Source: Candidatus Stahliibacteriota bacterium
Lineage (GTDB): Bacteria; Hydrothermota; UBA3072
Assembly: GCA_004377355.1 (NCBI GenBank)
Contig: SOIB01000103.1
Coordinates: forward strand, 1-42,453
Reading direction: 5' to 3'
DNA: 42,453 bases
Both the position numbers and the translations under genes were made by a program. Positions 1-42,453 of the stretch are shown here, one piece after another. Every line of letters starts with the position of its first letter. Position 1 is the stretch's first letter. The notes below the pieces were generated by a model. That model was given only the letters and a program-made list of their open reading frames with translations. It did no database searches and was not told the origin of the DNA.

Positions 1-8
1 AATTCTTG

Positions 9-38
9 CCCCGTTAGATATGAAATTATCTAATGGGG
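9..38. repeat. Inverted repeat / hairpin CCCCGTTAGATA-TGAAAT-TATCTAATGGGG
   Basis: 12-bp arms with one G-U wobble, 6-nt loop, read directly from the sequence. Confidence 0.7.
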
Positions 39-97
39 TGAACATTTTTCATTCTTCAATGGAGCGAAGCGACTTATCTGTGTTTAATTAAATAGAA

Positions 98-212
98 GGA
101 TTCAAGGTTTCGAGGGGTCAAGGATTAATAGGTATAGGGTTCAAGGGTTCGAGGATTCAAGGGTTCAAGGGTTTTTTCTCGACCCCTCGACCCCTTGACA
201 CCTTGAAACCTA
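98..212. repeat. Degenerate direct/inverted intergenic repeat (GGTTCAAGGGTTCGAGG units followed by complementary CGACCCCTCGACCCCTTGACACCTTGAAACC)
   Basis: Multiple TTCAAGG/TTCGAGG units followed by their imperfect reverse complement. Confidence 0.7.
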
Positions 213-321
213 AAGTTGTAATTTTCATCTGCGTCCAATATAGGATTTGGGGATTAGGATTTAGGTTTTTATTCACTTATTTAACTGATAAACTAATTAA
301 CAAATTAACTAATTACTAATA

Positions 322-344
322 TTCTTTGCGTCTTTGCGAGGAAA
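322..344 (+). repeat. TTTGCG dispersed repeat, copy 1 (TTCTTTGCGTCTTTGCGAGGAAA)
   Basis: Matches copies at 9565-9590 (+) and 34995-35022 (-). Confidence 0.75.
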
Positions 345-362
345 TGAAACTGGGTTTGAGGG

Positions 363-390
363 TTGAAAAATAAGTGGGTTTTGTTATAAT
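363..390 (+). promoter_or_regulatory. Sigma70-type promoter of alr (TTGAAA-N16-TATAAT), 6 nt from ATG
   Basis: -35/-10 match at canonical spacing; -10 ends at 390 and ATG is at 397. Confidence 0.7.
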
Positions 391-396
391 CCATCT

Positions 397-1485
397 ATGA
401 GAACTTCTTGTGTTGAGATAAATCTAGAGAATTTTGAGAAAAATATAAAAACCGCAAGGGGAAAACTGGGTGATAAAAAAATCCTTGCTGTTGTGAAGGC
501 AGATGCTTACGGTCATGGAGCTGTCGCTATATCCACAAGAGCATCAGCAAAAGGAATTGACTTTCTCGGAGTAGGTATCGTGGAGGAAGGGATTGAACTT
601 AAGAATGCTGGGATACAGACACCAATCCTAATTCTTTCTCAGGAATTGGAAGAGAGGGTAGAGGAGATTGTTCGATATAATCTTTATCCAACTATCTGCT
701 CGAGGAATTTTTTGGACGCTCTGGATAGAGAAGGGAAAAGGCAGAATAAGATTATTGCTCTTTTTATTTTACTGGATACAGGTATGGGTAGATATGGACT
801 TGTTCCTGATGAGTTTATTTATTTCTTGAAACTGATAAAAAAAATGAGTTGGGTTCGTATTGAGGGTGTTATGTCTCACTTTCCGATTGCTGGTGTAGAT
901 TTTCAATTTACAAGAGAGCAGATTGAAAACTTTAAAAAATTGATTCAATCAGCCGAATCAATGGGAATAACAATACCTATAAAAAGTTTAGCAAATTCAG
1001 CAGCATTTCTAACAGATAAAGATTCAATATTTGATATGGTTAGATTGGGGCTTATACTTTATGGTATCTCTCCCCTTCCAGATAAAGGACAGAATGAATA
1101 CCTTCCTGTGATGACGGTAAAGAGTAAGATATCATTTATAAAAACCATACCTCCTGGGCATTCTGTAAGTTACACGAGGAGCTTTATAGCAAAGCGACCA
1201 ACGACAATAGCAGTGGTACCCATAGGGTACGCTGATGGATACGATAGAAAACTCTCTAATAAGGGCTGGATGCTGGTGAAAGGTGAAAAAGCACCGGTTA
1301 TCGGTGATGTAACTATGGATGCTACAGTTATCGATATTACAGATATTCAAGATGTTAAAATTGGTGATGAGGTTATTATTATGAATACATCAGTGACTGC
1401 ATGGGAAATATCAGATGCAATTGATACAATACCTTATGAAGTAATTTCACGTATGGGCAAGAGATTGCCAAGGGTGTATATCTAA
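397..1485 (+). CDS. alr: Alanine racemase
   Basis: N-terminal AVVKADAYGHGA PLP-lysine motif and C-terminal GYADGYDR motif; full-length 362 aa. Confidence 0.97.
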   Translation: MRTSCVEINLENFEKNIKTARGKLGDKKILAVVKADAYGHGAVAISTRASAKGIDFLGVGIVEEGIELKNAGIQTPILILSQELEERVEEIVRYNLYPTICSRNFLDALDREGKRQNKIIALFILLDTGMGRYGLVPDEFIYFLKLIKKMSWVRIEGVMSHFPIAGVDFQFTREQIENFKKLIQSAESMGITIPIKSLANSAAFLTDKDSIFDMVRLGLILYGISPLPDKGQNEYLPVMTVKSKISFIKTIPPGHSVSYTRSFIAKRPTTIAVVPIGYADGYDRKLSNKGWMLVKGEKAPVIGDVTMDATVIDITDIQDVKIGDEVIIMNTSVTAWEISDAIDTIPYEVISRMGKRLPRVYI

Positions 1486-1520
1486 GTTAATATTTAAAAA
1501 CTTACTCTGTATCCTTTTGT

Positions 1521-4322
1521 TTATGTGATAAATTTAATTGCGAAATCTCTTATTTTCTTACTGTGATCCTTCTGTAAACTTCTCATAATATCTTTTGATT
1601 CAGGACCACCAATTTTTACCACTGCCCTAAGAGCATCAAATCTGAGCTCTTCAGGATATTTTGGTATACCAAATATTTTAGTATCAGTAATAATTTCACC
1701 CAATGGCTCCAAAGAGCTTTGTCCACCTTCCTCTTCTAAGATTGAACATATGACTCTCTTTATCTCAATTTCTCCTGCTTGAGAGAAACGGTCTATAATT
1801 AGTCTCCTATTCAATACCGGTAGACTATTCCCTGTAATGATATTTTTAAGTGACATTATTGCATATTTTTCAACCTCAGGGGATTCGGTGTGAAGGAATT
1901 TTAAAATATATAGTTCTGCATCTTCCTTTAGTAAATGTCTAACGCTCCTTATAATCTCTATTTGAACCCTTTCATCATCGCTTCTAAGCTTAAAGAGGTC
2001 ATCTACAATATCTTTATTTCCAATTACTCCCAGTATTCGGACTGCATTTCTTCTGACATACCATCGATCATCCTTTAAATATTCACTAACTACACTTATA
2101 GCCTTGGTACCAAGACCTTGTATTGCATTTAATAGTGCAAGTCTTACTTTTTTATCTTCTGTGTCCTTTAATAATTCCATCAGGTATGGGATGGAACGTG
2201 CGCCTAGAGCTTCAATCCTATCGATTACAACGTCTCTAAGTCCGTCTATCCATAGGAGGGATAGAAAGACATTCCTCGCTTCATCGTTCTTGAAATTTGG
2301 AAGATACGGGATTACTACTTTTGCCTTTTCAATGTCTCCTACCTCTTCTGCAAGGAAGGAAACTGTTTCCTTTACAATAAATTCAAATCCCATTTCTTCT
2401 GCTTTTAGTCCAGCATCTGCAATTATTTCTATATATTTAGAATATACCTCCATGTCCTTTTCATCAGTTGAATATTCTTGCATTTCATCCATCATTCTTT
2501 TTACTATTGTGATTTTTTCACTTTCAAATAGTTGATTCATAACCGATTTTATAGTATTCAGACTATTTATTCTAGCTTCCTTAAATTCTGAATTAAGACT
2601 ATCATAAAGTGATTTTAGAAGTGAAGATATTTCTGATAAGTCCATCCCTGTCTTCAATCGTTTGGATAAGCGCTGATAGGCCATTTTGCTAACACCAGTG
2701 CCACCAGTTTTACCTTTAGTGGCTCCTACACCCACTCCAGCAGCAATGGGTGAAGTAGTCGTGAGTTCATTCCATAGATTGGAAATATCCTCATCCTTCC
2801 AACCAATTTCTTCCAGCCTCTTTTTTAGGAGCTCGTTTAAAGATGAAAGCCTCTCACTTTCAATTGTAGTAAGAAATCCTTTCAAGTATTCACTTTTATT
2901 TTCGTTTATTAGTTTAATTATCCCCTCAACAATTATCTCATCTTTTATTAATGGCAGAGTGATTTTTGCCATAGTTATTTGTATATGTTCACCTTTAGAA
3001 AGGATACGTTGGAAAATTTTCTCTCTTAGATCATATGGTGCACTCTCGAATATCTTTTTTATTTTAGCGGTATTTCTTAGAAGTTCGTCATCTCCATATT
3101 GTTTAATAAATTCTCCAACAAATCGTTCAAAACCATCAGATATCTTAGCAATTTGAGCTCCCTCGCCCTTCTTTATACCACAAAATGAACGGAAGAAATT
3201 AGAAATCTCCTTTTTCCCATATTCTTCATCAGAAGTTTCAGTAAACTCTTTTATAAAACCAGAAGGACCTCCCTCACTATATCCACCTGTCCCTTCACCA
3301 CCTCTATGCCAAAGGGCATCTTCGAGTTCTTTTAAATATTCTTCCTGAAGGTTCATAGATGATAATGCTTCTTTGATATCCGGTAAAATTCTATCTAATC
3401 TGGAAGGTGATAGACCATCTAATAATTCCCTTGCCTCATGAACACCTAGCAATCTTGTCTTGCTGAGAAACATTTCAACTACCTCTGTATCAGAAAAAGT
3501 CATTATAATTGATTTTATAATCGCAGATATCTTTTTAAGCTTTATCTTGTTTGTGAGGATATCCATCTTAGCCTCAGGTGAGAGCGAGCTGATAATCTCA
3601 TTAAATACCGGAATATGGTCTCTTAGACCTTCTTCTGCAGAAGTGGATGCTATTTGATCATATAACCTGATAAGACCCTTTGTAACCTTATCCGATACTT
3701 TATTTGGTGATTCATCCCCTGTAATACCGCACCCTTTCTCAAGGAATGTCTGAAGGTCGAATTCTCCCTTTTCACCCATTCCAAGTCCCAACCCTCCTAT
3801 ACCAGCTGCACCTGGAACGAGTCCAACTCCTCCAATTCCACCTAATCCTCCAACTCCTTCTTCTTCACCAGCCCCTTCTTCATCTTTTGGTTTTATTTTG
3901 AACTCAACTGTATTGAAATATATTTTGTCAACCTTCCTTTCAATTAAAAGTGTATTAATATCCTCCTCATACATTGTAAGATCCGAAGGAGGGTTAACAG
4001 CTGAATCTATAAGTCCTGCAATATCCACCTCTAAACAATCTACTTCTATCGTAATGCTTTCTACTCCAAGTCGTTTGTATCTCTTTACAAAACTCTTCAA
4101 AATTGGTGATTCGGTAGCATCTATATTGAACCCTTCAATAACTATAATCTCTCCAAAGAATACTAAAGAAATTTCAGAGATTTCTGATGCTAGGAAATGA
4201 AGTCTATCAATAACCTTCTTTATATGATCTTTTATCATAGGATGTTCAGGTGGATAGGAAACTGAAGCATTAATTCCTAAAGAGAGGTCTTTTATTAATC
4301 CAGTTAAATCATCTTTCTCGAT
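1521..4322 (-). CDS. HEAT-repeat protein with N-terminal YPPEHP domain; likely starts at a non-canonical ATC (4322) rather than the track ATG (4238)
   Basis: HEAT-like C-terminal repeats, Gly-rich linker. Reading frame is open upstream of 4238 (IEKDDLTGLIKDLSLGINASVSYPPEHPM...) back to a strong AAAGGAGG SD 5 nt before ATC. Confidence 0.8.
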   Translation of the reverse strand: MEKDDLTGLIKDLSLGINASVSYPPEHPMIKDHIKKVIDRLHFLASEISEISLVFFGEIIVIEGFNIDATESPILKSFVKRYKRLGVESITIEVDCLEVDIAGLIDSAVNPPSDLTMYEEDINTLLIERKVDKIYFNTVEFKIKPKDEEGAGEEEGVGGLGGIGGVGLVPGAAGIGGLGLGMGEKGEFDLQTFLEKGCGITGDESPNKVSDKVTKGLIRLYDQIASTSAEEGLRDHIPVFNEIISSLSPEAKMDILTNKIKLKKISAIIKSIIMTFSDTEVVEMFLSKTRLLGVHEARELLDGLSPSRLDRILPDIKEALSSMNLQEEYLKELEDALWHRGGEGTGGYSEGGPSGFIKEFTETSDEEYGKKEISNFFRSFCGIKKGEGAQIAKISDGFERFVGEFIKQYGDDELLRNTAKIKKIFESAPYDLREKIFQRILSKGEHIQITMAKITLPLIKDEIIVEGIIKLINENKSEYLKGFLTTIESERLSSLNELLKKRLEEIGWKDEDISNLWNELTTTSPIAAGVGVGATKGKTGGTGVSKMAYQRLSKRLKTGMDLSEISSLLKSLYDSLNSEFKEARINSLNTIKSVMNQLFESEKITIVKRMMDEMQEYSTDEKDMEVYSKYIEIIADAGLKAEEMGFEFIVKETVSFLAEEVGDIEKAKVVIPYLPNFKNDEARNVFLSLLWIDGLRDVVIDRIEALGARSIPYLMELLKDTEDKKVRLALLNAIQGLGTKAISVVSEYLKDDRWYVRRNAVRILGVIGNKDIVDDLFKLRSDDERVQIEIIRSVRHLLKEDAELYILKFLHTESPEVEKYAIMSLKNIITGNSLPVLNRRLIIDRFSQAGEIEIKRVICSILEEEGGQSSLEPLGEIITDTKIFGIPKYPEELRFDALRAVVKIGGPESKDIMRSLQKDHSKKIRDFAIKFIT

Positions 4323-4413
4323 TAGTGCCTCCTTTATTTATGATATTAATCAAAAAATTATAATTTTCAAGAGTAATTTTCTAATTTTATGAGAATATTT
4401 TTTACATTAATGA

Positions 4414-5109
4414 TTAATATATTTTGGATAATTTTTCTATGGCTCTTTTAGTATTTTTACAGGCATTTAGGGGCGAATCGCCTAATAATAATCTAGTTAA
4501 AAGATATGATGAATAAAAACATCCAGATCCATGGAATGAAAAATTGAACGGTTTACCTTTAATTATAGTGACTCTATTTCCATCAAAAAAATAGTCATCT
4601 TTCCCATCCACACCCGTTATAACTATATACTTTGCACCCAAAGAATGCAACTTACCTAATATCCTCAGAGGTTCTTTTTCAGAAGTTAACGAAAAACCTT
4701 CTTCTAAATTTGGGGTTATAAAACTTGATATAGGTATTAATAAATTTTTGAGTGAATCCAAACCTTCCTCGGATATTAGAGGGTAGCCTGATGAGGATCG
4801 AATGACAGGATCAAGAACTACATAAGGCACTTTTCTACCAGTTAGGAAACGAGCAACCGTTTTTACTACCTCATCATTATAAAGCATTCCAATTTTTACA
4901 CCATCAACTTGAACCTCAATCCTATCGAGTGTTTCCTTGATATACTCGATGGGAATGGGTATTGTATTAAATACTTTTGAAGTGGATTGAACAGTTAAAG
5001 CAGAAGGAATAGCTCTGAAGGATAGATCCATCGATAAAAAAACTGAAATATCTCTTAAAACTCCTGCTTGCCCAGTTGGATCAAAGCCTGCTATTGATAG
5101 AGCTATCAA
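4414..5109 (-). CDS. Hydroxymethylpyrimidine/phosphomethylpyrimidine kinase-like (ThiD family)
   Basis: IAGFDPTGQAGVLRDI and HGSGCFYSSYL ribokinase-like motifs; TTG start overlapping the upstream gene. Confidence 0.8.
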   Translation of the reverse strand: MIALSIAGFDPTGQAGVLRDISVFLSMDLSFRAIPSALTVQSTSKVFNTIPIPIEYIKETLDRIEVQVDGVKIGMLYNDEVVKTVARFLTGRKVPYVVLDPVIRSSSGYPLISEEGLDSLKNLLIPISSFITPNLEEGFSLTSEKEPLRILGKLHSLGAKYIVITGVDGKDDYFFDGNRVTIIKGKPFNFSFHGSGCFYSSYLLTRLLLGDSPLNACKNTKRAIEKLSKIY

Positions 5110-6049
5110 TTTTTCTTTTATGATCCGATCTCCTTATAAATATAAAAACTACACCCCCTATAGCACTTGCAATAACTGAAGCAGCAAAAAATAGTAGAGA
5201 TAGTGATAACGCTTCTTCCTGCGCAATACCATAAGAAGAAAATAGAAAAACATAAGCAGATTCACGCATTCCAAGACCATTAATAGTTATTGGAATGAGA
5301 CTTATTATTGTTATAAGAGGTATATAAGCTATCAATGTTATAAAAGTAATATCTATTGATAAGCTCTTTGCGAGTAAGAAATTAATACAAATTATCGTCA
5401 TCTGTACAAAAAGAGAATATACAATCCCGATTAAAATAACTCTCCATTTTTTACTGTATATCTTAACTGCATGATAGAATACCCTTATAGATTCTCCTAT
5501 ATTGAGAAATTTTATTGATAAGAGTTTCTTCTTTAACCACTCTAACTTAAAAGAGACCAATAGAGAATATATACCTCCAATTAATACTATCAAAAGAAAA
5601 TATAAAATGGCCAGACGAATGAATTCAATTCTAAGCGAAAATATTGCAAAAATACCTATACACATCATACCTACCATACCTAACATCCGTTCCATCAGGG
5701 ATGCTCCAAAAGCTTTCTCAAAGTCTTTTCTTCCCCCTGCATATCCTGAGCGAATGGCGTCCATTCCTAAACCACTTGGAAGGAAATTATTAAAGAAAAA
5801 GGATATGAGTATATACAGATAACTAAAAGTGAATCCGAGCTCAATATCCTGAGACCGCAATAAGAACTTCCACCGTAAAGAAAAGAAACCATAATATAGA
5901 AAAAATAATAAAACAGAGAGATAAAAGTTTTTTATCTCAATGCTTTTTACCGCTTCAAATACCTCTTGTACAGGGATTTTCTGAAAAAGATAATAAAGAA
6001 GGGTTACAGTTACTAATATTTTTAGGAATTCCCTTCCAATTCGTTTCAT
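5081..6049 (-). CDS. Lysylphosphatidylglycerol synthase TM region/UPF0104-like flippase family membrane protein
   Basis: 322 aa polytopic protein with FFNNFLPSGLGMDAIR and PITINGLGMRE motifs. Confidence 0.85.
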   Translation of the reverse strand: MKRIGREFLKILVTVTLLYYLFQKIPVQEVFEAVKSIEIKNFYLSVLLFFLYYGFFSLRWKFLLRSQDIELGFTFSYLYILISFFFNNFLPSGLGMDAIRSGYAGGRKDFEKAFGASLMERMLGMVGMMCIGIFAIFSLRIEFIRLAILYFLLIVLIGGIYSLLVSFKLEWLKKKLLSIKFLNIGESIRVFYHAVKIYSKKWRVILIGIVYSLFVQMTIICINFLLAKSLSIDITFITLIAYIPLITIISLIPITINGLGMRESAYVFLFSSYGIAQEEALSLSLLFFAASVIASAIGGVVFIFIRRSDHKRKIDSSINSRL

Positions 6050-6066
6050 CTATATCATTTATGGTC

Positions 6067-9000
6067 TTAAGAAATCTTCTGTATCTTTTTTAATTCTCTC
6101 TGTATATCTTGAATATACCAGGAGAATTTAATGTCTTTGTAAATACTTAATGCCTTATTGAAATGCTTTTTTGCTTCCTTTGGATTTCCCGAGTATACAT
6201 AAAATTTACCAGCCCCTCTATGGACCTCCGCTACATTGTATATATCCTCAGACTTCTTGGCGTATTCCATTGCCATTTCAATATAACGCACACCCCATTT
6301 TCCCCATTCTTTTTTTGAATAAAATTGTGCCCATAATAAATAGATGGAGATAAGAAGTGGTATGTCATCTACTTTCTTTGCCAGTGGAAGAAGTAAATCT
6401 TTTAATATATTTATTCCATCTTCAATTTCTCCAATTTCGAGATAATATTTTGCCTTTGCAGTGTGAAAGCGAGCCAGTGTAATCCCCGGATCTATTTTTG
6501 ATAGCAATTTTTCTCCCTTTTTCAGATATTGCTCAGCCTTTTCTATGTTCCGTAAATATTCTGTATACACTGTTACCATATTTGCGTATATTCGAACTAG
6601 TTCTTCTGGTGATTCTGTCTTTTTTGCTTCCTCCTCTGCCAGTTTATATAGATTTAAGGCATCTTTATGGGATCCTTTAATCAGGGATATGTAACCAAGT
6701 GAATTAAGTAGTAATACTTTGCTTTTTATTCCTCCCACCCACTCTTCCATCTCAAGAGCTTTACGAAGATAATTCTCTGCCTTATTTAATTCATTTCTCC
6801 TCATCTCCAAATTTCCAAGGTTGAATAAAGTGACAATTTCTCCCTCTTTAAAACCTGTGTCACCGTATATCTCCATAGCCTTCTCTGAATATCCCTTTGC
6901 ATTATTCAAATCATTCATATGTAAGTATACATTAGCCATATTAGTGTATAAAGCACCAACTCCTTTTTTATATCCAATGTCTTCTGTTATTTTTCTCGCT
7001 TCGTCATATAATTTTAAGGATTTATTGTTTTTGCCTCTACGGCGGTTTATAGTAGCCATTGTATTTAGTGCCTGAGCATACTCTTTGGGGAAACGCTCTT
7101 TATCTATTCTCACAATCGCCCGTTCAGCACTCCTTACTGCAGATTTTTCTTTTCCCATCTCCATATAAACCCAGGCCATATAAGGGTCGCAGCTATACTT
7201 ATCCTGTCTGCTTGAATAGTTTTTTCTTGCTTCCCGGAGGTTGAAAAGAGCCATTGTATAATTGCCTAAATCAACATATGTATGCCCTAATTCCTTGTAA
7301 ATTCCAGCTTTTTCTCTTTTATCTTCGATATTATTCAATGCTCGGTTAAAATTCTCAATAGAATTAGCATATTCACCTTTAATTGATAATTCTTCTCCAA
7401 TTTTCTTATATATTCTACCACGTCTATCTGCTCCCATTTCTCCTTCTAATGCCCAATTGTAAAGCCTTATTGCCTCATTATGGGCGTAGATAGATCTAGC
7501 ATTGTCTCCTGCCATTTCAGCGTATTCAACCGATTTCTTCTTATTTCCAGAATTATAATAGTGATAGGCTAATTGTTCAAATTTTTCTGGAGCATCTGAA
7601 AGTGTTTTTTCAATCGTTTCTGCTATCTTTTCATGTAGTTTTCTTCTGGTGCCGGTGGGTATTTTATCCACAATTACCTGTCGAATAACATCTTCTTTAA
7701 AGGAGTAAATGTTACCTTCTTTTTCATGTAAGAATTGAAACTCCTTCAACTGATCCAGTTGATCATAGAGTTCGCCTTCATTTAATTCTGTTATCGAGTG
7801 AAGTAGAGAAAAATCAAAATCCCCTCCAATTAGCACTGCAATATTTGTAACTTCAAGGAGTTTTTCATCCACCAGGGATAACTTATGAGTAACGGCGTCT
7901 TCAATCGTTTTAGGTATATGGAAACTTACGCTTTTATCGAGTTCATATCCATCTTCAGTTTTATAGAGTGCTCCTGATTCCTTCATTTCTTTCAAGATTT
8001 CTTCTACAAAAAATGGATTTCCACCACTCTCTTTATAGATAAATTTTACTAAAGAAGGAAACACTCTATTGTTTAATATAGTGCCTATCATTTCTTCAGT
8101 GGAATTCTCATCCAGTGTTTCTAATGAAATTTCTCTGTAGAGCCCCTCTCTTCCTATAAGGGAAATTTTTTCACTGAATGGTGTCCCTTTGATTTCTTCT
8201 GACCTGTACGTCCCGAATATAGGATATGATGCTTTCCTTGATTTTAAAAGGAAATGCAAGAGGTCTAATGTGGAATCGCTTGCCCAGTGTACATCATCGA
8301 AAAGTATAGCTAAAGGTACCTTCTCTGAGAATTTATCAATAAATTTTGTAATTGTGTCAAAGAGCATCAATCTATCGCCTGTTATCTTTGAGAACCCCTG
8401 AGTTAGATTAGGCAGAAAATTTGAAATTACACGTTTTTGAGGTAAGTTAAGATGTTCAACAAAAATCTCACGGGCTGTTTCCTCATATTTTGAGACTAAA
8501 CTTTGTAAGACATGTCTAGCAGCGTAATATGGAGATTGACTCATAGCCGGATAAGATGATCCTGTGAATAAAATTCTGTCAGGAATGAGAGGTATTACTT
8601 CATTAACCAACCTGGTTTTTCCAACACCTGCTTCCCCGCTTATTATAATCAAATTATTTTCTTCTCTTTTTGTGTATTCACTGCAGAGAGAGAGTTCTCT
8701 CTTTCTCCCAACAATCCTTATTGTTGGTATCTGCAACTCTTCTCCTGAAATCTCTTTAAGACCAATTCCGCCCTTATTTACTCTTTTAACCTGATACATC
8801 CGTCTGTCTGCGATTTGGAATAGAGATTTCCACTCAGAACCATCTTTAGGAAAAGACGAAATCCCACAGGAGGCTGAGAGAGAATATCCATCAAAAGTTT
8901 TTCTTTTTACCTTATCTAATATTCTCTTCATTACTGCGTATGATTGTTCTTTCTTAGTGTTAGGGAATATTATAATAAACGCGTCCCCCCCATACCGAAC

Positions 9001-9246
9001 GATCATATCAGCTGCTCTTAGCTCATCCTGCAAGAATTGGGAGAACTGTATTAGAACATTATCTCCAACAAGGTGACCTTTAAGGTCGTTTATCTGTTTA
9101 AAGTCATCAAGGTCTATTAATGCAATAGATAGTGGAAGACTGTATCTTTTACATCTTGCCAATTCAGTGTTTATCCATCCACCTAAATATCTTCTATTAT
9201 ATAGACCAGTTAGTTCATCAATAAAACTCTTTTGTATCATATACAT
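6067..9246 (-). CDS. GGDEF-like domain + STAND/AAA_16 ATPase + TPR repeat regulator
   Basis: N-terminal FIDELTGLYNRRYL...RAADMIVRYGGDAF; Walker A GEAGVGKT; Walker B LAILFDDVHWASD; long C-terminal TPR array. Confidence 0.9.
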   Translation of the reverse strand: MYMIQKSFIDELTGLYNRRYLGGWINTELARCKRYSLPLSIALIDLDDFKQINDLKGHLVGDNVLIQFSQFLQDELRAADMIVRYGGDAFIIIFPNTKKEQSYAVMKRILDKVKRKTFDGYSLSASCGISSFPKDGSEWKSLFQIADRRMYQVKRVNKGGIGLKEISGEELQIPTIRIVGRKRELSLCSEYTKREENNLIIISGEAGVGKTRLVNEVIPLIPDRILFTGSSYPAMSQSPYYAARHVLQSLVSKYEETAREIFVEHLNLPQKRVISNFLPNLTQGFSKITGDRLMLFDTITKFIDKFSEKVPLAILFDDVHWASDSTLDLLHFLLKSRKASYPIFGTYRSEEIKGTPFSEKISLIGREGLYREISLETLDENSTEEMIGTILNNRVFPSLVKFIYKESGGNPFFVEEILKEMKESGALYKTEDGYELDKSVSFHIPKTIEDAVTHKLSLVDEKLLEVTNIAVLIGGDFDFSLLHSITELNEGELYDQLDQLKEFQFLHEKEGNIYSFKEDVIRQVIVDKIPTGTRRKLHEKIAETIEKTLSDAPEKFEQLAYHYYNSGNKKKSVEYAEMAGDNARSIYAHNEAIRLYNWALEGEMGADRRGRIYKKIGEELSIKGEYANSIENFNRALNNIEDKREKAGIYKELGHTYVDLGNYTMALFNLREARKNYSSRQDKYSCDPYMAWVYMEMGKEKSAVRSAERAIVRIDKERFPKEYAQALNTMATINRRRGKNNKSLKLYDEARKITEDIGYKKGVGALYTNMANVYLHMNDLNNAKGYSEKAMEIYGDTGFKEGEIVTLFNLGNLEMRRNELNKAENYLRKALEMEEWVGGIKSKVLLLNSLGYISLIKGSHKDALNLYKLAEEEAKKTESPEELVRIYANMVTVYTEYLRNIEKAEQYLKKGEKLLSKIDPGITLARFHTAKAKYYLEIGEIEDGINILKDLLLPLAKKVDDIPLLISIYLLWAQFYSKKEWGKWGVRYIEMAMEYAKKSEDIYNVAEVHRGAGKFYVYSGNPKEAKKHFNKALSIYKDIKFSWYIQDIQRELKKIQKIS

Positions 9247-9252
9247 GTAATT

Positions 9253-9280
9253 ATTATAAAAAAAAATAATAAAATGTCAA
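9253..9280 (-). promoter_or_regulatory. TTGACA-N16-TATAAT promoter, 6 nt from ATG of the GGDEF/STAND gene
   Basis: Perfect -35 and -10 hexamers on the minus strand. Confidence 0.85.
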
Positions 9281-9564
9281 TGATTTTTCATAAATAAAAT
9301 TTAAAAAATACAATAAATTGTCTTTATTTTACATAAATTTAATAGCTAGAAATTGACTAGCATCCCTCTAGAATTTAGAGCAAGATTCCAGATTAAATAG
9401 CAATTACAAGGTTTTAAGTATGTTATTGTTGGTGAAAAATACTGAAGAGAGTTTTCCCTTAAAGCATTTGAGTTAATCTGGGGACTAAGTTTGAAAGAAC
9501 TCATAAAACCTTTGCAAATTAGCATCCTTTGCACTTTAGTAAAACGATATTAAATTTTTTTAAG

Positions 9565-9590
9565 TTCTTTGTGTCCTTTGCGAGAGAAAA
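9565..9590 (+). repeat. TTTGCG dispersed repeat, copy 2 (TTCTTTGTGTCCTTTGCGAGAGAAAA)
   Basis: Sequence match to copies 1 and 3. Confidence 0.75.
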
Positions 9591-9618
9591 ATTAGGGGAA
9601 GGGAGTAGAATTTTTCCC

Positions 9619-9647
9619 TTGACATTTAATGTTATATTCAATATTCT
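9619..9647 (+). promoter_or_regulatory. TTGACA-N17-TATTCT promoter of lpdA, 6 nt from GTG
   Basis: Canonical hexamers and spacing; GTG start at 9654. Confidence 0.8.
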
Positions 9648-9653
9648 TCCCAG

Positions 9654-10994
9654 GTGAGATTAGGGATAATAGGGGGAGGTCCTGGTGGGTATAGTGCAGC
9701 TCTTCGGGCCTCTCAAAAAGGACTGGATACCACTATATTTGAAAAAGAAGAAATAGGTGGTGTATGCCTTAATGTAGGTTGTATACCTACAAAAGCATTA
9801 ATTACATGTGCTAACTTACAAAATTCCCTTAAAAAATCAAAGCGTTTTGGTATAAATGTAGAGGTAAAATCCTCAGACTGGGAGAAAATCCAGGATTTTA
9901 AGGCAAGTGCAACTAAACGCCTGGTTCTTGGGGTGTCAAATCTCCTTCGTAAGAGAGGTATCGGAATAATAAAAAAGAAGGCAAAGTTATTGGATGAATT
10001 TGTAATTGAAGCAGGGAGTAATAGGTATGAGTTTGATAGAATTATCATTGCAGCGGGTTCTCTTCCTAAGAAACCTACATTCCCAATAGTGGAAGGCATG
10101 TGGGATAGCTCGGATGCAATCAATTCCCAAGTGATTCCACAATCATTAACCATTATTGGCGGTGGTGTGATAGGATTGGAATTTGCACATATATACGCTT
10201 CCTTCGGAAGTGATGTTTCTATTATAGAGTTGGAAAGTGAGATTCTTCCCGGAGAGGATAAAGATTTAGCAGCGTCCTTACGAAAGACATTTGAGAAAAG
10301 GGGTATCCGATTCTACATTTCTGCATCAGTTAAAGAAATAAAAGCCGATGAGAACTTCAAAATAAATTTTCTTCATAATGGTGAGAAAAAGGAATTAGAA
10401 GCGGATAAAGTTCTGCTTTCTATTGGTAGAAGTCCCTTTATTCAGGAATTCGCTAGTAATCTAACAGTTGAGGGTGAAGCAATTAAGGTGGATACACATT
10501 TAAGAACCAGTGTTAAAAATATCTATGCAATAGGAGATTGTATTGGTGGTAATTTACTTGCTCATGCTGCTTATAAGGAAGCAGAGATTGCAGTTCGAAA
10601 TATCCTCGGAGAGGATATTGAAATTGATGAGAGGGTAGTTCCCAGAGTTGTCTACACGAATCCCGAATTTGCTTCAGTGGGTTTTACCGAAGACGAGCTT
10701 AAGAGAGAGGGAATGGACTTTGAACGGGCTAGATTTCCATTTTCTGGTAACCCTCGGGCAATAGCATCAGGTGAAACAGTAGGTGAAGTCAAAATATTTT
10801 ATAATAAAAAAGGAGAGATATTAGGAGGGTGTATTATTAATATTGAAGCTTCTGAGTTAATTTCTCAAGTTTCTATTGCTATGGAATATGGGATTAATGT
10901 CAAGAAACTCTCAAGTGTAGTTTTTCCTCACCCTACACTTTCAGAAGCGATTAAAGAAGCCACTTCAATTGCTGACGGGAATCCAATTCATTAA
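9654..10994 (+). CDS. lpdA: Dihydrolipoyl dehydrogenase
   Basis: GIIGGGPGGYSAALRA, redox-active GVCLNVGCIPTKAL, C-terminal VFPHPTLSEA. Confidence 0.95.
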   Translation: MRLGIIGGGPGGYSAALRASQKGLDTTIFEKEEIGGVCLNVGCIPTKALITCANLQNSLKKSKRFGINVEVKSSDWEKIQDFKASATKRLVLGVSNLLRKRGIGIIKKKAKLLDEFVIEAGSNRYEFDRIIIAAGSLPKKPTFPIVEGMWDSSDAINSQVIPQSLTIIGGGVIGLEFAHIYASFGSDVSIIELESEILPGEDKDLAASLRKTFEKRGIRFYISASVKEIKADENFKINFLHNGEKKELEADKVLLSIGRSPFIQEFASNLTVEGEAIKVDTHLRTSVKNIYAIGDCIGGNLLAHAAYKEAEIAVRNILGEDIEIDERVVPRVVYTNPEFASVGFTEDELKREGMDFERARFPFSGNPRAIASGETVGEVKIFYNKKGEILGGCIINIEASELISQVSIAMEYGINVKKLSSVVFPHPTLSEAIKEATSIADGNPIH

Positions 10995-11010
10995 ATAAAG
11001 GAGGTGTTAT

Positions 11011-12378
11011 ATGGCTTCTATAAGTCGAACAATGGCACAATTTGCACTTTCTCTTGATTATAATGATATACCTCTTAACGTGATTAAGGAGGTAAAGCGT
11101 TTTCTTCTTGATTCTATTGGTTGTGCCCTTGCTGCATGTGGCAATGAAGATATGGAAGCGGCACACAAATATATAAAGAACATTGGAGGAACCGAGCAGG
11201 CAACAGTCATTGGATATGGAACACGTTCTAATATAGTAAATACCACTTTTATGAACTCACTTCTTATAAGGGCGCTTGATTATAATGACATCTACTGGGA
11301 GCAGGATCCATCCCATCCCTCAGATATAATACCAGCTGCTCTTTCTCCAGGAGAGTGGTTCAATAGAAGTGGAAAGGATATTCTCCTAGGTATCTTAATT
11401 GCTTATGAATTGGAGATGCGACTTTGTAATGCAGCAGTGCCAGGTATAAGAGAAATTGGATGGCATCACGCATCTCTTACACAGTTAGTATCACCTCTCG
11501 TTTCTGGAAGGATGATGAATCTTTCAGAGGATGAGATGGTATCTGCTGTGGGGATTAGTGGTTCATCACATTTTACCCTTGGTGGCGTTGTGGCGGGAGC
11601 TCTTACCAATATGAAAAATACAGCAGACCCTATGGCAGTTGAAGCAGGTGTTAGAGCAGCACTACTTTCCAAGGAAGGTTATAAGGGTCCTGAAGAAGTT
11701 TATGAAGGTAAAGAAGGGGTCTTTGAAGTAATAAATGGGGTTAAGTGGAATGAAGATAAATTGATCGATGGATTAGGCAATAAGTTCCTCATTACCCAGT
11801 GTGGGTATAAAGCCTTTCCAACCGAAGCACTTACCCATCAACCAATAACTGCAGTACTTTCTGTTATGGAAGAGAATAACATCGCTTGCGAAGAAGTTAA
11901 GGAAGTTCTAATTGAGACAACAAAAAGGGGGAAAGATATACTCTCAGACCCTTCTAAATATGATCCAAAGACAAAAGAGACTGCTGATCATTCTCTTCCT
12001 TATTGTGTCGCTTGCGCTATTGTTAAGGGTAATGTTTTACCATCTGACTTTGAAGAGGAAACAATTTTTGATGCGAGAGTGAGAAGGATTCTTCCGCTTA
12101 TAAAAGTAAAAGCAAATCCACAGATTGATTCTCTCTTCCCCCGTGTTAAGAGGGCTATTGTTACTATAAAGACCAATAGAGGAGAGTTTACAAAGACCGA
12201 AGACCATGCCAAGGGGAGACCAGAGAGACCATTAAGTGATGAAGAATTAATAGACAAGTTCAAAGCAAATGCTCAAGGTAAGCTTTCAAAGGATTCTACT
12301 TCGAAGGTAGTGGATGATACAATGAATTTGGAATCTATTGATAGTATAAGTGAATATTTAAGGAGGTTGGCTATATGA
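11011..12378 (+). CDS. MmgE/PrpD family protein
   Basis: 455 aa with RFLLDSIGCALAA, HHASLTQ and DHSLPYCVACAI motifs. Confidence 0.92.
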   Translation: MASISRTMAQFALSLDYNDIPLNVIKEVKRFLLDSIGCALAACGNEDMEAAHKYIKNIGGTEQATVIGYGTRSNIVNTTFMNSLLIRALDYNDIYWEQDPSHPSDIIPAALSPGEWFNRSGKDILLGILIAYELEMRLCNAAVPGIREIGWHHASLTQLVSPLVSGRMMNLSEDEMVSAVGISGSSHFTLGGVVAGALTNMKNTADPMAVEAGVRAALLSKEGYKGPEEVYEGKEGVFEVINGVKWNEDKLIDGLGNKFLITQCGYKAFPTEALTHQPITAVLSVMEENNIACEEVKEVLIETTKRGKDILSDPSKYDPKTKETADHSLPYCVACAIVKGNVLPSDFEEETIFDARVRRILPLIKVKANPQIDSLFPRVKRAIVTIKTNRGEFTKTEDHAKGRPERPLSDEELIDKFKANAQGKLSKDSTSKVVDDTMNLESIDSISEYLRRLAI

Positions 12379-13835
12379 AGGAAAAGTGGGATAATAGGTT
12401 AGCTTTTATCCTTGCTGCTATTGGCAGTGCTATAGGCCTCGGAAATTTTTGGCGTTTTCCGTATATAGCTTACCGTTATGGTGGGGGTGCATTCTTAATT
12501 CCTTATCTTGTAGCTCTCTTCACGGCAGGAATACCACTTTTAATACTAGAATTTACTCTGGGTCATAAAACAGAACATGGAGCACCCCTTGCCTTTGGGA
12601 GTTATAGAAAGAATTGGAAATGGCTGGGCTGGTTTTCAATAGCAGTCGCCTTTGGAATAGTGACCTACTATACTGTCATTATGTCATGGTCGTTCATCTA
12701 TTTCTTTCATTCTTTTTCCCTCTCGTGGGGTAGTATACCTGAATTATTTTTCAATAAAATGGTGTTGGAAATAACAGATTCCCCGTTTAATCTAGGTGGA
12801 ATCAACTACATTATATTGATTTTTCTCATTGTCACATGGATTGCCATCTATTACAGTATATACCATGGAGTGAAGACAGTTGGAAAAGTAGTGTACGTTA
12901 CAGTAATTCTGCCATGGTTAATTCTATTGGTCCTAATCATTAGAGGAATAACCCTGCCAGGAGCACTTGAAGGATTGAGTTACTATCTTACCCCAAATTT
13001 TGCTGCCTTAAAGGATCCAACCGTATGGATAAATGCATATGCTCAGATATTTTTTACACTTTCAGTTGGGTTAGGAATAATGATTGCTTATTCATCATAC
13101 TTACCTCGGAAGGCAGATATTGTTAATAACGCCTTTATTATCGGGTTTGCTAACTGTTTTACCAGCTTTCTCGCAGGTATTGCAGTTTTTTCTTCTCTTG
13201 GATTCCTTGCTTATCAGACAGGAAAACCTGTTTCTGATGTTGTAGCTTCAGGCCCTGGTCTTGTTTTTGTTGCATACCCTACAATAATCAATATGCTTCC
13301 ATTTGCCAATAAGATATTTGGAGCCCTCTTTTTCGTGATGTTGCTTACCCTTGGAATTGATTCTGCATTCTCGCTTGTTGAAGCTGCATCAAAAGCAGCA
13401 TTAGAACAATGGAAAAAAATTCCTAGAAGAGCATTGAATCTTCTTATATCAATTATTGCAATAATTGTTGGGCTAATCTTTTCTTCAAGAGGAGGGCTTT
13501 ACTGGTTAGATATTATAGACCATTATATTAGCACCTATGGGCTTGTAGTGGTAGGATTCCTGGAAGCTATTTTTATAGGATACCTTATAAATACAAAAAG
13601 CTTTCAGGATTATATGAATAAACAGTCTGAGATTATGGCTGGTAAATGGTGGTTATACTCTATAAAGATTGTAGTACCTGTTGTGTTATTGGTAGCTATA
13701 GTATATAATACAATTAATGAACTCCGGACTCCTTATGAAGGATATCCAAAACTTGCGCTGAACTTTGGATTTGCCTTCATTTTATTACTTCTTATTATAT
13801 CAATATTATTGTCAAGGAAACAAAGGAGGTTATAG
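12375..13835 (+). CDS. Neurotransmitter:sodium symporter (NSS/SNF) family transporter
   Basis: AAIGSAIGLGNFWRFPYIAYRYGGGAFLIPY signature; about 12 TM helices. Confidence 0.95.
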   Translation: MKEKWDNRLAFILAAIGSAIGLGNFWRFPYIAYRYGGGAFLIPYLVALFTAGIPLLILEFTLGHKTEHGAPLAFGSYRKNWKWLGWFSIAVAFGIVTYYTVIMSWSFIYFFHSFSLSWGSIPELFFNKMVLEITDSPFNLGGINYIILIFLIVTWIAIYYSIYHGVKTVGKVVYVTVILPWLILLVLIIRGITLPGALEGLSYYLTPNFAALKDPTVWINAYAQIFFTLSVGLGIMIAYSSYLPRKADIVNNAFIIGFANCFTSFLAGIAVFSSLGFLAYQTGKPVSDVVASGPGLVFVAYPTIINMLPFANKIFGALFFVMLLTLGIDSAFSLVEAASKAALEQWKKIPRRALNLLISIIAIIVGLIFSSRGGLYWLDIIDHYISTYGLVVVGFLEAIFIGYLINTKSFQDYMNKQSEIMAGKWWLYSIKIVVPVVLLVAIVYNTINELRTPYEGYPKLALNFGFAFILLLLIISILLSRKQRRL

Positions 13836-13954
13836 TGCCTGTTTCTGCTTGGGTAATGCTTTTTGTTACTCTTTTTATATATATAGGTGGACTCTTGTTT
13901 AGTTTCTCGAAGATAAAAAGTACTAAAGATAATGAGAGCGGGGGAGAGTTTTAA
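13835..13954 (+). CDS. MetS-like NSS transporter small subunit, 39 aa
   Basis: GTG start overlaps the TAG stop of the NSS gene, SD GGAGG at 13825; MPVSAWVMLFVTLFIYIGGLLFSFSKIKSTKDNESGGEF, single TM. Not in the ORF track. Confidence 0.8.
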   Translation: MPVSAWVMLFVTLFIYIGGLLFSFSKIKSTKDNESGGEF

Positions 13955-14142
13955 AGGGGGAAGATAACTTTAATTTAAAAGTCCTATTTAGAATAAAAGA
14001 TTTGAACCTTGAACACTACAACATATTTTCCTAAAACTTTTAAAGTTGCGAATAATCGTTTATTAAATTATATTAGGAGGGTCTACTTTTTGGGTTATAA
14101 AATGCTACTAAAAGCAAGATAGATAAATATAGGAGAGCTTAA

Positions 14143-15609
14143 GTGATACTGAAAAAGCAAATTATATTAAATGTAAGAAGAGGCGATGTAAGGGTGGTTG
14201 TGCGTGAGAATGATGAGTTGACAGAATTCTATATTGAAAGAGGTGGAATTGTATCCTCAGTTGGAAATATTATTAAGGGAAGAATTGATACTATTAGAGA
14301 AGAGCTCAAAGCAGCTTTTGTGGATATTGGGGAGGAGGAGGCTGGTTTCCTTCCTCTTAAGGACCTTTATGCTTCTGTATCTGAAAAGAATAGAGCTCTT
14401 GTTAGGGCGGAGATAATAGTTCAGGTAAAGAAGGAAGCCTATGGAACTAAGGGAGCTAGATTAACCACTTTTATAGCTATCCCAGGAAGATTTCTTGTCC
14501 TTCTGCCATTCAGAGGATTGGTTGGTATATCACGAAATATAAAAGATAAAGATGAAAGGAAAAGACTCCAGAGTTTTGCGAGTAAAATACTACCAAAGAA
14601 TATGGGATTTATTATAAGAACCGTGGCAGAGGGGAAGAACATAAAGGTTCTGAAACTGGAGCTGACCGAGCTACTCTCTGAGTGGAAAAGGATTAAAAGA
14701 AAGATTAGGACAGAGATTGCTCCAACTATACTCTGGAAGGAACAAGAGTTACCAATTAAGATTACAAGAGACCTTCTTGATGGTTCTGTGGTTGAATTAA
14801 TTGTGGATTCAAAAAAGGCTTACAAGAAAATAATTGATTACCTATCTGTCAGAGAATCTACTTTTTTGGATAGAGTGAAGTTGTATGGGGAATCTCTGCC
14901 AATATTCTCACATTATGGTATTGAGCAGGAAATGCGCAAGATATTTAGAAGAAAGATATGGCTTAAGAGCGGGGGGTATATCGTTATTGATAAGACAGAA
15001 GCCTTGACTATTTTTGATGTAAATACCGGTAAGTACAAGGGTAACAAAAAAACAGAGGAAATGATATATAAGACTAATAGTGAGGCAGCTTCCGAGATAG
15101 CAAGGCAACTTAGGCTAAGGGATATTGGGGGTATAATAATTATCGATTTCATAGATATGGAAGATGAGAATAAAGAAAGAAGTTTCATTGACAGATTCAA
15201 ATCTTATTTAGAGAGGGATAAGGCACGATTTAAGATTGCAAATAGCCTTTCTAACTATGGGTTATTAGAAATGACAAGAGAGAGAGTGAGAAAGAGTATT
15301 TCTAAGCGTTTCATAGAGACATGTCCATATTGTGAAGGTAAGGGTCATGTACTTTCACCTCCGTATCTATTCTCTAAATTTATATCCTGGATTGAAGAGA
15401 AGAAAAATTTACTTGAAAACACTAAAATTCGTATTCTTGCAAACCCCAGGGTGGCAAATTATTTTGAAACAGAAGGAAGAGAATCTCTCGAACATTTCTG
15501 TCACAAGAACAAAATGCATATAGAGGTTATAAGTAAGGAGGACCAATCAATGGAATCCGTAAAAATTATTACAATGAAAAGAGATGAGACTGTGACAGAA
15601 GAGATATGA
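14143..15609 (+). CDS. rng: Ribonuclease E/G family protein
   Basis: YIERGGIVSSVGNIIKGRI...AAFVDIGEEEAGFL S1 region, DVNTGKY, GGIIIIDFIDM, C-terminal CPYCEGKG zinc link. Confidence 0.95.
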   Translation: MILKKQIILNVRRGDVRVVVRENDELTEFYIERGGIVSSVGNIIKGRIDTIREELKAAFVDIGEEEAGFLPLKDLYASVSEKNRALVRAEIIVQVKKEAYGTKGARLTTFIAIPGRFLVLLPFRGLVGISRNIKDKDERKRLQSFASKILPKNMGFIIRTVAEGKNIKVLKLELTELLSEWKRIKRKIRTEIAPTILWKEQELPIKITRDLLDGSVVELIVDSKKAYKKIIDYLSVRESTFLDRVKLYGESLPIFSHYGIEQEMRKIFRRKIWLKSGGYIVIDKTEALTIFDVNTGKYKGNKKTEEMIYKTNSEAASEIARQLRLRDIGGIIIIDFIDMEDENKERSFIDRFKSYLERDKARFKIANSLSNYGLLEMTRERVRKSISKRFIETCPYCEGKGHVLSPPYLFSKFISWIEEKKNLLENTKIRILANPRVANYFETEGRESLEHFCHKNKMHIEVISKEDQSMESVKIITMKRDETVTEEI

Positions 15610-16913
15610 ATAGACTGATTCTTGGCATTCTTTTACTTATTAATTGTGCTTATTACAACACTTTCTATAATGCTAGAAAGTACTTTGATGACGGTTTAAA
15701 ACAGCAGAAAGAGGGGAGAAGTGGAGCCCAAGATTTCCAAAAGAGTGTTCTGAAATGTAATAAGGTTATAGCAAGATATCCAGGGTCGAAGTGGATGGAT
15801 GATGCTTTATTTCTGCTTGGAAAAAATTTCTATTACTTAGACCAACTTTCAAAAGCAAAGTTAAATTTTAGAAAGATTATCGAACATTACCCTGATTCCC
15901 CATTCTATCCCGAGAGTATGCTATATTTAGGTAAAATTTCAATGGAAGAAGGCGGATTCACTGAGGCATTTATTTTACTTGATAGAGCTACTGATTCAGG
16001 GGATTTGAAAATCAAGATGGAAGCTTTTAAAACAAAACTTGAGATACACCTTCGAAGTGACTCTCCAGAGGAAGCAATAGCTGCCGGGAAGGAGTTTATA
16101 AACGAATACAGTGCCCATAAAGCCGAGGTATATTACATAATGGGGAATGCATATAGCAGGATAGGAGACCACGAGAAAGCCCTAGAGATGTATAAAAAAT
16201 CGATAAGTGAAGCAAAGGACTTAAAATTAGATGGTTTACGCTATAAACTAGCCAGTGTATATATGGAGTTAGATAGTCTTGCCAAAGCACTATCTGTGAT
16301 TGGTGAATATAAAGGGAGTGACTCTCTTGTTGTTCTTAAAGGTAAAATTCAGAGGAAGATAGGTAGATCCGAGGAAGCGGAAGAAACGTTGAAATTTGCT
16401 AAGAATTGGAGAAACGAGTTAGGTGCGATTGCTAATTATGAGCTAGGATTCCTCAAGGAAACAGAGGGTGATTTAGAGAAGGCAGAGAAATTTTATTCTA
16501 AAACGATTGAGATTGGAAATTTCGGTAGGATAACAAATTTAGCAAGGGCAAGGAAAGATATCCTAAGTATGCTATCTCTACTCGATAGAGACACTAGTGT
16601 TTCTGATTCAACTGGATATGTGGAAGATCCTGCTTATGTCTATTTCAGAATTGGGGAGCTCTATTATATAGAAATAAATGATCAGGAAAGTGCAATAGAA
16701 AATTATAAAAAAGTTTTTATGGATTTTCCAGAGAGTGTATATGCCCCGAAAGCCATATATGTATTATTAAATATACTCTCCAGAGAACTTAATGATTCAT
16801 CACAAGTTTCATTCTATCTTTTCAAACTTAAAGACCTTTATCCTGAGACTGAATTCGCTAAAAAAGCTTTGGAGGAGTTTAGTGGCTTCCTTCCAGATAC
16901 TACCAGTAATTGA
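15606..16913 (+). CDS. TPR outer-membrane-type lipoprotein
   Basis: Short hydrophobic leader with lipobox-like LLINC, AYYNTFYNARKYF, multiple TPR units. Confidence 0.85.
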   Translation: MNRLILGILLLINCAYYNTFYNARKYFDDGLKQQKEGRSGAQDFQKSVLKCNKVIARYPGSKWMDDALFLLGKNFYYLDQLSKAKLNFRKIIEHYPDSPFYPESMLYLGKISMEEGGFTEAFILLDRATDSGDLKIKMEAFKTKLEIHLRSDSPEEAIAAGKEFINEYSAHKAEVYYIMGNAYSRIGDHEKALEMYKKSISEAKDLKLDGLRYKLASVYMELDSLAKALSVIGEYKGSDSLVVLKGKIQRKIGRSEEAEETLKFAKNWRNELGAIANYELGFLKETEGDLEKAEKFYSKTIEIGNFGRITNLARARKDILSMLSLLDRDTSVSDSTGYVEDPAYVYFRIGELYYIEINDQESAIENYKKVFMDFPESVYAPKAIYVLLNILSRELNDSSQVSFYLFKLKDLYPETEFAKKALEEFSGFLPDTTSN

Positions 16914-17616
16914 AAATAGAGTAGTTGGTCCTTATACATTATTAAGAGTAGAGGATAAAAAAATGCACAGCATTGCTAAATGTGGACATTTCGTAATGGT
17001 AGGTTTACCAGACTCAATGGATCCCTTTCTCCTTCGCCCCATTTCCTTTCTCTCAGTTGATGAGAAATCCTTCACAATACTAATAAAGGTCAAAGGGAAG
17101 GGCACAGAGAAGTTAAGTAAGGTGAAGGAAGGAGAAAGTTTAAAAATTTTAGGTCCTCTTGGGAAAGCTTTAGAACCCCCTGAGAATGGAATTTTGATAG
17201 CTGGAGGAATTGGTATAGCGCCACTCTATTATCAATCAGAGTGGATGAAGAGCGGGGTTCTTTTTTATGGTGCAAAAAGAGAAAAAGATCTTGTATTTAA
17301 AGAAGAGATAAAGGATAGAGGATTTATTGTGAATACAATATCAGAGGAGAAAAGAGGAACAGTTGTGGACCTTATTAGTGAAAACTTAAATTTTCTAAAG
17401 GGTAAAAAGACCTTTGTTTGTGGACCAGAATCTATGATAAAGGAATTGAAGGGGATAATAGGTGATTATGCTAAAGATACTTTTGTTTACATTGAGAGAA
17501 GAATGGGGTGTGGGCTTGGTGGATGTAAATCATGTGCGGTTAAAGTTTATTTTGAATACAAGTTAGTGTGTCAGGATGGGCCTATCTTTCCACTTCACGA
17601 GGTAAAATTTGATTGA
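16882..17616 (+). CDS. pyrK: Dihydroorotate dehydrogenase B electron-transfer subunit
   Basis: FAD/NAD-binding GGIGIAPLY and the [2Fe-2S] Cys cluster CGLGGCKSC...CQDGP; GTG start at 16882 after SD GGAGGAG (track start 16792 is too long). Confidence 0.9.
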   Translation: MASFQILPVIENRVVGPYTLLRVEDKKMHSIAKCGHFVMVGLPDSMDPFLLRPISFLSVDEKSFTILIKVKGKGTEKLSKVKEGESLKILGPLGKALEPPENGILIAGGIGIAPLYYQSEWMKSGVLFYGAKREKDLVFKEEIKDRGFIVNTISEEKRGTVVDLISENLNFLKGKKTFVCGPESMIKELKGIIGDYAKDTFVYIERRMGCGLGGCKSCAVKVYFEYKLVCQDGPIFPLHEVKFD

Positions 17617-18505
17617 CCTTACTGTTTCTTTTAACCATATTAAATTAAAAAACCCAATAATTCTAGCTTCCGGGGTATGGGACCTTCCTTATACTGAGAT
17701 AGTAGATTTTAATAAACTAGGTGGTGTTGTCTATAAAGGTATTTCATTAAAACCACGAGAGGGTAACCCAACCCCAAGGATTACTGAAACACCCTGTGGT
17801 GTTATTAACTCTATAGGTCTTGCCAATAAAGGAGTAGAAAATTTTAATAAAGAGGTATTACCTCTTTTAAAGAAGTTTGATACTGCTATATTTGTTAATA
17901 TATTTGGCGAATCCATTGAAGATTTTTCACGTATTTCAGAAAAAATCAGCGATGTTTCAGGTATTGAGGTAAATATAAGTTGTCCTAATGTTAAAAAGGG
18001 TGGAGTCTCTTTTGGGAGAGACCCAAAGACTGCTTACGCTATAACAAAAGCTGTTTGCAAAAATACAAGTTTACCTGTAATAGTCAAACTAACACCTGCA
18101 GCTTCTAATATTGTTGAAATTGCACAGGCTTGCCTGGACGGGGGTGCATCAGCTGTGACTGCTTGCAATACCTATCAAGGCCTTGTAATCGATATCGAGA
18201 GTAAAAAACCACTCTTTGATAAGGTTGTGGGTGGAGTTTCTGGTCCTGCCATAAAACCCCAGGCTTTATATAAAGTATATCAAATTTCTGAAGGGGTTGA
18301 AATTCCCGTTATTGGTTCTGGAGGTATAACCAACTATAAAGATGTCCTTGAATATTTAATTGCAGGAGCGAAATCGATCCAGCTTGGAAGCGTCATCTTC
18401 AATAATCCACTTGCACCAATGGAGATTATTGATAATATAATAAAATATATGAATGAAAAGGGGTATAGAAACCTTAAAGATATAAGGGAATGTATAGATG
18501 AATAA
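17609..18505 (+). CDS. pyrD: Dihydroorotate dehydrogenase B catalytic subunit
   Basis: LKNPIILASGVWDL, EVNISCPNVKKGG, IPVIGSGGI motifs; TTG start. Confidence 0.95.
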   Translation: MIDLTVSFNHIKLKNPIILASGVWDLPYTEIVDFNKLGGVVYKGISLKPREGNPTPRITETPCGVINSIGLANKGVENFNKEVLPLLKKFDTAIFVNIFGESIEDFSRISEKISDVSGIEVNISCPNVKKGGVSFGRDPKTAYAITKAVCKNTSLPVIVKLTPAASNIVEIAQACLDGGASAVTACNTYQGLVIDIESKKPLFDKVVGGVSGPAIKPQALYKVYQISEGVEIPVIGSGGITNYKDVLEYLIAGAKSIQLGSVIFNNPLAPMEIIDNIIKYMNEKGYRNLKDIRECIDE

Positions 18506-19226
18506 AGAAGCAAGAGATTATTTAATTGTTGCACTGGATGTGCCTACTCTAGAAAAAGCAGAAAAGATAGTTGATGAACTGGGTGAACTGGTAAAACAAT
18601 ATAAAATTGGCCTTCAACTATTTACTAAATTTGGTTCAAATGCAGTTCGTATTTTAAAAGATAGAGGGAAGCGTGTCTTTCTTGATCTAAAATTACACGA
18701 TATACCAAATACCGTTGTAGGTGCCCTTAATGCTATTATAGATATGGATGTAGATATGATTACTGTGCATGCCCTTGGAGGGTTTGAGATGATGGAATCT
18801 GCACAGAAAGTTATATGGGAGAGTAAGTTAAAGAAACCCCTTATTCTTGGTGTCACAGTTCTTACAAGTCTTGATGAAGCATTTCTACAGGATTTTTTGG
18901 GAGTTGATAAGTCAATGAGGAATCAGATACTGGATCTTGCTATGCTTGCCAAGAGTGCAGGCTTGGGTGGTGTGGTAGCCTCACCTAACGAAGTCTCTTT
19001 AATCAAAAAACAATGTGGAAAGGATTTTATCGTTGTAACCCCAGGTATAAGACCTAAGGGCGTAAAGAGTGATGATCAAAGGCGGATTGAAACGCCCGAA
19101 AAGGCTATTGCAAATGGTGCAGACTACCTCATTGTAGGAAGAGCAATTATCAAAGCAGAAGATAAAAGAAAGAGAGCACAGTTAATAATAGAGGAGATTG
19201 ATAATGGATTACATATCTCTACTTGA
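18498..19226 (+). CDS. pyrF: Orotidine 5'-phosphate decarboxylase
   Basis: DLKLHDIPNTV catalytic motif, VVTPGIRP, GADYLIVGRAI. Confidence 0.97.
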   Translation: MNKEARDYLIVALDVPTLEKAEKIVDELGELVKQYKIGLQLFTKFGSNAVRILKDRGKRVFLDLKLHDIPNTVVGALNAIIDMDVDMITVHALGGFEMMESAQKVIWESKLKKPLILGVTVLTSLDEAFLQDFLGVDKSMRNQILDLAMLAKSAGLGGVVASPNEVSLIKKQCGKDFIVVTPGIRPKGVKSDDQRRIETPEKAIANGADYLIVGRAIIKAEDKRKRAQLIIEEIDNGLHIST

Positions 19227-19767
19227 GCAGGAAGGTGCACTCCTTAAAGGTCATTTTCTTCTGGCCTCGGGTCTTCATTCAGACAAGTATATAGAAAAGT
19301 TCAGAATCCTCGAAAATCCTAAAAGTTTAGAACCTTTTATCCAAAAAATGGTCGAACTTTCTCCAAAAGTAGATTGGGTTATTGGACCGACCTTGGGAGG
19401 TGCGATTATAGCTTTTGAACTGGCGAGGGTTTTGGGAGTAAGAAGTGCCTATTCTGAAAGAAATGGTGAGGGAAGAGTACTCCGAAGGGGTTTTAACATT
19501 AAAGAGAAAGATAGTATTCTAATAGTTGATGATATACTTACTACTGGAGGGTCAATCACAGATGCAATAGTATCTATCGAAAAGGGAAAAATTCTGGGGG
19601 CAGTTGTAATGATTGACAGGAGCGTTGATGATATCGATTTTGGGATTCCCTTATATTCAGTTCTCCATTATCCTATTAATAATTATAAACCAGAGAACTG
19701 TCCTCTATGTAGAGAGGATATACCCTTAACAAAGAGAGGGGGAGGTAGGGGATATGGAACTCGATAG
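19204..19767 (+). CDS. pyrE: Orotate phosphoribosyltransferase
   Basis: PRPP motif SILIVDDILTTGGS; ATG 19204 with SD GAGGAG (track TTG at 19198 less likely). Confidence 0.95.
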   Translation: MDYISLLEQEGALLKGHFLLASGLHSDKYIEKFRILENPKSLEPFIQKMVELSPKVDWVIGPTLGGAIIAFELARVLGVRSAYSERNGEGRVLRRGFNIKEKDSILIVDDILTTGGSITDAIVSIEKGKILGAVVMIDRSVDDIDFGIPLYSVLHYPINNYKPENCPLCREDIPLTKRGGGRGYGTR

Positions 19768-21865
19768 AGAAGTTGATATACGTGATTATATAAGGATTAT
19801 AAGAAGAAGATTATGGATAATATTGGGTGTATTTGGGGTTTCTCTTATCCTGACCTTTTTATATTTCATTTACTCGCCTCCTCTGTATACAACAAGTTCA
19901 ACAATCTTAGTAAAAAAGGTTGAGACATTATTTGGGGGTGGATATTTTCCATCTCCAACAGAGGAAGAGCTAACAAATCATATATACCTTCTTAAAAGTG
20001 ATCCAGTACTTCGTAAGACAGCTTTGAGTTTCAACAATGAAGACTTAAAAAGAATGGAATTTGAAAGTTCTAATCAAGCTTTTAGGAAGATTAAAAGGGA
20101 TATTGAAAATGGGCAAATTGAGATTGGAACAGAAGGGGAATCCCGTATTATAAAGATCAAAGTTACAGAGACTAATCCATACAGGAGTTCACTAATTGCG
20201 AATCGTCTTGCTCTCACATATAGAGATTTTAACATTGATATGAAGAGAGAAGACGCCCATTCTACCTATTCTTTTATTGAAAACCAGGTTAATGTTATAA
20301 AAGAGGATCTGGAGGAGGTAGAGAAGAAACTAAGAGCCTTCAAAGAAGAACATGGAGTCCTTGGAGTATCAGCGGAAGTGGAAGGTTTTGTACAACAAAT
20401 GGCTGAGATAGAAAAAGAGTTCCGGAGAGCATCGGTGGAGGCTGATGTCCTTGAGATGGAGCTAAAGACCATAGAATCGAGATTAAGTGATCGAGAAAAG
20501 ATGCTTCTAACAGAGGCCTCAAAAACTTCATATGAAATTCTTTTGGACCTGAAAGGTCAATTGACTAGCCTCGAGAATCAGAGAGCTGATCTACTTATAC
20601 AGGGTTATTTACCAACCAGCCAAAAGATTCAGAGTGTGGAACACGCGGTTAGTTCTATAAAAGAAAAGATGGATGAAGTTATAAGAGATTTAATGGAAAA
20701 GAGAGGGATACTGAACCCCCTTGAGGAAATAAAGGATTTATTGCAGAAATCACTTTATCTCACAGTTGATTGGACTGTTGCAAAGACGAGAAAAGAAGCG
20801 TTTGATGGAGTTCTATCATATTATAAGGAGAAATTAAAAGAAATCCCCAAGAGAGATCTTATGTTAGCAAGGCTTGAACGTGAGAAAGAAGCGAATGAAA
20901 AGATATACATGATGCTCCTTGAGAAAAGAGAACATGCACAAATAACAGAAGTCAGTGAACGAGGGGACATCTCCATATTAGATTTTGCAACCATGCCAAA
21001 GGAACCCAATATATTCTCAAAGATAAAGAAGGGGATTTTATTCATTATTCTTGGATTGCTTTTAGGGGTTGGTGTTGGATTTATCGTTGATTATATAGAC
21101 TCAGCAATTCGTGATGAAGGAGAAATATTAAGGCTTTCGGGATTACCTGTTCTTGCCTCTATCCCTTTGATAGATAGTGGTAAAAAAGAAACTTTTGTTC
21201 TAACTGATAAAAATCTTTCCAGCTCCACAGCAGAGGCATTTAGAAGACTTCGAACCAATATAAAACTATCCAGAGCAGATGGGCTTCCTTCCTCCTTGCT
21301 TGTAACAGGACCTAATAAGGGTTCTGGAAAGTCAATGATAGCAATAAATCTTGCACTTTCTTTTGCCTCTGTTGGTGAAAGGGTGCTTTTAGTTGATACT
21401 GACCTAAGAAGAGCTTCAATAGGTTCCTATCTGGGAATATCAAACGTGGTGGGTCTTACGGATTTACTTATAGGACAAGCGAAAAAGGTTAAAACATTTA
21501 AATTCAATGGAGTAGATGTCATATCGTCAGGAACTCTTCCCCCAAATCCATCGGAATTGCTTGACTCGGTAAAGATGAGAGAACTCCTTGAAAAATGGGA
21601 GGAAGATTATGACCTTGTAATATTAGATTCACCGCCGTTTCTATCAGTTAGTGATAGTAGTATACTTGCCAGTGAAGTTGGCGAAACACTAATTGTTGTA
21701 TCCTATGGGGAGACCACCAGGAATATGATTTCTCAAACTATGGACCTCCTAAAAAGACTCTCTATTAAGACACTGGGATTTGTTATGAATAAAGTTCATT
21801 TTCATAGAGAGTACGGGTATTATCATTATTATTACTACTATAAAGACTATAAAGGAGTTAAATAA
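19754..21865 (+). CDS. Wzz-domain polysaccharide co-polymerase fused to bacterial tyrosine kinase
   Basis: N-terminal Wzz-like TMs, Walker A GPNKGSGKS, A' LLVDTDLRR, B DLVILDSPP, C-terminal tyrosine cluster EYGYYHYYYYYKDY. Confidence 0.93.
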   Translation: MELDREVDIRDYIRIIRRRLWIILGVFGVSLILTFLYFIYSPPLYTTSSTILVKKVETLFGGGYFPSPTEEELTNHIYLLKSDPVLRKTALSFNNEDLKRMEFESSNQAFRKIKRDIENGQIEIGTEGESRIIKIKVTETNPYRSSLIANRLALTYRDFNIDMKREDAHSTYSFIENQVNVIKEDLEEVEKKLRAFKEEHGVLGVSAEVEGFVQQMAEIEKEFRRASVEADVLEMELKTIESRLSDREKMLLTEASKTSYEILLDLKGQLTSLENQRADLLIQGYLPTSQKIQSVEHAVSSIKEKMDEVIRDLMEKRGILNPLEEIKDLLQKSLYLTVDWTVAKTRKEAFDGVLSYYKEKLKEIPKRDLMLARLEREKEANEKIYMMLLEKREHAQITEVSERGDISILDFATMPKEPNIFSKIKKGILFIILGLLLGVGVGFIVDYIDSAIRDEGEILRLSGLPVLASIPLIDSGKKETFVLTDKNLSSSTAEAFRRLRTNIKLSRADGLPSSLLVTGPNKGSGKSMIAINLALSFASVGERVLLVDTDLRRASIGSYLGISNVVGLTDLLIGQAKKVKTFKFNGVDVISSGTLPPNPSELLDSVKMRELLEKWEEDYDLVILDSPPFLSVSDSSILASEVGETLIVVSYGETTRNMISQTMDLLKRLSIKTLGFVMNKVHFHREYGYYHYYYYYKDYKGVK

Positions 21866-23167
21866 TTAACTTCTCCCAATACCATAATATTCAAAACCAA
21901 ATTCCCGTAATCTATTTAAATTATAGATATTTCTTCCATCAAAAATAACCCTATTCCTCATTAGTTTTCCTATCCTTTCAAAGTCTGGATTCCTGAACTC
22001 ATTCCATTCTGTTAAAATGGCAAGGGCATCTACACCCACGAGGCAATCATAAGGGGTCTTTCCGTATGTTATTTTATCTTTGAATATTTTCTTTGCGTTA
22101 TCCATTGCTTCTGGGTCATAGACATAAACTTTTACTCCCTCATTAAGAAGAAGATTAATAGTCACGACGGAAGGAGCTTCTCTTATATCATCAGTTTTAG
22201 GTTTAAAAGCTAATCCCCAGATTGCTACCTTTTTATTTTTAAGATTTACAAAATGGGATTTTATTTTTTTAAAGATAGTCTTTTTCTGAATTTCATTAAC
22301 GGTATCTACAGCCCTGGTAATATGCATGTTAAATTTTTGCTCTTTACCTATATTGACAAATGCCCTTACATCCTTTGGGAGACAAGATCCTCCATAACCA
22401 ACACCGGGAAATATGAATTTAGAACCAATTCGTGGATCAGTTCCCATCCCCTTTCTCACTTCTTTGACATCGGCTCCAACTTTTTCACAGAGGTTTGCAA
22501 TTTCGTTCATTAAGGAAATCCTAGTAGCCAGCATTAAATTACACGCATACTTTGTCATTTCTGCACTCTCTATACCCATAATAATAATTGGGTTTCCCGT
22601 CCGTACAAAAGGCTCGTATAGTTCCTTCATAAGACGAGCTACATCCGGATTGTCGGTACCAATAATTATCCTGTGGGGTTTCATAAAATCTTCTACTGCA
22701 TTCCCTTCCTTTAAAAATTCAGGGTTAGATACAACATCAAATGGTGCACTGGTTCTCATCTTTATTATTTCTCTAACTTTCTTTGCTGTTCCTACCGGGA
22801 CAGTACTTTTATTTACTATAATTTTGTAATCATCCTCCATTGCGTCTCCTATTTCTTCTGCAACTTTATAGATAGAAGATAAATCTACAGAACCATCAGT
22901 ATTTGAGGGTGTCCCAACAGCAAAAAAGATCAACTTTGATTCCTTAACAGCCTCATTAAGATTGCTTGAGAACAAAAGCCTGCCTTCTTCTTTATTTCTC
23001 TTTACAAGTTCATCCAATCCCGGTTCATAGATAGGAATTTTATTCTTTTTTAACGCTTTTATCTTTTTCCTAACCTGGTCCACACAGATTACATCATTTC
23101 CACTATCAGCAAGACCAGTACCTACTACCAGTCCAACATATCCTGTGCCGATCACAGATATCTTCAT
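21866..23167 (-). CDS. ugd: UDP-glucose 6-dehydrogenase
   Basis: GTGYVGLVVGTGLA, catalytic GYGGSCLPKDVRAF, GLAFKPKTDDIREAPS. Confidence 0.96.
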   Translation of the reverse strand: MKISVIGTGYVGLVVGTGLADSGNDVICVDQVRKKIKALKKNKIPIYEPGLDELVKRNKEEGRLLFSSNLNEAVKESKLIFFAVGTPSNTDGSVDLSSIYKVAEEIGDAMEDDYKIIVNKSTVPVGTAKKVREIIKMRTSAPFDVVSNPEFLKEGNAVEDFMKPHRIIIGTDNPDVARLMKELYEPFVRTGNPIIIMGIESAEMTKYACNLMLATRISLMNEIANLCEKVGADVKEVRKGMGTDPRIGSKFIFPGVGYGGSCLPKDVRAFVNIGKEQKFNMHITRAVDTVNEIQKKTIFKKIKSHFVNLKNKKVAIWGLAFKPKTDDIREAPSVVTINLLLNEGVKVYVYDPEAMDNAKKIFKDKITYGKTPYDCLVGVDALAILTEWNEFRNPDFERIGKLMRNRVIFDGRNIYNLNRLREFGFEYYGIGRS

Positions 23168-23214
23168 GTCTTCCTCCTTAATTTATTAATAATATCTTAA
23201 GAAATTTATATGCA

Positions 23215-23242
23215 AGTATATAGTATGGAATTATTTTGTCAA
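23215..23242 (-). promoter_or_regulatory. TTGACA-N16-TATACT promoter of ugd (conventional leader with SD GGAGGA)
   Basis: Hexamers and spacing; about 45 nt leader ending in GGAGGAagacATG. Confidence 0.75.
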
Positions 23243-23479
23243 TTCCGCCACTGATTATTGTGTTCTTTTAGAATCTTAAATTTCTTAGTAATAAATCCTT
23301 TTCAATCATAACATATACAAACCTGGCAATCAGCTTCCAGCTTTAAACTCACTTCAACCACTAGCTATTGGCTGGATACTGTTGACTGATAGCCGTAAGT
23401 TTCCTTTGACACCCGGGTGAACTATTTGTAATAACATTATCTTTTAATTTTTATTTTCTGTTGATGGTTTTTAGAATTC

Positions 23480-23508
23480 TTGACATTTGAGCGTTTTTTT
23501 GTTATAGA
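23480..23508 (+). promoter_or_regulatory. TTGACA-N17-TATAGA promoter of purD, 9 nt from ATG
   Basis: Hexamers and spacing; ATG at 23518. Confidence 0.8.
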
Positions 23509-23517
23509 TATAAGAAA

Positions 23518-24783
23518 ATGAAGGTAATGATAGTTGGTAGCGGAGGTCGGGAGCATACCCTTGGATGGACACTTGCCAGGAGCTTCGAGGGAAGAGATTT
23601 TTACTTTGTCCCAGGTAACGGTGGGACGATTACAATTGGTCATAATATAGAATATATAAATAATTACGATGATATGACTAAGTTTGCTAAGGAAAAGGGT
23701 ATTGACCTTACAGTCGTAGGTCCAGAGAAACCATTAGTTTCTGGCATAGTAGATAAATTTAGAGAGGAAGGACTACGGATATTTGGCCCCACAAGAGAAG
23801 CAGCCCAATTGGAGGGGAGCAAAGTGTTTGCAAAAGAACTTATGAGGGATGCCCGTGTTCCAACTGCTAATTTTGAGGTTTTTGATAATTTTAATGGAGC
23901 AAAGAACTATATTGAAAAAATAAAGTGTCCATTTGTGATAAAAGCAGATGGCTTGGCAGGTGGGAAAGGAGTATTTGTATGTGTGAACGTTGGTGAGGGA
24001 GTAAGAGCTCTTGAATTGGTAATGCTTGAAAAGAAGTTTGGAAGCTCTGGAGATAAAGTAGTAATTGAAGATTGTCTTACAGGTCAAGAAGTCTCTGTGC
24101 TTGCATTGGTTTCTGGAGATAGGGTACTACCTTTTTTGCCTTCTCAGGATCATAAGAGAATATTTGATGAAGATCGTGGTCCAAACACTGGTGGTATGGG
24201 TGCATATTCTCCAGTACCTTTCATGAGAAAAGGTGAATTGGTTGAAGTGAAAGAAAAGATATTTTTACCTACAGTAAAAGAACTACTTAGGAGAGGAATC
24301 GAATATAATGGTGTACTCTATGCAGGTTTAATGATTACAAGTAGAGGACCTATGGTACTTGAGTTCAATGTTAGATTTGGTGACCCGGAGTCTCAGGCAA
24401 TATTTCCCTTGTTGGAGGACGACTTTCTTGAATTGTTATTCAAAACTCTTGATGGTGAATTACCAGATAAAATCAACTGGAGTGGAAAATCTGCAGTAGC
24501 TGTTGTAGTTGCCTCAAATGGATACCCTGGTCATTATGAGACTGGATTTGAAATAGTTATCCGTGACCACCCCTGTATCTTGTTCCATGCTGGAACCAGG
24601 ATAGAGGACCGTGTTCTCTATACCAACGGTGGCAGAGTTCTTTCTGTAGTCGGATTAGGCAATAACCTTATGAATGCTAAAGAAAAGGCGTATAGTTGTA
24701 TCAAGAAGATAAAATTTTCCAATATGTTTTTCCGAAATGATATTGGCGATAAGGGAATTAAGCAAATTAAGCGAAGGGTTTAG
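23518..24783 (+). CDS. purD: Phosphoribosylamine-glycine ligase
   Basis: MIVGSGGREHTLGW, GADGLAGGKGVFV-type ATP-grasp motifs, NVRFGDPESQAI. Confidence 0.97.
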   Translation: MKVMIVGSGGREHTLGWTLARSFEGRDFYFVPGNGGTITIGHNIEYINNYDDMTKFAKEKGIDLTVVGPEKPLVSGIVDKFREEGLRIFGPTREAAQLEGSKVFAKELMRDARVPTANFEVFDNFNGAKNYIEKIKCPFVIKADGLAGGKGVFVCVNVGEGVRALELVMLEKKFGSSGDKVVIEDCLTGQEVSVLALVSGDRVLPFLPSQDHKRIFDEDRGPNTGGMGAYSPVPFMRKGELVEVKEKIFLPTVKELLRRGIEYNGVLYAGLMITSRGPMVLEFNVRFGDPESQAIFPLLEDDFLELLFKTLDGELPDKINWSGKSAVAVVVASNGYPGHYETGFEIVIRDHPCILFHAGTRIEDRVLYTNGGRVLSVVGLGNNLMNAKEKAYSCIKKIKFSNMFFRNDIGDKGIKQIKRRV

Positions 24784-24891
24784 ATGCACTTAGATTTAAA
24801 ATTTGAGAATCTTATATTTGCTCTTAAGGAAGTATATGAAGAGTTTCATACAACTGGTGAATATTTAACCGGAATAGAATTAAAATTTTAG
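24784..24891 (+). CDS. Small ORF, 35 aa, between purD and rarA
   Basis: ATG immediately follows the purD TAG; overlaps the rarA frame; MHLDLKFENLIFALKEVYEEFHTTGEYLTGIELKF. Confidence 0.35.
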   Translation: MHLDLKFENLIFALKEVYEEFHTTGEYLTGIELKF

Positions 24892-26183
24892 AAGATTTAT
24901 TCTCAAACGGGGACGGAAATCCTCCTTTATCTTTTCGTGTACGTCCTGAATCCTTTGATGACTTTTTTGGACAGGAAGAAATTATAGGCAATGGAAAACC
25001 CCTTAGAAAGATGATTGAAAAGGGGAAAGTTCCTTCTATGGTCTTTTGGGGTCCACCTGGATCAGGTAAAACAACATTAACCTATATAATAGCAGAGAAG
25101 ATGAACGCAAATATTAAAAGACTAAGTGCGACAGGTAGTGGAGTCTCTGACCTTCGTGAGGTAATAAAGAATGCTAGATATCTTCTAAAAAATAAGAATA
25201 AATCTACCATTCTATTCATTGATGAAATACATCGTTTCAATAAAGCACAACAGGATGTTCTCCTACCGTGGGTTGAAAAGGGAACTTTGATACTTATCGG
25301 AGCAACAACTGAAAATCCGTCTTTTGAGATTATATCTCCTCTTCTTTCAAGAGTACGGGTCTATAGGTTAAAACCATTGGAACCCGGATATATTAGAAAG
25401 ATAATTGAGAAGGCACTTGGAAAAGACGAAGAAATCAAAAGATTGGATATAAAGATAGAGAATGATGCAATGGATTATCTAATAAAGATATCAGGAGGTG
25501 ATGCAAGAGTAGCTCTTGATACTCTAGAATTTGCAATAAATGTACTTGAAGGAGAAAAAATCATAATAAAAAAGGAGTTACTCTCTTCTATATTACAGAA
25601 GCAGATTTTATATGATAAGGGGGGTGAGGAACACTATAATCTTATTTCAGCTTTTATAAAATCTGTTCGTGGGAGTGATCCAGATGCAGCTTTATACTGG
25701 ATGGCGAGAATGCTAGAGGGGGGTGAAGACCCATTATTCATTGCAAGGAGAATGATTATCTTAGCTTCTGAAGATATAGGGAATGCTGATCCAAAAGCAC
25801 TTCAGGTAGCAGTAGCAGCTAAAGAGGCTGTAAATTTCTTGGGAATGCCAGAAGCAGGAATAGTTCTTTCACAGGCAACTACATATCTTGCTACTGCTCC
25901 TAAAAGTAATGCTTCATATGTAGCGTATAGTAGAGCTCGTAAGACAGTGAAAGAAAATCCTGATTATCCCGTTCCTCTTCATCTTAGAAATGCTCCCACA
26001 GAGCTTTTAAAGGAGGCAGGTTATGGAAAGGATTATAAGTATCCTCATGACTTTCCAGATCAATTCATAAAAGAAAATTATTTCCCGGAGGGTATGAAGA
26101 AGAAGATTTTCTACAATCCACAAGGTAAGGGATATGAAAAGAAAATAAAAGAAATGCTTAAATCACTATGGAAAAAAAGATAA
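24885..26183 (+). CDS. rarA: Replication-associated recombination protein RarA/MgsA AAA ATPase (start uncertain; no ATG/GTG/TTG available)
   Basis: Track ORF from 25011 lacks the conserved N-terminus; the same frame upstream encodes LEDLFSNGDGNPPLSFRVRPESFDDFFGQEEIIGNGKPLRK followed by Walker A GPPGSGKTT and Walker B LFIDEIHRF. Confidence 0.88.
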   Translation: MLEDLFSNGDGNPPLSFRVRPESFDDFFGQEEIIGNGKPLRKMIEKGKVPSMVFWGPPGSGKTTLTYIIAEKMNANIKRLSATGSGVSDLREVIKNARYLLKNKNKSTILFIDEIHRFNKAQQDVLLPWVEKGTLILIGATTENPSFEIISPLLSRVRVYRLKPLEPGYIRKIIEKALGKDEEIKRLDIKIENDAMDYLIKISGGDARVALDTLEFAINVLEGEKIIIKKELLSSILQKQILYDKGGEEHYNLISAFIKSVRGSDPDAALYWMARMLEGGEDPLFIARRMIILASEDIGNADPKALQVAVAAKEAVNFLGMPEAGIVLSQATTYLATAPKSNASYVAYSRARKTVKENPDYPVPLHLRNAPTELLKEAGYGKDYKYPHDFPDQFIKENYFPEGMKKKIFYNPQGKGYEKKIKEMLKSLWKKR

Positions 26184-26217
26184 GGATCCCACTTGAGGGG
26201 GGAAGTAGGGATCCTTA
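26181..26217. terminator. Bidirectional intrinsic terminator-like hairpin between convergent rarA and the HtrA-like gene
   Basis: TAAGGATCCCACTT / AAGT(A)GGGATCCTTA stem with one bulge; T-rich on the minus-strand exit side. Confidence 0.75.
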
Positions 26218-26220
26218 CCT

Positions 26221-27276
26221 TTAGTAATCTTTTTCTTCAATTTGTTTTTTTAATGACTCTATTTCTTCTGAGAGTCGAAGGAGTTGTTTCATAATTTCTT
26301 CCCGAACTATCTCCCTTCCTTCTTCGAATTGTTTTGGGGTAATCTTTTCTATTCGGAAATCTGGTGCCAACCGCTCCCAGTCAATGCCGCTTTTTCGTTC
26401 CTCTAATTGAACCAGGATCTCTAATCTACTCTTTCTCCTTATAATTGTAATTCTTACAGTGTCACCTGGAGATTGTGATAATAACATTTCTTTAAATCTT
26501 TCAAAATCAGAAATATTATTACCGTTTAGAGCAATAATTAAATCATGTTTTTGTATACCAGAAGTTTTAGCAGGTGATCCGATAATAATTTCATCTACAA
26601 TAATTCCCATACCGCCAGGAGCATTCCTTCCTACAATTCCCAACCAACCTCTTTTTACAGTTCCCATTTCCCTTATTTGTCCTATAGTGTTTAACATGTA
26701 TTCCACTTTTATTACCTCTGCAAAATTGCCAGGATTTGTGATACCACCCAAATTGTATAGAAAGCCCGGACTACTTACTCTACCCCCTATAATCCCAAGC
26801 AAACGCCCATTGACATCAAAAATACCCGCCCCATTATTACCGGGTGAGAGAGGAATTGAAAGGTTAAAAGATATTCCTTCAGGGCTCTGAATAAATCCCA
26901 TTCCAATTATTCCCATTTTCCCAAAAGAGTTACCATAGGCATAACAAAGCTGCCCTTTCTCCAAATTCTCTGAGATTATTGGGGTATTGAAAGTTTCTTC
27001 TGTCTCTATTAGTGTAATTCCTGTAACAGGGTCACGCCCCCTACTTTTTGCACGACTGAGATTTCCGTATTTATCTTCTATTTGTAAGGGTTCGCCTTCT
27101 CTTACGAAGCACACTGTTACTACACTATGAGCGTCAATAACTGTACCTGTCATACTAATATCACCTTTATGTGTATGAACACTTACCACGTAAGGGGATA
27201 CTTTATCCTCTAAACGTCTTACCTCTTTATCCACTTCCGAAAGATACGTGGACATTAATATTAATAGAATAGTCAT
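26221..27276 (-). CDS. HtrA/S1C-like protein with PDZ domain, catalytic triad apparently lost (pseudoprotease)
   Basis: HtrA fold landmarks (VVSVHTHKG, DPVTGITLIE, YGNSFG, SPGNNGAGIFDVNGRLLGI) and PDZ (GWLGI...IIGSPAKTSGIQKHDLIIALNG), but His, Asp and Ser positions are substituted. Confidence 0.85.
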   Translation of the reverse strand: MTILLILMSTYLSEVDKEVRRLEDKVSPYVVSVHTHKGDISMTGTVIDAHSVVTVCFVREGEPLQIEDKYGNLSRAKSRGRDPVTGITLIETEETFNTPIISENLEKGQLCYAYGNSFGKMGIIGMGFIQSPEGISFNLSIPLSPGNNGAGIFDVNGRLLGIIGGRVSSPGFLYNLGGITNPGNFAEVIKVEYMLNTIGQIREMGTVKRGWLGIVGRNAPGGMGIIVDEIIIGSPAKTSGIQKHDLIIALNGNNISDFERFKEMLLSQSPGDTVRITIIRRKSRLEILVQLEERKSGIDWERLAPDFRIEKITPKQFEEGREIVREEIMKQLLRLSEEIESLKKQIEEKDY

Positions 27277-27298
27277 AAATAACCTTCTTCTTTAATCT

Positions 27299-27727
27299 CT
27301 AGAGACTACCTCCTTCATAATTGGTGAGTATGTAGTCTCCCTCAGTTTCATACAAAATTTCCATATATGGAGTCCTCTCTTCCTTCATGATGTAGTATTC
27401 TTTCGGTTTTTCTTCGGCAATGTATGGTTGGTGACCTAGGGTTAGGACTAGGAGCGCTCCTAAGCCTGTTAACAAGGAGGTGCTAAAAATGATACGTAGA
27501 AAATAGTTTCTTGGGCGAGCATAACCTATTATCTTCTTTTTTATTCGTAGAGATGGTTGAGGTATTTCTATACCCCTTACCTTTTCCTTTATTAATTGAA
27601 AATCTTTTAGTAATTCCTCACAGTTTTTGCATTCTAAAATATGTCTCTCCACCCGAATGATTTCATCTCGGCTTAGTTCACCATCAATATATGGAGATAA
27701 TAGTTCTTCTATTTTACTGCAGTTCAC
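27299..27727 (-). CDS. Zinc-finger anti-sigma factor, single TM
   Basis: CSKIEELLSPYIDGELSRDE...HILECKNCEELL (HxxxCxxC), TM IIFSTSLLTGLGALLVLTLG, adjacent to the ECF sigma gene. Confidence 0.9.
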   Translation of the reverse strand: MNCSKIEELLSPYIDGELSRDEIIRVERHILECKNCEELLKDFQLIKEKVRGIEIPQPSLRIKKKIIGYARPRNYFLRIIFSTSLLTGLGALLVLTLGHQPYIAEEKPKEYYIMKEERTPYMEILYETEGDYILTNYEGGSL

Positions 27728-27729
27728 AA

Positions 27730-28182
27730 TTAACCTTCCAGGGAATCACGTAATTCTTTACGCGCTCTATTTAATCGGGATTTCACAGTTCCTATTTCCA
27801 CATCAAGGATATCGGCTATTTCTTTATAGTTCAACTGATTTATTTCTCTTAAGATAATTACTTCCTTTAATTTTGGTGACAATTTTTCAATTCCCCTCTC
27901 GATATCCAATTTTAGATCTATATCACGCCTTTTTCGTCTTATAAATGGCATTAAATTTAGCTTTCTTTTTTCCCTGCGCCAATGATCATAGACAGTGTTC
28001 CTTGCTACTGTGATAAGCCAAGCTTTCATATTCTCTATTTTGTCTATGTCAGATTTCATTACTTTTACAAAAGTATCCTGCAATAAATCCTCCGCCACAG
28101 CTTTATTTTGAACCATACCATATATAAATCCATAAATATAATCAACGTATTGCTTGTAAATTAATTCAATTTCTAATTTCAT
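27730..28182 (-). CDS. ECF-family RNA polymerase sigma factor
   Basis: Sigma2 AEDLLQDTFVKVMK...AWLITVARNTVYDHWRR and sigma4 REINQLNYKEIADILDVEIGTVKSRLNRARKELR. Confidence 0.95.
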   Translation of the reverse strand: MKLEIELIYKQYVDYIYGFIYGMVQNKAVAEDLLQDTFVKVMKSDIDKIENMKAWLITVARNTVYDHWRREKRKLNLMPFIRRKRRDIDLKLDIERGIEKLSPKLKEVIILREINQLNYKEIADILDVEIGTVKSRLNRARKELRDSLEG

Positions 28183-28189
28183 AATTAAA

Positions 28190-28215
28190 GACGATAAAAG
28201 GCTCTAATATGTTCC
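28190..28215 (-). promoter_or_regulatory. Candidate ECF-type promoter GGAAC-N17-CGTC upstream of the sigma gene
   Basis: Minus strand GGAACATATTAGAGCCTTTTATCGTC, 7 nt before ATG. Confidence 0.6.
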
Positions 28216-28558
28216 GTTTTCTTCTCATTTAATGTATTATAGAAAGATAAATACCTTCATATTACGTTTATAGTTGACCATGAAACCAGGAATTCTGTTA
28301 TGAATAACATCATTTACACATCGCTTGGAATATTAAAGGGGTTTTTAAATGATAGTTTCTTATCATACTATGATTATTATATATATAAAATAACGAGTAG
28401 TCAATAATTTATATAGCGTCTCAAAATTTCCACCGGAGCTACAGAATCTAGATATCTTCAGGAATTTTAAATTCTCATAAAATTTATTCATAAAGAGTTT
28501 TACTTTCAAAAAAGACCATAATCAAATGAGTATTCGTCTGTATTTAATATACCACCCC

Positions 28559-28586
28559 TTGACAAATCTGGTAATCGTTGTATCAT
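28559..28586 (+). promoter_or_regulatory. TTGACA-N16-TATCAT promoter of groESL
   Basis: Hexamers and spacing; about 70 nt leader with SD AAAAGGAGG. Confidence 0.65.
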
Positions 28587-28661
28587 TATTATTGTTTTTA
28601 AATCCACTTTTTAACTTTTTAGATTAGAGATTTTCGTACTCTATAAAAAGGAGGTAAAGCA

Positions 28662-28937
28662 ATGATAAAACCTGTAGGAAGACGAGTGTTGGTAAAGAGA
28701 GTGGAGGAAGGTGAGGAGAAGAAGAAGGGAGGAATTATTATACCGGATACTGCAAAGGAGAAACCACAGCAGGGTATTGTAGAAGCAGTTGCAGAGGTTT
28801 CTAAAGATGATGACCCAATGCCCGTAAAAAAGGGTGATAGGATTTTATTTGGCAAGTATGGTGGAACTGAGATAGAATATAATGAAGAAGAATATCTCAT
28901 ACTGGAAGAAGACGATATTCTTGCTAAGATTGAGTAA
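28662..28937 (+). CDS. groES: Co-chaperonin GroES
   Basis: MIKPVGRRVLVKRVEEGEEKKKGGIIIPDTAKEKPQQG; upstream of groEL. Confidence 0.98.
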   Translation: MIKPVGRRVLVKRVEEGEEKKKGGIIIPDTAKEKPQQGIVEAVAEVSKDDDPMPVKKGDRILFGKYGGTEIEYNEEEYLILEEDDILAKIE

Positions 28938-28952
28938 TAAGGAGGTATTAAG

Positions 28953-30587
28953 ATGGCTGCAAAAGATATAATTTATTCGCAGGATGCAAGTAATGCCTTA
29001 AAAAGAGGCGTTTCTAAACTGGCAAAAGCTGTAAGAGTGACACTTGGTCCGAAAGGTAGAAATGTCGCCCTGGAAAAAAGCTGGGGATCACCAACTATCA
29101 CAAAAGATGGTGTTACTGTTGCGAAAGAGGTTGAATTAGAAGACCCATTTGAGAATATGGGTGCTCAGATGGTAAAAGAGGTTGCATCGCATACTAGTGA
29201 AGTAGCTGGGGATGGAACTACTACCGCTACGGTCCTTGCTGAAGCTATTTTGCAGGAAGGAATGAAGAATGTGGCAGCTGGCGTTAACCCGATGGCCCTC
29301 AAGAGGGGTATGCTAAAAGCGGTGGATAAAGTGGTAGTAGAATTGGAAAAAATATCTCAGGAATTGAAGGAAAGAAGGGAGATTGAACAGGTTGCAACTA
29401 TTTCTGCAAACAATGATAAGGAGATCGGTAAAATTATTGCGGATGCAATGGAAAAAGCAGGTAAAGACGGAGTTATAACCTCAGAAGAAGGTAAAGGGCT
29501 GAAAACTGAACTCGATGTAGTTGAAGGTATGCAGTTTGATAGAGGATACGTATCTCCATATTTTATAACTGACCAAGAGGAAATGATATGTGAGCTGGAA
29601 GATACGTTAATTCTAATAAATGATGGTAAGATATCTGGTATGAAGAATCTCTTACCTCTCCTGGAGAGGATTTCACAGATGGGTAAACCTCTCCTTATCA
29701 TTGCGGAGAGTGTAGAGGGTGAAGCACTGGCAACTCTTGTTGTAAACAAACTAAGAGGGACCCTAGGTGCTGCCGCTGTTAAAGCTCCAGGCTACGGTGA
29801 TAGGAGAAAAGAGATGCTCCAGGATATTGCTGTTCTTACTGGTGGTCAATTTATCTCTGAAGAAGTAGGAATTAAATTAGAGAATGTTAAAATTGAGGAC
29901 CTTGGAGTTGCAAAGAAGGTAAAGATAGATAAGGATACAACTACAATTATTGAAGGTAAAGGTAAGACTGAAGATATAAAAGGGAGAATACAGCAGATTA
30001 AATCAGCGATAGATACAACTACTTCTGATTATGATAAAGAAAAACTTCAAGAGCGTTTGGCAAAACTTTCTGGTGGTGTTGCTGTTATTAAAGTTGGTGC
30101 AGCAACTGAGATTGAAATGAAAGAGAAAAAAGCAAGAGTGGAAGACGCACTCCACGCCACAAGAGCAGCGGTTGAAGAAGGTATCATTCCGGGTGGTGGG
30201 GTTGGTTACATTAGAACTATCCCTACCATTGAGAAATTTAGTGAAACGCTTGAGGGTGAAGAACGACTTGGCGCCATTATAATTGCTAAAGTGCTCTCTG
30301 AACCCTTAAGATGGATTGCAAATAATGCTGGAGAAGAAGGAGTGGTTATAGTTGAGAAAGTTAAATCTGCTAAAGAGAAGAATATAGGATTTAACGCAGA
30401 AACCCTGCAACTGGAAGACCTAATGGAAGCTGGTGTTCTGGATCCAACAAAGGTAGCAAGGATAGCACTCCAGAATGCTGTGTCTGTAGCTTCACTCCTT
30501 ACTACCACCGAAGCTTTAGTTGCAGAACATAAAGAAGAAAAAGAAGAGGCTGCCCCGGGTATGGGTGCTGGAATGCCTCCCATGTAA
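28953..30587 (+). CDS. groEL: Chaperonin GroEL
   Basis: [44 protein letters not shown]-terminal GMGAGMPPM. Confidence 0.99.
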
Positions 30588-30605
30588 TATGTAAGATAAT
30601 AACGA

Positions 30606-30633
30606 AAAAGGGGCAGTATATACTGCCCCTTTT
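30606..30633. terminator. Bidirectional intrinsic terminator between convergent groEL and methyltransferase
   Basis: Perfect palindrome AAAAGGGGCAGTATATACTGCCCCTTTT with T tracts. Confidence 0.9.
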
Positions 30634-30655
30634 ATTTTATAGAATAAAGTAGAAT

Positions 30656-31396
30656 TTATTTAACTTTTGCTACATATAGAATTCTTTTAGTGAATCGGTC
30701 AACATTAGAGTGTTCAAAGCACTTAAATGTTCCTAAGGCCTTAAACCCTGTTTTTCGCAAACCTATTATTACTTCATCTTCATTATATCCCCTTTCACGG
30801 TGAATTTCATCTACCCGTGACCAGAAATTGCCTTTCTTCACAAATAATGTGAGATGAAGGGTGAGTAACTTATCTTTCCTATTGTAAAGATTCCTCCATA
30901 CACTTATTAGATCTGTATTTTCGTGTCTGATATCATGTTGTGATATAACTTCAAGACCATAGGGCGTATTCATGTCGAAAATAAAATGACTTTCCGGTAA
31001 AAGAGATTCCCATACAGAATAGAAAGCATCTAAGAGGTCTTTATAATTAAGTATATAATTCAGTGAATCAAAAATAGATATTGCCAGGTTGAAGTAACGA
31101 GGAAAAGGTAAACTTTTTACGGTTGCATGGATGAAGGATGATTTGGGTAATTTTAGTTTTGCGATTTTTAACATCTCAAGGGAATTATCAACACCTATTG
31201 ATTTTATACCCCTCTCGAAGAATGGTAGCATTGAATTTCCAGTTCCGCAGGTTATATCTAGCATAGGCACAAGCTTTGCATCAAAGAGTTCTGCTATATC
31301 AAGAATATATTGAATCCAATCATCATAATTCACATCCTCCATTAGCATATCATAATATTTTGCAATTTTTGTAAAAGATTTGTTTGAATTACTCAA
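30656..31396 (-). CDS. Class I SAM-dependent methyltransferase
   Basis: VPMLDITCGTGNSMLPFFERGIKSIGVDNSLEML motif I/II. Confidence 0.88.
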   Translation of the reverse strand: MSNSNKSFTKIAKYYDMLMEDVNYDDWIQYILDIAELFDAKLVPMLDITCGTGNSMLPFFERGIKSIGVDNSLEMLKIAKLKLPKSSFIHATVKSLPFPRYFNLAISIFDSLNYILNYKDLLDAFYSVWESLLPESHFIFDMNTPYGLEVISQHDIRHENTDLISVWRNLYNRKDKLLTLHLTLFVKKGNFWSRVDEIHRERGYNEDEVIIGLRKTGFKALGTFKCFEHSNVDRFTKRILYVAKVK

Positions 31397-32165
31397 TTAT
31401 TATTTTATCTTCTTTTAATACAAACTCTCCAATATCTATTCTTGGTATAAATGGGATATAATTTTCTTCTACCATTTCCCAGAGGGAACGTGGAGAATAT
31501 CCCCTATCCTCCTTAAATCTGAATGCCTGATCTGAGAGGACCTTTGATATACCTTTTATTGCTTTTTCTTTCATAAGCTCGCTCTTCGAAATATTGTAGA
31601 ACCTGAGCCATAGTTTAAGGGCAACGTCGACTCCTTCTCCAGCAATTAAAGTCCATGTAGCAAATTTAAATGTCATGTCTGGTGCATTCTCTTTCATTGA
31701 GGATATCAGGAACCATTTTGAAGCTTCACGATAGTTCTTTGTGAATAGATAGTGAATAAAGCCTTTTAAAAAGGGGATTTCCCAGCTGTCAGGATTCTTT
31801 AGCATTCCTTTATTCAATAATTTCATTGAGAGGTCTATCCTTTTCACATCATCAGATAGAAGAATACTTCCAATTGTATAGGCTGGTAGAAATCGAGAAT
31901 CAAGATCAGTTAGAACATCTAGAATATGATATAGGTAGGGGTATTTCCTATCCGTCATTCGATGTCCTCCAAAATAAACCCCGGCTTCTATCCATATAAA
32001 ATCTGCAAATAGATTATCAAAACCCAAAGTGATACCTTGAAGGAATTTACCTGACGGAAAGAATAGAAGTTCTTCGCCTTCTCTTCTTGGAATCCACTCA
32101 AAACAAGTTATCTCAACAATAACTAGGAGACCAATTAGTACGATAAGGAGTAATACTCTCTTCAC
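31389..32165 (-). CDS. Membrane-anchored TPR-like hypothetical protein
   Basis: N-terminal TM, YFGGHRMTDRKYPYLYHILDVLTDLDSRFLPAY; overlaps both neighbours in the operon. Confidence 0.7.
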   Translation of the reverse strand: MKRVLLLIVLIGLLVIVEITCFEWIPRREGEELLFFPSGKFLQGITLGFDNLFADFIWIEAGVYFGGHRMTDRKYPYLYHILDVLTDLDSRFLPAYTIGSILLSDDVKRIDLSMKLLNKGMLKNPDSWEIPFLKGFIHYLFTKNYREASKWFLISSMKENAPDMTFKFATWTLIAGEGVDVALKLWLRFYNISKSELMKEKAIKGISKVLSDQAFRFKEDRGYSPRSLWEMVEENYIPFIPRIDIGEFVLKEDKIIIE

Positions 32166-32929
32166 TGGTATTCCTTAAGAGAATAGAATATAGATGATAG
32201 GATTAGAAGTATCGTTGAATAAAGAACTGAATAAGAGAAAGCCAGGAAATAAGAATTAATCGATATCGGTATATGATAGACTACACTGGCTTTAACGTTG
32301 AATACAGAAAAATTTGGCAATATGAAGTAGAGAAAATTTACGATAGGACTTAGTTCAGGCAGCTTCATTACTACAACCAAATCCTTAAGGTAATGGGTAA
32401 GTTGTCCTATAAAGAACATCATGAGTGTAAGTATTCCTGCTGTTATTGGCGTGGTGAAACATGAGAGGAATAAAGCCAGGGCATTAAGAAGAAGAAACTC
32501 AAATAGAAAGAAGTATAAGGCATTGAGTAGATACCAGTCTACTCCTCCCAGATAGAATCTCGTAAATAAAATGAAAATAATAAATAAGATAAACTGAATG
32601 AATATAATAAGATAATATAATCCTAGAAACTTACCAAAAACAAATTCCCAATCCCTGACAGGTTTTGACATTATAGAATATATTGTCTTTCTCTCAATTT
32701 CTTGATAAAGGATACGCGTTCCTATGAGAACAACTGTAAATAAGCTAAATAACTCGACCATCCCTAAACCAAAATCCTTAATTATTTTATGCGCCTGCCC
32801 AATTGATATAGGGACAAAAATCTTTGAAGCAGCGATTAGTAAAAAGCCTAATATAGATAAGCTAAGAAGGGTCTTATCCCTTATGGATTCTTTGAAGGTA
32901 TTCACAGAAATAGCGAGTATTTTATTCAT
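32162..32929 (-). CDS. ABC-2 type transporter permease
   Basis: Polytopic, NTFKESIRDKTLLSLSILGF and SKPVRDWEFVFGKFLGL motifs; next to the ATPase gene. Confidence 0.88.
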   Translation of the reverse strand: MNKILAISVNTFKESIRDKTLLSLSILGFLLIAASKIFVPISIGQAHKIIKDFGLGMVELFSLFTVVLIGTRILYQEIERKTIYSIMSKPVRDWEFVFGKFLGLYYLIIFIQFILFIIFILFTRFYLGGVDWYLLNALYFFLFEFLLLNALALFLSCFTTPITAGILTLMMFFIGQLTHYLKDLVVVMKLPELSPIVNFLYFILPNFSVFNVKASVVYHIPISINSYFLAFSYSVLYSTILLILSSIFYSLKEYQ

Positions 32930-33830
32930 ACACAGTTTTCATAAAGTGTTCTTCAAGGCTCATCCGTTGCGGAACGACAGAAATGACACTTCCACCTTTT
33001 TCGGTTATAAGTTTTATTACCTTATCCCTTTTTTCTTCATCTGAAGTTCTAATGTATGTTACTTCCCCTTCTTCTCTTAAATTGCCATATTTTTTTAACC
33101 ATTCTTTCTTTTTTATCCCCTCGATTTCAATATCTGTGTATCGGATGTCAGTCTTAAGGATTTCTCTCAAATAACCAATTTTTTTCATCTTACCCTCAAT
33201 AATTATTCCGACTCTGTTACAGATAGCTTCAACATCGGATAAAATGTGCGAAGAGAGGAGTATGGTTTTACCGGAACTATTAACTTTTTGAATAAGATCT
33301 TTCAATTCTTTTCTACCAATAGGGTCGAGACCACTCAATGGTTCATCAAGAATCAAAAGATCTGGATCACCAATAAAAGCCTGTGCAAAACCAATTCTCT
33401 GAATCATACCTTTTGAATAAGTAGAAATTCTTCTATATATATCTTTTTTAAGTCCTACTAACTCGAGTATTTCCTCTAACTCTTCTTCTTTTGTATTCCT
33501 ATCATATAATCTGCTGTAAAATCTGAGTAATTCTATTCCATTGAGATGTCTGTAAAATGTAGGATTTTCAGGAAGGAATCCCATTCTCTTTTTTGCCAAA
33601 ATCATATCCATTCCTCCCCAAAGCATTACACTTCCAGAACTTGGTTTTAGTAAGCCAGTAATAATCTTTAATACGGTTGTTTTGCCTGCTCCATTCGGCC
33701 CCAGTAACCCAAAAGTTTCTCCTTCTGCAACATCCATATTAAGACCATTTACACCAAAAGTTTTCCTTCTCATGAACGGAGAAGAATATATTTTAACAAG
33801 ATTTTTAATCTCGATTACCTTCATTTCCAC
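32922..33830 (-). CDS. ABC transporter ATP-binding protein
   Basis: Walker A GPNGAGKTT, signature YSKGMIQRIGFAQA, Walker B LLILDEPLSGLDP. Confidence 0.95.
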   Translation of the reverse strand: MEMKVIEIKNLVKIYSSPFMRRKTFGVNGLNMDVAEGETFGLLGPNGAGKTTVLKIITGLLKPSSGSVMLWGGMDMILAKKRMGFLPENPTFYRHLNGIELLRFYSRLYDRNTKEEELEEILELVGLKKDIYRRISTYSKGMIQRIGFAQAFIGDPDLLILDEPLSGLDPIGRKELKDLIQKVNSSGKTILLSSHILSDVEAICNRVGIIIEGKMKKIGYLREILKTDIRYTDIEIEGIKKKEWLKKYGNLREEGEVTYIRTSDEEKRDKVIKLITEKGGSVISVVPQRMSLEEHFMKTVYE

Positions 33831-34933
33831 ACTCCTGCAATCGCTTTTTTACAGGTAGGACATTTATTAGTTTTAATTTTGCTCTCAATAATTGAATATC
33901 CTCTTCTCCTAATGAGTAACTCACCACAACCAGGACAATAAGTGTTAGTTCCAGGGTGATCGATTGGGACATTTCCAACATAGGCATAATGAACCCCCAT
34001 TTCCATAGCCATATTCCTTGCATCTTCCACTGTTTTAAGTGGTGTTCTTGGTAAGTTTTCCAATCTGTATGTTGGATAAAAACGGGAGAAATGAAGAGGG
34101 ACATCAGATCCAAGGTTTCCAAGCAACCATTTGATCATTTCTTTTATTTCTTCCCTTCCATCATTTATAGTTGCTACTATCAAATATGTTATCTCCAGCC
34201 ATACACCCCCTTCTTTTAAATCCTTTAAAGTCTCTAGAACTGGTTTAAGGGTAGCATTTGAGATATTTAAATAGTTCTCGTTAGTGAAAAATTTAAGATC
34301 CACATTAGCTCCATCAAGATAAGGTATAATTTCCCTTAACGGTTTCTTTTTGATATAACCAGCAGAGTGGTAAATGTTCCTTATCCCATGCCTTTGGGCA
34401 ATTACTGCAGAATCTATCATATATTCGATGAAAATCGTTGGTTCAGTATAAGTATAGGCTATTGTTTTGATGTCATATTTCTTTTTATAATGGAGTAAAT
34501 TGTTTATCAAATCCTCGGGAGGGAGTTTATAATTCCTTGTATATTCAGGTTTTACTTGGGAGATCGTGTAATTCTGACAGTATTTACATCGTAGATTGCA
34601 TCCAGCTGTTGCTATGGAAAAGGCAATAGTCCCGGGTAGGAAGTGATATAGCGGTTTCTTTTCAATCGGGTCAAGGTGAACAGCACATGGATTACCATAA
34701 ACAAGGGTATATAAACTTCCATCTCTGTTTTCCCTGACCCTGCAGAGTCCTCTTTTCCCTTCATCCAGAATACACTGATGGGGGCAATTTTGGCACTTTA
34801 CTTTCTTATCCGGTAATTTCTCCCAGTATAATGCAATGCGAGGTTCTACATAACCAAAGGATTCTTTCTGACCATAAGCTTTTAGCGCAAAAGGTAAGGT
34901 TAATAATGTTTTCAAAAAATCTCTTCTATTCAT
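33821..34933 (-). CDS. amrS: AmmeMemoRadiSam-type radical SAM enzyme with Tat-like N-terminus
   Basis: CNLRCKYCQN radical SAM motif, CQNCPHQCILDEGKRGLCRVREN, C-terminal CPGCG...CPTC ribbon, N-terminal MNRRDFLKTLLTLPFAL. Confidence 0.88.
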   Translation of the reverse strand: MNRRDFLKTLLTLPFALKAYGQKESFGYVEPRIALYWEKLPDKKVKCQNCPHQCILDEGKRGLCRVRENRDGSLYTLVYGNPCAVHLDPIEKKPLYHFLPGTIAFSIATAGCNLRCKYCQNYTISQVKPEYTRNYKLPPEDLINNLLHYKKKYDIKTIAYTYTEPTIFIEYMIDSAVIAQRHGIRNIYHSAGYIKKKPLREIIPYLDGANVDLKFFTNENYLNISNATLKPVLETLKDLKEGGVWLEITYLIVATINDGREEIKEMIKWLLGNLGSDVPLHFSRFYPTYRLENLPRTPLKTVEDARNMAMEMGVHYAYVGNVPIDHPGTNTYCPGCGELLIRRRGYSIIESKIKTNKCPTCKKAIAGVWK

Positions 34934-34941
34934 CCAACAAC

Positions 34942-34969
34942 ATAATATTTAATATTAGTGCAAAGTCAA
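34942..34969 (-). promoter_or_regulatory. TTGACT-N16-TATTAT promoter of amrS, 8 nt from ATG
   Basis: Hexamers and spacing on the minus strand. Confidence 0.7.
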
Positions 34970-34994
34970 TAAACGCCTATTTACTTCCTAAAAA

Positions 34995-35022
34995 TTTTCT
35001 CTCGCAAAGTACGCAAAGAAAA
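34995..35022 (-). repeat. TTTGCG dispersed repeat, copy 3 (minus strand TTTTCTTTGCGTACTTTGCGAGAGAAAA)
   Basis: Matches copies 1 and 2; oriented with amrS. Confidence 0.8.
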
Positions 35023-35132
35023 TTAGTTAAATAGTTGAATAGTAAAATAGTAAATTAGGGAAATGGGGGATGAAATAAACACTCAATTCATTTACTCATC
35101 TACCCGTTAACTGTAATAGTGTAAATATACAA

Positions 35133-35160
35133 TTGACATTACTAAAGATAACTTTATTCT
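35133..35160 (+). promoter_or_regulatory. TTGACA-N16-TATTCT promoter of the cation antiporter
   Basis: Hexamers and spacing; short leader with GGGAGA. Confidence 0.7.
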
Positions 35161-35175
35161 TTATGGGAGAATGAC

Positions 35176-36141
35176 ATGATATATTTATTCATCCTGATTG
35201 GTTTTATTTTACTAATGAAGGGTGCAGATTATCTTATAGATGGTGGGGTAAAAATCGCAACTATTTTTGGTGTTTCCCCTCTATTCATAGGACTCTCAAT
35301 CGCAGCAATAGGAACGAGTGCACCAGAAGCAGCAGTATCTATTAATGCTGCGGTTATTGCCCACTCGACTATATCCTTTGGGAATATACTTGGCAGCAAT
35401 ATAGCTAATATCGGTTTAGTGGTTGGATTGAGTGCATTACTGTATACTCTCAGCGGGAGATTGAGCACGATAAAAAATGAGCTCCCATATAGTTTGTTTA
35501 TTACTTTTATTCTACTCTTACTCGTGCGTGATGATTGGTTTGGTAATAATATACTAGTACTATCACGAATTGACGGTGGTGTGTTAATAATTTTCTTTTT
35601 TATATATCTTGTATATCTCTATCGTATGGCTATTTCAGATAGAAAGAAGTTATTATTAGATAGAGGCTTATCATCCATTAAGCATTCTAAAAAGGAATTA
35701 TTAAAAGCCTCATGTCTAACCATAGGTGGAATAATAGGAGTTGTTTTTGGAGCAAAATTGGTAGTGGATAATGCTATTAATCTCGCGCAATCTTGGGGTG
35801 TGAGCGAGATCATGATAAGTGTAACAATTATCGCTCTGGGTACATCACTACCTGAAATGGCTACTTCTATTACAGCGGTGAGAAAAGGCAGATGTGATAT
35901 AGCTATAGGTAATGTGGTTGGAAGTAACATCTTCAATATCCTATTTGTACTTGGCATAACATCTCTTATTAGACCCATTCAATTCTCTTTGGTTGCCTTT
36001 GTGGACCTCATTGTTGTAATATCAATAACTGTTCTCATACTTATATTCATCTTTACGAGCAGGATTATTTCAAAAAAAGAAGGAGGTGTACTCCTTCTTT
36101 TCTATCTTGCTTATATTGTTTTTGTGATTTTACGAAGATAA
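35176..36141 (+). CDS. Calcium/sodium antiporter (CaCA family)
   Basis: Two alpha repeats: SIAAIGTSAPEAAVSINAA...GNILGSNIANIG and TIIALGTSLPEMATSITAVRKG...GNVVGSNIFNIL. Confidence 0.95.
   Translation: MIYLFILIGFILLMKGADYLIDGGVKIATIFGVSPLFIGLSIAAIGTSAPEAAVSINAAVIAHSTISFGNILGSNIANIGLVVGLSALLYTLSGRLSTIKNELPYSLFITFILLLLVRDDWFGNNILVLSRIDGGVLIIFFFIYLVYLYRMAISDRKKLLLDRGLSSIKHSKKELLKASCLTIGGIIGVVFGAKLVVDNAINLAQSWGVSEIMISVTIIALGTSLPEMATSITAVRKGRCDIAIGNVVGSNIFNILFVLGITSLIRPIQFSLVAFVDLIVVISITVLILIFIFTSRIISKKEGGVLLLFYLAYIVFVILRR
36075..36101 (-). terminator. Intrinsic terminator-like hairpin embedded in the 3' end of the antiporter CDS
   Basis: Perfect AAAAGAAGGAG-GTGTA-CTCCTTCTTTT; minus-strand exit side reads CTTTTTTTG; lies 51 nt past the M42 gene stop. 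Confidence 0.7.
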
Positions 36142-36151
36142 TTATGAGAAA

Positions 36152-37216
36152 TTAAAGTTTAGGAGTGAAGTCTACTCCGTCATCTATCTTCTTTATGAAT
36201 TCTCCTCCAAGTTTAATAGCGTTCTCCAAATCTTTAAGAGATATGATTTCAACAGGTGAATGCATATAACGATTTGGAAAGCTGATGAGGCCAGTGGCAA
36301 CACCACTCCTTGTTAATTGCATAATATTAGCATCCGTTCCTGTGCCCCTGGGTTCACCACTGATTTGATAATCTATTTTATTTTCTTTTGCTGCCCCAAT
36401 AATTAAGTCATATATTATAGGATTTATATTTGCACCACGAGAAATAACCGGTCCTTTGTTTAAGAAGATTTCCCCATATTTTTTCTTATCAGTCTTTGGA
36501 TGATCGGTTGCCGTTGTCACATCAAAGGCTAGTCCTATATCTGGATTTATACCGTAAGCACTGGTCCTGGCGCCACGAAGACCCACCTCTTCCTGAACCG
36601 ATGATACACAATATAGATTAACAGAAATTTCAGTATCAGTCAAATATTTAAGAAGTGCACCAGATGCGAAGACCCCTGCCTTATTATCAGTGGCCTTTGT
36701 TACCACAAGATTATTTGGAAGTTCTACCACCCCGGCTTCATATGTTATGGGATCTCCAATGGATACCATTTTTAAAGCTTCTTTCTTATCTTTAGCTCCC
36801 ATATCTATCCATAAGTCTTCACTTTTGATGGGTTTATCTCTCTCATCCTTTTCCATCATATGTATTGCTTTTCTGCCAATAACTCCTTTAATCACACCAT
36901 CTTTTGAATGAATGTCAACCTTAAACCCAGGGAGCAGGGAAAAGTCAATACCACCAATAGTAGAAAAGTATATATATCCTTCATCATCTATATAATTTAC
37001 CATAAGACCCACTTCATCAGCGTGACCAGAAACCATCATTTTATACTCGCCCTTCCCTTTCTTTAAAGCAATAACATTTCCATGGACATCGGTCCTTACT
37101 TCATCTGCATAATCTTTTACAAAATTCCTGTATACTTCCTGCGCTGGTTGTTCAAAACCTGAAGGGCTTGGTGCCATAACGAGTGCTTTAAAAAATTCTT
37201 TTAAATCTCTATCCAT
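36152..37216 (-). CDS. M42 family metallopeptidase (aminopeptidase/endoglucanase-like)
   Basis: SGHADEVGL, VQEEVGLRGA, GTDAN motifs; ATG at 37216 preceded by AAGGAG. The track TTG start (37237) falls inside the -10 box. Confidence 0.93.
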   Translation of the reverse strand: MDRDLKEFFKALVMAPSPSGFEQPAQEVYRNFVKDYADEVRTDVHGNVIALKKGKGEYKMMVSGHADEVGLMVNYIDDEGYIYFSTIGGIDFSLLPGFKVDIHSKDGVIKGVIGRKAIHMMEKDERDKPIKSEDLWIDMGAKDKKEALKMVSIGDPITYEAGVVELPNNLVVTKATDNKAGVFASGALLKYLTDTEISVNLYCVSSVQEEVGLRGARTSAYGINPDIGLAFDVTTATDHPKTDKKKYGEIFLNKGPVISRGANINPIIYDLIIGAAKENKIDYQISGEPRGTGTDANIMQLTRSGVATGLISFPNRYMHSPVEIISLKDLENAIKLGGEFIKKIDDGVDFTPKL

Positions 37217-37236
37217 AATGTTCTCCTTTTTGGGCA

Positions 37237-37264
37237 ATTATATTTTATCCATCATAAAAGTCAA
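37237..37264 (-). promoter_or_regulatory. TTGACT-N16-TATAAT promoter of the M42 peptidase
   Basis: Hexamers and spacing; short leader containing the SD. Confidence 0.75.
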
Positions 37265-37347
37265 GTTGTTCTTGAAAGCAATATCCTTTTTTAAAAATAG
37301 TCAGGAATTTTTTGAAAAGATGAGTAAAAAAAATACTTTTTGCCATC

Positions 37348-37397
37348 CGAATTCTGTAATTTTGGAATTCGATATAATTTGAATTTTATAATTACAG
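37348..37397. repeat. Overlapping inverted repeats CGAATTC...GAATTCG and CTGTAATT...AATTACAG
   Basis: Arms 37348-37354/37365-37371 and 37354-37361/37390-37397 read directly. Confidence 0.5.
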
Positions 37398-37540
37398 GAA
37401 GTCAGTGAATATGTGGTTAAAAGAAGTTATTTAAAAAATGGTAATCAATCCTTAATCATCTATAGGAATGAAGGGAGTGAATATTGTAGTAGTTTATTTA
37501 CAAGAATTTTAAAGAATTGATTAAAAATTAAAAAAAACTC

Positions 37541-37569
37541 TTGACATTATTTAAAATATCATTTATAAT
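37541..37569 (+). promoter_or_regulatory. TTGACA-N17-TATAAT promoter of hom
   Basis: Perfect hexamers and spacing. Confidence 0.85.
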
Positions 37570-37593
37570 CGTTAGATAAAATGGGGGTTGTTA

Positions 37594-38622
37594 ATGAAAA
37601 TTGCATTAATAGGCTGTGGAACAGTTGGAAGAGGTCTATTAGAGCTAATTAATGAAAAGCAATTAATACTTACCAAAAAATATAATTTGGATCCAATAGT
37701 TAGCGCAATCTCGGATCCTGTAGTAGGTTCTGTTTATAATGAGGGTGGACTTGATTTGAATAAAATTCTTTCTCTATTGGAAACCGACAATAATATAAAA
37801 AATTATTCCAATGGAATAACAGGTTGGGATTCGTTAAAAACAATAAAAGAATCCAATGCTGATGTAATAGTTGAAGCTACTCCAACCAATCTCGAAACAG
37901 GAGAGCCCGGATTAACTCATATCAGGACAGCTCTAAAGTCGGGAAAGGATGTTGCAACAACAAATAAGGGTCCCATTGCTCTTGCATACCACGAGCTAAA
38001 AGCTCTAACTTTAAATAACAGATGTGAACTTCGTTTTGAAGGGACAGTCCTTGCAGGAACTCCGGCACTTAACCTTGCCTTATTACCGCTTGCAGGAATC
38101 GAAATTAAAGAGGTTAGGGGTATAGTGAATGGAACGACAAATTATATCCTTACGCGGATGGAGTCTGGAATGTCGTATGATGAAGCGCTAAGGGAAGCCC
38201 AGGAGAAAGGATATGCAGAAGCAAAACCTGATGCCGACGTCAAGGGATGGGATGCATTGGCAAAAATAATTATAATCGCAAATGTCCTAATGGGAGGAAA
38301 TTTGAAGGTTGTGGACGTAGAACGGGAGGGAATTGATGGAATTTCGAAGGAGGATGTAGAGAAGGCATTGGGTAATAATAAACACTGGAAATTGATAGCA
38401 AGGGCGTGGAGAGGGGATGGAGAAATTAAGGCGAGTGTTTCTCCTAAAGAATTAAGTGAAGACGATCCACTAGCCAGGATAATGGGTGTAACAAATGCAA
38501 TTAATTTTACTACCGATGTTCTCCGTGAGGTAACGATTAGTGGGCCTGGTGCTGGAAAGAGAGAAACAGGATTTGCACTTCTTTCCGACCTCATTGATAT
38601 AAATAGATTTAAGGAAGGTTAA
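37594..38622 (+). CDS. hom: Homoserine dehydrogenase
   Basis: KIALIGCGTVGRGLLELI, VRGIVNGTTNYILT, DVKGWDALAK; ATG 37594 after GGGGG. Confidence 0.95.
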   Translation: MKIALIGCGTVGRGLLELINEKQLILTKKYNLDPIVSAISDPVVGSVYNEGGLDLNKILSLLETDNNIKNYSNGITGWDSLKTIKESNADVIVEATPTNLETGEPGLTHIRTALKSGKDVATTNKGPIALAYHELKALTLNNRCELRFEGTVLAGTPALNLALLPLAGIEIKEVRGIVNGTTNYILTRMESGMSYDEALREAQEKGYAEAKPDADVKGWDALAKIIIIANVLMGGNLKVVDVEREGIDGISKEDVEKALGNNKHWKLIARAWRGDGEIKASVSPKELSEDDPLARIMGVTNAINFTTDVLREVTISGPGAGKRETGFALLSDLIDINRFKEG

Positions 38623-40101
38623 ATGGCGGAAGATAGAGAGCGATGGGGTTCGAGGTCATCCTTTATTTTTGCTGCTGTAGGTGCTGCAATTGGTCTTGGC
38701 AATGTCTGGAGATTCCCATATATAACTTACCAGAACGGTGGTGGAGCATTTCTTATTCCTTATTTTATCGCACTTATTACCGCAGGTATTCCACTTATGA
38801 TACTGGAGTACGCTGTTGGTCTAAAAACGCAGGGAGCCCCACCTGTTGCACTAAAGAAGATATGGAAAAAGGCAGAATGGATTGGATGGTTTGCTATACT
38901 GATTGTCTTTGTTCTTGCGACATACTATGCAACCATAATGTCCTGGGCTGTCAATTATTTCTATCATTCATTTACACTTGCTTGGGGTAGAACTGGTCCG
39001 GAGATAAATAATTTCTTTAACAATATATTGTTAGGTAAATCAGGCTCTCCAGGAATTCTTGGTGGAATACAGTGGCCTGTTCTTGCAGGTCTTGCAATAA
39101 CATGGATACTGATTTATCTCGCTCTATTTAAAGGTGTAAAGACCCTTGGTAAGATTGTTTATTTCACAGTAGGTATTCCCTGGCTCATACTAATCATTAT
39201 GGTAATAAGAGGACTTACACTGCCTGGAGCAATAGATGGCTTAAACTTCTATCTGACCCCTGATTTTTCAGTTCTCTTGAACCCGAGGGTCTGGCTGGCA
39301 GCCTATGGGCAGATATTCTTTACACTATCGCTTGCCATGGGCACACTCATAGTATACGCCAGTTATTTACCGAAAGATTCAGACATCACAGCAAATGCAT
39401 TTATTACGAGTCTTGCTAACTGCGGAACATCATTCTTTGCAGGCTTTGCTGTTTTCTCCACACTTGGTTATCTTGCCCAATCAATGGGAGTGACTGTCCC
39501 TGAAGTAACAACCTCTGGATTGGGTCTTGCCTTTGTAACCTATCCCACTGCTATTAACCTACTCCCCGTTGCATCTCAGTTATTTGGAGCCCTGTTCTTT
39601 CTATTACTTTTAACATTGGGCATCGATTCAGCATTTTCCCAGGTTGAGCCTGTAGTAGGCAGTATTGCGGATAAATGGGGGTTTAACAAGAAATGGGTTC
39701 TTCCTTCGGTTTGCATCTTCGGATTCATTGTAGGGATTCCATTTACAACGCGGGGTGGTTTTTATTGGGTGGATATAGTTGACCATTTTATTGCAACATA
39801 TGGTTTAACCCTCGTAGGTTTCCTCGAGTGTATAGTAATCGGATATGTGTTTGGAGCATCTGAAATTAGAGGATATATTAATAGTGTTTCAGATGTAAGA
39901 ATTGGTCCCTGGTGGGATGTATTTATTAAGTTTATTACACCGATTGTTCTCGGTGTATCCTTCGTTATGCAACTCATCAAACTTATTCAAAGAGGTTATG
40001 GTGCGTATCCTATATGGACTGCATTTACAGGTATTGGTTTATTAATTGTATTGCTTATTTTATCATTTGTCTTTTCCAAGAGAAAAGGAGGTAACCCATG
40101 A
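38623..40101 (+). CDS. Neurotransmitter:sodium symporter (NSS/SNF) family transporter, second paralog
   Basis: AAVGAAIGLGNVWRFPYITYQNGGGAFLIPY; clearly paralogous to 12375-13835. Confidence 0.95.
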   Translation: MAEDRERWGSRSSFIFAAVGAAIGLGNVWRFPYITYQNGGGAFLIPYFIALITAGIPLMILEYAVGLKTQGAPPVALKKIWKKAEWIGWFAILIVFVLATYYATIMSWAVNYFYHSFTLAWGRTGPEINNFFNNILLGKSGSPGILGGIQWPVLAGLAITWILIYLALFKGVKTLGKIVYFTVGIPWLILIIMVIRGLTLPGAIDGLNFYLTPDFSVLLNPRVWLAAYGQIFFTLSLAMGTLIVYASYLPKDSDITANAFITSLANCGTSFFAGFAVFSTLGYLAQSMGVTVPEVTTSGLGLAFVTYPTAINLLPVASQLFGALFFLLLLTLGIDSAFSQVEPVVGSIADKWGFNKKWVLPSVCIFGFIVGIPFTTRGGFYWVDIVDHFIATYGLTLVGFLECIVIGYVFGASEIRGYINSVSDVRIGPWWDVFIKFITPIVLGVSFVMQLIKLIQRGYGAYPIWTAFTGIGLLIVLLILSFVFSKRKGGNP

Positions 40102-40220
40102 ATACCTCTGCAATAGTTATGCTAGTATTTGCTGCGGTTATTTTATATGGTGGGTTAGTCTACTATATGGTAAAAGCAGCAAAAGGAAAACGTCCTAAGC
40201 ATGAGGAGGAGAGAGAATAA
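40098..40220 (+). CDS. MetS-like NSS transporter small subunit, 40 aa
   Basis: ATGA overlap with the NSS stop, SD GGAGG; MNTSAIVMLVFAAVILYGGLVYYMVKAAKGKRPKHEEERE. Not in the ORF track. Confidence 0.85.
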   Translation: MNTSAIVMLVFAAVILYGGLVYYMVKAAKGKRPKHEEERE

Positions 40221-40319
40221 TTGTATCAAAAAAGTGTAAAACCTCTAGATTATGGGGGAGTCTGGAGTGAACCACATAAGTGGTTTCTAAAACAAAGAAT
40301 TGGTTACAAAAAACCATAA
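40221..40319 (+). CDS. Possible 32 aa small ORF (TTG start)
   Basis: Directly follows the MetS-like stop; MYQKSVKPLDYGGVWSEPHKWFLKQRIGYKKP; GGAGG about 11 nt upstream. Confidence 0.35.
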   Translation: MYQKSVKPLDYGGVWSEPHKWFLKQRIGYKKP

Positions 40320-40334
40320 AAAGTAGGAGGTTTT

Positions 40335-41264
40335 ATGAAAAAGACTCTCTTGATTGTTGCACTTGTTGTGTTACTGGTTAGTTTATCCGTCAACGGAGCA
40401 GCAACTGCAAGGATGGATCTATGGGATGTCTATGACAACTTCTTAGTAAAGGCAAAATATGTGGACCTTACCCATGCATTTATGCCTGATCAACCAGTCT
40501 GGCCAGGCTTTGGTAATGCGAAGTTTGAGCCAACAAGGGCTGGTGCAGACCTTGGAGATTATGCAAGTAAGGGTGATGTGTTCACCTATGAAGCTCACGG
40601 ATTCATTGCTACTACTTATTATATTCCAACCGACCAATATGGAACCCAGCTCGATCCCCCAGCACACTGGGATGCCTACTATGCTACAATAGATGAGTTA
40701 CCAGCTACATACTGTGTAAGACCATTAGTGGTCATTGATATTTCAAAGAAATATGCTGAGACTCCTGGCTATCACGGTCAGGTAGATGATATAAAAGCCT
40801 GGGAGGAGAAACATGGAATGATTCCGGAAGGCTCAGTGGTTATGTTCCGTTCAGACTACTACACGACCTGGCCTGCAAAAGACTTCAATGCAAAACCATT
40901 CCCAGGTGTACACATCGATGCTCTTAAGTTCCTGCACAATGAAAGACATATTCTCTTCCACGGACATGAGGCTCTGGATACTGATACGACACCTTCTCTT
41001 GAAGGTGAATACTGGCTGATGCACAATGGTTTCTGCCAGGCTGAGGGTGTGATGAATCTCGATAAGGTTCCTGCTAAGGGAGCACTTATTGCAATCGGCT
41101 ATGCGAAACCTATGGGTGGAGCTGGTGGATATGCGAGATATATAGCTATCTGTCCTCCTGATTGGGAATACGGAGTTTCTGTTGTAGAGGTACCTGGTGC
41201 TCCAACTATCAAATACGATAAGCCTCTCGTCTGGGATTCAAAGAAAGGAATGAGGACGAGATAA
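40335..41264 (+). CDS. Exported cyclase family protein (kynurenine formamidase/isatin hydrolase-like fold)
   Basis: Signal peptide MKKTLLIVALVVLLVSLSVNGAATA; YVDLTHAFMPDQPVWPG, YGTQLDPPAHWD, HILFHGHEALDTDTTPSLEGEYWLMHNG. Confidence 0.88.
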   Translation: MKKTLLIVALVVLLVSLSVNGAATARMDLWDVYDNFLVKAKYVDLTHAFMPDQPVWPGFGNAKFEPTRAGADLGDYASKGDVFTYEAHGFIATTYYIPTDQYGTQLDPPAHWDAYYATIDELPATYCVRPLVVIDISKKYAETPGYHGQVDDIKAWEEKHGMIPEGSVVMFRSDYYTTWPAKDFNAKPFPGVHIDALKFLHNERHILFHGHEALDTDTTPSLEGEYWLMHNGFCQAEGVMNLDKVPAKGALIAIGYAKPMGGAGGYARYIAICPPDWEYGVSVVEVPGAPTIKYDKPLVWDSKKGMRTR

Positions 41265-41432
41265 GAAGTAAGGAGAAAAGAGGCTGATTAAGGTTTATAA
41301 TGCCAAAGCTCACATTTTTAAATACCTGGCTGAATCCTTTAAGGAAATGGGATTTCCTGCTTATACACTTTCAATCTATCCTAAGGGATAAAGTAGTTTG
41401 TTAACCTAGGGAAAAACCTAAAAGGAGGTAGT

Positions 41433-42453
41433 ATGAAGAAACTACTGTTTGTAATGGTCCTAGCACTACTCGTATCTTTCCCACTACATGCAGTTGAAGT
41501 AACCTGGGGAGGATTGTTCTACAACTATGCATTTTGGTGGATGAATGCTGATTTTGACTCAAATGTTCCAGCTGAGGGAACTGATGGTGATATGCATTAC
41601 TATATGCATGCCGATATTAATGCAACAGCGGATTTTGGTGACGGTGTAACTGCTTTTGTGAAGCTTGGTGACTGGGGTAACTATGGTAAGCATCCGATAA
41701 CAGGAGTAGGACCACTTGGAACACTAGGAATGGCTGTACACATAATGGCAGCATATATAAGTGCACAGAATCTCTTTGATAGCCCTATCGGAATTACTGC
41801 AGGTATAATACCCGTGACTTATGATGATATAGCCAATGACGGTGGAGAGGATGGTTTCACGGGTATAAAACTCAACGTGGCTACTGATATGTTAGACATC
41901 GATCTCTTTTCTTACAGGTGTGTGGAAAGGGGTGGTATGGGTTATATGATGATGGGAACGATGTTAACACCTCCACCCGATATAGATCTTCATGGTGTAT
42001 GGGCTACTGTGAAGCTGCCAGATGTTAATATTGAGATCAATGGTTTTGGATTCCTCAGACCAGAAGGCGACGATAAGCCTATGTGGGTTGGAGTTCGTTC
42101 TACCGGCTCACCTATAGAGGGTCTATCATATGTGGGTGATTTTGCAATGATGATGGGATCTGATGAGACTACAGATCCAGCTGTTGACTATTCTGGCATG
42201 TATTTCTCAGCAAGAGCTAGTTATGTATTTGATCCTGTTACCTTTGGTGGTGGTTACTACTCATTCTCAGGAGACGATGCTACGACTGCGGAAAATGAAG
42301 ACTACCAAGCTCCAACATTAGGGACATATGCCAATGGTTACTATAAGGGATGGCCAGGATTCGGTACTGCATACACCCTATGGAGTCCTTATGGATTTAA
42401 TCTCGTACTTCCAGGTATAAATCTCAATGTGATCAATGGAAATATTGGCTTTA
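41433..42453 (+). CDS. Porin-like outer-membrane beta-barrel protein, truncated by the window end
   Basis: SD AAAGGAGG, signal peptide MKKLLFVMVLALLVSFPLHA, then alternating Gly/aromatic-rich strands; open to the window end, hence absent from the track. Confidence 0.75.
   Translation, partial: MKKLLFVMVLALLVSFPLHAVEVTWGGLFYNYAFWWMNADFDSNVPAEGTDGDMHYYMHADINATADFGDGVTAFVKLGDWGNYGKHPITGVGPLGTLGMAVHIMAAYISAQNLFDSPIGITAGIIPVTYDDIANDGGEDGFTGIKLNVATDMLDIDLFSYRCVERGGMGYMMMGTMLTPPPDIDLHGVWATVKLPDVNIEINGFGFLRPEGDDKPMWVGVRSTGSPIEGLSYVGDFAMMMGSDETTDPAVDYSGMYFSARASYVFDPVTFGGGYYSFSGDDATTAENEDYQAPTLGTYANGYYKGWPGFGTAYTLWSPYGFNLVLPGINLNVINGNIGF

Follow-up and report, generated by a model that had tools for sequence, protein, structure and literature searches.

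Six genes in the window, by which we mean the whole 42,453-nt stretch of DNA analysed here, are preceded by promoters that lie almost directly against the start codon (Table 1). The original prediction had described near-consensus −10 boxes 6–9 nt from the start at all six and concluded that leaderless mRNAs are common. Reading the boxes directly bears this out for alr, the GGDEF-STAND gene, lpdA, purD and amrS, i.e., in five of the six genes a sigma-70-type −10 box lies 6–9 nt 5' of the start codon, at the individual distances that had been proposed. The −35 boxes of these five are TTGAAA, TTGACA or TTGACT, with spacers of 16–17 nt. The strict TANNNT form of the −10 box is found in four of the six, purD having TATAGA and the ECF sigma gene CGTC. 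Inspection of the upstream sequences found no Shine-Dalgarno (SD) sequence before the start in any of the six genes.

The window is enriched for such genes: 6 of its approximately 17 unit-leading genes are predicted to be leaderless, as against an estimated 10% or so genome-wide. SD sequences were confirmed at ugd, groES, groEL and the gene at position 40335.

Two of the encoded proteins have further features of note. The GGDEF-STAND gene encodes a fusion protein of 1059 residues that joins a GGDEF domain, an AAA/STAND ATPase and TPR repeats. The amrS-like protein, which has several paralogues in the same genome, starts with MNRRDFLK, an N-terminus that is conserved in the family and unusual in radical SAM enzymes.

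Table 1. Promoters and predicted leaderless genes of the window. Distances in nt are those between the −10 box and the start codon.
Feature	Position	Strand	Elements or domains	Basis
alr promoter	363..396	+	−35 TTGAAA 363–368, N16, −10 TATAAT 385–390, 6 nt, ATG 397; SD absent	
alr, alanine racemase, predicted leaderless	397..1485	+	Pfam PF01168/PF00842, domain from residue 8	
GGDEF-STAND promoter	9247..9280	−	−35 TTGACA 9280–9275, N16, −10 TATAAT 9258–9253, 6 nt, ATG 9246	sequence only
GGDEF + AAA/STAND ATPase + TPR protein, predicted leaderless	6067..9246	−	Pfam GGDEF (residues 8–156), AAA_16, TPR repeats	
lpdA promoter	9619..9653	+	−35 TTGACA 9619–9624, N17, −10 TATTCT 9642–9647, 6 nt, GTG 9654	
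lpdA-like pyridine nucleotide-disulphide oxidoreductase, GTG start, predicted leaderless	9654..10994	+	Pfam Pyr_redox_2 from residue 4	
purD promoter	23480..23517	+	−35 TTGACA 23480–23485, N17, −10 TATAGA 23503–23508, 9 nt, ATG 23518	
purD, predicted leaderless	23518..24783	+	GARS_N domain from residue 1	
ECF sigma factor, predicted leaderless	27730..28182	−	Pfam Sigma70_r2 (residues 8–73), Sigma70_r4_2	
ECF sigma gene promoter, ECF-type	28183..28215	−	−35 GGAAC 28215–28211, N17, −10 CGTC 28193–28190, 7 nt, ATG 28182	
20-codon ORF with sigma-70-like −10 box	28166..28241	−	TATAAT 28241–28236, 7 nt, ATG; weak −35	
amrS-like radical SAM protein, predicted leaderless	33821..34933	−	Pfam Radical_SAM; start MNRRDFLK, twin-arginine-like	
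amrS promoter	34934..34969	−	−35 TTGACT 34969–34964, N16, −10 TATTAT 34947–34942, 8 nt, ATG 34933	

The ECF-type promoter of the sigma factor gene

For the ECF sigma gene, the predicted distance of 7 nt stands, but for a promoter of another type. A sigma-70 reading was rejected, as the best match (TATCGT) scores 6/12 and no sigma-70 −10 box occurs near the ATG. What the gene does carry is GGAAC-N17-CGTC, and the gap from CGTC to the ATG is exactly 7 nt. This arrangement, with (C/T)GTC as the −10 element, recurs in every one of the six family genomes and in the two genomes of a sister family from the same order, and the gene is probably autoregulated. Because an ECF-type promoter is also found 7 nt from an ATG, this case shows that the tight promoter-start spacing, as read from these motifs, is independent of the housekeeping sigma factor.

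A search with GGAAC-N16–18-CGTC for further members of an ECF regulon returned eight sites, against a mean of 2.8 and a maximum of 7 for permuted hexamers, and among the eight only the site in the window clearly precedes a gene. For these reasons we do not claim an ECF regulon. A sigma-70-like TATAAT box with a weak −35 lies before an ORF of 20 codons, which in a different frame overlaps the beginning of the ECF sigma gene; this is possibly a second, leaderless upstream ORF.

Distances between −10 boxes and start codons across the genome

The genome is a 1.81-Mb MAG of 211 contigs, from which stretches totalling about 0.87 Mb were analysed. Genes were called by codon usage with a simple home-made caller, which misplaces some starts. 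A site counted as promoter-like if it had a TANNNT core and matched 9 or more of the 12 consensus letters, and d is the number of nucleotides from the −10 box to the start codon. Since some contigs had been picked for carrying TATAAT-N6-ATG, which biases the counts, an unbiased contig subset was analysed separately.

As the original prediction had anticipated, the genome-wide distribution of distances has a sharp peak at 6 nt. Sites with d = 6 precede 19 of 323 unit-leading genes in the 0.87 Mb, with 1.7 expected per position (Poisson p ~3e-14), and 10 of 143 lead genes in the unbiased subset, with 0.76 expected (8e-9). No promoter-like sites with d = 6 were found at operon-internal genes of the same stretches, and the same pipeline gave no such sites at d = 5–9 in E. 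coli, where there are few strong sites. Without gene calls, counting any ATG downstream of all promoter-like sites gave 33 at d = 6 against about 10 per position, and the peak persists when all ATG and GTG candidates near a start are admitted. TANNNT counted alone stands out only weakly at this distance from the AT-rich surroundings, and adding the −35 box sharpens the peak. TATAAT-like sites show no peak at 25–37 nt, the range of archaeal TATA boxes; the promoters here are of the −35/−10 type.

Genes with a promoter at d = 5–9 are strongly depleted in SD sequences (2 of 35, versus 123 of the 288 other lead genes; p 5e-6). The −35 match is also better beside −10 boxes at d = 5–9 than elsewhere, both in G000 and in the relative G016, while in a second relative, G018, this coupling was not significant. 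In G016, with a spacer of 16, the match to TTGACA averages 5.0 of 6 letters, versus approximately 1–2 elsewhere. The promoters of the leaderless type in G016 have a nearly strict 16-nt spacer and lie at d = 5–8 before ATG; those in G018 have TATAAT or TAAAAT mostly 6–7 nt before ATG and a poorer −35 than in G016, resembling the Deinococcus pattern.

With alternative starts allowed, the leaderless share of lead genes comes to about 10% here, 15–16% in G016 and 14–22% in G018 depending on the threshold; these shares have a considerable error margin and leave out genes such as purD, whose boxes do not fit TANNNT. By this estimate about 10% of transcription units would be leaderless here and 14–22% in the two relatives, which makes the mode common, not dominant. 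The claim that leaderless mRNAs are common in this genome is thus upheld by the peak and the SD depletion, with 5' ends deduced from promoter position and with the window above the genome average.

The SD mode is also in regular use. The 3' end of the 16S rRNA of this genome reads GGATCACCTCCTTTCT, with an intact anti-SD, and an SD-like site precedes 67% of operon-internal genes. Together with the SD-led ugd and groES, this agrees with the earlier proposal that two modes of initiation, SD-led and (as predicted here) leaderless, coexist in the genome.

Conservation among relatives and spread over the phylum

In other genera, alr, purD, lpdA, amrS and the ECF gene keep their promoter-to-start spacing but not the flanking sequence. 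All six genomes of the family keep the alr promoter (TTGAAA or TTGCAA, a TATAAT-like box, 6–7 nt, ATG), and one genome of the same order also keeps its −10 box and spacing. In eight relatives purD is preceded by TTGAC(A/T) and a TATAAA- or TAAAAT-like −10 box 6–10 nt from ATG; in other relatives, where purD has another gene context, an SD takes the place of the promoter, as in G008 (AAAGGAGGTTAA-ATG). The GTG start and spacing of lpdA are kept in G001 and G004, and G002 and G005 have an ATG start and a spacing of about 10 nt. For amrS, the other five genomes of the family and G009 have TTGACA with a −10 box 7–8 nt from ATG.

Across 147 genomes of the phylum, the exact pattern TTGACA-N16–18-TATAAT-N5–8-ATG occurs 3015 times, versus 927 times with N25–28, and many of the latter matches show a real SD. 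Most of the well-populated families have a near/far ratio above 2, and counts are highest in f11 and f33. Ratios of about 1 or less are seen in f8, f22, f26 and f28, and f25 is nearly without matches. Family f8, to which G018 belongs, still has a peak at d = 6 once imperfect −35 boxes are admitted. In 37 other genomes, many of them probably richer in GC, 25 near and 18 far exact-consensus matches were found. These counts suggest that the leaderless mode is spread over most families of the phylum.

Leaderless initiation as a proposed second mode

In our reading, which we hold with high confidence, ordinary promoters with the −10 box 6–9 nt before the start codon yield leaderless mRNAs and provide a second mode of initiation beside the SD mode. 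With this placement, transcription would begin on, or within about 4 bases of, the first coding base. We infer the positions of the RNA 5' ends from the usual spacing of 6–8 nt between −10 and +1, for which d = 6 sets +1 on the A of ATG. At purD (9 nt), amrS (8 nt) and the lpdA genes of G002 and G005 (10 nt), a leader of 1–4 nt could be present. An mRNA with no usable leader or SD would require the ribosome to initiate directly at the 5'-terminal AUG (or GUG), and such initiation at the 5' end, which is known from other bacteria, is assumed here by analogy. Operon-internal genes and a large share of unit-leading genes would use normal SD initiation, and the leaderless mode would serve about a tenth of transcription units, including one gene with an ECF promoter in place of a housekeeping one.

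In a genome of 36% GC, TATAAT-like hexamers are frequent at every distance, and the boxes near starts might be chance matches in AT-rich intergenic DNA. Chance should not, however, produce a peak that is sharp to one base (19 versus 1.7) and missing at operon-internal genes, or boxes that are coupled to TTGACA at 16–18 nt and keep their spacing across genera, so that as a general explanation it is refuted and has almost no probability left, even if single sites could be fortuitous. The same coupling of TANNNT, at a fixed distance from the start, to an upstream TTGACA speaks against the idea that the A/T-rich element acts as an unstructured, S1-binding enhancer of translation within a leadered mRNA. 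A/T-rich unstructured 5' regions aid initiation in several SD-poor bacteria, but the ECF gene carries GGAAC-N17-CGTC and no A/T-rich tract, and we consider this function extremely improbable as well.

Two further explanations accept the boxes as promoters. If starts were misassigned, the true starts would lie downstream behind an SD and the mRNAs would be leadered, and the N-termini of the STAND, amrS and ECF proteins could indeed accommodate a later start. Pfam domains, however, begin at residues 1–8 in the predicted leaderless alr, lpdA, purD, RuvX, Ndk, cytidylate kinase (Cmk), GalT, GpsA, BtuR and an Era-like GTPase (at residues 1–6 in purD, BtuR, Ndk and Cmk), so that most of the genes checked could not accommodate a start codon further downstream. 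N-terminal residues are conserved from the first codon in alr, as MR-(T/P)-S, and in amrS, as M(N/D)RR(D/E)FLK. Internal starts preceded by an SD were found in none of 35 near-promoter genes, versus 8 of 84 SD-led genes. The start codons of the predicted leaderless genes thus appear to be correctly placed, and misassignment is very unlikely. Slightly less remote, though still unlikely, is that more distant upstream promoters give rise to most transcripts and the leaderless start to a minority. Several lead genes do show promoter-like sites at other distances; on the other hand, near-perfect and conserved promoters are expected to be active, and a longer leader would have no SD to use.

Leaderless initiation, our preferred reading, has clear precedents. 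Leaderless bacterial genes are known in Actinobacteria and Deinococcus-Thermus, as a minority way of starting translation. Mycobacterium and Streptomyces combine SD-led and leaderless initiation in one genome and use both AUG and GUG starts. They are high-GC Actinobacteria of another lineage with a different promoter composition. A survey of 953 bacterial genomes described TA-led leaderless genes in which TANNNT precedes the start by about 12 bp (Zheng et al., 2011; PMC3160421). As in those genes, TANNNT lies here about 12 bp upstream (first T to start, equal to d = 6), without an SD, in genes scattered among SD-led ones; unlike there, a strong and conserved TTGACA −35 usually accompanies it. 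Archaeal leaderless genes, with a TATA box approximately 25–37 bp upstream (PMC3160421), share an mRNA that begins at the start codon, as predicted here, and differ in lacking the bacterial −35/−10 boxes seen here.

The −10-adjacent ORFs of Deinococcus-Thermus, which are experimentally supported and account for roughly a third of genes (Zhong et al., 2025; PMC12340547), also have a −10 box at fixed spacing directly before the ORF throughout a phylum, with a leaderless mRNA that is supported by experiment there and predicted here. The present case differs in a lower estimated share, in one ECF promoter and in mostly canonical −35 boxes, which are carried in G000 and G016 and match more weakly in G018, the Deinococcus-Thermus type being defined by a −10 box that would suffice alone, with the −35 dispensable. 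The phylum studied here is not, under any recognised name, among the groups named as having leaderless genes by Zheng et al. (2011), and no report of leaderless mRNA in either WOR-3 or Cloacimonadota turned up in the literature searches. Novelty would lie in the lineage and in the presence of an ECF promoter among the cases; the kind of initiation is already known.

A wider proposal holds that leaderless initiation is ancient in the candidate phylum and has been retained throughout it as a second mode. It would serve at least a fifth of the transcription units of some families and would not depend on the sigma factor, with ECF-driven genes having adopted the tight spacing as well. We put this forward tentatively, at somewhat less than an even chance. 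Judged from sequence alone, the findings would add a lineage that branches deeply and is mostly uncultured to the small number known to use leaderless initiation as a regular mode. If the phylum is WOR-3, as we suspect, the recently isolated thermophile strain sy37 (PMC12285271) might permit direct mapping of 5' ends. In these genomes, gene callers that expect an SD may assign wrong starts, which can be corrected by the conserved −10-to-ATG rule.
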